Below, piece after piece: positions 1 to 49,857 of a DNA stretch of 49,857 nt. The position numbers were made by a program, and so were the translations under genes. The stretch is from a virus. The stretch lies in IMG/VR virus record IMGVR_UViG_3300029319_000086, positions 1 to 49,857 of that record. One strand, written 5' to 3'. The notes below the pieces were generated by a model, which saw nothing but the letters and a program-made list of their open reading frames with translations, was not told where the DNA came from and ran no database searches. Position 1 is the first letter of the stretch. Each line of letters begins with the position of its first letter.

Positions 1-140
1 ATAAAAACACCTTGAGAACACTTTTCTGGGAACTTTCTCTCCCCAAAAAGAATCCAATCTCCTATCCACCAGTTAATGCTACGATGAACGGACTGAAGAA
101 TAGCTCCTTGTTTTTCCCACGTTTCGTAATCTATCTCTTC
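1..140. repeat. Left copy of the 140-bp terminal direct repeat
   Basis: The first 140 bases recur at 49718-49857 with one difference: G at 78, A at 49795. Reading through the join gives one uninterrupted minus-strand gene, so this is most simply the overlap of a circular assembly rather than a physical terminal repeat. The difference is silent in that gene (a Ser codon AGC or AGT). Confidence 0.95.
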
Positions 141-218
141 ACTTAGCTTGTAATGCGACTCTTCGTAACTAACTAAAGCACTGGAAGAGTTAACTACTAC
201 ATGCTGTTCATCGCCCAC
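1..218 (-). CDS. Putative DNA-binding regulator, N-terminal part (continues at 49327-49857 across the join)
   Basis: This is the 5' part of a 202-aa gene interrupted by the contig ends. It probably starts at the GTG at 218-216, preceded at about 7 nt by AAAGGG, and overlaps the end of the XRE gene by 22 bases. Joined, the frame stays open from 218 to 1 and then from 49717 to 49327. This half carries the motif INWWIGDWILFGE. From memory, W-GDW motifs of this kind followed by a SFxHxxEVA motif mark a family of small regulators in actinobacteria and phages, some labelled LmbU-like; I cannot confirm that here. No ATG exists in this frame before the conserved part, so GTG is the only good start. 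Overlap with the repressor-like gene suggests the two are co-transcribed and regulatory. Confidence 0.75.
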   Translation of the reverse strand, partial: MGDEQHVVVNSSSALVSYEESHYKLSEEIDYETWEKQGAILQSVHRSINWWIGDWILFGERKFPEKCSQGVF

Positions 219-451
219 GAAACGCCCTTTGTTGTATGCTTTAAAGGTTGATTGGGATTAAATTGAACTAAACTCCAAGGCTCTACTTCTAAAGCGGCAC
301 AAAGCTTAGACAGTGTTCTCAACGATACGCTATGTGTGCCGCCCTTACACAGAACGTTAATAGTGTTCTTGCTCACGTTAGCCTTGACAGCTAATTGAGC
401 TTGGCTTATGCCCTTGTTTTCGATTTGATCTTTCAGTGTCCATTTAAACAT
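197..451 (-). CDS. XRE-family helix-turn-helix repressor-like protein
   Basis: An 84-aa protein, about the size of a single HTH domain. The ATG at 451 begins MFKWTLKDQIENKG; a longer in-frame reading to 577 exists, but its extra N-terminus looks like noncoding sequence. Residues about 14-60 form a Cro/CI-like domain of the HTH_26 type (ISQAQLAVKANVSKNTI is helix-turn-helix; VSLRTLSKLCAALEV is the closing helices). The C-terminal 25 residues are extension. It is divergent from the plus-strand early operon that starts at 626, the usual arrangement of a phage repressor over a shared control region, and it overlaps the following regulator gene. Its targets are inferred only from position. Confidence 0.85.
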   Translation of the reverse strand: MFKWTLKDQIENKGISQAQLAVKANVSKNTINVLCKGGTHSVSLRTLSKLCAALEVEPWSLVQFNPNQPLKHTTKGVSWAMNSM

Positions 452-625
452 ACATACAAATTTAATCCTTTTTTTTGGTATGTCAAATAAAAGGTTGATT
501 TTATTGTGATAAGTTGCGATATTAGTATTACCATTTTTTGTGATGCAACGCCAGAAAGGAGAGTCAAAGGCTTGCACTTGTTAACAAAAAACAATCACTT
601 ATCCTATTCAAAAAAGGAATAACAA
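452..625. promoter_or_regulatory. Divergent control region between the repressor-like gene and the early operon
   Basis: 174 bases without a gene. On the plus strand TTGTGA (504-509), 16 bases, TATTAC (526-531) is a plausible sigma70 promoter; TTGTTA (578-583), 16 bases, TATCCT (600-605) is a weaker one very near the start. TTGTGAT occurs at 504-510 and again around 538-544, each beside a TTGC/GCAA sequence, a possible operator for the adjacent XRE protein. The palindrome TTGTTAACAA lies at 578-587. The SD for the gene at 626 is AAAAAGGA. Confidence 0.45.
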
Positions 626-1132
626 ATGAACGTTCCACTTCCTAAATCTACCTTCAAACCACACCCCAAAGGTCAGCACTCTGGCGTAATTTTTGAGGTC
701 GAGGTTCGCCTCAACGACAAGACGCAGTGGGGGCCGAAGCATCGGGTCATCCTAAAGATTCAATCCGATACCATTATGGAAGACGATGACGGCAACCAGA
801 TGCGAGATGATGAAGGCAACCCAAGAGGGTATGTCATCTGGGATTGGTTGACCGTTGCGCGTAAGGAAGGTAGTCGCTTCCGTGACCGCAGAGAATCTAT
901 CTTAGGTCGAGCACTGACCGCTGAAGAAGTAGCGGCTGACAACTTCAATCCTGTTGAAGAGTTTCAAGGTCAACGCATTTCTTACTTAGTCAAGCATCGG
1001 GAGAAGGGCGATGATCTCTACGCCAACATTGAAACTCTTTGGTTAGAAGGTGACCGTGTAGAAAACGCACACGAAACAGTCGAGCCGAAGGAGGAGAAGC
1101 ACGAAGACTTTGACGATGACCTTCCCTTCTAA
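626..1132 (+). CDS. Putative single-stranded DNA-binding protein
   Basis: 168 aa, beginning after a good SD (AAAAAGGA). The first about 120 residues contain an N-terminal GQHSGVIFEVEV strand and a mid-region RGYVIWDWLTVARKEG, typical of phage OB-fold-like proteins that accompany replication genes. The last 30 residues are strongly acidic and end in DDDLPF, almost identical to the C-terminal tip of bacterial SSB (DDDIPF), which docks replication and repair partners. The function is inferred from that tail and the early position; I do not see a canonical bacterial SSB domain. It is the first gene of the plus-strand early operon and is followed by a terminator hairpin. Confidence 0.6.
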   Translation: MNVPLPKSTFKPHPKGQHSGVIFEVEVRLNDKTQWGPKHRVILKIQSDTIMEDDDGNQMRDDEGNPRGYVIWDWLTVARKEGSRFRDRRESILGRALTAEEVAADNFNPVEEFQGQRISYLVKHREKGDDLYANIETLWLEGDRVENAHETVEPKEEKHEDFDDDLPF

Positions 1133-1156
1133 GTATTAGTTTTCATCAAACCTTAC

Positions 1157-1190
1157 AGTGGCGGTGGGCTTTATGCTCACTGCCACTTTT
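1157..1190 (+). terminator. Rho-independent terminator after the SSB-like gene
   Basis: A 13-bp stem (1157-1169 with 1175-1187, two G-U pairs, loop TTTAT) is followed by TTT and then AATTAA. It lies 24 bases after the stop of the 626-1132 gene and could attenuate rather than stop transcription of the next genes, since no separate strong promoter is obvious before 1216. Confidence 0.75.
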
Positions 1191-1215
1191 AATTAAAGAA
1201 AGTATAACACGTATT

Positions 1216-1680
1216 ATGAAAAAATTTCAAAGAGTAGAAATACAAAAACACGAATCTGATGTGCAAAACATAACTGAAATATATGAACTGGCACATCTTG
1301 CAGGTGAAAAAATAACCAGAGAAGAGGCGAGGAAAGTCTATAGAGAACAGCTGTCTTCTGAGTATTACCAGAATGACAAATACCTTGTAGCTGTAAGGTC
1401 TACAGATGACTTTACCCACCTGTCTATTAGACGATTAGACAGGGGACATGCCAAGGATTGGCGTGAGTTTCAGCAGATTAAAAACGAACTGTTAGGAGAG
1501 GATATAGAAGCTGTTGAACTATACCCTATGCAAAGTAGGGTAGTAGATGCCGCCAACCAGTATCACCTATGGGCTTTACCCAAAGGAGAGATGTTTCCCA
1601 TAGGATATCACAAAGGGTTTCAGTCAGACAAAAGCGTGTCTACTGATTCTCACACAGTAGTTCAAAGAAAGCGCGACTAA
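1216..1680 (+). CDS. Phage protein resembling DUF7694
   Basis: 154 aa. The core from about residue 65 to 125 contains THLSIRRLDRGHAKDWREFQ, then IKNELLGEDIEAVELYP, then a VDAANQYHLWALP block. This pattern (LSIRR-D..-DWR-QRIKNEL-G-E--AVELYPAES-L-D--NQYHLW) is a widespread phage family that I recall as DUF7694; its function is unknown. The ATG start follows a weak SD (AAAGAAAG). The stop at 1680 abuts the next start at 1681, so translation is probably coupled. N-terminal 60 residues are charged helices without a recognised domain. Confidence 0.75.
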   Translation: MKKFQRVEIQKHESDVQNITEIYELAHLAGEKITREEARKVYREQLSSEYYQNDKYLVAVRSTDDFTHLSIRRLDRGHAKDWREFQQIKNELLGEDIEAVELYPMQSRVVDAANQYHLWALPKGEMFPIGYHKGFQSDKSVSTDSHTVVQRKRD

Positions 1681-1950
1681 ATGGATTGGATCATAAAAAC
1701 AGTAGAAATAGTTTCTACTAAGTTCATACCAAGTGTGCAAACGTATGCACCAGAAAGGAAGAGTTGTCCGCATTGTAAATATTCTGGAGTAAAGAAACAT
1801 AAAGATGGGATCAAATGGGAAGCTTGGTATTATGCTATCAAAACAAAAGACCTTCCTGTCTTTGATCAATTAGAATCAAAATCTTTTAATCCAGAACAGA
1901 CTGTATTCGGATGTAGAGCATGCAATAAAAAATACAAACAAGGAGACTGA
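1681..1950 (+). CDS. Small zinc-ribbon protein
   Basis: 89 aa, starting at the base after the previous stop (TAA then ATG). A CPHC pair in the first third and a CRAC pair near the C-terminus form a CxxC...CxxC zinc ribbon separated by about 45 residues rich in aromatic and charged residues. Such ribbons in early phage operons often bind nucleic acids or act as adaptors, but nothing here fixes a target. No signal peptide or membrane segment. Confidence 0.65.
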   Translation: MDWIIKTVEIVSTKFIPSVQTYAPERKSCPHCKYSGVKKHKDGIKWEAWYYAIKTKDLPVFDQLESKSFNPEQTVFGCRACNKKYKQGD

Positions 1951-1953
1951 ACA

Positions 1954-2343
1954 GTGGAAGTCAACCATAAGAAAGGAGTTTTAATTACAAAACTCTTAAA
2001 AGAACTTCACGATGCTGAAACGTTTATAGCTTCAAGCTGTAAATGGATTGAAGATGACGAAAAAGACGGTAGACACAAGCATCTTTTTACAACGATTCGT
2101 TGGTTAGAAAAAACCCAACCAAATGAATTGATAGAAACCGATCCCCATTTTTCCGTAGAAGAATTAATGGAGTTACATGATGAAACTAAAATTGTTGCAC
2201 ATTTAGCTTACATGTTTAGCGAGCCGTGGATTACCGAAGAGATGGTGCTCCGCGCTTTAAAGATGCGAAAGGAAGTAATTAAGACGTTAGAAAACAGGTC
2301 AGGTGACACAGGGCAAGACGATGAACCACATGAACTTACATAG
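1954..2343 (+). CDS. Hypothetical helical early protein
   Basis: 129 aa with a GTG start at 1954 preceded by AAGGAG. I do not recognise it. It is predicted mostly helical and acidic, with a central SVEELMELHDETKIVAHLAYM helix region and a C-terminal charged tail. It is the last gene before a 275-base noncoding stretch containing stacked hairpins and a promoter, so it may close the first early transcription unit. Confidence 0.6.
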   Translation: MEVNHKKGVLITKLLKELHDAETFIASSCKWIEDDEKDGRHKHLFTTIRWLEKTQPNELIETDPHFSVEELMELHDETKIVAHLAYMFSEPWITEEMVLRALKMRKEVIKTLENRSGDTGQDDEPHELT

Positions 2344-2407
2344 GTTCTTGTCAAGACATAGTTCATCTTCGATGAGGGAAGAAAAAGTATATGTGGATGA
2401 CCGTTCT

Positions 2408-2529
2408 GTACAAGGCTACAAAGGCTTGTACTGTACATGGCTATATAGCCTTCTGTACGTCAACTACCCTTCGGGTAGTTGTAAACGCGCAAGCGTGTGC
2501 GTATGCGTAATATAAAACGTGTGCGCGTT
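2408..2529 (+). ncRNA. Array of four consecutive hairpins (structured intergenic RNA or compound terminator)
   Basis: Four stems lie end to end: 2408-2414/2425-2431 (7 bp, 10-base loop); 2433-2437/2454-2458 enclosing the palindrome GGCTATATAGCC at 2439-2450; 2461-2469/2473-2481 (9 bp, loop TTC); and 2484-2491/2522-2529 (8 bp, GC-rich). The first two hairpins share the direct repeat TGTACAWGGCTA. None is followed by a clean U-tract. The array sits between the 1954-2343 gene and the promoter at 2554, so it may protect or process the upstream mRNA's 3' end. Confidence 0.5.
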
Positions 2530-2553
2530 GATCAAGTTTTTTGTGACAGGGGG

Positions 2554-2582
2554 TTGCAAAAAATTGTGACGTTGTTTATATT
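2554..2582 (+). promoter_or_regulatory. Sigma70-type promoter for the endolysin-led unit
   Basis: TTGCAA (2554-2559), 17 bases, TATATT (2577-2582), with a start expected near 2589, about 30 bases before the ATG at 2619. TTGTGAC occurs at 2541-2547 just upstream and again at 2564-2570 in the spacer, 23 bases apart; related TTGTGAT sequences lie in the repressor control region, so this pair could be an operator. Confidence 0.6.
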
Positions 2583-2618
2583 ACCTTCCATCGCCCACTA
2601 AACCCAAAGGAGGAAACG

Positions 2619-3038
2619 ATGACCTACACCGAAGAAACGTGGCCCAAAGATAGGTGGCCTAACTTCAGCTTCAAGGAGATGGCTTGTCAACACAGTGGGA
2701 TCTGTGATATTGACGAGGCTTTTATGGACAAGCTACAAGAACTGAGAACTAGGACAGGGTTTGGACTGACTGTGTCTTCTGGATACAGAGACAAGACTCA
2801 TCCAATTGAAGCAGAAAAAATTTCTAAGAGCGGCAATGGTGGTGCTCATACTACGGGCAAAGCTGTAGACCTCAAAGTTGCAAGAGACAAAGCTTACATG
2901 GTTTTGCTACACGCTTTAAATCTAAATTTTACTGGCATAGGTGTAGCGCAAACGGGAGAAGCACGATTCCTGCATCTTGATAACATACAACCAGAAGACA
3001 ACTTCCACGTTCCACGACCTACTGTATGGTCATACTAA
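2619..3038 (+). CDS. M15-family peptidase, probable endolysin
   Basis: 139 aa after a strong SD (AAAGGAGG). The D-Ala-D-Ala carboxypeptidase-like (peptidase M15A/M15_3) signature is clear: SSGYR at about 53-57, GGAHTTGKAVDL with zinc ligands His77 and Asp84, and the third ligand in FLHLD (His119, with Asp121 following). It would cleave peptide cross-links in peptidoglycan. There is no signal peptide, so release would need a holin; holin candidates are far away in the late operon (21608-22272). Being in the early block behind its own promoter is unusual for a lysis enzyme. A virion or regulatory peptidase role is less likely at this length. Confidence 0.85.
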   Translation: MTYTEETWPKDRWPNFSFKEMACQHSGICDIDEAFMDKLQELRTRTGFGLTVSSGYRDKTHPIEAEKISKSGNGGAHTTGKAVDLKVARDKAYMVLLHALNLNFTGIGVAQTGEARFLHLDNIQPEDNFHVPRPTVWSY

Positions 3039-3050
3039 AGGACACTTGCT

Positions 3051-3299
3051 GTGAACATAGATGAAAAAATCGAAGAGCTACGCCAAGGACAAAGTGAAGC
3101 CGTAAAAGAACTTGATACTCTGCAATCCAGAGCATCCGAACTTCAAGCTCTTGTCCAAAGACAGACAGGTGCAATAAAAATTCTTCTTGATCTTAAAGCA
3201 GAAAAGGAAAAACCACCAGAGGGTTTTACGGAGGACGATATTCCGTTCTCTAACAAAGAGGGAGAACCCCTTTACGCTTCTGACGAGGAGTCTAAATAA
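3051..3299 (+). CDS. Small coiled-coil protein with an SSB-tail-like motif
   Basis: 82 aa, GTG start at 3051. Residues about 3-52 form an uninterrupted heptad-like helix (IEELRQGQSEAVKELDTLQ and onward). The following segment contains TEDDIPF, very close to the DDDIPF tip of SSB, though here it is internal with about 17 residues after it. I do not recognise a family. It may form a homodimer or bundle and mimic or compete with the SSB tail encoded at 626-1132; that is inference. Confidence 0.6.
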   Translation: MNIDEKIEELRQGQSEAVKELDTLQSRASELQALVQRQTGAIKILLDLKAEKEKPPEGFTEDDIPFSNKEGEPLYASDEESK

Positions 3300-3300
3300 A

Positions 3301-3483
3301 ATGACATGTTCTATATGCTCTGGCGAAATAGAAGTGCAGGTGCATGGATGGGATAAAGGACATAACGCTTATCCCATAACGGATGGTCGTTGTTGCAGTG
3401 ACTGCAATCATTTAGTAGTGCAAGCTCGCATAACTGGACAGCTTCCCTCTTACCGTAAACGTAAAAGCCTTCTTAAGAAATAA
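3301..3483 (+). CDS. Small zinc-binding phage protein
   Basis: 60 aa, ATG at 3301 directly after the previous stop. Cysteines at residues 3 and 6 (CSIC) and at 31, 32 and 35 (GRCCSDCN), with GWDKGHNAYPITDG between them, match a common small phage zinc protein of the pattern C-x2-C...GHNA-P-xxGRCCxxCN. The function is unknown. The basic C-terminus (YRKRKSLLKK) would suit nucleic-acid contact. It ends just before the pseudoknotted RNA element at 3498. Confidence 0.75.
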   Translation: MTCSICSGEIEVQVHGWDKGHNAYPITDGRCCSDCNHLVVQARITGQLPSYRKRKSLLKK

Positions 3484-3497
3484 ACAGTTAAAATAAT

Positions 3498-3656
3498 TGT
3501 GGTAGGCTAAAGTACTTCCCAACCCATATTCTCTACATAAGAGTCTAGCATAGCTCTATATGAGAGTGGGAGGTCTCCTTCTGATGAAAAGCCGTAAGGT
3601 TGTCACTACGGAGACACTATCGTCACATAGTGTATTGTTCCAGACAACCTGCCACA
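3498..3656 (+). ncRNA. Pseudoknotted structured RNA in the leader of the 3677 gene
   Basis: A closing helix (3498-3504 with 3650-3656, one G-U) encloses a helix 3515-3521/3567-3573, a helix 3574-3578/3610-3614, a hairpin 3592-3596/3607-3611 that partly competes with it, and a 7-bp hairpin 3614-3620/3627-3633. The loop of the 3592 hairpin (3597-3603) pairs perfectly for 7 bp with 3644-3650, forming a pseudoknot; its last pair competes with the closing helix. The element ends about 11 bases before the SD of the 3677 gene. Nested helices and a pseudoknot in 159 nt suggest a cis-acting regulator or ribozyme-like RNA. I match it to no known class. Confidence 0.55.
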
Positions 3657-3676
3657 TATTTTTAAAAGGAGAAAAG

Positions 3677-4477
3677 ATGAATCAAAAAGAAAAAGAAATA
3701 CAGGAACGAATAGACGAAGGTATAAGCCAAGGGTTTTTAGAAGAAGCATACGACTTACTTTGGAGTCACTACGGCAGGAAATTTTACAACGCTAAAAAGA
3801 TAAGCCAACGAAAGGATAACAGAGACTTTAATACTGATTGTAGCAACTTGTGGGAAGCTGTCCAACCAACAGATGGGCAGCTATTTTTAATGGCTATTAA
3901 AAAGCATTTAGTTGACCACAGTGATGGGAACAATGCAGGAGATTGGATGCCTACTGCCGCCAACATAGCAAAGCATCTATCGTCTTCTGCGCACGAAAGA
4001 AAGGCACTGCAAGAGCTTGAGTCTTCAAGGATCAGTGCAGAGCAGTCAGTTCCTTTTGATATAGCAAGGACAAGTAAGATTACGCTTACATCTAACTTTC
4101 TTATAAATGCTTTAGGCAGGACAGAAGTAGAGTGCATACCTAACAGTGCATATAACTGCGAGACTTGCGGAGATACAGGTCAAGTGTGCTTTTACTATGT
4201 GAAAAGCAAGCCTTCTCATATATTCCTACTCAAAGAATTTATGACTTTAGCTAATAGCCAACCAGACAAAGCTGCTTTGTTTGAAATAGGAAGTTGCGTG
4301 TGTGATGAGTGCGACATTGGAACAGCCAAGTATGAAAAGTTTCAACATAATCATATACACCACATGCCGCCATCTTATTGGATAATTAAGAAACTTGCTA
4401 AAAGAAGAAAGGAGATTGGACAAAAGAAACAAATAGAGAAGGAAAAACTCTCAGTAAAACAAGAAGGGTTATTTTAA
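3677..4477 (+). CDS. Putative replication accessory protein with zinc-binding C-terminal half
   Basis: 266 aa from the ATG at 3677, which has AAAAGGAG upstream; an in-frame reading from 3560 would run through the folded RNA leader and is rejected. The N-terminal half is helical, with LWEAVQPTDGQLFLMAIKKH and a DWMPTAANIAKHL segment. That layout (variable helix, then W-PT--DI---L) resembles phage helicase-loader or replisome-organiser proteins, but the match is weak. The C-terminal half has CETCGDTGQVC and CVCDEC, a likely zinc site, and ends in a very basic tail (KKLAKRRKE). It is the only gene that might recruit host replication machinery. Confidence in the gene is high, in the function low. 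Confidence 0.55.
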   Translation: MNQKEKEIQERIDEGISQGFLEEAYDLLWSHYGRKFYNAKKISQRKDNRDFNTDCSNLWEAVQPTDGQLFLMAIKKHLVDHSDGNNAGDWMPTAANIAKHLSSSAHERKALQELESSRISAEQSVPFDIARTSKITLTSNFLINALGRTEVECIPNSAYNCETCGDTGQVCFYYVKSKPSHIFLLKEFMTLANSQPDKAALFEIGSCVCDECDIGTAKYEKFQHNHIHHMPPSYWIIKKLAKRRKEIGQKKQIEKEKLSVKQEGLF

Positions 4478-4483
4478 AACATG

Positions 4484-4572
4484 CTCACGGCTACTGTTTT
4501 ATAATACGACAAGGGGAGATCGTATATGTATTGTTTGGGGAAATAATACATGCATATTACAGTAGTCGTGAG
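4484..4572 (+). ncRNA. Three-way-junction RNA with two GGGGA loops
   Basis: A 14-bp stem (4484-4497 with 4559-4572, one G-U) encloses two hairpins: 4504-4509/4520-4525 with a 10-base loop and 4526-4532/4545-4551 with a 12-base loop. Both loops display GGGGA. It begins 7 bases after the 3677-4477 stop and ends 22 bases before the next start. Loop-exposed GGA motifs are the known recognition signal of CsrA/RsmA proteins, and SD-like loops could also sequester anti-SD; either role is inference. Confidence 0.55.
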
Positions 4573-4594
4573 TCTTAAATTAGAAAGGGATACT

Positions 4595-4774
4595 ATGAAA
4601 TTTAACAACTTATCAGCCGCTTTAAAGTTAATCAAACAACTGCAAAGCAAGACTTGGTCAATTATAAGCAAGGAAGATAGAGTAAAATACAGTAAAGCTA
4701 TAGATGAGCTAGAAGAGTTTATTACTCTTTCTGAAAATTCTATAAAAGCAAAACAATATAATGAAGATATTTAA
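4595..4774 (+). CDS. Small helical hypothetical protein
   Basis: 59 aa from the ATG at 4595 with AAAGGGA 4 bases upstream; a longer frame from 4550 would start inside the RNA junction. The sequence is two amphipathic helices (LSAALKLIKQLQSKTWSII and VKYSKAIDELEEFIT), acidic and basic mixed, without cysteines or membrane segment. It overlaps the next small gene by 14 bases. Unrecognised. Confidence 0.5.
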   Translation: MKFNNLSAALKLIKQLQSKTWSIISKEDRVKYSKAIDELEEFITLSENSIKAKQYNEDI

Positions 4775-4880
4775 AAGCATGCCTATGTCACTTATTGCAG
4801 ACATAGCAATTATATGTCTTGGAATTTTTTCTGTATATATAAACATCAAAGGGATAAAGCAACTATTTAAAGGAGAATAA
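4761..4880 (+). CDS. 39-aa single-pass membrane protein
   Basis: Short ORF starting at 4761 inside the end of the previous gene and ending at 4880, one base before the next ATG (4882). Residues about 9-29 (MSLIADIAIICLGIFSVYIN) are a good transmembrane helix with a basic residue cluster on both sides. Tight packing on both flanks supports it being translated. Possible roles include superinfection exclusion or a small holin-like peptide; there is no direct evidence. Confidence 0.45.
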   Translation: MKIFKSMPMSLIADIAIICLGIFSVYINIKGIKQLFKGE

Positions 4881-4881
4881 A

Positions 4882-5346
4882 ATGCTTGATAGTCAAACAG
4901 AAAAAGGGATAAAATACATAGAGCAAGAAGATAAAATTGCTGACACTATTTGCGAAAAGCTTAGATGTGAACAGATACACATGGCTAGCAATGATTGTCA
5001 AGTAGATCGTTTGTTCTTTAGAGGCAAGACCTTGGTCTCTATTGGAGAAATCAAATCACGGAACATGAGTCTTGAAGAGTTAAAGGAACATGGTTCGTAT
5101 TTAATTTCATACAAAAAACTGCAAATGGGCAAAGCGTTTTGCGATCTTACGGGCGTTCCATACTTTCTATTTGTTAAGCTTATCCCTGACAATGAAATTT
5201 ATTTTTGGAAGATATGTGACGATGAAGGTAACTGGACTGCCAACTTTGAAACCAAGGAAACTGTTACAAAATCAAATGTGAATGGAGGATCAGCGACCAG
5301 AATAAATGCGTTTATAGAATTAGATCAAATGAAAAGGCTTGAGTGA
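4882..5346 (+). CDS. PD-(D/E)XK-fold nuclease-like protein
   Basis: 154 aa, SD AAAGGAG. The motif VDRLF (Asp42) followed after 13 residues by GEIKSR (Glu56, Lys58) is the D...ExK signature of the PD-(D/E)XK nuclease superfamily, with a preceding helix and following helix KKLQMGKAFCDLTGVP that fits the core fold. Possible roles are Holliday-junction resolution, recombination or host DNA breakdown. It is followed immediately by a second nuclease of similar fold, suggesting a recombination/packaging-preparation pair. Substrate unknown. Confidence 0.6.
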   Translation: MLDSQTEKGIKYIEQEDKIADTICEKLRCEQIHMASNDCQVDRLFFRGKTLVSIGEIKSRNMSLEELKEHGSYLISYKKLQMGKAFCDLTGVPYFLFVKLIPDNEIYFWKICDDEGNWTANFETKETVTKSNVNGGSATRINAFIELDQMKRLE

Positions 5347-5347
5347 A

Positions 5348-5911
5348 ATGGCTAGATTAAGAAAGATTGAAAAAGGGATGAGATTTAAAGTTAAAGATTT
5401 TAAAAAGTTAAAGAAAAATAAAGCTAAAGCTAAGAGGAAATACGTAAGGAAATTACAAAAAACAGTAGAAGAAATAGAACCTCTGCAACCCAACAGCCGT
5501 GGGGTCATGGCAGGATACAGGCCCGACATAACAGACTGTTCAAAGAAAAAAATTAGTCCTAAAGGGATTTATTTTAGAAGCTCTTGGGAAGCTAACTATG
5601 CCAGATACTTAAACTTTTTGATGGATCGTGGACAGATACAGCGATGGGAATACGAACCCCACGTTTTTTGGTTTGAAGAAATTAAACGTGGGGTTCGATC
5701 ATATTTGCCAGACTTTAAAGTATGGGAGACTATCAACGATGAACCTTATTATGTCGAAGTAAAAGGATTCATGGACGCAAAGTCTAAGACCAAACTAAAA
5801 AGAATGGCAAAGTATTATCCAGAAGTAAAGCTTGTCCTTGTTGACAAGGATAAATACAATGAAATCAAATACAAGCTTTCAAGTCTCATAAAAAATTGGG
5901 AGCATTACTGA
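5348..5911 (+). CDS. T7 endonuclease I/DUF1064-like nuclease
   Basis: 187 aa from the ATG at 5348 (a TTG at 5339 is possible). After a very basic N-terminus (KKLKKNKAKAKRK), the core has FRSSWEANYARYL (Glu81), SYLPDFKV (Asp122) and YYVEVKG (Glu137, Lys139). The spacing E...D...ExK matches the active site of T7 endonuclease I and the DUF1064 family, which resolve branched DNA. Such enzymes clear recombination junctions before packaging. It is the last gene of the early block and converges on the giant internal-protein gene, overlapping it by 7 bases with no terminator between. Confidence 0.75.
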   Translation: MARLRKIEKGMRFKVKDFKKLKKNKAKAKRKYVRKLQKTVEEIEPLQPNSRGVMAGYRPDITDCSKKKISPKGIYFRSSWEANYARYLNFLMDRGQIQRWEYEPHVFWFEEIKRGVRSYLPDFKVWETINDEPYYVEVKGFMDAKSKTKLKRMAKYYPEVKLVLVDKDKYNEIKYKLSSLIKNWEHY

Positions 5912-8900
5912 TCCTCAGAATTAATAAAGTCATCAATTATTTCATCAGTTGCTTGTCCCAATCCTATTAATTTAGCTTTATCTTCAAGACGCTTTAACAC
6001 TGCCCTGCTTACATTCCTACGTTGATACAGTTTAGCCCTAGCCGCAGCATCTACATCTAATGCTCTAACATTTAAACCAAAAACTTCTCTAAGTAATTGC
6101 TCTCCTAGCTTCCCTTCACCTGCTCTTGTAACTAATCTTGCAACCTTACCAACAGGTGGTGCTAAGTTTGTTAGGACATGCATTTGCTTCTCAGTCAATC
6201 CAGTATCTATTTTTTTATTGTACACATCAAGATAAGAAGGCTCACCCTTGTATGCCTCTATTGGGCTGTTAAGATAAAAGCTCAAGCCTTCGTCTGGATA
6301 AATCTCTGAAAACAATTTTAAGTAAGGAGACATGGAAGAAATCATATCTTTCATGTTCAACCTATTTAAATCAGTATATGGTAAATCCAACGCTAAGTAG
6401 GTTGGCATACCATCGCCATCTAGCGGTATACTCCCACTATCAAAGGGCAACTTTACAGCATTCATTGTTTCGTAGTAGTCTGGCGTGCTAGGATCATATT
6501 CTTCAGAAGACATAACTTCTAAGTTGTTTTGAAACTTAGCTACAGGCGAATACCTTTGTGGTCTTTCAACCAAAGACTGTAATTGAAGCGGAATATTTTT
6601 CCTCATCCAAGTATAGAAAGGAATAATTGTCTTCATTACATCACGCTCAAATGGCGTAAGCTCATTGTAATCAAACAAGTAACGTCTTACCGACTCAGCC
6701 GCTTCCTCTTCTGTCATTCCACGACCTACGGCTTTTTTGTTTAATAAACCATTAGACTTTAATTCGCCAACGTCATTCTTTCTCATATGTAAGTAATGAG
6801 CAATTCGCGCATTGTTTTCTAACCGCTCACCCATTGCTCTATTATACTTTACCAATGCGTTGCTTCCTAAAAATCGTTGTGCTTTTCTAGCTAAAGACTC
6901 TCCCGATACTTCTGTAGCGGATTCAAGGATAGCTCTTGGAGTTGCTAACGTTTCGGGGTCTGTCTCTGTGCCTCTACCCAACGCTCTTTCAATAGCATAC
7001 CTTGTTTCATCTTTAGGTTTTATACCAACTTTCCCACCTTCTGAGAAGTCGTATATATCTTGCATGGACTCTTTCATATAATCAAACGTTCCACGCACAA
7101 CAGAAGGCATTGTCTTAAACTCTACCCCTTCCATTACATATTGCTCAAAAGATTTAGCAAAGATTTCTTCGTATTTTTCAACGCCCATTTCTTTTTCCAT
7201 CAAGCTAACAACCAACTCATCTACATCTATATTAGCTTGAGGACTGTCCATAGCCGCTTTTTCTGCTTTCTTTACAGCTTTCTTATAGGCGGCATTATAC
7301 TCTTTATTGCCCATTACAAAACGCTGAACTACTTTCTTGTCGCTTGGACTTAACATCGTCCTACGTATTAAGTGACCAAGCTCATGCACAAATGTAGATG
7401 TATCTGCATCGGGAGTAGCTAAGATGTTTGCTTTGCCTGTTGGCAAAAATTGAATTGCCCCTTTTATCTTATCATCTACTTGCTGTTTAAACATGTTTTG
7501 ATCACCCGTATTCCAAGTTCCACGATTCTTTGTAGACTTGAATTGGCTTGAATCAAACAATACCCATGTTTGTGAGTATACATTAAATGGCTCGTCATTT
7601 AACGTACGGCTAGTCGATGTTGGTCGATAGGGTTTAAATCCATCTGCATGTGTAATCGCATCAAATCCAAGATCTTTTAAAAAATAATTAACTAAATTAT
7701 ACCCTTGCATACCTACATCAAACCTTTGCTCTAATACTTTTCCACCTTCTACTAATTTTTCTCTATTAACAATATCGGCTGCCTTGTTATATAAATTGGT
7801 TAATCTTACTGACATTGTCTGATAAAAATCATCATTATACGTGTTACCGCTTCCGATATTTGCAGACTCTTTAATTATTTCTTTTTCGCGTGTCGCAGGT
7901 ATCACTTTTTGTTTAAAACTTAAACGTTGATCTATATCTGCATATTCCATTTCAGTAAAAACGCCACGCTTGATTGCTTTGTATTCTTCTGAATTCATTA
8001 ACTCTTTTAATTGCTTATTAGATAAAGCCCTCATAGGTTCTTCATACGTACTTGGCAATTCTTTCGGAACAATTTCACTCTTACCCAAAAGAGGAATTGT
8101 CTCTTTTACGCCAAGACTTTGTCGCGTGTAAGGGCTTAGTCCTTTTTCATACGAAGGAGTCCTTTGCATTTTAGCTAAATCATTGATTGCCATTTTTGCT
8201 ATACTATCTGACATCTGCAACATTTTTGGATTTGGCATTTGAGCTTGTGTAAAACTTGACCCGTTGGCATTTCTTGTTGAAATAACAAAAGGGTTTTTTA
8301 CCATTATGTAACCTTCAAGCGAACCCGGACTTGCGTCTCTTGCTTTAGACATTCCAGTAATTGGATCTACTACGTTCATCTGATTTGCTTCAGCAAAAGT
8401 TCTAATAGCTTTTCTTTCTATGTCATTATACGAAGAAAAATCTTTGAAGCGTTTAGAAGATTCGTTTAATACTTTCGACAACTGTTTTACTTTTTTTTGG
8501 TTTTCAAAAATAGATGCTGTTGAAGTATGTGTCTTAATTAATTTTTCTATATCAGTTTTGTGGAACATTGTACTGTCTTCGTAAGCTTTCTGCCTTACTT
8601 TTCCTCGCAACAACAAGTCCATAAGTTCTTGATAAATTCTGTTTCCTGCGTCTTTATCAAGCTCATATCTAGCATACGGAGAACGTTCTTGAGCCGTTAA
8701 AAAATCTTGTGTAAAACTTCTTGATTCTCCAAATGTTTTTTGCTCTGAAGTTCTAGTTAAAGATTTTGGTATAACATCAAATGCATCTGAAAACTCGCTT
8801 ACTCTTTCTTTTAACGCAGGATTTAATGATTCGTAATCTGTAAAAAATTCTTCAAACCTTATTACTTCTAAGTCTAATGAACCTTTTTCTGACCTTGTAG

Positions 8901-11900
8901 GTAAGTCTAATGAAAGCGTTTTGTTTTCTGCATTAAACTGTAAAGACTTTGGTAAAAACATACTTTTAGCATCTTCAAAACTGTCACCATAATCGCTAAC
9001 GTTTTCTTGTAAATAATCATAAACCTTTTTGAAAAAATTATTTTCTTGTTCTGTTAGCTTTTTAGTTACTGTTTGTTTGGGTTCATCTCCAAAAGCTTGT
9101 GCAGAAAAACGGCTTTGGCTTACAGGTTTGCTTAATTCTACAGACATAGACTTAGGTAGCTTACGTCCTACAACGTCTGCGTTTTGTGGATCTAATATTC
9201 TACTTAACTCTTGCGCTGCTTTTGTAAAGGTGGCCGCTTCTTTTTGTCTGGCTTTTTGCAGTTTATTTAAATTGTCATCTAATTTAGATAAGTCAGAATC
9301 TAATTCTAAATTCAAATATTTTTTTGTTTTTAATTTTAACCGTTCAAAGTCAACAATAAAATCTAAATTTTCAGACGTATTGTGTATTGTTGCATAACCA
9401 TTTGATACAATATTAAATCCTTCAGACTTTACATCTCCATTGTAGTTTACAATAGCTTTTGTATCAGCTTGCGTTTCGCCTATCTTAATAAAGACATCTT
9501 CATTCACATATATCCCTTGCCCGTACATATTAGCATGAGGTTGCAACATGCCTGTATCAAAAGATCCGCGCTGAACAATATCTTCTACAGTTTTTGTGCC
9601 ATGTGTCACCAATACTGGCATTCCAGTTTTTGCGTCTTTTGCAGTAGTTTCATCAGCAAAAGCTTTAAATTCTGGAGTATCTATCTTAGGACTACCTGTC
9701 GTTATAACAGGAAACCTCATATTTTTTAAAGAATAATCACTATCATATGTGTAGTTAGCATGATCAAAGTCTGTATCTGTATAATCCGTAGAAGCTTTTT
9801 TAATATCTAAGTCTTGTTTTTTAGAAAATAAAATATCTAACCCTTGAGGATTTTCTTCGTCAGCTAGAGCAAAAGCTCTGAAATCATGGATGTGTCTATC
9901 ATACCAATCTTCAGGAGTCTTGGCGTTCTTCCAAGCCCATGACCTTGCTACTAAATCATAAAGCTCTGCAACGCGAACAGACCCTTGTGGCAAGTTTTTA
10001 ACATCCTTAACCTTTGCTCCACCTAATGATGACTGATAAATTTGTGTTGCAACTCTTGCAATTCTTTCTTCTCTGTTCCCCCAATTCGACATCCCGTCAT
10101 TAATCTCAGTTGTTTTAGGTCTACTACTACGCAATTCAAACGAAGTCATAAGTTCTTTGCCTATGCCTAAGTCTGTCTCAGCGTAGATCATACCCCCTTG
10201 ATCAATGCCATTCCTAGTCAACTCTTCTTTAATTGTTCTTGCTGACACTTTAGTGCCATCGGGCAGGTCAAACATATACGTATCTAATGTCTTCCTACCA
10301 CCTAAAAGAGCTTCAGAAGCAGATCTTACCGCTCTATTTTTTATGTTAGCAGTATCTTCTACCTGCAACAACAGTGCTTCGTTATATACAAGAGGATCAT
10401 CTACTCCTGCAATGTAATTATTAAAGACATTTGAATATAAATTCCTTGCATGATAACCGGGCGATAGCAAAGCATAAGACTTCCAAATACCTTGCACTTC
10501 CTTAAAAGTTCGCAAAAATTTATTGGTATCGTTAGGGTTAGTAAAAACCTTATTCATTTCGTCTAATTGATCTACCATTGCTGCAGGTAGAGCGTAATAC
10601 ATTTGCTCCTCACCCGATTCTTGCAACGCTTTTTTTCTTGTTGACAAGGTTGGAGCTTTGAACACTTTCATGCCATGACTTTCCAAAGACGTTCGCAATG
10701 GATCGTTTGCGTCTGTTGCTACTTTTGCGTCTATTGGAACAGCTATTCTAGTATCGGATAAAACAGCATCAAAAAATTTCTGTGAATTAACTTTTCTAAT
10801 TGACTCCATACCGCGACTAACAGTCATTAGCGCAACGTTAGTTTCCGTTGACACTAAATCAAAAATTCTTGACTCTAACGTAGGATAACTTTTTGCATAT
10901 GAAGATTTCATAATGCCAGTATCGCTATACGTAACAGGCCCACTTGTATGGGTTTGATATTTCTTTAGCCCTAACTCTTTACCAAAACGCAGTTGAAAAA
11001 ACTTTTGCACTATAGCTCTTGAAAATTCAGAAATAGGCTCCATGCCTTTACTATAGTTTGCTCTTAGCTGTGCTTCATCAAACAAGCCTACTTTAGATTC
11101 TGCTTCACCCATTAGTCGAAGCATATCCCTAAACTCTTGAGAAGCTGTTTTTAATACGCTTTTTGTATTGTCGTTTACTTTAAGCTGATCTATGATACTT
11201 TCATTTAGGTTTGGCTGATCTAAATACGCTCCAATTAAACGCAACTCCCCCTCATTTAAATCTGATGCTACCTTCAATATGTTTTCACGTAGCGCATCAG
11301 TTTCTGCCGCAATAGCCGCATCTTTGCGAATTAACCCACCTAAAAAATCAGCAGCCGATCCTTGGATTTCTTCAGCAGTTACAAGCGTAGCGTTTTCATC
11401 TTCTGCTAATCGCAAAGAGTTAACAGTCTCAACAATTTCGTCAACGTTTTCTCCATCTTTCAACCCTTTGACTAAGCTATTAGGGATAAACATTTTACGA
11501 AATTCTTTACCAATACCACTACTAGAAACTATAGTAGATACACTATTAGCTCCTACAGCAGCACCTGCTATGTTGTCTAATTTGCCAACACCTTTCGCTA
11601 CCTTTAAAAGTCCATATCCTGTATACGTTGTCGGATCTAAAAATATATCAAACAAAAATCCTGCTGCTCCTGCAATGTAAGGAGAATCTTCTATTGTAAG
11701 AGCAGTCTTTCCTCTTTTTCCTGTAAATATATCACCCCAAGTTGTTCTTCTAACTTGACTTTCCAATCCTAAATTGTCTGCGAATCCTAAAGAATTGGAA
11801 AATTCTACGGCTGCTTGTTTTAAAGCTTGCTCTGGCGATCCGTCATTTAACAAAACTTCTATGGCTGAAGCAGTTGTATAATTGCCAACACTTAAAAAAT

Positions 11901-12324
11901 CAAACACATCAGTTAGTATAGTGTCTGCACCAAAAGACTCACTGTCTTCTTTAAGAGCTTTTTCGTATTCAGCCCTTTGCCCCATAACATCTATCTTATA
12001 AAGGTTATTAGACAGTTCACTTGAAGCTATATAATCTGCTGTATTTTGTTTGTAATTGCGTGGTTTTGTAGAATAAGAAGGGTTAACTTGGGCAGGAACT
12101 CTTATTTCAGACTCCCCAAAACCAACATCAAAAAAATTTTCTTGAACTGGTGGCTTATAAATTAAATCAGTTTGTTTTTTTGTCTTTGGTTCAGAGTCTA
12201 TTAATAAATCTTTTTTGCTATATAGCAAAGAGTCTATATACGAAGTGTCAACATTAGACTTATTAAATTGATTCTTTGGCGTAAAATTTAAAACGTCTTG
12301 TCTAAAACGTTCTTTGCTATTCAT
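5905..12324 (-). CDS. Giant internal/ejected polyvalent protein with ADP-ribosyltransferase and zincin domains
   Basis: 2139 aa, last gene of the late operon. At about residues 900-940 a phage-type ADP-ribosyltransferase (ART-PolyVal) start is visible: GMPVLVTHGTK, then YGQGIYV. Matching pieces come much later: IMVKNPFVI near 1340, GFDAITHADG near 1560 and SSQFKSTKNRGTW near 1590, so the domain seems split by long insertions. FVHELGHL near 1646 is an HExxH zinc-peptidase site. FYTWMRKNIPLQLQ near 1908 is a C-terminal motif common in such phage proteins, and an FDIFLDPTTYTGYG segment lies near 225. These features fit an internal virion protein delivered with the DNA and modifying host targets on entry. 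The ART targets are unknown. Confidence 0.75.
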   Translation of the reverse strand: MNSKERFRQDVLNFTPKNQFNKSNVDTSYIDSLLYSKKDLLIDSEPKTKKQTDLIYKPPVQENFFDVGFGESEIRVPAQVNPSYSTKPRNYKQNTADYIASSELSNNLYKIDVMGQRAEYEKALKEDSESFGADTILTDVFDFLSVGNYTTASAIEVLLNDGSPEQALKQAAVEFSNSLGFADNLGLESQVRRTTWGDIFTGKRGKTALTIEDSPYIAGAAGFLFDIFLDPTTYTGYGLLKVAKGVGKLDNIAGAAVGANSVSTIVSSSGIGKEFRKMFIPNSLVKGLKDGENVDEIVETVNSLRLAEDENATLVTAEEIQGSAADFLGGLIRKDAAIAAETDALRENILKVASDLNEGELRLIGAYLDQPNLNESIIDQLKVNDNTKSVLKTASQEFRDMLRLMGEAESKVGLFDEAQLRANYSKGMEPISEFSRAIVQKFFQLRFGKELGLKKYQTHTSGPVTYSDTGIMKSSYAKSYPTLESRIFDLVSTETNVALMTVSRGMESIRKVNSQKFFDAVLSDTRIAVPIDAKVATDANDPLRTSLESHGMKVFKAPTLSTRKKALQESGEEQMYYALPAAMVDQLDEMNKVFTNPNDTNKFLRTFKEVQGIWKSYALLSPGYHARNLYSNVFNNYIAGVDDPLVYNEALLLQVEDTANIKNRAVRSASEALLGGRKTLDTYMFDLPDGTKVSARTIKEELTRNGIDQGGMIYAETDLGIGKELMTSFELRSSRPKTTEINDGMSNWGNREERIARVATQIYQSSLGGAKVKDVKNLPQGSVRVAELYDLVARSWAWKNAKTPEDWYDRHIHDFRAFALADEENPQGLDILFSKKQDLDIKKASTDYTDTDFDHANYTYDSDYSLKNMRFPVITTGSPKIDTPEFKAFADETTAKDAKTGMPVLVTHGTKTVEDIVQRGSFDTGMLQPHANMYGQGIYVNEDVFIKIGETQADTKAIVNYNGDVKSEGFNIVSNGYATIHNTSENLDFIVDFERLKLKTKKYLNLELDSDLSKLDDNLNKLQKARQKEAATFTKAAQELSRILDPQNADVVGRKLPKSMSVELSKPVSQSRFSAQAFGDEPKQTVTKKLTEQENNFFKKVYDYLQENVSDYGDSFEDAKSMFLPKSLQFNAENKTLSLDLPTRSEKGSLDLEVIRFEEFFTDYESLNPALKERVSEFSDAFDVIPKSLTRTSEQKTFGESRSFTQDFLTAQERSPYARYELDKDAGNRIYQELMDLLLRGKVRQKAYEDSTMFHKTDIEKLIKTHTSTASIFENQKKVKQLSKVLNESSKRFKDFSSYNDIERKAIRTFAEANQMNVVDPITGMSKARDASPGSLEGYIMVKNPFVISTRNANGSSFTQAQMPNPKMLQMSDSIAKMAINDLAKMQRTPSYEKGLSPYTRQSLGVKETIPLLGKSEIVPKELPSTYEEPMRALSNKQLKELMNSEEYKAIKRGVFTEMEYADIDQRLSFKQKVIPATREKEIIKESANIGSGNTYNDDFYQTMSVRLTNLYNKAADIVNREKLVEGGKVLEQRFDVGMQGYNLVNYFLKDLGFDAITHADGFKPYRPTSTSRTLNDEPFNVYSQTWVLFDSSQFKSTKNRGTWNTGDQNMFKQQVDDKIKGAIQFLPTGKANILATPDADTSTFVHELGHLIRRTMLSPSDKKVVQRFVMGNKEYNAAYKKAVKKAEKAAMDSPQANIDVDELVVSLMEKEMGVEKYEEIFAKSFEQYVMEGVEFKTMPSVVRGTFDYMKESMQDIYDFSEGGKVGIKPKDETRYAIERALGRGTETDPETLATPRAILESATEVSGESLARKAQRFLGSNALVKYNRAMGERLENNARIAHYLHMRKNDVGELKSNGLLNKKAVGRGMTEEEAAESVRRYLFDYNELTPFERDVMKTIIPFYTWMRKNIPLQLQSLVERPQRYSPVAKFQNNLEVMSSEEYDPSTPDYYETMNAVKLPFDSGSIPLDGDGMPTYLALDLPYTDLNRLNMKDMISSMSPYLKLFSEIYPDEGLSFYLNSPIEAYKGEPSYLDVYNKKIDTGLTEKQMHVLTNLAPPVGKVARLVTRAGEGKLGEQLLREVFGLNVRALDVDAAARAKLYQRRNVSRAVLKRLEDKAKLIGLGQATDEIIDDFINSEDQ

Positions 12325-12333
12325 TTTAAACCT

Positions 12334-14673
12334 TTACTGTGCGCTTTCACGGGCAGCACGAAGCAATTCAGGATATGACATATTCAATTCATCTAAAATA
12401 TATTGCCGTCTACTTGGAGTAAATAGACCTACGTCTGGATAATTTTTTTGTAGATAAGCATTTATTGCGCGTGTATCAGGTTTGCCCGACACACGGTCAA
12501 CTGCTTCTCCTATATTACCAATATACCTTCTAGCAGGATCTATAACATCTTCTTGGAATCCTTCTACGTTTACTCTACCTCCAAAAGATTTTTCAGTTAT
12601 AGCGTTTGACGCACCAGTGCGTGTCATTTCAGAATTCCCTTGTCTTGTAAGACCCGTTGGAGCTATAAAAGAATCCCTTGAAGTTGGAGCAGTTTCAAGA
12701 ATATCTTCTTGTTCTTGTGTCGGCCCCGTAGTTACAAACATTTCTCTTGCAGGGCGATCTGTTACATAATTAACAATAAAATTAGATATTGACTGTGCAG
12801 ATTGACCAGTTTCATTCATTTTTTTAGTAGCATACTCATGTGCAACTTCAGCAATATCTTGGGTTGTCAACTCTTGGTTTTCTCTAAAGCTTTTTTTAAA
12901 ATTATAAGCTACTTCTGTAAGAGACAGTAAAGCATTCCCTGTTAACTTATTTAAATAATCATCATTTTCTGGGATGTAACTTTGCACTCTATCATAATTA
13001 GATCTATAATTTTCTTGTTCTTCTCTTAATAAAACAGGATCTATTTTACCAATTTCTGTAGTAATTTTTCTCTGTTCGGCTAAAGTCAACGAAGCGTCTG
13101 CAGAAATTACAGTTTCATAATAGTTCGGACTGTTTTCATCCATGCTCACAGAACCGCTTTGTACTCTTGAAGCATAAAGACTTATCGCTCCATCAACTAT
13201 ATTGCCTGTCCCTGCTATTACAGAAGCACGACCATAAGCTTCTCTGTCTTTTAAAACCTGAAACTCTGGGAATAATTGTAATAAATTATCTTCAGCTGTC
13301 TTTTTTATTTGACGCATGTTGGGAGCGTATTCTGGCGGCCCCACTCTTTGCATATTTTCATCTCTTACATCCATACCCGCTAATTGATTATTTCTTTGAA
13401 AAATCTTTAATTCTTCTTTATAGTCACGTTCTTGTCGAGTTTGTATGTCAAGAACTGCCCTTCTTAACAGTTGATTATAATTTTCTTGTTGAGTTCTAAT
13501 ATTGTTTTCATTAGCTTGCGTAACTATATCATACAATGATTTCTTTTCATCATTTGACAACGAAGAATTGCTAATCGTTGTCATATGAATTAATGCTTGT
13601 GAATTGTCAATATTAGTATTGCTTAATTTAATTATATTGCTTTTAAGAACGCTTTCAGCAAAAGCTTCGCTTTCCTTATCTTCTCTAAAATCATACATAC
13701 CCAACAAACGACTTCGTATAATATCAGACTGACCGTCTGGAACCTTTTTTTTATTTCTATCTAAAAAAGCTTCTGCTGCTTCTAAACCTTGCTCTGCATA
13801 TATTCTTGACGCTGCGTTTTCAAGGTTTTTTATTGTAATACCTTCTACTAAACCATCATCAACAAACCGATAATTGGTTTGAGCGTTTACAACAGAATTC
13901 ATAAAATTATTAAATGACGCTTCAGTGTTGGTAGGGGTTGCCAAAAAAGCGTCAAATCCTGTTCTTGCTTTTCCTCTTTTGTATACACTTTCATTAAAAT
14001 CAGTAACACGTTGAGCTAATGTATTAAGAGTATTTAGAGCATCTTCTACTTGTAATAGCGCGTCTGATTTTTGTACTGTTGTATCTTCAACTAAAAACCC
14101 GGGTGTTCTTTCTAACTGATAATCAACAGGAGCTTCATCAGCAGTGTCTCTTATTTGCACATTGCCAAACTCGTCAATATCTGGCATAGTACTTGGGCCG
14201 CTTGGAGTAGAAATCCTACCCATTCTAGCAGGGGTTACTTCTTGCGTAACATCCATGCGCGGCGTATATGTTTTTCTTAAAGCAGTAAGATTATTTATTT
14301 CTTTTGCTATTAAAGCTTCAATAGCTTTTGATCTATTTGGATCTATTCTGTCTGATCTAGGATTCCCGTCTCCATCTGTTTGTGTATATAAATTAACTTC
14401 GCTTATAATGTTTTGGAGCGAAGTTTGCCTTTTTTCAGCATTAACTTTTTCTCTTAACTCTAGCTCTTCTTCAGGTAAAATCCCTGTTCCAACTCTTGAA
14501 GTATTAACATAGGGATTTTGCAATCTATCAAGAGTTAGTTGATTAATCCTGTCTTTTTCTTGCTTGGCTTTTTGCCTACGCATTTCACGTTGCACACGCA
14601 GTTCTCTGCCAACGTCAAACGTGCTTGAAAATCCTCTCGTAAAACCCTGTCCTGCTCTAGACCAAAAGCCCAT
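12334..14673 (-). CDS. Internal virion protein
   Basis: 779 aa. The N-terminus (MGFWSRAGQGFTRGFSSTFD) followed by a basic heptad region is typical of proteins beginning in the phage internal core. The rest is largely helical with many Asn, Gln and Thr and no catalytic motif I recognise. It lies between two giant internal-protein genes, 9 bases upstream of the ART/zincin gene, matching the three-gene internal/ejection protein cassette (T7 gp14-gp15-gp16-like position). SD near the start is AAGAGGATAC. Function is assigned from position and composition, not a domain hit. Confidence 0.55.
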   Translation of the reverse strand: MGFWSRAGQGFTRGFSSTFDVGRELRVQREMRRQKAKQEKDRINQLTLDRLQNPYVNTSRVGTGILPEEELELREKVNAEKRQTSLQNIISEVNLYTQTDGDGNPRSDRIDPNRSKAIEALIAKEINNLTALRKTYTPRMDVTQEVTPARMGRISTPSGPSTMPDIDEFGNVQIRDTADEAPVDYQLERTPGFLVEDTTVQKSDALLQVEDALNTLNTLAQRVTDFNESVYKRGKARTGFDAFLATPTNTEASFNNFMNSVVNAQTNYRFVDDGLVEGITIKNLENAASRIYAEQGLEAAEAFLDRNKKKVPDGQSDIIRSRLLGMYDFREDKESEAFAESVLKSNIIKLSNTNIDNSQALIHMTTISNSSLSNDEKKSLYDIVTQANENNIRTQQENYNQLLRRAVLDIQTRQERDYKEELKIFQRNNQLAGMDVRDENMQRVGPPEYAPNMRQIKKTAEDNLLQLFPEFQVLKDREAYGRASVIAGTGNIVDGAISLYASRVQSGSVSMDENSPNYYETVISADASLTLAEQRKITTEIGKIDPVLLREEQENYRSNYDRVQSYIPENDDYLNKLTGNALLSLTEVAYNFKKSFRENQELTTQDIAEVAHEYATKKMNETGQSAQSISNFIVNYVTDRPAREMFVTTGPTQEQEDILETAPTSRDSFIAPTGLTRQGNSEMTRTGASNAITEKSFGGRVNVEGFQEDVIDPARRYIGNIGEAVDRVSGKPDTRAINAYLQKNYPDVGLFTPSRRQYILDELNMSYPELLRAARESAQ

Positions 14674-14705
14674 TGTAGTATCCTCTTTGTATGTTCCTTA
14701 ATTTA

Positions 14706-17700
14706 CTATCCTACGTAACCTTCTCTTATGGCTTCTTCAGATTTTTCGTCAGATGTTAAATAAGACGGATCTTCTGAAGTATCTGACATTACATCATCGA
14801 CAAATCTATTCATTCGCTCTTCTCTACTTTGAGCATACGCTTCTTCGTCACGAACCCTTTCAATATAAAGAGTACCTTCTTTTTCTCTGTCTCTCATATC
14901 ATCCAAAAAAGATCTTCTATTTGGATCGTAATCCATCATATTGCTTACGTAAGGAGCGGCTTGCTCCCCTTCAATTATAAAATCGTTGCGGTATTCGTTA
15001 TTTTCTATGTTACTACCAACAAATCTAATAGAAGTTGTTTGGTCGGGAGAAGGGGCAATTTTGTCTGCTTCGTCCATTAAAAAGTTATCAAGTTGAAACG
15101 CCCAATTGCCTATGTTGTCTTCATTGTATTTATCTGCAAATTGATTAAATAAATCCACTTTGTCATACTCTCGTAAACGAGGATCTGTAGAAATTTTATC
15201 ATCTAAGAATTGATTTAAATTGTTTTCAGTCAATTCATCCCCATATTGATCATACGAACTTTGTAATGGCCTATTTTTATCTACGCTAATAATAACATAA
15301 GTTGGATTAAATTCACGACCAGATTTCTCATTGGAATAATTATCCATAATACCAAAGTTTTCTTGCATGTCATCAACTGAAACACCAAGTTGTACAGCAA
15401 ATGCATCTATAGGCAGAAAAACTTTATTTGTTCTTAAAACGAAATCTTCAATCTTTTCTTCATGAACTGTTTTCCCATCTACGTTTTCGTATTTTATTTC
15501 ACCCTTAGACCAATCAAACCACATTGAATAAAAATTCATATCTTCTTCATATATTTCGGGTGCAAAAAGACCTGCATTTGCCATTCTCGTTATATCTTTT
15601 TGCGGAATCTGCATACCTTCTTTAAACCACTTCTTAGAAGCTGATCCATCGTATAAGCTTTTTACATGTGAAACAGTTTTAAATGAAGCATATGCCATTG
15701 CCATATAAGGCACTGTTTTATTCCAAAACCCCATACCTTCTCCGGGTAAAAACGAATCAAGTTTGCTTTGGACACCTTTAAGGAATGTGGGGAGAGTTGA
15801 TGTTGCAAATTTAGCAGCCCCGGCCCCACCTTCATCAGGACTGCTATTGTCTAAAAAAGAATTATAAAGATCCACAACACCTTCTCTTGTAACATCACCT
15901 ACTCCTGCCCCAACCCCACTAAAGAAGGCTTCTCCCAAGCCAGAGAAAAATCCACCTCCCCTATCTCTTGACCCTCCAGTGCCAACCCCTCCTGCTGTCA
16001 TACCCATAACGCTCATAATTGCAGCAAATTTTTCTTTTCCTTTATCTGTATCTAACAAATTACCATCTAAAACCTCTGCCCAAATAGAATCTCTTCTGGC
16101 TTCAGACTTTTCATAATTATCATACTCAGACATAAACCGATTAAATTCTTCTTCAGTCATGTCGTATTCTTGGCGTAGAGCTATTAACTTTTCGTCATGC
16201 AGATCTTTTGCAAAGTCTAATGCTTGCTCTACTTGCCTTTTATCTAAACCAAACTCGTTTGCCCAAAACCTCGCAGATTGCGCTCTATCTAAGCCTCTTT
16301 GTAAAACATCTTGATCGACTTGATATCTTGTTAAAGCAAGTTTCTCCCTACTAATTGCATATTCATTTGCAGCTTCGGTCAAAGCTAACTCATCCATTCT
16401 TTCAGCTTCTGACCTTCTTGCTTCAAACTCTAAATAGCTAAGCTTAAGATTCCCTGCGGCTTCTAACTTATCCAATTCTCTATCTAAGCTTTGCTGTGTT
16501 ATTTGAGCCTGTAATGCATCAGCATCGGCATCAAGCCTTGCCAGTGCCAACTCTGCTTCATTTTCTACTTGGATTTTTGAAAGATCTAACTCTCCACGCC
16601 TAATATCTAACTCTTCTATATTAAGAATGTTTTGCTCAAATGCTGTTCTAATAGTCAAATTTAATTCTGCCGCATCTAACTCATACCGCTTACTAAATTC
16701 TTCTTGAGCATTTGATAGCTCTCGCTCAGACAAGCCATAGTTAGCTTGAAACATTCTAAATTGTTGTTGCAATTCTTTATTAAATTGATCTATTGTGGCA
16801 TCTAATTGCTGTCGTTCTAAATCCAATCCTTGATTAGCCAACCTACTGCTATCTTCTTGAGCTTTTGCTTTTAGAGTTTTTACTGGTATACCATCTTTAT
16901 TTATGATAAATCCTAACTGATCACTAACTCTAAGCGTTTCTTCAAGAGTATACTGTCGTTCTTCTAAGTCTAACCGCTCATCATCTTGCCGTATTCTTGC
17001 ATTAGACAAGATCATTTCTTGTGCTATTTGCTGATCTCTTAGTGACAGTTCTGACTTAGATAAAAACTCTTCTAAGAAAAATTGCCTTTCAGATAAATCA
17101 AACTCTGTATTAAAAATTGCTTCTTCTAAAACCAACTGCTTTTGATCTAAGTCAATAGATCTATTAGCAGTCAAATCTTGCAATAAAATTCTTTTTTCTT
17201 CTAAATCTAACTGCTCACCCTCCAAAGACAGTCGTTCTAATCCAAGAGTTTTTTCCCAATCTAACTGCTCTTCTCTTGACAACTGATCATACTCTAATCT
17301 TTTCTCGTCAATTCTTTGAGCATTTTGATCTAACACAACTTTATTATTTGCAATAAACTGATCAAGCAACAACCTTTGTTCTTCTAAAGCTTGCCGTTCG
17401 TTTATTTGACCTGCCTCTAATTTCTGTTGATTCTCAGCTAAAAGAAGATTTTTCCTTTCGATAAAGTCAGTTAGGTTAAATCTTGCAAATTCAAGATCTT
17501 GCTGTTCTCTGCGAATTGCTAGCTCACCTTCGCCAAGCATTTTGTTAAGAACAAACTCACGCTCTTCTGCTTCTATACCTGCTTCACCTAAGAACTCATC
17601 AAGCCGCAATCGTCTTTCCGATAAAGAAAGTCCCTGCAACCCTAAGACTTCTTCTAAGTTATATTTTTTAGCGTCAAGCTCTATGTTTTTTATTGTTGAT

Positions 17701-20498
17701 AATTCATTTAAAGCCGCAGTTCTTTCTTCTATAGATATATTTGCATCAAGAGCGATGTTTTCTAGTTCTAATTTTCTGTTTTCAATTTCTACTCTTGAAA
17801 GCATTTCACGCAAAGCTATGGTTTCTACTTCACCAAGCTTGCCAGTAAGCTCCGCTTCGGCTAATCTTTCATCTACTTGCGCTCTATACTCAGCTAATGT
17901 GATTTGTCTTTCATCTACAGCAACCCCTCTTTCTCCAACTGCAGCTTCCCTTTGACCTAATCTCAAGCTTTCAAGATCCAAAACAAAATCAAGCAACTGC
18001 TGTGCTGTTTCTGTTCTTGACTGTTGCTCTGTAATTGCTTGCGTAGTTCTAGATCTATTTATTGAATCTAAAAGAGTTAACGTTTCTTTTGCTTCAAGCC
18101 TTAATTTTTCATCTAAGTTTATTTCTGCTTGTATTAAATCTTGTGTTCGTTTTTCTTCTAACTCAATACCAGATCGTATATTAGCACCCGATGCAGAGAT
18201 TCCTCCACCTTCAATTAGCCCTTTTCTTTGCAATCCTTCATATGCTTTATCATAACGCATATTGATTAGGTTTATTTGTTTAGATAGAAGATCATCTCTA
18301 TCTACTTCCATAGATTCTAAGATTGTATCAATTTTACTATTTAGCTCATCGTCAGCCGCATCATCTGCTTCAAACAAACTTTGAGAAGCAGATAAAATTT
18401 CTTCTAAAATTGTAGGCAAATATCGATCAACTATATTTATTGCTGCTTCGGCTTCAGCAAAATCTTCTAAATCCGTTTTGTAGTTATTATAGACCTCATC
18501 TAAGGTCGCTTTTATTTCTTTAATTGTTTCCGCATTAGACAGGTCTATGTTTTCTACTAACGTTATAAACTCTGCTGCAAACTCATCTAAATCGCTTTCA
18601 TCACCCGAAGGCTCAATGTCATCTCCATCCAACCCTTCAATAACTACATCTTCATCATCTGCTATAGGGGGCAATAACCCTGCTGCTCTAGCTTCTTCTT
18701 CTACATCACTTTCTGGAAGGTCATCTAATTGAGATTTGGCTCTATCAATAAAAGTATCATCTGCACCTAGACCTGTATCTTCGTCTGCTGTAACAGATTC
18801 TTCTTCAGCGTCTACGTCTTGAGGGACATCTTCCTTATCTTCTATAACAGATAAAACTGCTTGATTTAAAAGAAGCTCCCAATCAAAGTTTTCTCCTGCT
18901 CTATCAGTTAACTCTAAAAACTTATCAAAAACTTTACCTTTATCTGTATCTAAATTAAACCCTTTACTACTATAAACATTAGCAAGTCTATTTAATTCAG
19001 TATCATACAACTCTTGAGTAAATTCATCTTTAGCTTCAATGTTAATTTTGTTTTCTGTATCAATATCTAGTTCAATTTCATCTTCAATATCTGCGTCTGT
19101 TTTAACATCTGCTTCTTGAACGTCTAAATCTTCTTTACGTTCTTCTCTTTTAACCCTATCAACTTCATTTACAGCAAACGCATTTAACTGTCTAACCCAA
19201 TTTCTTGAATCGTCTGCATCGTAAATATCAGCAAACCTAGTATTAAATACATTAATTGGGATATCCCCTAACTCAGGATATTCTTTAAATAACCTATCGT
19301 ATTCTGTTCGTAAATTATCTGAATTAAGTTCATACGGCTCTTCTTTTGTCCCACCAACTCTTACATCCGTAGCAGTACGACCATCGGCTGCTAATCTTTC
19401 AGGATCATCACTTTCAACAACATCTACTTCTTGAGAAGGATCTATTGATGCTTGACTCTTATCATATCCTGCTTCAAGAGATAATTTATTTACTACGTTT
19501 CGTAACGTTGCATCCCATGGTGCGCCTAACCTAACCCTGTCGTTAAAAGAAAAAATAATATCAGATCTTGAAATTGTATTATTATCAACAAGGTTTTTTA
19601 AGATTGGATCTGCATTTAATAGCTCATCTAACAATCCAGTAACTTGCTCTTGCGTAAACTCAACAGGCGTATTGTCAGAGTCTATAACGTCATCAGTTAA
19701 ATCTCTTACTGTCTCAACTGTATCAGCCCTATCTTTATTTTCTTGCGCTTCTCTTTCAAGTCTTTCAGCCTCAGTTTCTCCAGTATCTGCACCTGCTGCA
19801 TCTAACGTTCTTCTGTATTGAAGGAAAGCATCACGCAGTTGCGATCTCCAATCGACACCTTGTACAAAATTATCAGCAAATATACCTTGTATATCTAGAG
19901 GAGAAACTGGTTGATTATTATACGTTGATTGATTGTCAAAAAATAATTCTGACAATGAATTAATTTCATTAACATACTCTTCATTAGAAAAATCGCTAAG
20001 AGAAGGCGTGTCTATATCGACTTCTGTGTCAACGCCACTAGCGATGCTTTCTCTTGCTTTTCTTTGTTCTTCCGACTCGCTTGCAATTTTATCTAAAGCA
20101 TCTTGCGTTTCATCTGTGCGAGTGTTAAGATTGATATTTGTCTGCACTTGATCGCGGTCAAACCTACCTTCAACTTCTTCTTCATCAGATAATGGATCTG
20201 GTTTTCCCACTTTATTTATATCATCTATCAATCCCTGCACTTCATCATCAGAAACGTTTACAACATTGCCACTTCGTACTAATTTATCCGCTTCACGTTG
20301 AAGTGTAGCTACCCAATTATCGCTTTCATATTGTACATCATTAAATGCTAACAGTAGGTTGTTTCTATCTGCAGGAGATAATCCATCTGTTTCTTTTATT
20401 ATACGAGAAATTTCTTTTTCAACATTTAAAGGTTTTAATTCTGGGATAAAAGAAGCTTCTTGTTCTCTCGTAGCTCCAGAATAAGTAACGTTAGACAT
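14706..20498 (-). CDS. Giant coiled-coil internal virion protein with repeated W-motif domains
   Basis: 1930 aa. Residues 1-690 are acidic and contain a recurring ~60-residue helical unit ending in a W-x2-x-L motif (near 60, 216, 329, 434 and 540); a sixth copy (GNWAFQLDNF) lies near 1800. Residues about 700-1470 form a long coiled coil built from degenerate repeats of the type L-ERQ--LEE-L. A Gly-rich segment (TAGGVGTGGSRDRGGG) near 1500 is followed by moderately hydrophobic sequence and an acidic C-terminus. For a podovirus this size and architecture suggest an ejected protein extending across the periplasm; a tape-measure role is the alternative. No enzyme motif seen. Confidence 0.6.
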   Translation of the reverse strand: MSNVTYSGATREQEASFIPELKPLNVEKEISRIIKETDGLSPADRNNLLLAFNDVQYESDNWVATLQREADKLVRSGNVVNVSDDEVQGLIDDINKVGKPDPLSDEEEVEGRFDRDQVQTNINLNTRTDETQDALDKIASESEEQRKARESIASGVDTEVDIDTPSLSDFSNEEYVNEINSLSELFFDNQSTYNNQPVSPLDIQGIFADNFVQGVDWRSQLRDAFLQYRRTLDAAGADTGETEAERLEREAQENKDRADTVETVRDLTDDVIDSDNTPVEFTQEQVTGLLDELLNADPILKNLVDNNTISRSDIIFSFNDRVRLGAPWDATLRNVVNKLSLEAGYDKSQASIDPSQEVDVVESDDPERLAADGRTATDVRVGGTKEEPYELNSDNLRTEYDRLFKEYPELGDIPINVFNTRFADIYDADDSRNWVRQLNAFAVNEVDRVKREERKEDLDVQEADVKTDADIEDEIELDIDTENKINIEAKDEFTQELYDTELNRLANVYSSKGFNLDTDKGKVFDKFLELTDRAGENFDWELLLNQAVLSVIEDKEDVPQDVDAEEESVTADEDTGLGADDTFIDRAKSQLDDLPESDVEEEARAAGLLPPIADDEDVVIEGLDGDDIEPSGDESDLDEFAAEFITLVENIDLSNAETIKEIKATLDEVYNNYKTDLEDFAEAEAAINIVDRYLPTILEEILSASQSLFEADDAADDELNSKIDTILESMEVDRDDLLSKQINLINMRYDKAYEGLQRKGLIEGGGISASGANIRSGIELEEKRTQDLIQAEINLDEKLRLEAKETLTLLDSINRSRTTQAITEQQSRTETAQQLLDFVLDLESLRLGQREAAVGERGVAVDERQITLAEYRAQVDERLAEAELTGKLGEVETIALREMLSRVEIENRKLELENIALDANISIEERTAALNELSTIKNIELDAKKYNLEEVLGLQGLSLSERRLRLDEFLGEAGIEAEEREFVLNKMLGEGELAIRREQQDLEFARFNLTDFIERKNLLLAENQQKLEAGQINERQALEEQRLLLDQFIANNKVVLDQNAQRIDEKRLEYDQLSREEQLDWEKTLGLERLSLEGEQLDLEEKRILLQDLTANRSIDLDQKQLVLEEAIFNTEFDLSERQFFLEEFLSKSELSLRDQQIAQEMILSNARIRQDDERLDLEERQYTLEETLRVSDQLGFIINKDGIPVKTLKAKAQEDSSRLANQGLDLERQQLDATIDQFNKELQQQFRMFQANYGLSERELSNAQEEFSKRYELDAAELNLTIRTAFEQNILNIEELDIRRGELDLSKIQVENEAELALARLDADADALQAQITQQSLDRELDKLEAAGNLKLSYLEFEARRSEAERMDELALTEAANEYAISREKLALTRYQVDQDVLQRGLDRAQSARFWANEFGLDKRQVEQALDFAKDLHDEKLIALRQEYDMTEEEFNRFMSEYDNYEKSEARRDSIWAEVLDGNLLDTDKGKEKFAAIMSVMGMTAGGVGTGGSRDRGGGFFSGLGEAFFSGVGAGVGDVTREGVVDLYNSFLDNSSPDEGGAGAAKFATSTLPTFLKGVQSKLDSFLPGEGMGFWNKTVPYMAMAYASFKTVSHVKSLYDGSASKKWFKEGMQIPQKDITRMANAGLFAPEIYEEDMNFYSMWFDWSKGEIKYENVDGKTVHEEKIEDFVLRTNKVFLPIDAFAVQLGVSVDDMQENFGIMDNYSNEKSGREFNPTYVIISVDKNRPLQSSYDQYGDELTENNLNQFLDDKISTDPRLREYDKVDLFNQFADKYNEDNIGNWAFQLDNFLMDEADKIAPSPDQTTSIRFVGSNIENNEYRNDFIIEGEQAAPYVSNMMDYDPNRRSFLDDMRDREKEGTLYIERVRDEEAYAQSREERMNRFVDDVMSDTSEDPSYLTSDEKSEEAIREGYVG

Positions 20499-20507
20499 TT
20501 TAGTCTC

Positions 20508-20819
20508 CTAGTATAAACCCAATAAAAACAACCACTTAACGCGGTTAGCCCAATACGCTGCGCTCATTTTCCCTTTTGCTATATTCTTAGAGTGCCTTGC
20601 CTTAAAACTGGCTCTCTTCTTTTTCATCTTAGAAGATTCGCCTTTCTTAGGTTTCCCTGCAGTCTTAGCACCTTGCTCTCCAAAACGTATAGTTTTTACC
20701 TTATCACCTTCTTTAGCTACAACTACATGTGATTTTTTTGGGTGATTTGGCGTTCTTTTAGGTCGATTAAAACCAGACACTCCTGCTCTTGCAAGCCGTG
20801 GATCTTTTTTCTTTGGCAT
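20508..20819 (-). CDS. Small basic phage protein (KARHSKNIAKGKMSAAYW type)
   Basis: 103 aa from the ATG at 20819 (MPKKKDPRLARAG); a longer frame to 20924 overlaps the neighbouring gene and is unlikely. It is very Lys/Arg-rich with the conserved-looking block FKARHSKNIAKGKMSAAYW and a C-terminal WANRVKW. Proteins with this block are frequent in aquatic podo- and myoviruses, always unannotated and next to other basic small proteins. A DNA-condensing or virion-core role is plausible. It is the last member of the basic cluster before the giant internal genes. Confidence 0.7.
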   Translation of the reverse strand: MPKKKDPRLARAGVSGFNRPKRTPNHPKKSHVVVAKEGDKVKTIRFGEQGAKTAGKPKKGESSKMKKKRASFKARHSKNIAKGKMSAAYWANRVKWLFLLGLY

Positions 20820-20823
20820 GTTA

Positions 20824-21075
20824 TTACCTATATCGTTTTGTTTTTTTAGCAATACGTTTAGGTTGCTTAGAAACCTGCTTGCCTTTTTTAGTATCTTTAC
20901 GCTTTTTGCGAGAAGTTGCAGCATACTCGCTTGAAGACAAAGCTTTTATTGCAGCAGTTGGCAGATATCGTTCACCTGTAGCTTTTGAACCTTGCGTAGA
21001 CGGCTTACCGCTTTTAGTACGCCATTTCTGCTTAGTCCATTTTTTTAAACTCTTTTGACTTTTTTTTAACGCCAA
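20824..21075 (-). CDS. Small basic phage protein (DUF5872-like pattern)
   Basis: 83 aa, TTG start at 21075 (MALKKSQKSLKKWTKQKW). The motifs WRTKSGKPSTQG, GERYLPTAAIKALSSSEYAA and RKKRKDTKKGKQ recur in many phage and algal-virus proteins; I recall a DUF name (DUF5872) but cannot confirm. Net charge is extremely positive. It overlaps the end of the 21066 gene, so translation is coupled. Candidate nucleic-acid-binding protein, possibly packaged. Confidence 0.7.
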   Translation of the reverse strand: MALKKSQKSLKKWTKQKWRTKSGKPSTQGSKATGERYLPTAAIKALSSSEYAATSRKKRKDTKKGKQVSKQPKRIAKKTKRYR

Positions 21076-21245
21076 CTTTTACGCGCTTTCTCTTTAGCCT
21101 TTTTAGATAAGTCAGTATAATGATAAAGACGTATACTGCTTGGCCTATGCGTTGCCCCACTATGAATTACGCCATTTTTCATTTTATGTGTTTTGCCCGT
21201 AAAAGCAGAACCGTCTTTTTTATAATGTCTTGATTTAGGGGCCAT
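21066..21245 (-). CDS. 59-aa basic phage protein
   Basis: Runs from the ATG at 21245 to the TAA at 21066; the first base overlaps the previous stop (TAATG). The sequence starts MAPKSRHYKKDGSAFTG and has THKMKNGVIHSG followed by a DLSKKAKEKARKS tail, a pattern seen in small proteins of marine phages. Basic, without cysteines. It overlaps the next gene by 10 bases. Role unknown; likely functions with its basic neighbours. Confidence 0.65.
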   Translation of the reverse strand: MAPKSRHYKKDGSAFTGKTHKMKNGVIHSGATHRPSSIRLYHYTDLSKKAKEKARKSWR

Positions 21246-21430
21246 TACTTATAACCTCCACCTGCAGCTTTGTAACGTTTTGCTAACATTTGCGCTTTAC
21301 GAGCACTCCACTGTCCTGCTTTGCCACCTTTTGAACCTGCTTTAATTTGGTTAAAAAGACGTTTTCGCATAGTGGGCTTAGTGTAATTACCTGCTTCGTT
21401 TACTCTTGATTTTGCTTTTTTCTTAGCCAT
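21245..21430 (-). CDS. 61-aa basic phage protein (KSRVNEAGNYTKP type)
   Basis: MAKKKAKSRVNEAGNYTKP, then RKRLFNQIKAGSKGGKAGQW, then SARKAQMLAKRYKAAGGGY. This sequence pattern is strikingly conserved in many uncultivated aquatic phages as far as I recall, without known function. Highly positive charge, helical middle. Its presence supports an aquatic phage origin. It is coupled to the following gene by a one-base overlap. Confidence 0.8.
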   Translation of the reverse strand: MAKKKAKSRVNEAGNYTKPTMRKRLFNQIKAGSKGGKAGQWSARKAQMLAKRYKAAGGGYK

Positions 21431-21462
21431 AGTATTTTAGAAGGCGTATTACTTGTTAACAA

Positions 21463-21600
21463 TTAATATCCGTATTTACTGCGCGACTTACTCATTGCTT
21501 TCTTTTTCTTTTTTGCTTTTGGAGCTACAGCTTTTGCTTTTGCTTTTGCTTTTTTCTTTTTGGGTTTTGATAGCATTCCCATACGAGTCATTCCGGGCAT
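21463..21600 (-). CDS. 45-aa Lys/Ala-rich histone-tail-like protein
   Basis: Short ORF from ATG at 21600 to TAA at 21463. After MPGMTRMGMLSKPKKKK the sequence is almost entirely Lys, Ala and Pro (KAKAKAKAVAPKAKKKKK) and ends SKSRSKYGY, like a histone H1 tail. The low-complexity DNA (repeated gcttttgctttt on the plus strand) makes this easy to overlook. It lies 8 bases after the 21608 stop, in line with the operon. Likely binds DNA nonspecifically. Confidence 0.6.
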   Translation of the reverse strand: MPGMTRMGMLSKPKKKKAKAKAKAVAPKAKKKKKAMSKSRSKYGY

Positions 21601-21607
21601 AACGACC

Positions 21608-21856
21608 TCAATTCCTTTGGTTAATGTTATGTAATACGCCTTCTAATTTGGCTTGCGAACGCAATAATTCATTTAATAACTCATTTGTATTGTCTATTTT
21701 TTGACCTAAAGATTTTAACTGTTCAACTGTTTGATCTTCAGAAGTGTTATTTTTACCTAACACTTTAGTCAAAATATAAGCAGTAAGTGCTCCACCACCC
21801 AAACCCGTTCCCCCATTTGTAAGTATCATTGTTAAAGGATCAACTGCTTCTGACAT
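21608..21856 (-). CDS. Small membrane protein, holin/XhlA-like
   Basis: 82 aa with an N-terminal hydrophobic Gly-rich helix (about residues 8-34, MILTNGGTGLGGGALTAYIL) and a C-terminal coiled coil (VEQLKSLGQKIDNTNELL). A single membrane span plus coiled coil is the layout of holin-associated proteins of the XhlA type, or of small class III holins. It is 2 bases downstream of another membrane protein gene, forming a likely lysis pair. No endolysin is adjacent; the M15 enzyme is at 2619-3038. Confidence 0.5.
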   Translation of the reverse strand: MSEAVDPLTMILTNGGTGLGGGALTAYILTKVLGKNNTSEDQTVEQLKSLGQKIDNTNELLNELLRSQAKLEGVLHNINQRN

Positions 21857-21858
21857 AA

Positions 21859-22272
21859 TTATTGTCCTTGTGTTGCTTTATAAAAACTAGCAAATGTCAT
21901 CGTGGTAATCCAACAAATTGCACCGTAAAGAGCTTCATGTTCCCACCATCCTGCCCACTCTCTACCTCCGGGAAACCCAACTATTCTCCACGCTTCGTAA
22001 AGCATTGTGACACATACCGTTGCGGCACCGGACCAATAGCCACATTTACTTGCTTCCTCTTGGGCCTTCTCTTTTTTTGTTAATGTAAGGATATCTTTGT
22101 TTAATTTTTTTACGACTTTACGACCTTCTAATGCTTCTTTGCGGTTTTGCCGACTTGCTACCCTTTCGTTATGGGCGGCTTGACGTAGTGATTTTATTTC
22201 CTCTAATGCCCTTCGATAACTGTCGCGCAACTCATCTGGTGACGCTATTCGTTCCGGTGGCAAATAAGGCAT
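21859..22272 (-). CDS. Two-span membrane protein with N-terminal coiled coil, holin candidate
   Basis: 137 aa. Residues about 10-75 are charged helices (RRALEEIKSLRQAAHNERV). Two hydrophobic segments follow: YWSGAATVCVTMLYEAW (about 79-95) and YGAICWITTMTFASFY (about 116-131), separated by an aromatic hairpin (EWAGWWEHE). With the neighbouring single-span protein it could form the holin system. The long cytosolic arm is atypical for a holin, so a virion membrane anchor remains possible. Confidence 0.5.
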   Translation of the reverse strand: MPYLPPERIASPDELRDSYRRALEEIKSLRQAAHNERVASRQNRKEALEGRKVVKKLNKDILTLTKKEKAQEEASKCGYWSGAATVCVTMLYEAWRIVGFPGGREWAGWWEHEALYGAICWITTMTFASFYKATQGQ

Positions 22273-22344
22273 TGTTTTAATCCCTTTTATATGCGTCCAT
22301 CATTGCGTTGAGATACGCCATACCAACGCGCTGAATTGCGCGAA

Positions 22345-22692
22345 TTAAGCGGCCCACGGTGCTTCTCGCTCTTTACTGGCTGTAGCTCTTGCCGCTAACT
22401 GTGCCTCCAGACCTGCCTTCTGCTCTTCGCCCCACGCTTCAAGTTGCGTGCGTGCGCGTGTAGGCAATCCCGTTAGATCGTCAAACGCTACAAAGTCACC
22501 TGCTGTCAATTCGCTCAGATCAATCGTAACCCACGGATCAGTGCTTGCCACTTCATTCGTTTCATCGTCTGTGCATGTAGCTATGCAGACTACGGCTTCG
22601 ATGACGTTTTCTTGCGTGCTGTCATCGCCAATTACTCTGGACGGTGCAACCCGTATGCGATCTGTAATAATTAGTTCGTGTGTGTAGGCCAT
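22345..22692 (-). CDS. Small tail-associated hypothetical protein
   Basis: 115 aa. The first 80 residues are beta-rich with a duplicated acidic tone (ATCTDDETNEVASTDPW, DLSELTAGDFVAFDDL), and the C-terminal 30 residues are Ala/Glu/Lys helix. Proteins of this type, with an N-terminal strand reporting HELIITDRIRV, commonly follow fibre genes in aquatic phages. Base composition is richer in GC than the internal-protein genes. Function unknown. The 72 bases before the next gene hold no feature I can see. Confidence 0.6.
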   Translation of the reverse strand: MAYTHELIITDRIRVAPSRVIGDDSTQENVIEAVVCIATCTDDETNEVASTDPWVTIDLSELTAGDFVAFDDLTGLPTRARTQLEAWGEEQKAGLEAQLAARATASKEREAPWAA

Positions 22693-22704
22693 TGTCTGCT
22701 TTCC

Positions 22705-25539
22705 TTATCTGACGTAATACAGTTCAACTGCATCTGAAATATTTTTCATCTTGATCCAACGAGGATTTACTGGTTCACCTGCTTTGACTTGTATCTGGCC
22801 TAACAAACCAATCAGCCACCACTCATCACGCTCTTCACGCGATTGATATCCCTCTACTAATGATTCATCATAATCTGGGTTTAATTTGCGAACAGATTGA
22901 GTCGATGATGTCGCGCCAGAGGGTGGAGTCCAATCTGCATCTTTAGCTATTTCTGCTCGTTCGTAGACTGCGTGCTCATCGCCTTTTTCATCGGTGTATG
23001 TCCAGACGGTAACATCTTCGCGCAGATATACACCCCAATCGTCTGTCAAATATTTATCTGTCCAATGGTTCCATGCTACGTTACCAACAAACGCGCTATT
23101 TTTATTGTCGGCTTGTGGTCGAGTAACGCCCATGATGTCGTCCGTGCTGTCCGTGTCTGCGTTATAGTAACGCACTTTATCACCATCTAAAACGATAGCG
23201 CGTCCTACCTCTGCCGACTCTCCAGAAGTTGATTCAAAATACTCTTGATAGTCAGCACCACTTGCATTCCATGCTCCATCCGCAAAAGCCTCTCCATCGC
23301 CACGCAAAACAAATTCTGTATCAGCAGATGATGCGGCATTTCCAGTGGCAACTAAAAAACTATACGCAGCAGACGAACCATTATATGCCGCACTTGCAGT
23401 CATTCTGTGCATAGCATCAGCTAATGATGTGTTGGTGTTTTCTAAAAATAATACACCACGATTACTTACCGTATTTTTAAAATATCCGGCATAATCACCA
23501 CTCGTCCCTGTTGTGGCAAAGACACGCGCTATCTGATCTGAAGTTGTGCCGATTAGTAGATCACCTTCGCTCGTGATGCGAACTTTTTCCGATTGCGAAC
23601 CACTGTTATACGTCCAAAATGCTATATTAGAGCTGTTACCGCTCGTAGCACCTGCGGAGATGCGAGTATCATTTCCGCTGCGATCAAAAAACGATGCGCT
23701 ATAACCCCAGTTGTTAGCTGCGGCAGACGCTTTTACAGCACCAGCTACGTCCAAAACTTCGGTTGGCGAAGCATTGTTTATGCCCACGCTATCTGCTGAC
23801 GCATCGACAAAAAGCGTGTCTGCGTCTACTTTGAAATCACCGTTTGACTCAAGGATAACGTGATTCGTAGACCCATCAGCTTGAAAATAGAGTCCGTAAT
23901 TTGAGCCGACAGCGTCTACGGCAATCTTACTCGTCCCGCCACCCGTTCCGCTATCCGTCATTATCAAGTACGGCGCGTCCTTGGATATTGTTACGTTGCC
24001 AGAAACACCCAATGTGCTTGAAATAGTCTGTGCGCCTGTTAGCGCGAGTGTCCCTGCGGTGACGTTGACGTTGTTGCTACCTGCGGTGATTGCCAGTGCC
24101 TGTCCTGTATCACCAATACTGTCAACGTAAAGGTTGGCCCACCGCACAGACGTAGTGCCTAAGTCATCGGTGCTATCGGTATCACTAACTATATTGCCGC
24201 CAGTAGTTAAAGACGATAATGTTCCTACAGAAGTTATTTGCGTTTGCGCAGCATCTACAGAAAGGACTTGACTTGAAAGGCTTAATCCAGTCCCTGCAAT
24301 TGCGCTTTTAATTTGCAGACCAGAAGAGTTTTCTATAGCAGTTGTTGAGGCTAATTGAACAGCAGATCCAGAAACTTTATTTGACGTAGATATTGTAGCA
24401 AGTTTACTGTCGGCAATAGCAGCATCGCTTTTAATGTCTGCATTAACTATAACATCAGAGCTTATAGCTGTTACTCCAGAAGCGTTTACTGTAACATCAC
24501 CACTTAAACTTTGATTATCCCAACTATCAGATCCATCATAAATAAGAAGCTGACCAGAGCTTGCAGAGCTTATGTTTGTGTCGTTTAACTCTGTTAACGT
24601 ATCTTCAGTTAGAATCTGAGTATCTACATAATCTTTTACAGCAGCACTTGTTGGAAGTGTTGTGTCGTTGTCATTACTACTAATTCCTTCAGATTCTGTA
24701 ACCAAAGTTGCTGCTGCTATTTGGCTTGCTGTTATAGCTAAATCAAGCTTAGATTGAGCAATTGCAGCATCACTTTTGACATCGGCATTAACTATTACGC
24801 CAGACCCTATTGCAGTTACGCCAGAAGAGTTTACTGTAATGTCACCGCTAAGTGCGGTAGGATTGTAGTTTGTTCCATCTGCTATAAGAAGATGACCAGA
24901 GGTATTAGTCCCCATAAATAAATCATCTCCTGCTACTTCAAGATCTCCAGAAACAACTGCTCTGGCTGTCGTTATAGCAAGATTAGCAGAACCCGTATTA
25001 ATTGTTAACTGATTATTGCCAGAAGTGTCTATTGTTGCGGCTGAATCAAAAGACAAGGTGGTTGCATCTGATTCAATCGTAGCAGCATCTAACGTTAAAG
25101 TAGCTGTTCCTGCGTCTAACGTAAGATTATTATTGCCAGATGTGTCAATAGTGCTAGCTGCGTCAAATGACAATGTCGTTGCTTTGACACCTAACGCTTG
25201 TCCTGTATCGCCTAAAGCATCCGTGTAAACATTAGCCCAACGCTTTGAAGTGCTACCCAAATCATCAGTGCTGTCTGTGTCCGATAAAATATTGCCGCCA
25301 CTAATTACACCTGCAGATGCTGTAATAGCCGCTGAAAAAGTCTTTGCGCCTGTTAATGTTTGCGTTTGTTGTTTTACTACAATACCGTCTGCTGAAGAAT
25401 AATCAACATTGTTTTCGTCAATGTTTGCTCCTTCAACAAAGCTTTTAATATTAGTAATCCAACCATTTAATGGGGCTGCAATTATATCAGCACCTGCTAC
25501 TGGTAAAGTAGAAACTGTTGGAGTTGTTACATTAGCCAT
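22705..25539 (-). CDS. Tail fibre/appendage with C-terminal Peptidase_G2-like self-cleaving domain
   Basis: 944 aa. The N-terminus is Thr/Ala/Val-rich and beta-repetitive. Two duplicated units are visible: NILSDTDSTDDLGSTS near residue 80 and NIVSDTDSTDDLGTTS near 450, each followed by a RWAN-Y-D--GDTGQAL stretch; a GD-TVN-SGVTAI repeat occurs near 240 and 355. From about 760 the sequence (DYQEYFES, GRAIVLDGDKVRY, DDIMGVTRP, WNHWTDKYLTDDWG) matches the Peptidase_G2 intramolecular chaperone that trimerises the fibre and then cuts itself off. This would be the host-recognition protein. Confidence 0.8.
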   Translation of the reverse strand: MANVTTPTVSTLPVAGADIIAAPLNGWITNIKSFVEGANIDENNVDYSSADGIVVKQQTQTLTGAKTFSAAITASAGVISGGNILSDTDSTDDLGSTSKRWANVYTDALGDTGQALGVKATTLSFDAASTIDTSGNNNLTLDAGTATLTLDAATIESDATTLSFDSAATIDTSGNNQLTINTGSANLAITTARAVVSGDLEVAGDDLFMGTNTSGHLLIADGTNYNPTALSGDITVNSSGVTAIGSGVIVNADVKSDAAIAQSKLDLAITASQIAAATLVTESEGISSNDNDTTLPTSAAVKDYVDTQILTEDTLTELNDTNISSASSGQLLIYDGSDSWDNQSLSGDVTVNASGVTAISSDVIVNADIKSDAAIADSKLATISTSNKVSGSAVQLASTTAIENSSGLQIKSAIAGTGLSLSSQVLSVDAAQTQITSVGTLSSLTTGGNIVSDTDSTDDLGTTSVRWANLYVDSIGDTGQALAITAGSNNVNVTAGTLALTGAQTISSTLGVSGNVTISKDAPYLIMTDSGTGGGTSKIAVDAVGSNYGLYFQADGSTNHVILESNGDFKVDADTLFVDASADSVGINNASPTEVLDVAGAVKASAAANNWGYSASFFDRSGNDTRISAGATSGNSSNIAFWTYNSGSQSEKVRITSEGDLLIGTTSDQIARVFATTGTSGDYAGYFKNTVSNRGVLFLENTNTSLADAMHRMTASAAYNGSSAAYSFLVATGNAASSADTEFVLRGDGEAFADGAWNASGADYQEYFESTSGESAEVGRAIVLDGDKVRYYNADTDSTDDIMGVTRPQADNKNSAFVGNVAWNHWTDKYLTDDWGVYLREDVTVWTYTDEKGDEHAVYERAEIAKDADWTPPSGATSSTQSVRKLNPDYDESLVEGYQSREERDEWWLIGLLGQIQVKAGEPVNPRWIKMKNISDAVELYYVR

Positions 25540-25547
25540 TTTAGCAC

Positions 25548-27140
25548 CTATGCAGGAGTGTTAAGTTCTGTATCGTCTACTGTATAATAAACTTGGTAAC
25601 CAATTAACTTTACTATAGAATTACCAGAAAACTTCATGCTAATATTATTAGCAGATCTATTAACGCCCCACTTTAATTTATTTTGATTGGTTGATGGATA
25701 CTTTAGCCCTGAATCAAAAAGCAATCCTTTATCATATTGACCAGTAGCTCCAAAAGTGTCTATGTTTCTAACCCTTCCAGATCTTGCTCCTTGATCTCTT
25801 ATAAAAGAAAGCTCTATTGACTGCCTACCTTCTCCAATATCTCTGTAATATAAAACTACAGAATGTATTGTTTTGTCTACGCCAGATAGTCCTAAGTCAT
25901 TTGGAGCAGTTGTTATTGTCCAATCAATGCTATCACCATCATCATCTATGCCTGTGTTAGCTTTGTAAACATAACCAGATGCATGTGATGCATGAAAATC
26001 ATGTTCTGTATTATCCTCTTCGTAGCGATCTATCCAACTTAGTTTGTTTTGACTATAATCTTCGATTGAAATATCGCCTGTCAAATAATCAAAAACTAAT
26101 ATTTGATCAAACCCTGTAGTATTTGTAGCAGAGCTAATCAATGTTCTTATCTGATGATCATCTTCTCTTACAGTACTAATACAATACTGCAGTCTATTTT
26201 TATTAAATAAATTAGCAAAATCAATTTCATTTGTAATTATTTGAAATCCACCATCTTTGGTAATTATAAATGCACCTTCTAATGCTATACCAAAAACAAA
26301 CTCTGGCCGTGCTATAAAACTTGATTTTGCTATTGGCGAAAATCCTCTAAATGCTCCTGTAGACAAATCTGGCACATACTCAATATATCCTGTAGTAAAC
26401 TCTAAACGGCCCGGATATACCCCATCTGTCTTCATTATATATAACTTTTCCCAATTATCTACGCCACCAACAATTGGGGAAGACCCAATGCCACCTATTT
26501 CGTAACGATTTGAATTTAAATACCTAGTTATATCTACACCAAAATTCTTAGTATCTACGTCTGCCCACAATATCCTTGTAGATTGTAACGTTCCAGAAAT
26601 TGTAGGAGCCAACACAACTAACGTATTACGGTGCTCTATAACATCCTTGCATTTTGTAAATTGAGTAGAATCAGAAGAAAATGTTAAAGCTGCTGCATTT
26701 GTAGGTGTAGCATAATCACCATTCCACGTAAATGGCAAATCTACGCCATTCGTTGCTATTACTTTATCATCAATAAAAGCAAATGAATAATGGTCGTTAA
26801 CTGAACCAGAAGGGCTTAATGATCCTGTAATTTCTTTTCTTGTAGTCCCGTTGTCTGTATAAATTCTGTCGGGAGTAGTGTATACAATTTGCGAACCTGC
26901 TTTATAGTCAGCTTGGAAAAACCCAACTAAAGGCTCAGATCCTGTTAATTGTGCTGTATTATACTTTTCTTTGCCTTTACGGTTAGCCGCAACTTGCAAT
27001 TCGCTGAAATCTATATTAGAGACTTCAATACAATTTTCTGGGGACAACTCAGGATTAGGGTATATTAATCCATCTTTTAAACCTTTAAGCCTAAAAATTT
27101 GAGATTTTCTTAATCCCGTTAAGTTTGTAGGGTCTGGCAT
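25548..27140 (-). CDS. Tail nozzle/stabilisation protein
   Basis: 530 aa, mostly beta with repeated strand-turn patterns such as DDKVIATNGVDLPFTWNGDY and ILVFDYLTGDISIEDYS, characteristic of the propeller-like tail-tube (nozzle) proteins of podoviruses (T7 gp12/P22 gp10 position). The N-terminus MPDPTNLTGLRKSQIFRLKG and the NGGxxxP-like features fit. It lies directly between the adaptor and fibre genes, and its start abuts the adaptor stop (27141). Assigned from pattern and gene order. Confidence 0.7.
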   Translation of the reverse strand: MPDPTNLTGLRKSQIFRLKGLKDGLIYPNPELSPENCIEVSNIDFSELQVAANRKGKEKYNTAQLTGSEPLVGFFQADYKAGSQIVYTTPDRIYTDNGTTRKEITGSLSPSGSVNDHYSFAFIDDKVIATNGVDLPFTWNGDYATPTNAAALTFSSDSTQFTKCKDVIEHRNTLVVLAPTISGTLQSTRILWADVDTKNFGVDITRYLNSNRYEIGGIGSSPIVGGVDNWEKLYIMKTDGVYPGRLEFTTGYIEYVPDLSTGAFRGFSPIAKSSFIARPEFVFGIALEGAFIITKDGGFQIITNEIDFANLFNKNRLQYCISTVREDDHQIRTLISSATNTTGFDQILVFDYLTGDISIEDYSQNKLSWIDRYEEDNTEHDFHASHASGYVYKANTGIDDDGDSIDWTITTAPNDLGLSGVDKTIHSVVLYYRDIGEGRQSIELSFIRDQGARSGRVRNIDTFGATGQYDKGLLFDSGLKYPSTNQNKLKWGVNRSANNISMKFSGNSIVKLIGYQVYYTVDDTELNTPA

Positions 27141-28130
27141 TTAAGATTCTACCGCATTAGGTATCCGTCTAAAGTTAGCTTGATGAACAAAGGGGTTGCT
27201 AACGTTTTTAAATGTTCTTCTTTTTACTCCCCTATGCTGCTTTAATCCCATCAAAACTTGCTTTCTTTCATTGTATTTTTGAAAAGCTCTGGCAGCAGCA
27301 GATTCTTTTCCTTTACCTGCAAGCAAGACTGACTGTGGCCCATAAATCAACAAATCATGAAACTGATCTGGGATTTCGGGCCAATCATCTGGATTAATTA
27401 ATGGAGGTTTTTCTGCTAAACTGCGAATAACGTATGTTTGCGCAGAAGAAGGAGTGGGCCAAAACTCCCACCATTGATAGGTAGGACTATCCCCATAATA
27501 TGGGGGTATTACTGCTAAAGCAACACCTGCAGAATCTTTAATCGTTACATTACCAGTAAAGGTTGTATTGTTATTATTTTTTAAAACTACCCTACGAATA
27601 CCTACTGCATTTTTTGCAGCATCAAAAGAGCTTGACGTAGAAGCAGGAGTAGTGCCTGTAAAACCAACGACTTCTCTTGTCTGCACTCCTCCAACCATGC
27701 CATGAATAACTATTTCATAGTTTTCGCCAGTGTCAGTATTGTCTGAAGACTCAACAGTTAAAGCTCCTGCTTGCGTAGGTTGCTTCTGGACTCCATGCTC
27801 TCCAATCCAATACGCTTCTTCTGGCGATCCAGAAGTAGAAGTACCTGAATGTCTCCTATCGTATTCATGTGGCCCATGCAAATCTAAAGGACGATCTTGT
27901 TCATCGTCTTCTATATTAATTACATCAGCTACATATAAAGGCATTCCATACTTACTAACACCAGATTCTGTAGTTATTTCAAATTCTCTGCGTTCTAAAT
28001 CAGTGTTAGTTTCAGAAAGAATTTCAAAATAGTGTAGATTTATAGAGCGTTTTGCCATGCTTTCAAAATCGTCACCATCTTCTTCTGAAGCTAAAAGATT
28101 TAACTCCTTATATATTTCTTCATAGGTCAT
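27141..28130 (-). CDS. Head-tail adaptor (tail tubular A-like) with an inserted Ig-like domain
   Basis: 329 aa. The first 90 residues (MTYEEIYKELNLLA ... ITTESGVSKYGMP) and the C-terminal 110 (EFWPTPSSAQTYVI, PEIPDQFHDLLIYGPQSVLL, then a basic ERKQ helix) match the adaptor proteins that dock on the portal (T7 gp11-like). Residues about 125-212 are an Ig-like beta insertion (ALTVESSDNTDTGENYEIVI). The order adaptor then nozzle then fibre is standard for podoviruses. Confidence 0.75.
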   Translation of the reverse strand: MTYEEIYKELNLLASEEDGDDFESMAKRSINLHYFEILSETNTDLERREFEITTESGVSKYGMPLYVADVINIEDDEQDRPLDLHGPHEYDRRHSGTSTSGSPEEAYWIGEHGVQKQPTQAGALTVESSDNTDTGENYEIVIHGMVGGVQTREVVGFTGTTPASTSSSFDAAKNAVGIRRVVLKNNNNTTFTGNVTIKDSAGVALAVIPPYYGDSPTYQWWEFWPTPSSAQTYVIRSLAEKPPLINPDDWPEIPDQFHDLLIYGPQSVLLAGKGKESAAARAFQKYNERKQVLMGLKQHRGVKRRTFKNVSNPFVHQANFRRIPNAVES

Positions 28131-28146
28131 GTAAGAAACCTTTGAA

Positions 28147-28980
28147 TCATTGTTTTAATTCTTCAACTTCTCCACTTTCGACCATTCGATCCAAAGCTTT
28201 TTCTTCAGCCTCAACTTCTTTAAGTTCTTCTTGACTTAGAGGCTCTGCTATATCTTTTTCTGCATCTTGCATTTCTACCATAGCTTTTAATTGCTCTGGC
28301 GTATGCGTTTGCAACATTTCTTGCATCAGCAATTTAGGATCAACAATAGCTCCCTTGCTTTCAGCTAATTGTTCTGGAGTGTTTACTACTTGCCCATCAC
28401 TTTCTAAGCGTGTCATTAACTTAGAAAAAAAGCTTTCCATTGAACTATACATTTCTGCTTGTTCTTGGTTTTTTTGCTTTTCATATGTTTCAGACAACCG
28501 TTGTCTTGACTCTGGCCCATTAGTTAACTTAGCTTGAGTAAGTCTAAATCCCCACTCAGTATATCTAACAAACATTTGACCAGTTGCTTCTTCTTCTAAC
28601 TCAGCTTGTTCTTCAGTTAACACACGCATTGTTTTAGCATCAATGCATACTGTTTGTATAGGTTCTCCTTCAAATGTCATTATAATACCGTCATCTGTAG
28701 AAATACCAGATACATCATCATCAAGCAACCTATCTTCCAACCCTAAAATAGCAATCTTATTATGCGTTACTAATGTTTCTGTCCACTCTTTATGTTTTGT
28801 ATCAGAAATCATTTCAGATTCAGCTTCATACTTTCTGTAAATAATTTTTGATTTGTCTGTTTTAGACAAAGGCAAAGGCACTCCATCGTCTAACGTATAC
28901 ACATTGTTTTTAATGTCTTGCTGCAATTGTTCGGTCAATGTGTTATCTATTGAAAGTATAGGCTTTTTTACACGCAACAT
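28147..28980 (-). CDS. Hypothetical acidic protein near the tail genes
   Basis: 277 aa. Residues 1-120 are mixed alpha/beta (IILTFE-like DGIIMTFEGEPIQTV); from about 160 on the chain is very acidic and helical (EQAELEEEATG, ELKEVEAEEKALDRMVESGE). I do not recognise a family. The strong SD (AAGGAG) belongs to a shared leader also seen before 31874 and 33916. In position it could be a virion core or assembly factor. Confidence 0.55.
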   Translation of the reverse strand: MLRVKKPILSIDNTLTEQLQQDIKNNVYTLDDGVPLPLSKTDKSKIIYRKYEAESEMISDTKHKEWTETLVTHNKIAILGLEDRLLDDDVSGISTDDGIIMTFEGEPIQTVCIDAKTMRVLTEEQAELEEEATGQMFVRYTEWGFRLTQAKLTNGPESRQRLSETYEKQKNQEQAEMYSSMESFFSKLMTRLESDGQVVNTPEQLAESKGAIVDPKLLMQEMLQTHTPEQLKAMVEMQDAEKDIAEPLSQEELKEVEAEEKALDRMVESGEVEELKQ

Positions 28981-28999
28981 AAGATTCTCCTTGAGGGGT

Positions 29000-29314
29000 T
29001 TAAGGGGCTGAACTGCCCCATATAGTTACTTGGCAATCACTTGAAGAAGAAGTAACAATGCCTTTAGCAGCATTACCTGTTCCTATAGGAATTACCATAT
29101 TACTAAATATAAAATCAATTCCAGAAACGGAAACATCTATTTTGCTTTCAAACAATACATTTGTTCCATCTGTTATTTGTATTGTTGAATCAGTGTCTGT
29201 ATGTCCTGCTATTCCAGTTACTATCCACTGTCTTGTTGAGTCAGCAGCTAATGTTGCAGTAGCACCACTATCTGTTCCTGCAGCAGTAACGCTCCAATTA
29301 GATTCATAAGGCAT
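29000..29314 (-). CDS. Small beta-rich virion protein
   Basis: 104 aa, Ser/Thr/Gly-rich with alternating strands (ADSTRQWIVTGIAGHTD, STIQITDGTNVLFESKI). It resembles the small decoration-like protein at 32591 in overall style, suggesting a related jelly-roll or Ig-type fold. The DNA at its stop forms a GGGGC/GCCCC hairpin that overlaps the coding end and precedes the next leader. Likely structural, not further assigned. Confidence 0.55.
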   Translation of the reverse strand: MPYESNWSVTAAGTDSGATATLAADSTRQWIVTGIAGHTDTDSTIQITDGTNVLFESKIDVSVSGIDFIFSNMVIPIGTGNAAKGIVTSSSSDCQVTIWGSSAP

Positions 29315-29331
29315 TGTTATTCTCCATATAA

Positions 29332-29399
29332 AGGGAGGGTTTTCTTATATACCCCTCAAGAAGCCTATCTTCTTGTCATTTATACAAGATCCCCCTCCC
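29332..29399 (-). ncRNA. Folded intergenic element with two mutually exclusive hairpins
   Basis: The 90-base gap downstream of the 29405 glycosyltransferase is closed by GGGAGGG (29332-29338) with CCCTCCC (about 29393-29399). Inside, CAAGAAG pairs with CTTCTTG, and the overlapping CTTGT pairs with ACAAG, so the two hairpins share bases and cannot coexist. No U-tract follows on the transcribed strand. It could be an attenuator or processing site between the glycosyltransferase and tail sections. Confidence 0.4.
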
Positions 29400-29404
29400 A
29401 CAAA

Positions 29405-30310
29405 TTAAGATTTTTTTACATTAAAGTCATCTAAAATCTTATTAATCCTTTTATCATACGTGTGTATTTCTCTGGCATACTCCATGCCATTTTTTGCTAT
29501 CTTTTCTCTTTCTTCTGGATTAGCTAATCCCCATCTTGCTGCACGATCAAAAGAGCTTTTGCCTTCATATCCAATAAAATGCTCTCCATCAATAAACCCT
29601 AACTCTAAAATTCCTTCTACGTCAGTGTTTGTTAACAAGCAAGTTCCAGTAGATAAGACTTCAAAAAATCGCATATTAAGATCATTCCTTATGGATATGT
29701 TGTATCCAAGCCTTGATCTTATATAAATAACAGCCATGTCTTCAAAAAATCTGTTATACGCAAACCAAGAGTTAGGAAACTTGCCAAACGTATAATCTAG
29801 CCACTCAACTCTATTATTAGAGCCTTCTCCTGCACCCTCATTAATAAAACCTACAAATCCTAAGTCGTATTGCTTCGACAAAGATTTTTCTTTTGTATGC
29901 TCATCTTTATTTGGATGAACCATCATTTCAGCTAAATTAGGATGCGCCATTGGATTGCAAGCTAAAGGCAACCAACTAACATTTTTAATTCCATCTTGTC
30001 GCATTTTTCGCACACCTTCTAATTGTGCACAATATACGCGATCAAACTGTTTTGCTTTCCACAACCTGTAGTCATAGCCTAAATGTGTATCTACTGCCCA
30101 ATATGCGTTTGGTTTAGGACATTCCCACTTAATATCGTCCCTACCGTCATCCATATAAATATACAACTCACGCTCTGGAAGCTTACCGTCTGGTCTCCAA
30201 CGATCAACTTTGTCTCCCCAACCTAATTGATATTTACAACTATTAAACGCTAACGTTGGCGTTCCATTATTTCTTATATCGCTATTATAAACAAAAGATA
30301 TCTGTGCCAT
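29405..30310 (-). CDS. Glycosyltransferase, GT-B/CgeB-like
   Basis: 301 aa. The C-terminal half has LNMRFFEVLSTGTCLLTN followed by HFIGYEGKSSFDRAARWG, the sugar-nucleotide-binding pattern of glycosyl transferases group 1 (Glyco_trans_1_2/CgeB-like: NxRxFEvxaxGxxLLt). The N-terminal half (YIYMDDGRDDIKW, FDRVYCAQLEGVRKM) is the acceptor-side domain. It is the third of three glycosyltransferases transcribed together with one-base overlaps. Acceptor could be capsid, fibre or a host surface sugar. Confidence 0.75.
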   Translation of the reverse strand: MAQISFVYNSDIRNNGTPTLAFNSCKYQLGWGDKVDRWRPDGKLPERELYIYMDDGRDDIKWECPKPNAYWAVDTHLGYDYRLWKAKQFDRVYCAQLEGVRKMRQDGIKNVSWLPLACNPMAHPNLAEMMVHPNKDEHTKEKSLSKQYDLGFVGFINEGAGEGSNNRVEWLDYTFGKFPNSWFAYNRFFEDMAVIYIRSRLGYNISIRNDLNMRFFEVLSTGTCLLTNTDVEGILELGFIDGEHFIGYEGKSSFDRAARWGLANPEEREKIAKNGMEYAREIHTYDKRINKILDDFNVKKS

Positions 30311-31065
30311 TATTTGTCATCCTTCGGCCAATAAGCCCATTTACTTTGAAAGCATTCAAACCAAGATTTAAAACCATGTTTTTTAACAATAGCATTAGCT
30401 ACAGCTTCTTGATGGTCTTGCGAGTCCCAATAACCTTTATGGACTCTTTGTCCTGTTTGTTGGCCTATATGATGCAAATATGCTGTTCTGTTTATTACTA
30501 AATCTAAATTTTCTTTTGTTAATCTAATTGACAAGTCTAAATCGTCACCACCAACTAACGACTCGTCTAAACCTCCTAATTTTTTAAGCAATTCAGTTTT
30601 TGTCACCAAACAAAAACCAATTAATAGCGATGTTTTAAGGATGTTAGGTAAATGTACGTTAAAAAGCTTTTGATTACCTGCTACAAAATTTGAACTTGGC
30701 CCAACCGCACCAACAGTATCATTGCTTAAAATGTCTACCAATTTATTCCAAAACGTTGTTGATTCTGGAACAAACACTACATCATCATTCATCATACAAA
30801 AAAATGGAGTAGACGCTACATTTAAAGCTAAATTAATTGACCCCATCCACTTCATGTTAGTTCCGGGTTGCAAAATTTTTATATCTTTGCATTCAGTAGA
30901 GTCTACAATTTGTTGTATTTGAATTTGAGACTCTTGAGAACTGTCGTTGTTTACAACAATAATTTCGTATGGGAAGTCAGTATGTTTTACTAAACTATCT
31001 AAACACCAAGATAACTGTTCATAATTTTGGTATGTAGGTATTGCTATTGTTAGCAAAGAAGACAT
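30310..31065 (-). CDS. GT2-family glycosyltransferase
   Basis: 251 aa. SLLTIAIPTYQNYEQLSWCL at the N-terminus and FPYEIIVVNNDSS are the nucleotide-binding strands of GT-A family 2 enzymes; MNDDVVF is the metal-binding DxD-type motif. GGLDESLVGGDDLDLSIRL supplies the second acidic cluster. It overlaps its neighbours by one base on each side, so the three enzymes are co-translated. Probably adds a sugar in series with the other two. Confidence 0.85.
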   Translation of the reverse strand: MSSLLTIAIPTYQNYEQLSWCLDSLVKHTDFPYEIIVVNNDSSQESQIQIQQIVDSTECKDIKILQPGTNMKWMGSINLALNVASTPFFCMMNDDVVFVPESTTFWNKLVDILSNDTVGAVGPSSNFVAGNQKLFNVHLPNILKTSLLIGFCLVTKTELLKKLGGLDESLVGGDDLDLSIRLTKENLDLVINRTAYLHHIGQQTGQRVHKGYWDSQDHQEAVANAIVKKHGFKSWFECFQSKWAYWPKDDK

Positions 31066-31886
31066 TAAACTGCCTCCTTACCTACAAAATGATTAAAAGC
31101 TTGTGGGTTTAACTCTTTATATCTTTTGTAATATTCTTCATCTACCCAATGAGGTTCATATTTTTTATGTTGAGTTTTTGTTGCTGTATCAACATATCTT
31201 TGAACTCCATATTCATGGCATTTAGTGCAAAAGAAAAAATCTTCACCTGCTCCTGTAGACTCAAACCAAGGTTGCGGAACTTGCTTTAACACTTCGCCCT
31301 TCATTAAAAAAACGCCTGTGCCAAAAGCTATTGCTCCACCCACATCTTTATTAGTAATTAAAGAGTTTTCTGGATAGTCTAATACAACATCACTTCTCAT
31401 CATTTTTTGACCAGTAGATGTCACATCTTCTTTAATTGTCATTATTACTGGTTGATGAGGCTCTCTAGCTGCAAAAGCTAATGCTGCTACTACAGGAACA
31501 TCGTGCCTAAACAATTTCAAAAAAGAACTTTTATCAAATAGCATGTCATCGTCCCACATCATTATGTAGTCCGCATCCCAACCTAATGCCATTTCACATA
31601 TAAGCTCTCTAGCTTTTCCCGGCAATGACGTTCTTGAATAGTCTATTAACCCAATTTCTAAAACGCCTAACCTTTCAAAATCTTCTTTTGTTGGTTCTGC
31701 TTCTTCATCTTCATCACCAAGTTTCGGCCAATCAATCTTCCAATAATCTTCGCCTAACTTATTATAAACAATTGTCCTTGACCTTAACTCAGACAAGTAC
31801 ATAAAAAAATCAATGTGCCTTGCAAAACAAGACACATCTGGCCCATCATACCACGGCATTCCTATTACTAGTTTCATTTGATCCAT
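31065..31886 (-). CDS. GT-A-fold glycosyltransferase
   Basis: 273 aa from the ATG at 31886; an internal ATG at 31877 (MKLVIGMPWYDGPD) has a better-spaced SD-like GGGATGG and may be the real start. The motif DADYIMMWDDDMLFD carries the DxD-type metal site; GTGVFLMKG and AGEDFFFCTKCHEYG match the acceptor region of phage GT-A enzymes. It overlaps the end of the 31874 gene. First of the three glycosyltransferases after the capsid section. Confidence 0.75.
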   Translation of the reverse strand: MDQMKLVIGMPWYDGPDVSCFARHIDFFMYLSELRSRTIVYNKLGEDYWKIDWPKLGDEDEEAEPTKEDFERLGVLEIGLIDYSRTSLPGKARELICEMALGWDADYIMMWDDDMLFDKSSFLKLFRHDVPVVAALAFAAREPHQPVIMTIKEDVTSTGQKMMRSDVVLDYPENSLITNKDVGGAIAFGTGVFLMKGEVLKQVPQPWFESTGAGEDFFFCTKCHEYGVQRYVDTATKTQHKKYEPHWVDEEYYKRYKELNPQAFNHFVGKEAV

Positions 31887-32071
31887 CCCATTTTTAATTT
31901 AAAAAATTCCCACATAGTTCCATTAATACATAATTTCATTCTATGGCCTACATGTTTATTTTTTATTTTTTGGGGCGAATCATTCCAAAACAAGTCACCA
32001 CAGTCACAACGGTAAAGCCTACGACTATTACAGTCGTTAGGCTTTAACCATTGTTTTAAAAAATTAATCAT
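31874..32071 (-). CDS. Small zinc-ribbon-like protein
   Basis: 65 aa (MINFLKQWLKPNDCNSRRLY ... ). CDCGDLFW and a later HVGHRMKLC supply Cys and His residues for a small zinc site. The leader before it has the AACCCCTCAAG element also seen before 28980 and 34806. It overlaps the first glycosyltransferase. Unrecognised; could be a chaperone or regulator of that cassette. Confidence 0.5.
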   Translation of the reverse strand: MINFLKQWLKPNDCNSRRLYRCDCGDLFWNDSPQKIKNKHVGHRMKLCINGTMWEFFKLKMGWIK

Positions 32072-32098
32072 TTTGGCCTCTTGAGGGGTTAAAAAATA

Positions 32099-32566
32099 CT
32101 ACATTGCGCGAAGAAAAACGTGATTAGTGTAATTAATCGTGCCAAGTGAATGCATCGTTGCAGTTACTGTGTCAAGAGCTACTACAGGCCCAAGAAGTCC
32201 CTGCGTTGCACCAGTTGAACCAAGTCCAACTGAAGCAGCTGCACCCGGCCCTAATGGATGTCCGGGGGCTACTTCAACTGAACCAACAATGCGATAAATT
32301 AACGCAGACTCATGGTATCCATAAATCTGCACTTGCCCAACATCATTGTTGGGAATATCCTCAAACGCCAAACCAACAAAAGACCCTTCACCTGTTAGAC
32401 AAGAGTTAGCGCGTGAAGCTACTTCGTTTGTTCCAACAGATGCAATGTTTTTGCTGCTAGCCATAAGAAACACTGGATAATGCGTAGTGATCGTTTGACC
32501 ATCAACGTTCGTTACGTTAACCCAGACCTTTTCAGCATCTGAGCGATTAACAGTCTGCAAAATCAT
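32099..32566 (-). CDS. Capsid-region structural protein
   Basis: 155 aa, beta-rich with Gly/Ala loop (HPLGPGAAASVGLGSTGA) and a MILQTVNRSDAEKVWVNV N-terminus. It lies two genes after the capsid and has the composition of a decoration or minor head protein. No catalytic motif. Assigned from context; the base composition is slightly more GC-rich than the tail genes, as is the capsid gene, consistent with high expression. Confidence 0.5.
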   Translation of the reverse strand: MILQTVNRSDAEKVWVNVTNVDGQTITTHYPVFLMASSKNIASVGTNEVASRANSCLTGEGSFVGLAFEDIPNNDVGQVQIYGYHESALIYRIVGSVEVAPGHPLGPGAAASVGLGSTGATQGLLGPVVALDTVTATMHSLGTINYTNHVFLRAM

Positions 32567-32590
32567 TTTAATCGTTCCTTTGCAAAATAG

Positions 32591-32884
32591 TTAGAATGGG
32601 CCTGTGCATAGAGCAACGTATTCAACAGTGTCTGCAGACGAATTTGGGCCTGTAACCCTAATTGAACCCATTGCAGTATTTTCAGTACCATCATTGCTAT
32701 TTTTGACAGCTAAAAAAGCATTGTCTACCGTACTTTGATTTGTTAACGAAATAGAAACAATGCGTGTTCCAGTGTCAGCAATAGCAAAAGTTCGTGCGGA
32801 ATTATCTACATCAATTGTTCCAGAAAGCATGACCAAGTCACCAACAGAGTTGATGGCTCGGCTGTTAATATCTCCTGCAGCCAT
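32591..32884 (-). CDS. Putative capsid decoration protein
   Basis: 97 aa, directly downstream of the major capsid gene. MAAGDINSRAINSVGDLVM and the strands RIVSISLTNQSTVDNAFLAV are typical of a small beta-sandwich. Size and position match head decoration proteins of phages with HK97-fold capsids. No cysteine pairs; one Cys near the C-terminus (ALCTGPF). Confidence 0.55.
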   Translation of the reverse strand: MAAGDINSRAINSVGDLVMLSGTIDVDNSARTFAIADTGTRIVSISLTNQSTVDNAFLAVKNSNDGTENTAMGSIRVTGPNSSADTVEYVALCTGPF

Positions 32885-32903
32885 GATATAACCTTTCTTT
32901 AGA

Positions 32904-33899
32904 TTAAGTTATACCACCCAAAACGCCAAGCTTGCGACGATTGTTAACAGCAATATTACCTTGAAAAAGGATATTGGCAACCAACGCATCTTGATCAATG
33001 GGCTTCTGAAAACCTTCGTCCGTCATAGCAAAGTTAGCCTTACCATGCACAAACATCATAATGTGTGCAGAGTTAAGCATATACATAAAACCAGACGTAC
33101 AAAAATCATCAAACGTTACTTCAGCACCCTTAAACTTTAGCGTGTCGATACCTGCATCAGCACCACCTGCAGGATTCTGCTCGTAGCGAACGCGAGGAGC
33201 AATCAACGCTTCCAAAGCTTCATGAATAGTTTGCGTAGTAACAATATAATCAGGAGAAGAAGAAACACCTTCAGACCCCTTTGAGCAGCTATTGTATACG
33301 GAACGCATGTTACTAACCAAGTTAGAAGCAGCGTTACCTACACTTTCAACTGCACGGTTGCGCCATGAAGTGTTATCTGCAGGATCAATACCGCCATATA
33401 CCGTATTGGTAGGCGTAGTATCAACAGCCGCAGCCAATCCCGTCATCTGCTTATTAGCACTACCAGTGCCATCTGAAAAAATTGCAGTTGCAATACCATC
33501 ACCTAAAGAAAGCTCGCCTTGGCGAACCTTTTCGGTCATAATATCGTTAATCTGCGCTGGCCCCATATTTTGGCGCAAGCTCAAACCGTCAATAGCTAGT
33601 CCTACAGCAGCTTGTTTATACGTGAAAAAAGCGGTTGTATGACCAATTTGCGGTGTAATATTCAAGTTATCAAAACCTGAATACCACTTAAACGTGCCAT
33701 TAGTACCCGTCATTACGGGAATACGAATTCGTTCTCCACCCTGCAAAACCTTAATACGGTTACCAGAACGGAACCACGAAAGCGTCTTAGCCATGTTGTA
33801 AACGTTATCTTGAATCAATCCCGACGAAAGGATCTCATCAAGTGTCATTGTCAACAGTGGCCCATATACTCTCGTTAGAGAGCTTTCACCTACTGCCAT
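32904..33899 (-). CDS. Major capsid protein
   Basis: 331 aa. Features of HK97-fold capsid proteins of aquatic podoviruses are visible: helical N-terminal arm, the long strand/E-loop region RIRIPVMTGTNGTFKWYSG, helical spine segment MTEKVRQGELSLGDGIATAI, and a C-terminal A-domain with MYMLNSAHIMMFVHGKANF. The length (331) is normal for the family. It follows the scaffold gene by 16 bases and precedes the decoration gene. Codon use is cleaner and slightly GC-richer than the neighbours, as expected for the most abundant virion protein. Confidence 0.85.
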   Translation of the reverse strand: MAVGESSLTRVYGPLLTMTLDEILSSGLIQDNVYNMAKTLSWFRSGNRIKVLQGGERIRIPVMTGTNGTFKWYSGFDNLNITPQIGHTTAFFTYKQAAVGLAIDGLSLRQNMGPAQINDIMTEKVRQGELSLGDGIATAIFSDGTGSANKQMTGLAAAVDTTPTNTVYGGIDPADNTSWRNRAVESVGNAASNLVSNMRSVYNSCSKGSEGVSSSPDYIVTTQTIHEALEALIAPRVRYEQNPAGGADAGIDTLKFKGAEVTFDDFCTSGFMYMLNSAHIMMFVHGKANFAMTDEGFQKPIDQDALVANILFQGNIAVNNRRKLGVLGGIT

Positions 33900-33915
33900 G
33901 ATGGATTTCTCCTAT

Positions 33916-34806
33916 CTATCCGTTGTGAACTATACGGTTCCACGCCTTCTTAACCGCTTTCGCAGTAATGTCTTCAAGCGTGTCACCATCTTGTCGTAAA
34001 GAAGGATCACTGCGAGGCACTGAAGTAGAAGACCTATTCATAGAGTTGGCTTTCACCAATCGTTGCATACGTTCTCCATATTCAGACTCACTTTGTCCTT
34101 TGTTTTGCGCATCGGCAATGAGCTTTTCATAGTTATGAAGTATATACAAGTGATTAGGCGTAATGCCCTGTTCTGGATTTTTCAAAGACCGATAGAGTTC
34201 ACGAACCCCTTCATAAATCTCAGGATTCCAAACAAACTGTCCGTCTTCCATTTTTCCAAAATCTTCACCCCACTGCTCAACCCCTTTTTCAATTGATTGG
34301 GCAGTAAGTTTTGTAGATTCTTCAATAGCTTTTTCTTGCTCAATTTCGTCACGCGAAACTAATCCCATCTCATCTATCATAGCTTGAAACTTCTCACGTT
34401 CATGCTTTGGTATACGAGACAAGAGTTGCTGTCTTTTGACCTCTTCTGGAGATGGTTCGGGCGGCTTTTCATTCGCCTTTTCCAAAGCTTCTAATCTTTC
34501 AGCCAATTCTTTATTGCTGTTAGATTGCGAAGTTAAACTCCTTTGAATCTCACGAAAAGACTCTGCTCCTCCGGGTAGTTGGTCAGCATTCTCTTCCAGA
34601 AAAGCAAGCACATCTCCACGCGAAGGATGTTTCTCCACACTTTCTGCATTGTCAAGAGATCCATTACTGGGGCTATCCGATGCTTGTGTGTTACCATTGC
34701 GTTCAGTCGTGCCAGACTGATTTATCATATCATTTATAGCTTGACTATTTATATCTGCTTCCATTTGCTGTAATTCATCTACAGCACTTACTGTTTGCGT
34801 ACTCAT
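33916..34806 (-). CDS. Capsid scaffolding protein
   Basis: 296 aa, strongly acidic and helical: Gln/Asn/Ser-rich N-terminus, central coiled coil (ELAERLEALEKANEKPPEP), and a short basic C-terminal helix (ITAKAVKKAWNRIVHNG) of the sort that contacts the capsid. It lies immediately upstream of the capsid gene, as scaffolds do. The leader has AACCCCTTAAGGAG, shared with two other late genes. Confidence 0.75.
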   Translation of the reverse strand: MSTQTVSAVDELQQMEADINSQAINDMINQSGTTERNGNTQASDSPSNGSLDNAESVEKHPSRGDVLAFLEENADQLPGGAESFREIQRSLTSQSNSNKELAERLEALEKANEKPPEPSPEEVKRQQLLSRIPKHEREKFQAMIDEMGLVSRDEIEQEKAIEESTKLTAQSIEKGVEQWGEDFGKMEDGQFVWNPEIYEGVRELYRSLKNPEQGITPNHLYILHNYEKLIADAQNKGQSESEYGERMQRLVKANSMNRSSTSVPRSDPSLRQDGDTLEDITAKAVKKAWNRIVHNG

Positions 34807-34826
34807 TATTAGCTCCTTAAGGGGTT

Positions 34827-35264
34827 TTAATCTGGCAAATCGCTTGCTTTTGTAATATTGCCATTATCATCGCTAATTACAAAATTATCGCGTTCTTTTT
34901 GCCTTATATCTTCTTCTCTGCGGTAATCGTCTAATGTGCGACCACTTAACTTTTCTATAGGCTTAACGTTTTCAGCGCAGGTATCATCGTAATTTCTAGC
35001 ACCATGTACCTTATCACCTGCTTCAATTACACCCATAGCTCTCATTACTTCTTGCTTATGCCTAATGCCATGTATGTCTACATTTAATGATTCATCATAA
35101 TACGGCTCAAAAGGTACATACCCTTGCGCTGCGCTTACTGGAAACTTATAAATTAAATTTCCTTCACAAGAAAAACATTTCTTTACGACATTTCTTTCCT
35201 CGTAAAGCCTTCTTTCTTCTAATTGCACATCACACGTATCACAACAATAATCATAAAATGGCAT
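34827..35264 (-). CDS. FmdB-like zinc-ribbon protein
   Basis: 145 aa from the ATG at 35264 (MPFYDYCCDTCDVQLEERR); a longer frame to 35321 overlaps the previous gene and is not needed. The N-terminal YDY-C--C ... KCFSCEGNL is the FmdB-type zinc ribbon often present between portal and capsid genes of aquatic phages. The rest (FEPYYDESLNVDIHGIRHKQ and an acidic tail) matches that phage version. Role unknown, possibly a head-assembly factor. Confidence 0.75.
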   Translation of the reverse strand: MPFYDYCCDTCDVQLEERRLYEERNVVKKCFSCEGNLIYKFPVSAAQGYVPFEPYYDESLNVDIHGIRHKQEVMRAMGVIEAGDKVHGARNYDDTCAENVKPIEKLSGRTLDDYRREEDIRQKERDNFVISDDNGNITKASDLPD

Positions 35265-35268
35265 ATAA

Positions 35269-35622
35269 TTAAATCCTTTGCATTTTTTCTCTACGCATTG
35301 GCATCCTTGGCGGCAAATCATCTGGAGGCATTTGCGGTGGAGCTTTAGGTGGAGTCATTGCAGGTGGATTGTCCCTTGTATTTTCTCTTATGTTTCGCAA
35401 AAGCATCATAGCTTTCGGTAAAACTAACAGCTCTTCTTTAGAAAAATTATCCAACAATTTTGGATCTACACCTAAACCTTCTGCTGCACTAGAACGTAAC
35501 TCATTAAGATATTTTTGAGATTCTTCAGCACTTTTTTTTGGTTGCGCATTAGGACGATCAGATTTAGAGCGTCTTCGCAACCCTTTCATTGGTTTTGGAT
35601 TAGCACTTTTCATTTTTGCCAT
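35269..35622 (-). CDS. Small basic/Pro-rich head-region protein
   Basis: 117 aa. A basic N-terminus (MAKMKSANPKPMKGLRRRS), a central helix (SKEELLVLPKAMMLLRNI), and a Pro-Met-rich C-terminus (PPKAPPQMPPDDLPPRMP). I do not recognise it. The position between portal-side small genes and the scaffold suggests a minor head component. Its stop is 5 bases before the next ATG. Confidence 0.5.
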   Translation of the reverse strand: MAKMKSANPKPMKGLRRRSKSDRPNAQPKKSAEESQKYLNELRSSAAEGLGVDPKLLDNFSKEELLVLPKAMMLLRNIRENTRDNPPAMTPPKAPPQMPPDDLPPRMPMRREKMQRI

Positions 35623-35633
35623 AACATATCCCC

Positions 35634-35927
35634 TTACATCATCCTAATTGGTATCATAGACATATCGTCAAATTCGTCATCAGACAATCGTTGTATGTCT
35701 TCTTGGATACGTTTAAGTTTTTGTTTTGTTCTAATTTTGCGTTCAAGCATTCGCCTTTTCTTTATTAATTCTGGCAAACGCTCATCTTCTGGATCGTCAA
35801 TAGCTTCAATTTGCATACAAACGATCTCATGTTCTGCGCCTAAATCTTCGCCCATAGAATTTTCACCCTGCGAAGATTCAACCATAGAATCTAAATCTTT
35901 GTCTAAATTAAAACCCATCATATCCAT
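35634..35927 (-). CDS. Small acidic helical head-region protein
   Basis: 97 aa from the ATG at 35927 (MDMMGFNLDKDLD); GTG at 35936 is an alternative, and the longer frame to 36047 would overlap the whole previous gene. The chain is a long charged helix (EDERLPELIKKRRMLERKI, then KQKLKRIQEDIQRLSDDEFD). It begins one base after the previous stop. Possible assembly chaperone; unassigned. Confidence 0.5.
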   Translation of the reverse strand: MDMMGFNLDKDLDSMVESSQGENSMGEDLGAEHEIVCMQIEAIDDPEDERLPELIKKRRMLERKIRTKQKLKRIQEDIQRLSDDEFDDMSMIPIRMM

Positions 35928-35928
35928 A

Positions 35929-36111
35929 TCAATCACTCGCAATGCTTTTGAGCGTATCAATAATAGTTTTTCTTTGATTTTCTGACAAAAGATACATTTT
36001 CTGTTCTTTTTCATTATACGTTGTGCTAGCACCAGACAATTTTTCAATAACGCCTTGCAATTGCGATCCTACCGTTACTGGCTCTTCAACTACCTTCTTT
36101 GGCCTTGCCAT
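35929..36111 (-). CDS. 60-aa hypothetical protein after the portal gene
   Basis: Starts at 36111 with TAATG overlap of the portal stop, so it is translationally coupled. Sequence MARPKKVVEEPVTVGSQLQG followed by helices (NEKEQKMYLLSENQRKTII). Basic N-terminus, no motif recognised. Confidence 0.55.
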   Translation of the reverse strand: MARPKKVVEEPVTVGSQLQGVIEKLSGASTTYNEKEQKMYLLSENQRKTIIDTLKSIASD

Positions 36112-38210
36112 TATCCATCTCCTGTTTGTCGTAAACTATCTACTCCAGAACCCTCTGAAGCTTTCATTGCGTCACCTTGTATAGCTGACTCTCTTGGTAC
36201 TGGCTGAGTTCTAATGTCTCTGCCTTGCTGTGGCTGTCCACCTTGCATTAATTGCTGTATTACTTGTTCTTGCGTTAGACCACCATCACCTTCTGTAGCG
36301 GCAGGATTAATAACGTCTTCAATTTGATTCCCAATATCGTCATCCATACTAAGAAACGGCAAGATCCTTTCTGGGTCTGGAATACGATATCCGCGAATAA
36401 GTAGATCTTTTACCAGTTCGCCTATATTTGGGCCAACGCCATTGTTTTGCTGCATAAGAAGCTGATTTAAGTTCTGCATAAGCGAAATTAAATCTAAATG
36501 CTGCTTTCTTTCAACTGCTAATGCGGTAGAAGCAGAGCTTACATCAATCTCAAAAGCATACTCACCAGAAGACATTTCTTCAGTAATCTTAACTTCTTCT
36601 ACTGCTTTTGGATCTATTAAAAACAACCGTTCTGGTCTAAACTCTGTAGTCATTTGCCAGAACTTACGCGCTACTCGCACTTGATACTGCGCAAACTTCT
36701 GTGCTCTTTCATCTTCTCTGGCTGTAGTTCTACGATCATGTATGTTAGCTTCCGTAGCAGAGTCTGTGCGAGGTAGCGAGATAGGTTGCGGTGTGCCATT
36801 AGCCCGATCAAACATACTCTGAACAAGTCTTAAGATATCCCCTTTTTCTGGTGGGATATCTCCAAACTGTATAGCTTGAACTGCTCGACCTTGCGCTTGC
36901 ACCAACCCTTCCACTTCAAACGCTTCCATATCTTCTGCTTCTAAGATAGCATCTATTTCTTCTTCTCTTATATACATAGGATCGTATAAGAAAAGATTCT
37001 TTTGCTTTCTAATAACAGATATGTAGCTATCTAATATTTCGTTTACCATAGACTGCATAGAGTCGGCTCCACCCATAATAAGTGGGCCTTTGGTAAACCA
37101 CGTATTAATTCCGTCTTGAAGTGACAATATCTCTAAAGGATAGTCTTCTAAAGACTGCACAGGCCATTCGTTTTCATACTTTAAAAACCTATCATGGTAT
37201 GGAGCAATCTCCAACCACAGGTTTTCTTTTGTATTGCTGTTAACGATATGGTTTCGGGCATATATCTCATACGACTCAACTAACCCGAAATCGTCTGTAG
37301 TAAACGTATCTGGCTCAGTATCTGGCGCACCTGCAATGCGATGATTAGGCTCTAAGTCTCTTGTGTCTAATGCATCGTCATACAAGACTTCGTCAATATG
37401 TCTTACCGTCCTAAAAGCAACCCATCGGGCATCATGTAGCCCATCTGCTGCCAACGGATCTATCAATACATCTCCTGCATTCCAATGCAATCCAAAAGGA
37501 CACTCCCATTTAATAGAAGTGTTGCGGTGCGGATCAGAGTGATCTAAATAGTATTGATGATCTTCGATATGTAGTTGGAGGATAGCGGCTTGCTGTTCAG
37601 TTACATCGGGTTGCTGCAGGAAATTTGTATGTGTTTCTATGTGAGCTACGTGATTTTGGTCTTGCAATACTACGGTTTGCTCACCAGATAAGAGATATAA
37701 AGATTCGTCATATGGATTATTTATGACTTGCCCTGCATTGAGAAGCTTATCGGATATCATCCTTGCTTCGATATCTGCTTTATATCCTAACTTTTTTGCA
37801 CCAAAGGGCGATAGATAAGAATCAAGCAAAACCCTTTTATCATGTCGCAGCTGAGAAGTTTCTCTATACCAGTAATTAGAGATCTTGCTAACTACGCGCT
37901 CAGACCCAATCCCTGCTCTCGACATAGGCGTAACAGAGAACGTAGGATTGTGTGCCGCCATATTAGCGATTGATTGGTCTATATGACCAAACACAATATT
38001 AGCCTTAGACCGAATACCCGGATCTTTGTAATCACCAATATTAAGTCTTTGCAGTTCTCTTTCTCTGGTTGTAGCAGGATCGTTATTGTACATGTCTATA
38101 AGAACTTGTGATGGCTCAAAGACAGGCCGCCAATATTCTATAGCATGTTCAATCCTGCGCGTCCAAAAAGCTAACTGATCTTCTTTATTTTTCGGATAAC
38201 TTATTGGCAT
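36111..38210 (-). CDS. Portal protein
   Basis: 699 aa, the expected size for a podovirus portal of aquatic phages. The N-terminal WTRRIEHAIEYWRPVFEPSQ and SKANIVFGHIDQSIANMAAH, the SYLSPFGAKKLGYK stem region, and a GADSMQSMVNEILDSYISVI segment match this portal group; the C-terminus carries a long helical barrel and a Gln-rich tail (QEQVIQQLMQGGQPQQG). It lies directly after the large terminase gene, the standard position. It forms the dodecameric DNA gate and docks the adaptor encoded at 27141. Confidence 0.85.
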   Translation of the reverse strand: MPISYPKNKEDQLAFWTRRIEHAIEYWRPVFEPSQVLIDMYNNDPATTRERELQRLNIGDYKDPGIRSKANIVFGHIDQSIANMAAHNPTFSVTPMSRAGIGSERVVSKISNYWYRETSQLRHDKRVLLDSYLSPFGAKKLGYKADIEARMISDKLLNAGQVINNPYDESLYLLSGEQTVVLQDQNHVAHIETHTNFLQQPDVTEQQAAILQLHIEDHQYYLDHSDPHRNTSIKWECPFGLHWNAGDVLIDPLAADGLHDARWVAFRTVRHIDEVLYDDALDTRDLEPNHRIAGAPDTEPDTFTTDDFGLVESYEIYARNHIVNSNTKENLWLEIAPYHDRFLKYENEWPVQSLEDYPLEILSLQDGINTWFTKGPLIMGGADSMQSMVNEILDSYISVIRKQKNLFLYDPMYIREEEIDAILEAEDMEAFEVEGLVQAQGRAVQAIQFGDIPPEKGDILRLVQSMFDRANGTPQPISLPRTDSATEANIHDRRTTAREDERAQKFAQYQVRVARKFWQMTTEFRPERLFLIDPKAVEEVKITEEMSSGEYAFEIDVSSASTALAVERKQHLDLISLMQNLNQLLMQQNNGVGPNIGELVKDLLIRGYRIPDPERILPFLSMDDDIGNQIEDVINPAATEGDGGLTQEQVIQQLMQGGQPQQGRDIRTQPVPRESAIQGDAMKASEGSGVDSLRQTGDG

Positions 38211-38265
38211 ACACTCTTCCTAATTTAGTACTAAGTTATATATAATCTAAATTGATGCAAGCACT

Positions 38266-39867
38266 TTAAGACTCTGCCATATTCCAATAGTCTTGATCGT
38301 CTGGCACATTTAAAGGGCCATGATGACCTACTATCGGAGCTTCTTTAGCTACACGCCAACCTCTTGCTTTGCGTCTTGACCTATCTCTTAGTTCTTGGAA
38401 AGAGTAATTTCTTGGCCCAACGTCTTGCATAGGTTCAGCTTCTGGCTTGCCACCTTTAATACCATCTAACATAACACCTAATAAAGAAAAAGCATCAACA
38501 AAATCGTCATGCTTAGACGCAGGGAATTTTACTAACTCTTCTATTAGCTCGTTTTTCCAAGGAGCTTTCTCTGGGAAAAAGACCATACCCATCTGCGCAC
38601 GACCCTGTATAGACCTTGCCCTAACTGTTTTGTCTTTAGAAGGCGTATACTGCTGCCTATAGCAGAACGTTCCTGTTTCTTTCATGCGTTGCTGCAGAAA
38701 AGGCCCAACAGAGTTTAATATCTGTCCACGCTCTTCAGCCCAAATGACAGGTCTATAACGTTGCATAAACCCAATAGCTGCCTCAATCCAATCATTGGGC
38801 TGTTTACGTTCCCTCCAAACATCTATTACGTATATCTGATCTCTTGCATCAATGGCAAAAACTGCATGAACTGTATAGTCAGCACCTTTGCGTTCTGAAG
38901 TAGCATAGTCGCTTGTAGCATAGAACCTCAAGTATTCGGGTGGTGGTAACTCGTCCCTATTATATACGCCAAACCATTCTCTTTGAAAGTATGACCCTTC
39001 GTTAATCGTAGGCTCTTGTTGATACAGAGCAGAATAGTCTCTATGCCCCAAAACAGCTTTGCGCTCTAAAAGGTCTGCTTTGTTATACCACTCAGGCCAA
39101 AGGGCTTCTCCTTCCTTTCTGCCTAATGGATCTTTTAGCCCTGCCTCTGCAGGTAAGCTAAGTATATCCCATTCGGGTATATTGGGGTCACCTTCGGCTT
39201 GTTTTATTAGCCTTCCTGCTAAATCATCGTCATGCCAACGAGTCATAATAATAATTATTGCGCCCTGTGGCATTAAACGAGTATACGCAGTAGATCTATA
39301 CCAACCCCAAACTCGTTCGCGCTCTATAGTGCTGTCAGCCTCTTCTCTGTTTTTATGAGGGTCATCAATAAGAAGTATTTTTGCGCCACGCCCTGTCGTA
39401 GCTGTGCCTATACCTACGGCAAAGTATTCGCCTCTATGGTCTTCTATTTTCCATTTATGCGCAGCTGTAGCATCTGCAGACAGTTGTGTTTCGGGGAAAA
39501 TAGCTCTGTATTCGCTTCCATCTACTATATTGCGTACTTCGCGTCCAAAGTCAGAAGAAAGTTCTTGTCCATACGATGCCGTAATAATAGGCTCGTTAGG
39601 GTGCTTACCCATAAACCATGCAGGGAACCGTCTACTGGCTAACTCTGACTTTCCATGACGAGGCGGCATAAATATCATTAACCGCTTGATTAGTCCTGCT
39701 TCAACTTTTTCTAATTTTTTAGCTATAGCTTCATGGTGACTGTTTACCTCAAAGTCTGGAAACGTATACTTAGTAAATGAAAGCAATCCTTCTTGTGCTT
39801 GCTTACGTCTAATAAGTTCTTGTGTAGCTTGTTTCCTGCGTATAGCTGCAATATCAGAATCACTCAC
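38266..39867 (-). CDS. terL: Terminase large subunit
   Basis: 533 aa. Walker A MPPRHGKSE at residues 67-75, Walker B ILLIDDP at 164-170 with the catalytic acid following, and the coupling motif IIIMTRWHDDD. The nuclease half has the RNase H-like acidic site in SDYATSERKGADYTV (about residue 306) and the final HDDFVDAFSLL. This is a full-length Terminase_6-type packaging motor, most like those of pac or T7/P22-like podoviruses. It overlaps the spanin-like gene by 8 bases. Confidence 0.95.
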   Translation of the reverse strand: MSDSDIAAIRRKQATQELIRRKQAQEGLLSFTKYTFPDFEVNSHHEAIAKKLEKVEAGLIKRLMIFMPPRHGKSELASRRFPAWFMGKHPNEPIITASYGQELSSDFGREVRNIVDGSEYRAIFPETQLSADATAAHKWKIEDHRGEYFAVGIGTATTGRGAKILLIDDPHKNREEADSTIERERVWGWYRSTAYTRLMPQGAIIIIMTRWHDDDLAGRLIKQAEGDPNIPEWDILSLPAEAGLKDPLGRKEGEALWPEWYNKADLLERKAVLGHRDYSALYQQEPTINEGSYFQREWFGVYNRDELPPPEYLRFYATSDYATSERKGADYTVHAVFAIDARDQIYVIDVWRERKQPNDWIEAAIGFMQRYRPVIWAEERGQILNSVGPFLQQRMKETGTFCYRQQYTPSKDKTVRARSIQGRAQMGMVFFPEKAPWKNELIEELVKFPASKHDDFVDAFSLLGVMLDGIKGGKPEAEPMQDVGPRNYSFQELRDRSRRKARGWRVAKEAPIVGHHGPLNVPDDQDYWNMAES

Positions 39868-40279
39868 AAGGCATGTCCGATATTTTTAACCGCAACTGGT
39901 CTATTTGTTTTTCAATATACTCAATTTTAGTATTTTGTATGGCATCATCGGGTAACGCTCCAATAGTCCCTCTGGGCCAATTAGTAGAAAAGTATGTATT
40001 AGAATCCGTGTCTTTACGCAACAACATAAGATCTACTTCCGTACCCATGTTCTTTTTTTCTAATTCTGATATACGTGACCCATATTCATATATCACAGAC
40101 TCTTGCTTGCTAATTTCTTCTACAGCACGTTGTAGCTTTTGCTGTGACTCAAATACAGCTGAGATCTGATCCCATCCAAACCAAAGAGCTACACCTCCTG
40201 CAAGAAGCATAACAAGTAAAATACCTGCTTCTTTAGATAATTTTTCTACAGCACCTTCGGTATCTAACGCATCACTCAT
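39860..40279 (-). CDS. Spanin-like membrane/coiled-coil protein
   Basis: 139 aa. An N-terminal transmembrane helix (about residues 19-34, GILLVMLLAGGVALWF) is followed by a periplasmic-type coiled coil (FESQQKLQRAVEEISKQ, RISELEKKN) and a second helix near the end. It sits between the small and large terminase genes, exactly where T7 carries its Rz-like spanin. An inner-membrane spanin is the best reading; a holin is possible. No embedded Rz1 lipoprotein was found. Confidence 0.55.
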   Translation of the reverse strand: MSDALDTEGAVEKLSKEAGILLVMLLAGGVALWFGWDQISAVFESQQKLQRAVEEISKQESVIYEYGSRISELEKKNMGTEVDLMLLRKDTDSNTYFSTNWPRGTIGALPDDAIQNTKIEYIEKQIDQLRLKISDMPCE

Positions 40280-40898
40280 GAGCTACCTCTTCTCCTGCTT
40301 TAACTTCCCAATCGTTGTCGGACTCTACATACTCACCGTCCACTTCATATATTGGCTCTACAGCTTGCTTGTTGGCTAAGTTAAGCAATTCTTCGGTAGA
40401 CATCTCTTCAAGCTTTTGGTCGTTCTTAATTGTCTGGTCAATTTTCTTAGGTGCATACAATCCTAAGATTTTACTGCGTTGCTCTACACACCACTGTATT
40501 TTGTCTAACCACTTAGTATCAGATACAGAAGGTTTAGTCTTTGTGCGCATCTTCGTATTAGACTGATTGCTTTTCATAGTCGTAGTAGAAGTGCTGCCCT
40601 TTACAGAATTATGAAACCCTTCCCAAGCCACACGTTCTACTTCGTCTATACGCGCTAACTGTTCTGCTTTAGCCAAAGAAAAATCATATACAGCTTTTAG
40701 CTTCCATTCATCACGCAGTTCTTTTAAATATTTACGCACAGTAGAAATAGACACATCTAAGTCTTCTACCATATCGCCTTGTGTCTTACCCTGCAAATAA
40801 TATTGAGCTACTAACTTTTTAGTAAACGCAATAGAAATGCCAGTAGTTGCACCTTTACGTTTACTCTTCGGTTGGCTTATAGATGACACTGTTGACAA
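40272..40898 (-). CDS. terS: Putative terminase small subunit
   Basis: 208 aa with a TTG start at 40898. After a basic N-terminus, residues about 20-58 form a helix-turn-helix (LVAQYYLQGKTQGDMVEDL, then STVRKYLKELRDEW), followed by helical oligomerisation segments and a C-terminal acidic tail (WEVKAGEEVAHE) of the kind that contacts TerL. Position two genes before terL supports the role. The start is uncertain: GTG at 40889 is also possible. Confidence 0.7.
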   Translation of the reverse strand: MSTVSSISQPKSKRKGATTGISIAFTKKLVAQYYLQGKTQGDMVEDLDVSISTVRKYLKELRDEWKLKAVYDFSLAKAEQLARIDEVERVAWEGFHNSVKGSTSTTTMKSNQSNTKMRTKTKPSVSDTKWLDKIQWCVEQRSKILGLYAPKKIDQTIKNDQKLEEMSTEELLNLANKQAVEPIYEVDGEYVESDNDWEVKAGEEVAHE

Positions 40899-41061
40899 TA
40901 GAATGCACCTGTTGATAGGGAAAGGTTGTCCAACACTCTCTGCAATGGTATTCAGCCATATGCAGCTTCCAACGTACTTTGTCAGACGGATGAGCGCAAT
41001 ATGGATTTATTATGCTCAAGGCTGTAAAAACATCTTGTTCGTCTATCCAAAGTATGTCCAC
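40861..41061 (-). CDS. Small Cys/His zinc protein, first gene of the late operon
   Basis: 66 aa with a GTG start at 41061. CAHPSDKVRWKLHMAEYHC followed by REC gives a C-H-H-C-x2-C cluster suitable for one zinc. It overlaps the start of the terminase small subunit by 38 bases and lies about 50 bases after the late promoter start. Could be a real regulatory or packaging accessory protein; the overlap lowers certainty. Confidence 0.45.
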   Translation of the reverse strand: MDILWIDEQDVFTALSIINPYCAHPSDKVRWKLHMAEYHCRECWTTFPYQQVHSIVNSVIYKPTEE

Positions 41062-41118
41062 TGTATGCTTACCGTATATCTATGTATCGGGGAAGGCAAT
41101 ATAGCCTACATACTAAAT

Positions 41119-41147
41119 ATAGTAACAGAAAGAATAACAATATGCAA
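41119..41147 (-). promoter_or_regulatory. Late operon promoter
   Basis: On the minus strand TTGCAT (41147-41142), 17 bases, TACTAT (41124-41119), with a start near 41112, about 50 bases upstream of the first late ORF. It is the only good sigma70-type promoter before the 35-kb minus operon. The parS-like palindrome lies 4 bases upstream of the -35 box, where it could recruit an activator or block the polymerase. Confidence 0.6.
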
Positions 41148-41151
41148 TAAA

Positions 41152-41167
41152 TGTTTCATGTGAAACA
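41152..41167. promoter_or_regulatory. parS-like 16-bp palindrome
   Basis: TGTTTCATGTGAAACA differs at one position from the bacterial chromosomal parS consensus TGTTTCACGTGAAACA, the ParB binding site. No ParB gene is in the genome, so it could use host ParB for segregation or positioning, or be an operator that merely resembles parS. It sits immediately upstream of the late promoter and at the edge of the iteron-bearing control region. Confidence 0.55.
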
Positions 41168-41207
41168 ATACAACAGAATTTTTAAGAACCAATAAAGTCA
41201 AGATATT

Positions 41208-41235
41208 TTGGGTAGCATTGTGTGAGTGCTATACA
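41208..41235 (+). promoter_or_regulatory. Possible extended -10 promoter reading into the control region
   Basis: TTGGGT (41208-41213), 16 bases, TATACA (41230-41235) with TG at 41227-41228, an extended -10 form. It would start near 41242 and transcribe the GC-rich island toward the 42403 gene. It is the plus-strand counterpart to the divergent late promoter. Confidence 0.4.
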
Positions 41236-41267
41236 TATACACACGCGCATCGCGGGGGGAACGCCTG

Positions 41268-41320
41268 CGCATGATGCGCCCATGATCCCGATGCATGATG
41301 TGCATGATGTGCAGGCATGC
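41268..41320. repeat. CATGAT iteron-like cluster
   Basis: CATGAT recurs at 41270, 41281, 41294 and 41303 in a GC-rich context (TGCGCATGATGCGCC, GTGCATGATG). A fifth CATGAT is at 41547, in the second repeat cluster. Spacings are 9-13 bases, about one helical turn. Compatible with an initiator-binding array. Confidence 0.45.
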
Positions 41321-41342
41321 ATACGTCACGTTGATACTTTTT

Positions 41343-41433
41343 GCCGCCTTTTAGAAGCCTTTAGGCTTCTATTGCCTGACCTATAGGGGGGTGACCCCTT
41401 GGAAGCTATAGCCTTAAGGCTATAGAAGGCGGC
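41343..41433. ncRNA. Cloverleaf-like multi-hairpin element
   Basis: GCCGCCTT (41343-41350) pairs with AAGGCGGC (41426-41433) and closes three hairpins: 41352-41359/41364-41371 (8 bp, loop TTTA), 41385-41389/41395-41399 (GC-rich), and the perfect 20-base palindrome 41406-41425. The third can form a cruciform in DNA. It could be an RNA, a replication structure or a recombination site; no tRNA features (no acceptor CCA, no T-loop) are present. Confidence 0.5.
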
Positions 41434-41493
41434 TGACCCTGCTTCCGACTATAACCTATAGTTCGACCGATCTGACTGGCTTGTTGAGCCTGC

Positions 41494-41535
41494 GCCATGG
41501 CTACGTGATGCCCATGCCATGCCTACGTGATGGCC
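41494..41535. repeat. Pair of 20-bp direct repeats
   Basis: GCCATGSCTACGTGATGSCC occurs at 41494-41513 and 41516-41535, 18 of 20 bases identical and 22 bases apart (about two helical turns). It lies between the cloverleaf-like element and the 11-bp iterons, and may be a paired protein-binding site in a replication origin. Confidence 0.5.
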
Positions 41536-41547
41536 CTGCGCTTGGGC

Positions 41548-41623
41548 ATGATGCAGGTGATGTGCAGGTAGTGCGCAGGTAATGCGCAGATGTCCTGCAG
41601 GGGTGCGCAGGTATGATGCGAGG
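41548..41623. repeat. Tandem 11-bp iterons (candidate origin)
   Basis: Seven degenerate units of the form RRTGYGCAGGT run head to tail in phase: starts at 41548, 41559, 41570, 41581, 41592, 41603 (10 bp) and 41613. Phasing at one helical turn, beside AT-rich DNA (41100-41220), is the classic layout of initiator-binding iterons. The phage encodes no recognisable initiator, so the binding protein is unknown. Confidence 0.5.
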
Positions 41624-41640
41624 CTGATCCCGGAAAAATG

Positions 41641-41664
41641 AAAAAAAGTTCCCCTTTAGGGGAA
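41641..41664 (-). terminator. Rho-independent terminator on the minus strand
   Basis: Minus-strand reading gives TTCCCC, loop TAAA, GGGGAA, then C and seven T (41647-41641). On the plus strand no U-tract follows, so it ends leftward transcription. The only thing it could terminate is a minus-strand transcript of the hairpin-rich 41665-42400 stretch; otherwise it shields the late operon and iterons from read-through. Confidence 0.6.
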
Positions 41665-42400
41665 AAATGCCGATTTCGACTTTTTTTCGATTTTCTGGGA
41701 ACCGTTCGGATCAACCCGGCGTTTAACATTGCGATTGGCCGATGCAGTTTTCGGTTCGGTCAATCCCACGAATTGCGACCCACACATCGCCCCATAAGCG
41801 ATGCGATGGCGCAAGGGGTGGACATCACGTATCGTTACGGTGACCTATACGAGGTAGGCCGATTCATTCGCTCAATGCCTATCAAGCTACCGTCCAAACG
41901 CGATACCCGACATGCCCATGGGGTGGCATGTGAGTGCCCATTATGCTTGCGTTGGTTGAAGCAAGCCGTGTTGTGGGCTACGTCTTGGTTCCTACCGTGC
42001 CGTATGTGCATTATGCACCGACACGCGACCCACCAGTAGGATGAGCCATAGAGCGATGCCGTACCGAGTCGCCCGAACGTAGCACATACAGGCTGAAAGC
42101 CCACCGAGCGCATAAGTGGAGCCATAAGCAAGGGGTAGTAGTCCAAGGCGCATATGTGAGATGCGCCTGTAGCCGTCATGCCCATGAGTCCAGCGGACTA
42201 TTCCCTTGTAGGATTTCGTACCTCTTAGCAAGGGGGTGCCAGACCAATGAGTCTGTGACATAGTTGGGTGTCGGAGCATCGAGCACACCCGTAAAATGCG
42301 TACCTATGTCGGGGTCACATAACTCCATCGCGAAAGACTTGCAATGGCCCATAGAGCGATGGACTAACCTGCGCAATAAAGCGCACATGAAAGGAGCCTC
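41665..42400. ncRNA. GC-rich hairpin-dense stretch, candidate large structured RNA
   Basis: About 740 bases between the iterons and the 42403 gene with higher GC than the genome (58% in 41881-41940 by hand count). Perfect or near-perfect stems are closely spaced: 41733-41742/41756-41765, 41785-41790/41798-41803, 41910-41916/41925-41931, 41945-41950/41961-41966, 42147-42153/42161-42167, 42203-42208/42229-42234, and 42257-42263/42304-42310 enclosing 42266-42271/42285-42290. CATCGCTCTATGG recurs (near 42047 and 42348). Strand is uncertain: the terminator at 41641 favours minus, a G-U pair at 41738 favours plus. Large ornate phage RNAs (GOLLD, ROOL) are a known precedent; I cannot match this to either. 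Confidence 0.4.
41806..42039 (+). CDS. Doubtful ORF within the structured island
   Basis: 77 codons from ATG 41806. The stretch GVDITYRYGDLYEVGRFI and a CECPLC cluster look somewhat protein-like, but there is no SD, the frame runs through several perfect hairpins, and the C-terminus (MHRHATHQ) is odd. Either a small zinc protein or a chance frame in a structured RNA. Confidence 0.25.
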   Translation: MAQGVDITYRYGDLYEVGRFIRSMPIKLPSKRDTRHAHGVACECPLCLRWLKQAVLWATSWFLPCRMCIMHRHATHQ

Positions 42401-42402
42401 TC

Positions 42403-43071
42403 ATGGCTATCTCCACTCTCGTAGCAAAGTTGAGCACCACGAACAGCAACGCCCACACGAAAGCTACTTACGTAGCTCCTGCGCGTCCTGCTTCTAAGAA
42501 GCAGCGGAGGCTGATTTACTTCGCCTCACTTCGTCTTGGGGTTCGATTCACTGGCATATGGGATGCCAAGGTGAGTGCGGACGATCTCAGTCCTGCTTGC
42601 GCGGCTCTCAGGCGTGAAAGCGGAGCTTCGCGCCAAGAGCAACTTGATGCCTTGGATTACTTGGAAGAGTTGGGTATCAAGTACGAGATGCAGGATGCCC
42701 ATAAGGTGCCAAGCGAGCCTGTGAAGGTTGAGCCTTCGCAGGAGCCGAAGGCCGCGCCCAAGGCTAAAGCCAAGCCGAAGTCTAAGGGTAAGACGAGCAA
42801 ACACTTACCGCTTGCCTATGGACGCTACGTCAAGCACAGCAAAAAGATTCTTGCCGAAGGCAAGAAGACGACCATCCTATCCTTTGAGGACTGGGTGGCT
42901 AACAGGGGCGAAGATGCGCCCAAGGCAACGCCCAAGCCGAAGGCCGCGCCCGTTGCGGAGCCGAAGAAAGAAAACACGCTCTCTTCAGACGATAAGCTGA
43001 AGATGCTTATCGACCACATGCAAACGCAGTCCAAAGCGAACCTTGAGCTTTTACAGGCTCTTACGAAGTAA
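42403..43071 (+). CDS. GC-rich gene for a Lys/Pro/Ala-linker protein
   Basis: 222 aa after a good SD (AAAGGAG). Residues about 25-95 form a small domain (ASKKQRRLIYFASLRLG, then DLSPACAALRRESGASRQ). A linker PKAAPKAKAKPKSKGKTSK, a middle HLPLAYGRYVKHSKKILAEG segment, a second Pro/Lys linker and a short acidic helix follow. Codons are GC-rich (63% in 42721-42780 by hand count), unlike the genes around it; the same composition begins in the upstream island. The linkers resemble histone H1-like DNA-binding proteins. Possible recent acquisition together with the island, or an origin-binding protein. Confidence 0.65.
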   Translation: MAISTLVAKLSTTNSNAHTKATYVAPARPASKKQRRLIYFASLRLGVRFTGIWDAKVSADDLSPACAALRRESGASRQEQLDALDYLEELGIKYEMQDAHKVPSEPVKVEPSQEPKAAPKAKAKPKSKGKTSKHLPLAYGRYVKHSKKILAEGKKTTILSFEDWVANRGEDAPKATPKPKAAPVAEPKKENTLSSDDKLKMLIDHMQTQSKANLELLQALTK

Positions 43072-43083
43072 GTATCGCCCATA

Positions 43084-43119
43084 CCTACCGCATGGCTTCT
43101 ACGGAAGCTGTGTGGTAGG
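43084..43119 (+). other. Intergenic hairpin after the 42403 gene
   Basis: CCTACCGCA pairs with TGTGGTAGG (one G-U), with a second stem GCTTC/GAAGC above a small internal loop and a TACG loop. No U-tract follows, so it is not a normal terminator; it may protect the 3' end or mark a processing site, as the ribozymes do in the next two gaps. Confidence 0.5.
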
Positions 43120-43124
43120 GCCAC

Positions 43125-43134
43125 TTGTTAACAA
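43125..43134 (+). promoter_or_regulatory. TTGTTAACAA palindrome, one of four intergenic copies
   Basis: The same ACTTGTTAACAA occurs here, at 43558-43567, at 578-587 and at 21453-21462, always in a gap. The two copies here and at 43558 are followed by GAAAG and the SD of the next gene. It could be a protein operator or an mRNA-leader element. Confidence 0.4.
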
Positions 43135-43149
43135 GAAAGGAAAGCAGTG

Positions 43150-43491
43150 ATGCGCTTTGATTCTGAGACGAACTATCATCATGTAGCAGTTACGAAGAGA
43201 GACGGGATAATCAGTCTTTTCGTAACCGAAAAGATGATGCCGAGCATAGATAGTGACTTCATGAGAAACTTCAAAACTTCTCTTGAAGAACTCAGAGAAC
43301 TCTTTGAAGACATTGGCCCGACTACTTTAATGTGGGGCGTAGAAAACATCGAATTACACATAAACACGGAGGAGCTACCTGAAGAGAATAACCTCAAAGC
43401 TATTGAGGTAGTTGAATATGCGGCATCTATTATAGATAGAAGGATAAGTTTTGAACTTAACTGGAAAAATCCAGTAATGTTTTCCACCTAA
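43150..43491 (+). CDS. Hypothetical protein upstream of ribozyme 1
   Basis: 113 aa; the ATG at 43150 is chosen over the GTG at 43147 because AAGGAAAG is well spaced. Alternating strands and helices (TKRDGIISLFVTEKMMPSI, then ELREL, then a LKAIEVVEYAASIIDRRI helix), acidic. Not recognised. Its stop codon lies inside the 5' arm of hammerhead 1 (TAA at 43489-43491), so ribosomes finishing this gene must disturb the ribozyme fold, linking translation to cleavage. Confidence 0.65.
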   Translation: MRFDSETNYHHVAVTKRDGIISLFVTEKMMPSIDSDFMRNFKTSLEELRELFEDIGPTTLMWGVENIELHINTEELPEENNLKAIEVVEYAASIIDRRISFELNWKNPVMFST

Positions 43492-43545
43492 ACTGATGAG
43501 ACTTAGAAAGTCGAAACACTTGGTGTGAGCCAAGTGTCTTTAGGT
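43486..43545 (+). ncRNA. Hammerhead ribozyme 1 (type I)
   Basis: All core elements are present. Stem I ACCTAAA/TTTAGGT (43486-43492/43539-43545, 7 bp, open end); CTGATGA at 43493-43499; stem II 43500-43504/43508-43512 with loop AGA; GAAA at 43513-43516; stem III 43517-43523/43530-43536 plus the A-U pair 43516-43537, loop TGTGAG. The cleavage triplet is GTC, so cutting falls after 43538. Released downstream RNA would start with a 44-nt leader before the ATG at 43583. A second copy at 43914 differs at 4 of 60 positions, two of which are a compensating stem III pair. Confidence 0.92.
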
Positions 43546-43582
43546 TAATCCCATAACTTGTTAACAAGAAAGAAGGAACGGC

Positions 43583-43912
43583 ATGAAAAAAACCTACGAA
43601 GTAGCAAAGCGAGATTGGTCAGTTATTCCAGTAGAGTTTAGGAACATAAGCGTGAAAGAAGATAAGGCCTCTTTCACGGTAAACATTGATCGCCTCTTGA
43701 ACGATAACGTGAAGGTGATGGTCAAGAGACACCTTCACGCATCACTACAAGACTTGAGTGATAAGATTCAGCAAGCAATCGAAAAGGAGATCTTAGAGCA
43801 TAGGTTACACTGCGCGGACAGTGTTAAGACGCACCTTGAAAGCGTCATTGACCACCAAGATGCGTTGATAAAACGATATGAAGAAATAGAAGAGGAAGAG
43901 GGAGAAGAGTAG
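43583..43912 (+). CDS. Hypothetical protein flanked by two hammerhead ribozymes
   Basis: 109 aa, ATG after AAGAAGG. Beta-strand start (DWSVIPVEFRNISVKEDK), then a long amphipathic helix region (HLHASLQDLSDKIQQAIEKE and on) and a Glu-rich tail (EEIEEEEGEE). Unrecognised; it might be an oligomeric helical protein. It is the only gene on the 428-nt RNA that the two ribozymes would excise (43539-43966). Confidence 0.65.
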   Translation: MKKTYEVAKRDWSVIPVEFRNISVKEDKASFTVNIDRLLNDNVKVMVKRHLHASLQDLSDKIQQAIEKEILEHRLHCADSVKTHLESVIDHQDALIKRYEEIEEEEGEE

Positions 43913-43913
43913 C

Positions 43914-43973
43914 ACCTAAACTGATGAGACTTGGAAAGTCGAAACTCTTGGTGAGAGCCAAGAGTCTTTAGGT
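43914..43973 (+). ncRNA. Hammerhead ribozyme 2 (type I)
   Basis: Same fold: stem I 43914-43920/43967-43973, CTGATGA 43921-43927, stem II 43928-43932/43936-43940 with loop GGA, GAAA 43941-43944, stem III 43945-43951/43958-43964 plus the A-U pair 43944-43965, loop TGAGAG, cleavage triplet GTC with cutting after 43966. It starts one base after the upstream TAG. Stem III position 43946-43963 is T-A where copy 1 has A-T (43518-43535), a covariation that supports selection on the RNA. Cleavage leaves a 39-nt leader before the gene at 44006. Confidence 0.92.
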
Positions 43974-44005
43974 AAACCTTATAACTCATTGCAGGAGAAC
44001 GTCTT

Positions 44006-44521
44006 ATGAAGTTGTCAAGAGCTTTTCGTAAAGTCGCACGTAAGGTTTGGAATCAACTCTCTCTTGAGAGAGATTTGTTCAACGAGTTTGTCCCACCAGA
44101 AGTCTATCGGGACACTGACACGGAAGCACAAGAAACATGGGGAACCTTTACTTGCTATGTAAGTAAAGGAAGAGCCAACTTCTATCGTAAGATCTTCTGG
44201 GATGCTATCCAGAATGACTTGCCTATCTATTATACCTATGACGGGGTCTGGGTACAAGAGGAAACAGAAGTAGGGTTCCATTCATTCAGCGTAGAGTATC
44301 CCTTTAAAGACAAAGAGGACGTAGATGACATTGAGTTCTGTATCTGTGCACCAGAGGAAGCTAAAGAGTTTATCAAGGGAATATTGTTCAAGGGTTTGGA
44401 TAACACCAAGGCCCAATTGGAAGGGGTGGATATGAACCCATCCATCGCCTTATTGAAAGAGAGCTACGACAATTTTATGGTAGAAAAAGGAAGACGAACC
44501 CCTAACTGGAAGGAGGCGTAA
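44006..44521 (+). CDS. Hypothetical protein downstream of ribozyme 2
   Basis: 171 aa, ATG after AGGAG. An N-terminal basic helix (KLSRAFRKVARKVWNQL) precedes a mixed alpha/beta body with many Glu, Asp, Tyr and Trp residues (TWGTFTCYVSKGRANFYRK, YTYDGVWVQEETEVGF). No motif recognised. Its mRNA would begin with a 5'-OH made by ribozyme 2. Confidence 0.65.
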   Translation: MKLSRAFRKVARKVWNQLSLERDLFNEFVPPEVYRDTDTEAQETWGTFTCYVSKGRANFYRKIFWDAIQNDLPIYYTYDGVWVQEETEVGFHSFSVEYPFKDKEDVDDIEFCICAPEEAKEFIKGILFKGLDNTKAQLEGVDMNPSIALLKESYDNFMVEKGRRTPNWKEA

Positions 44522-44522
44522 C

Positions 44523-44696
44523 ATGATTAGAATCAAGGACTTACAGCCGATAAGGGATAGTAAAGGCAGATTCACTGGAGAATACATGGGAACTTTTGTT
44601 TGGCCCAGTATTCTAAAAGTAGATGGTGGCATGATAGGCAAAGGCATATCAGCGGCCATCATAATATGGGTGTCAATCACCCTCTCATATTTATAG
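44523..44696 (+). CDS. 57-aa single-pass membrane protein
   Basis: Short ORF beginning 1 base after the previous stop. The C-terminal half (MIGKGISAAIIIWVSITLSYL) is a transmembrane helix; the N-terminus (RIKDLQPIRDSKGRFTGEYM) is soluble. It ends directly before the SD of the next gene. The packing supports expression. Function unknown; membrane peptides in early operons often affect host physiology or exclusion. Confidence 0.5.
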   Translation: MIRIKDLQPIRDSKGRFTGEYMGTFVWPSILKVDGGMIGKGISAAIIIWVSITLSYL

Positions 44697-44704
44697 GAGG
44701 CACT

Positions 44705-44947
44705 ATGGTTTACGTCTTACCCTTTGAGAAGTCTGAGTATTACATGGTCTTTGAAGTCACAGCAGGAGCACCACAAACCTATAGCCACTGGCATGGATGG
44801 TCACCTGCCAGTGGCCCAGAGATTGAATGGACAGGCTACGCTGATCTGGATAAGAACCACGTAGCCGATGAAGACATTCCCGATTACATAGATGCTTATT
44901 GTCACAAGCATCACTCACGCTTAGAAAGAGAGGCACTGGATGGATAA
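44705..44947 (+). CDS. Hypothetical protein
   Basis: 80 aa from the ATG at 44705 (SD AGGAGG); a longer frame from 44600 would overlap the membrane protein gene. Aromatic-rich, with many His and Trp residues (TYSHWHGWSPASGPEIEW, YCHKHHSRLE). The His cluster could bind a metal. It overlaps the next gene by 8 bases. Confidence 0.6.
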   Translation: MVYVLPFEKSEYYMVFEVTAGAPQTYSHWHGWSPASGPEIEWTGYADLDKNHVADEDIPDYIDAYCHKHHSRLEREALDG

Positions 44948-45164
44948 AGAAGAAGTATACGAATACGTCTTACTCAGATATGATGCTCAGATAGTATCGT
45001 ATGCACAGATGTCTATGAGTCAAGCAGACGAGTTAAATTTTCACAACCTACACAACCCAGACGAAGACGGCCTAAGAAATACTTGGGTCACAAGAGAAGT
45101 ATACGATAGACTCCCCAAAGAAATGGAGGAAGCATATGACGAACATCAAAGCTTCGTGCGATAG
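44940..45164 (+). CDS. Small acidic hypothetical protein
   Basis: 74 aa, acidic and Tyr-rich (MDKEEVYEYVLLRYDAQIV, ADELNFHNLHNPDEDG). Overlaps both neighbours (8 bases upstream, 29 bases downstream). Unrecognised. Confidence 0.55.
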   Translation: MDKEEVYEYVLLRYDAQIVSYAQMSMSQADELNFHNLHNPDEDGLRNTWVTREVYDRLPKEMEEAYDEHQSFVR

Positions 45165-45894
45165 TAAAGTGAGGCAGTTTCGCTCACATAAAAACTCTGT
45201 CGGCCATATGGTCGGCAGAGAAAGCAGTGGATGTCCAGATGCAACAGGGTTATGCGAGAGTGCTTGTTACGTTCAAAGCACATTCAGGTATCCTGCAGTC
45301 AAGAAGATATTGCAAGATAACTTGAATGCTCTACTCAACTGCGAGAAGGTTGAAGAGTATGTCGAACTGTTGGAACCATTGGTGGAATCTTCATTACAGC
45401 AGTATGCAAGAGCAAGGAAGAGAAGCAAAAAGCTCTTGAGCAGAGACGAGAAAGGGAGGTTCAAGACTCCAACGAGGAAGGAAAGAGCGAAGCATGAGCT
45501 TCTATTACGAAGAGGTCACATCTTCAGGTGGCATTGGGCAGGTGACATACTGAATTTGGAACATGCCAAGGCTATCAAGATCATAGCTGACCTACATCCA
45601 GAGACAAAGTTCTGGATCTATACCAGAACGTGGTGGGCAACAGGCATGATGAAAGACACAGAGAACTTGCATGTCTACCTATCGGTAGATGCTGAGAACT
45701 CTCATATCATGCGAAGAGCCAAGGAGAATTTCCCTTGGGTCAAGCTTGCCTTTATGACACCAGAGACGCTTGACCTACCCGACACCGTCACTTGCCCTGC
45801 TACCAACGGCAAGTTTGAAACAGAAGGTGCTTGCCAAGCTTGCACCATATGCTACAACACAGACAAGAACGTTGAGTTCTTAATCCATAAATAG
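45136..45894 (+). CDS. GP88-like cysteine-rich phage protein
   Basis: 252 aa with SD TGGAGG. CPDATGLCESACYVQ (Cys33, Cys40, Cys44) near the N-terminus, then HIFRWHWAGDILNLEHAKA and HPETKFWIYTRTWWATG, and a C-terminal CPATNGKFETEGACQACTIC. The order matches the phage gp88-like family, whose cysteines are suspected to hold an iron-sulfur or zinc site; members are common in phages of many hosts and their function is unknown. Near-identical spacing of the WAGD and YTRTW blocks makes the family call fairly safe. Confidence 0.7.
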   Translation: MTNIKASCDSKVRQFRSHKNSVGHMVGRESSGCPDATGLCESACYVQSTFRYPAVKKILQDNLNALLNCEKVEEYVELLEPLVESSLQQYARARKRSKKLLSRDEKGRFKTPTRKERAKHELLLRRGHIFRWHWAGDILNLEHAKAIKIIADLHPETKFWIYTRTWWATGMMKDTENLHVYLSVDAENSHIMRRAKENFPWVKLAFMTPETLDLPDTVTCPATNGKFETEGACQACTICYNTDKNVEFLIHK

Positions 45895-45906
45895 AAAGGA
45901 ATAGAT

Positions 45907-46665
45907 ATGGAGATTTCAGATAAAGGCAGAGTAAAGATGTTGGAGAAACTCGTAGAACTGAAAGACAAAAAGATTTCTACTCTTAAACAAACTCAACCGA
46001 AGTCACAATATTCACCCCAATATGAATTCATAGAAAGCGGTAGCAATACTATACACTTTGTCTTTTCCATTTTGGGGAAAGACTATTACGTAGACACAGG
46101 ATTTAAGGCTAAAGAAAACCCTCTCAACCGAAGCGTAGTAGTAAAGTATGGTGAGAGAGACTATGAATATGAAAGCCGACAAGTTAGGGATCTTCTCAGA
46201 GATACGCTTGAATCAACTGAAAAGTCATTTATGAAGACAGCTTACTTGTATTGGAGACAGCATCACGAAATAGATGACGCTTACGATTGGAACGATCTGG
46301 TAAACGAGAGAGACACTATGCACCAAAAGCTTTTCAAAGAAGAGGAGAAGAGATATAAGGCGGCAGACTCATGGAATGCTATGATCCCAGAGGAGAGAAT
46401 CATACTTATCTATCGTGCTAATCACAATAAGTGGGAGCTTGGAGAGAACGACATCTCAATCTTTGCCGCTTGCAGAGATATATTGCCAGACAAAATGCCA
46501 AGCCAACTCGTATTAGATTGGGAAGAAGAGCGCGAACTTAACAACTACAACACTTTAAAGGTATGCTATATAGACGAAACTCTTAAACGATACATAAAGC
46601 TAAGAGAGAGAACAGTAAATCAAGAGATTAACCCACCTTACATGCGCCTTCGATTGGAGAACTAA
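45907..46665 (+). CDS. Hypothetical helical protein
   Basis: 252 aa. Begins with a coiled-coil stretch (LEKLVELKDKKISTLKQTQP); the middle is beta (NTIHFVFSILGKDYYVDTGF), the rest helical and charged. No enzyme motif. 12 bases after the gp88-like gene and one base before the next gene, so clearly in the operon. Unrecognised. Confidence 0.6.
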   Translation: MEISDKGRVKMLEKLVELKDKKISTLKQTQPKSQYSPQYEFIESGSNTIHFVFSILGKDYYVDTGFKAKENPLNRSVVVKYGERDYEYESRQVRDLLRDTLESTEKSFMKTAYLYWRQHHEIDDAYDWNDLVNERDTMHQKLFKEEEKRYKAADSWNAMIPEERIILIYRANHNKWELGENDISIFAACRDILPDKMPSQLVLDWEEERELNNYNTLKVCYIDETLKRYIKLRERTVNQEINPPYMRLRLEN

Positions 46666-46666
46666 A

Positions 46667-47188
46667 ATGAAACTGAAAACTAATACACTTAAGAAGCTTT
46701 TAGAATCTTATTTTGCCGCAACTGACCAAGAGATGCATGAGATGTTTGGATGGCACATGACACCAGAAGAAAGGAAAGATATGCTCGACAGCATACAGCT
46801 TATGGACTTGGAAGAGTTTCAAAAAAGAGAGGATGACAGAAAGACCCACGAAGACGTAAGACAGATGACCTTTATGATTAAGCATCAGACCAACAGGATA
46901 AAGGAGTGCGTAAATAATCTTGAATGGAGAGACGATTCAGTTACGAAAAAAGATTTCATTAAGGGCAGGGCGAGGATGATTGAGTTGTTATGTGACTCAA
47001 ATGATCATTACCCTGACCTTGTTACCAAGAATGCATCCATACAGCATGTCGGTGGTAAGACATACCACTGGTTTGGAGATCACTATAATCATGGGGAAGG
47101 AGAAGACTTACATAAGATTATAGCAGACCTACAGAAGCAGGGATACAATAGCTTCACATTCAAACACTTTACAGAGGAAGGAGCGTAG
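46667..47188 (+). CDS. Hypothetical protein
   Basis: 173 aa, helical and rich in Met, Glu, Lys and His (YFAATDQEMHEMFGWHMTPE, NNLEWRDDSVTKKDFIKG); the C-terminus has HHIGGKTYHWFGDHYNHG-like aromatic/His residues (KTYHWFGDHYNHGEGEDL). Starts one base after the previous stop. The last base of its stop is the first base of the next start (TAGTG). Unrecognised. Confidence 0.6.
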   Translation: MKLKTNTLKKLLESYFAATDQEMHEMFGWHMTPEERKDMLDSIQLMDLEEFQKREDDRKTHEDVRQMTFMIKHQTNRIKECVNNLEWRDDSVTKKDFIKGRARMIELLCDSNDHYPDLVTKNASIQHVGGKTYHWFGDHYNHGEGEDLHKIIADLQKQGYNSFTFKHFTEEGA

Positions 47189-47313
47189 TGTTTACTAAGA
47201 TAGGATGGAACTGTGAAACCTGCTATTGGTGGAACAGGCCAAAGACAAGAAAGTGTTGGCAGTGCAAGCAGTGGAAAAATAAAAACAAAAAACAAATAAA
47301 AAAGGATAAATAG
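47188..47313 (+). CDS. 41-aa zinc-ribbon protein
   Basis: GTG start at 47188 overlapping the previous TAG. CETC and CWQC pairs 14 residues apart with a Trp-rich middle (YWWNRPKTRK) form a compact zinc ribbon, followed by a very basic C-terminus (QWKNKNKKQIKKDK). Too short for most gene finders. The overlap and the strict CxxC-CxxC pattern support it; likely binds nucleic acid. Confidence 0.6.
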   Translation: MFTKIGWNCETCYWWNRPKTRKCWQCKQWKNKNKKQIKKDK

Positions 47314-47315
47314 CA

Positions 47316-48095
47316 ATGGCATACGCATCTTACACCGTCACCCAAGAAGTAGACGTAACAGTAGAGCAGAGCATTCACATTGAAGACAAAGAGGGTGTAG
47401 AAATAGAAGTCTTAGAATATGATATAGACGAAGACGACATTCGTATTACGATTGACGGCTGTATAAAAACGGATGACGATGAAGTAAAAGTAGAAGTGTT
47501 CGATGAGGCAGGTAAGAAAGTAAGTCTAATTGAGGACGAATACGATGATAACAGTGAACCCAACAAGGTAACTCTTGAAGGGTTTGTGATCTCAAAGGAA
47601 GAGATGCATGAATACAAGAGGTTGAAGCAAGCAAGCAATGATATGAGAATTCTCTTATATGTAAGCGAGGATGACAAAAAGAATATAGAGAAAGACATAA
47701 ATCAGAGAGCAATCTGGTTGATACCAGACAAGAAGGACGCTCTTGGGACAGACTACGAACCGTGGACTGTCAACAACTTGGTGAGATGCACTCTTGAAAA
47801 AGACGATCTAAAGACAATTCTACGATCAATGGCAGGTCAGATCGTAGACAAGCTATGGCCTGAAGAAAAGGAGGAAGTAGATGAATTGACACAGATCAAC
47901 GAAGCTATTGGTAAAGGATTGGATGCGGCAGGAGAGTCAAAGCATCCTGTCCACAACTTGGGGACTATCACGATAAGTGAAGACTCAAAGCATAAGATTG
48001 AGAACCCAAAAACTAACCTGCATATCAAAGATGATACTGGTAATGAAGAAGCCACACAAGAGATCTTAAACTCTATTGGAATATCTGACCAATAA
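47316..48095 (+). CDS. Acidic hypothetical protein
   Basis: 259 aa, start 2 bases after the previous stop. The first 90 residues are strongly acidic beta-strands with a doubled pattern (VEQSIHIEDKEGVEIEVLEY, then EDDIRITIDGCIKTDDDEV). The remaining part is helical and charged. It may mimic DNA by charge (anti-restriction style), which is speculation. No homology seen. Confidence 0.6.
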   Translation: MAYASYTVTQEVDVTVEQSIHIEDKEGVEIEVLEYDIDEDDIRITIDGCIKTDDDEVKVEVFDEAGKKVSLIEDEYDDNSEPNKVTLEGFVISKEEMHEYKRLKQASNDMRILLYVSEDDKKNIEKDINQRAIWLIPDKKDALGTDYEPWTVNNLVRCTLEKDDLKTILRSMAGQIVDKLWPEEKEEVDELTQINEAIGKGLDAAGESKHPVHNLGTITISEDSKHKIENPKTNLHIKDDTGNEEATQEILNSIGISDQ

Positions 48096-48123
48096 AATAA
48101 GTTGCAGTAGATAGTAATTCAGC

Positions 48124-48162
48124 GCATGTCGGTTGCCATCACTCGGATGGTAGCTGACATGC
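48124..48162 (+). other. 17-bp intergenic hairpin before the DUF932 gene
   Basis: GCATGTC pairs with GACATGC, continued by a G-U and a further 9 bp (two more G-U) with a 5-base loop. This is one of the strongest hairpins in the genome. No U-tract follows, and the DUF932 SD lies 20 bases downstream. Probably an mRNA-processing or stability element rather than a terminator. Confidence 0.6.
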
Positions 48163-48189
48163 ACTTACTTTATATAAAGGAATAATACT

Positions 48190-49278
48190 ATGAAAGACGG
48201 ACGCTCACTCCAATCTTTAGCCGCTGAACTTGATCGCCAGAACGAAGCAAAGAGAGACTTTGTCTTGGATACAAGAGCCTGTCAAGTCTTTGCCTCAAAG
48301 GAAGAGACACCAGACGGGGTCAAAGAGAACGGTATTACTATGGGAATGAATCGCATTGAAGGACTGTTCCCTGTAAACCGTATCGCTAATACTCAGATAG
48401 GATCACGCTTAGAGATTCCTAAAAAGTATTACGACAAGATGATGTCTAACAGCACCGACCTTCTGGTTCACAACATCAATCACTGGCTACAGAACACTCC
48501 AGAGAAGCGTATGATACGCACACTGGATGGTAATTGTAGAGCATTCTTGAGTGACCGTTACAGACCATTGGACAATTACGATCTGGCAAACGCAGTGCTA
48601 CCAGAGATGATTGACCGAAAACTTGATATACGATCTTGCGAGATTACAGAAAGCAAGATGTATATCAAAGCAGTAAGCCATGAATTAGAAGGAGAAGTAA
48701 AAGCAGGTGATGTCGTACGAGGTGGATGTATTGTCTCAAACTCTGAGGTAGGTCTTGGAGTGTTACTTGTCTCACCGTTTATAGAGAGGCTTATATGCAC
48801 CAACGGTATGGTCGTGACAGACTATGGTAAGCGTAGGTATCACGTTGGCAAAAAGAACAATGAGGTTCTTGATATCAACGATGCCTATGAGGTATACTCT
48901 GATGCTACGAAAGAGCTTACAGATAAAGCTTTCTGGCATCAAGTACGTGATGTTGTCAAAGCCACTCTTACACAGGATAGGTTTAACACTATACTGGATT
49001 CGTTTAGAGAGGCAACACAGATACCAATGAGCGAAGACCCCATGACTGTTGTTGAGAAGACACAAAAGAAGTTTCATCTCAGCGACAGTGATAAGGGCGG
49101 TATCCTTCAGCACTTACTGGAAGACAAAGACTATACCAAGTGGGGATTGGCTAACGCCGTCACCCGCACTGCTGAAGATATCAGCGACTACGATAGAGCC
49201 ACAGAGCTTGAGACTTTAGGTTGGAATGTGGTTCAGATGCCCAAGCGTGATTGGCTTGCCATCGGAGGGGCAGCATAA
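48190..49278 (+). CDS. DUF932 phage/plasmid protein
   Basis: 362 aa, SD AAAGGAA. The conserved DUF932 pattern is clear: GMNRIEGLFPVNRIANTQ, RMIRTLDGNCRAFLSDRY with R-PLDNYDLA, VSNSEVGLGVLLVSPFIERL, then LICTNGMVV. DUF932 proteins are common on plasmids and phages and are thought to act in DNA transactions or anti-defence; the role is not established. It is the last gene of the plus operon and is followed by a terminator hairpin. Confidence 0.85.
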   Translation: MKDGRSLQSLAAELDRQNEAKRDFVLDTRACQVFASKEETPDGVKENGITMGMNRIEGLFPVNRIANTQIGSRLEIPKKYYDKMMSNSTDLLVHNINHWLQNTPEKRMIRTLDGNCRAFLSDRYRPLDNYDLANAVLPEMIDRKLDIRSCEITESKMYIKAVSHELEGEVKAGDVVRGGCIVSNSEVGLGVLLVSPFIERLICTNGMVVTDYGKRRYHVGKKNNEVLDINDAYEVYSDATKELTDKAFWHQVRDVVKATLTQDRFNTILDSFREATQIPMSEDPMTVVEKTQKKFHLSDSDKGGILQHLLEDKDYTKWGLANAVTRTAEDISDYDRATELETLGWNVVQMPKRDWLAIGGAA

Positions 49279-49291
49279 CCAAGCTCTTACC

Positions 49292-49318
49292 GTGGGGAGG
49301 TTCTATGAGCCTTCCCAC
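49292..49318. terminator. Terminator hairpin between convergent genes
   Basis: A 12-bp stem (49292-49303/49307-49318, two G-U, loop TAT) lies between the DUF932 stop and the convergent regulator gene end (49327). On the plus strand it is followed by a loose T-rich stretch. It probably separates the two converging units. Confidence 0.55.
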
Positions 49319-49326
49319 ACTCCAAC

Positions 49327-49857
49327 CTATTCTTTTATAAACTTCATTTCTAATTTGCCCCAAGGCAAAGAGATTGATACTTCCGTTTCTTTGTCAGTGG
49401 ACAATGGATACTTTAACAGCTTAGAAGAAAAATCTTCTATTGCTTCTTGAAGAAGCTCTGGCACTGCAGTCGAAGACTCAGGCAGAGGAACTACGGGAGG
49501 AATTCGTACTTCATCTGCTCTTAATCTACGCAGTGCCAGAGCAGACAAGTTTTCGTCACTCGCTTTTTGTAAGAACCAGTGCCTTTCTTCTTTACCTTTT
49601 ATTCCTGCAACTTCAAGGTAATGAGTAAAGGATAAATCGGAATACACTCTTTCTTCGGGAGGAAATACAGAGCATACCCATGCACAATTTCTTAACGTAG
49701 GCTCAGATTTACCCGTAATAAAAACACCTTGAGAACACTTTTCTGGGAACTTTCTCTCCCCAAAAAGAATCCAATCTCCTATCCACCAGTTAATACTACG
49801 ATGAACGGACTGAAGAATAGCTCCTTGTTTTTCCCACGTTTCGTAATCTATCTCTTC
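49327..49857 (-). CDS. Putative DNA-binding regulator, C-terminal part (N-terminus at 1-218)
   Basis: Continuation of the gene that starts at 218. Across the join the protein is 202 aa: the W-GDW region (encoded here in the repeat as well), then a CAWVCSVFPPEERVYS stretch, the SFTHYLEVAGIKG motif, an alpha-helical LRRLRADEVRIPP and an acidic C-terminal helix (LLQEAIEDFSSKLLKYP). The SFxHxxEVA motif after W-GDW is the second signature of the family. A gene finder working on the linear contig would start at the GTG at 49647 and lose half the protein. Confidence 0.75.
   Translation of the reverse strand, partial: EEIDYETWEKQGAILQSVHRSINWWIGDWILFGERKFPEKCSQGVFITGKSEPTLRNCAWVCSVFPPEERVYSDLSFTHYLEVAGIKGKEERHWFLQKASDENLSALALRRLRADEVRIPPVVPLPESSTAVPELLQEAIEDFSSKLLKYPLSTDKETEVSISLPWGKLEMKFIKE
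49718..49857. repeat. Right copy of the 140-bp terminal direct repeat
   Basis: Repeats 1-140 with one silent difference (A at 49795 for G at 78). Joined, it closes the genome at about 49,717 bp. Confidence 0.95.

Follow-up and report, generated by a model that had tools for sequence, protein, structure and literature searches.

Clustered hammerhead ribozymes have been described in prophages. In the parts of Perreault et al. (2011; PMC3088659) on which we draw, such clusters flank single prophage genes "on many occasions"; three clustered arrays cleaved in vitro and one in vivo in E. coli, and the processing of long phage transcripts by clustered hammerheads was proposed. Of 18 consensus hammerheads tested in that paper, 4 showed no activity; circles and spliced products were sought and none was found; and in the haloviruses HF1 and HF2 a mapped early-transcript 5' end falls no more than three nucleotides from the site at which a hammerhead cleaves. 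Hammerheads and twisters have since been found enriched near the same genes, some of them related to Mu-like phages, with "the biological reason ... still unknown" (PMC10085705, 2023).

The window analysed here (49,857 bases, an entire IMG/VR virus record) contains a clustered intercistronic pair as defined by at least two hammerheads on one strand that flank single genes. The sequence-only reading had considered a tandem intercistronic pair unusual. This view cannot be kept, as PMC3088659 has many such cases in prophages and the viral contigs that we scanned hold arrays of 3 to 10.

Two hammerheads at consecutive gene ends

Structural genes, among them those for terminase and the major head protein, form a block on the minus strand of the window, and small genes form another on the plus strand. 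The features discussed below are as follows; model R1 is described in the next section.

42403..43071, plus strand: gene A, the conserved left border of a variable interval, with homologues in the related contigs L021 and L026
43084..43119, plus strand: 16-bp hairpin with a UACG loop between gene A and g1 (fold z = -3.65)
43124-43135 (g1 leader) and 43557..43568 (g2 leader), plus strand: perfect 12-base palindrome CTTGTTAACAAG
43147..43491, plus strand: g1, 114 aa, no family; stop codon TAA at 43489-43491, within stem I of hammerhead 1
43486..43545, plus strand: hammerhead 1, type I, by sequence, fold and model R1
43486-43492/43539-43545: stem I of hammerhead 1, 7 bp
43493-43499, plus strand: CTGATGA core of hammerhead 1
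43500-43512, plus strand: stem II of hammerhead 1
43513-43516, plus strand: GAAA of hammerhead 1
43516-43524/43529-43537: stem III of hammerhead 1, 9 bp
43538: C17 of hammerhead 1; predicted cut 3' of C43538, predicted 5'-OH at 43539
43583..43912, plus strand: g2, 109 aa, no family, between both hammerheads; stop codon TAG at 43910-43912, one base 5' of hammerhead 2
43913..43986, plus strand: 74-nt direct repeat (89%), partner at 43485-43558
43914..43973, plus strand: hammerhead 2, type I, by sequence, fold and model R1
43914-43920/43967-43973, plus strand: stem I of hammerhead 2
43921-43927, plus strand: core of hammerhead 2
43928-43940 and 43944-43965, plus strand: stems II and III of hammerhead 2
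43966: C17 of hammerhead 2; predicted 5'-OH at 43967
44006..44521, plus strand: g3, 171 aa, no family; leader of 39 nt from predicted cleavage site 2
44523..44696, plus strand: gene B, conserved right border in L021, where it lies directly 3' of a Twister-P5 ribozyme

Both copies have the CUGANGA and GAA segments and the A15.1-U16.1 pair of type I hammerheads, according to the sequence and a descriptor, with GUC as the NUH site; in the folds stem I is open and stems II and III are loop-closed. The minimum-energy fold is the hammerhead three-way junction in each case (z = -3.2 and -3.0). Sequence and fold thus bear out the earlier description of two 60-nt copies with CTGATGA, GAAA, GTC and three stems in type I topology, and the ORF positions agree with its placement of the upstream stop inside the 5' arm of copy 1 and of copy 2 one base past a stop.

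The layout of hammerhead 2 is that of hammerhead 1 shifted by 428, and the copies are identical at 56 of 60 bases, with all core bases unaltered in both. Comparing them gives the same four differences that had been reported before: one in loop II (43505, A/G), one in loop III (43526, T/A) and two that form a compensating swap in stem III (43518, A/T, paired with 43535, T/A). As for the covariation claimed from these differences, the compensated pair is real, but one pair alone is weak, and the family alignment gives more. The 74-nt direct repeat consists of the hammerhead and about 13 nt of its 3' flank; the 5' flanks are dissimilar.

Canonical pairing of loop II with the stem I region, or in a pseudoknot, yields no complementary segment common to both copies, and a pseudoknot of loop II with the flanks was rejected, the copies disagreeing. 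A weak external stem Ib (43473-43478 with the 43552-43557 region) occurs in copy 1 and is not claimed because copy 2 has none. No clear tertiary contact is recognised, and the cleavage rate in cells may therefore be low.

The g2 leader measures 44 nt from predicted cleavage site 1. Scanning the plus strand between 41500 and 44450 for sigma-70-type sites gave no promoter-like sites, and we assume from the spacing and this absence of predicted promoters that g1 to g3 share one transcript. The junction between gene A and g1 is occupied by the plain hairpin at 43084-43119, with no recognised ribozyme; in L026 a twister lies between gene A and the next gene. The palindrome CTTGTTAACAAG is followed by AAAG in both leaders, and an operator, an RNA hairpin or a recombination joint are candidate roles. 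We also note that 30 nt at the start of g2 (43614-43643) and 30 nt at the end of the ORF at 47316-48095 (48064-48093) form an inverted repeat with 90% complementarity. No close protein relatives of g2 or g3 were found in IMG/VR, and g3 was not found in cultured phages, which give no nucleotide-level match to the right 20 kb of the window. A BLAST match in an Aeromonas phage exonuclease covers 24 nt only and was set aside.

Identification against chance and described families

The strict type I descriptor matches twice in the window; 60 first-order Markov windows give no match, nor do 749 kb of phage DNA picked by terminase homology. These counts rule out chance hammerheads. The covariance model R1 is based on 44 type I hammerheads from outside the window, whose loci are mostly viral contigs (L262 is a bacterial assembly). 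It scores hammerhead 1 at 50.8 bits (E = 2.9e-8) and hammerhead 2 at 52.8 bits (E = 9.8e-9), with no match in the remaining terminase-selected loci. In the alignment of the 44, 12 of 16 pairs change on both sides and the covariation is 0.78 vs 0.16 after shuffling, while the 100% paired value is biased because the members were selected by pairing. Type I identity and intercistronic position, as first proposed, are therefore supported by sequence, fold, model R1 and ORF positions.

The search with the Rfam type I model that had been suggested as a check fails at the cut-off, both in the window and in ten array loci. At its curated cut-offs Rfam 15 finds neither window hammerhead and gives no match in those ten loci; RF00163 (Hammerhead_1) has no match in the window, and in one phage array locus it scores 19.9 bits where 34 are required. 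Among families below threshold, RAGATH-1-hammerhead (RF03152) comes closest, with 35.3 and 35.1 bits against a cut-off of 56.3. It resembles the window copies in the CUGAUGAGACUUgG...CGAAAC core region, the open stem I and the same strand order. However, the 5' hairpin of RAGATH-1-hammerhead, whose loop complements loop II in L001, L005 and L010 (CCAAG with CUUGG), is absent beside both window copies, where stem II is a normal hairpin of 4-5 bp; a lone CCAAG lies 59 nt upstream of copy 2 only. Given this and the score below 56.3, membership of that family was rejected. No other ribozymes or tRNAs were found in the window, and snoRNA, U12 and miRNA matches under the cut-off were dismissed as chance. 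The Rfam 15 cut-offs miss the phage type I group, and annotation therefore overlooks it; this is a practical point, as such hammerheads go missing from present annotation.

Gene junctions in other phages

Pattern scans covered at least 120 viral stretches and 99 genome stretches, with ORFs called mechanically. Among the viral contigs scanned, same-strand arrays with 3 to 10 copies are common, for example with 10 in G020 (L009), 9 in G026 (L116) and 7 in G036 (L219). In L009 (2806-7584), L116, L219 and L262, 7 to 10 tandem type I hammerheads are arranged at about one per gene, 250-900 nt apart on one strand, again with no Rfam match at the cut-off. Of 128 type I hammerheads fetched by pattern, 106 have the end of the upstream stop codon at -7 to +11 relative to the start of stem I, and because the fetching pattern AACTGATGAG favours TAA before the core, neighbours not matching the fetching patterns were counted separately (30 of 42). 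Among the type I hammerheads of the fetched loci, the stop codon lies inside stem I in 55 cases and is the core UGA in 32, and the next start codon follows the cut at a median of 25-26 nt. In most of the type I hammerheads collected, then, a stop codon abuts or sits within the ribozyme, and the window pair follows the same stop/start geometry.

Several other loci deserve mention. A type I hammerhead directly past a stop codon is found beside tRNA genes in L016 (11679), L017 and L019, where loop II, UUAAU, could pair with a downstream AUUAA. The cultured Flavobacterium phage vB_FspP_elemoA_7-9A (MT497017; host Flavobacterium sp. BAL314) has a hammerhead that belongs to model R1 at 17280-17349, minus strand. 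In elemoA (L096:1463-1570) an annotated minus-strand hypothetical CDS overlaps a type I hammerhead encoded on the opposite strand; this CDS is probably spurious. In L008 a type III hammerhead (1150-1215) precedes, by about 30 nt, a homologue (38%) of the DUF932 gene found at 48190-49278 of the window, and L002 and L004 resemble L008; in the window itself this gene has no ribozyme.

By terminase, the closest IMG/VR relatives of the window are L021-L023 (87%) and L024-L026 (80%), and two independent relatives, L021 and L026, cover the interval between genes A and B. Each has a Twister-P5 ribozyme there:

L021, 3630-3554, minus strand: Twister-P5, 44.2 bits vs a cut-off of 37.6
L026, 6466-6397, minus strand: Twister-P5, 39.0 bits (cut-off 37.6)

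L021 keeps the gene order on either side of the interval: its gene A is 32% identical (E = 1e-25) and its gene B 49%, and homologues of 44708, 44940, 45136 and 45907 lie beyond gene B. The interval aligns fully, and in it g1 to g3 and both hammerheads are absent; a 65-aa gene and the Twister-P5 stand between A and B. The first base of this ribozyme is also the last of the 65-aa gene's stop codon, and 16 nt separate its 3' end from the ATG of gene B. Loss of the core in close relatives, which had been named as grounds for refutation, does not apply in that form, since L021 is missing the entire three-gene segment and has a twister ribozyme in its place. In L026 the Twister-P5 has gene A on one side and the 65-aa gene's homologue on the other, and lies 11 nt downstream of the upstream stop codon; gene B was not found in this contig. 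L025, the same phage as L026, also has the Twister-P5.

Searches with gene B or GP88 as probe return the same two contigs and distant GP88 homologues, and gene A gives likewise these, together with one fragment that ends before the interval. Elsewhere among 19 terminase-related records, many of which stop short of the interval, there is no Twister-P5. None of 19 further phage records, mostly hammerhead-array contigs, has one, so it is not general background. Read by eye and not computed, the L021 and L026 twisters appear to differ by compensating changes in two presumed pseudoknot pairs, one on the L1 side (GAGGG to GACGG, with loop UCCCAAG to UCCGAAC) and one in a second pair (GUCGC to GCCGG, with AAG to AAC).

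Related phages therefore have unrelated classes of self-cleaving ribozyme in the same operon interval, although the exact junctions differ slightly. The presence of a twister in the same stretch of the relatives suggests that the cutting of the mRNA there is what matters.

Proposed role and relation to known systems

We propose that the two hammerheads process the mRNA between cistrons by self-cleavage, and that one ribozyme class can replace another at such sites. Both the cleavage and its purpose are inferred, and we put the probability of this reading at roughly 0.77. Hammerheads are established to leave a 2',3'-cyclic phosphate and a 5'-OH. The copies at the ends of g1 and g2 would cut the shared transcript after C43538 and C43966, and in type I topology the entire catalytic body would stay with the upstream product. 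The g1 and g2 mRNAs would keep their stop codons, their 3' ends capped by the stem II and III hairpins flush with the cyclic phosphate, and the downstream g2 and g3 mRNAs would begin with a 5'-OH and a short leader (44 or 39 nt) with a ribosome-binding site. A polycistronic transcript would thus become single-gene mRNAs with defined and probably nuclease-resistant ends, so that the level of each gene could be set separately. Nuclease protection and separate dosage are the benefits that we infer. The processing role appears to be the best interpretation of the locus, and it is strengthened by the twisters in the operon interval of two independent relatives; the exchange of hammerhead for twister and the strict stop/start geometry argue that junction cleavage itself is selected.

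A further idea, which we regard as doubtful, is that the junctions carry a class-independent, stop-codon-embedded self-cleaving unit. The terminating ribosome would cover stem I and the core, upstream translation would time cleavage, and any fast self-cleaver, hammerhead or twister, would fit.

The copies might instead be inactive or very slow hammerhead remnants that now serve as mRNA 3' hairpins or weak terminators. A terminator scan scores the CUUUAGG that follows stem III, and the lack of a recognised tertiary contact would fit as well. The T-run is poor, however, and the core is unaltered in both copies while other positions have changed, one pair with compensation. The interval of the relatives, moreover, holds another self-cleaving class and not just a plain hairpin. 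We consider decay to remnants unlikely.

Still less probable is the release of a circle or monomer, in which the pair would excise a 428-nt g2 RNA (43539-43966) that ligation could close into a circle, as in retrozymes. The two copies have the same stem I, so that this RNA, once excised, can form the stem again, but 6-bp re-pairing is possible for 53% of adjacent copies vs 47% of non-adjacent copies of the same arrays. These values are close, so there is no sign of selection for re-pairing, and the published search for circles and spliced products, as given in the parts of PMC3088659 used here, was negative. Least likely of all is that the 74-nt, 89% identical repeats are chiefly homologous joints for gene exchange with the ribozyme carried along, for although L021 is without the g1-hammerhead-g2-hammerhead-g3 segment, it is the ribozyme that is conserved, other arrays preserve structure rather than sequence among their copies, and replacement by a twister requires no common sequence.

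As intercistronic processing sites, the window hammerheads are closest to the prophage clusters of Perreault et al. 2011 (PMC3088659), in which several close hammerheads flank single phage genes. They differ from those clusters in the stop codon in or next to the ribozyme, which goes unmentioned in the portions of that paper's text considered here, and in the Twister-P5 of their relatives. The HHphage of HF1 and HF2, as described in the same portions, is likewise a hammerhead just upstream of a virus early gene, with a mapped 5' end at the cleavage site, but it has a variant core, is present in a single copy and belongs to an archaeal virus. The Twister-P5 (RF02684) of L021 and L026 is alike in being a self-cleaving class in the same operon interval near an upstream stop codon, and differs from the hammerheads in its unrelated fold and ribozyme class. 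The kind of arrangement is thus already known; what is new is the Twister-P5 in the same operon interval of relatives and the stop/start geometry. To the published enrichment of hammerheads and twisters near the same genes (PMC10085705), the locus adds a position-matched case in one lineage.
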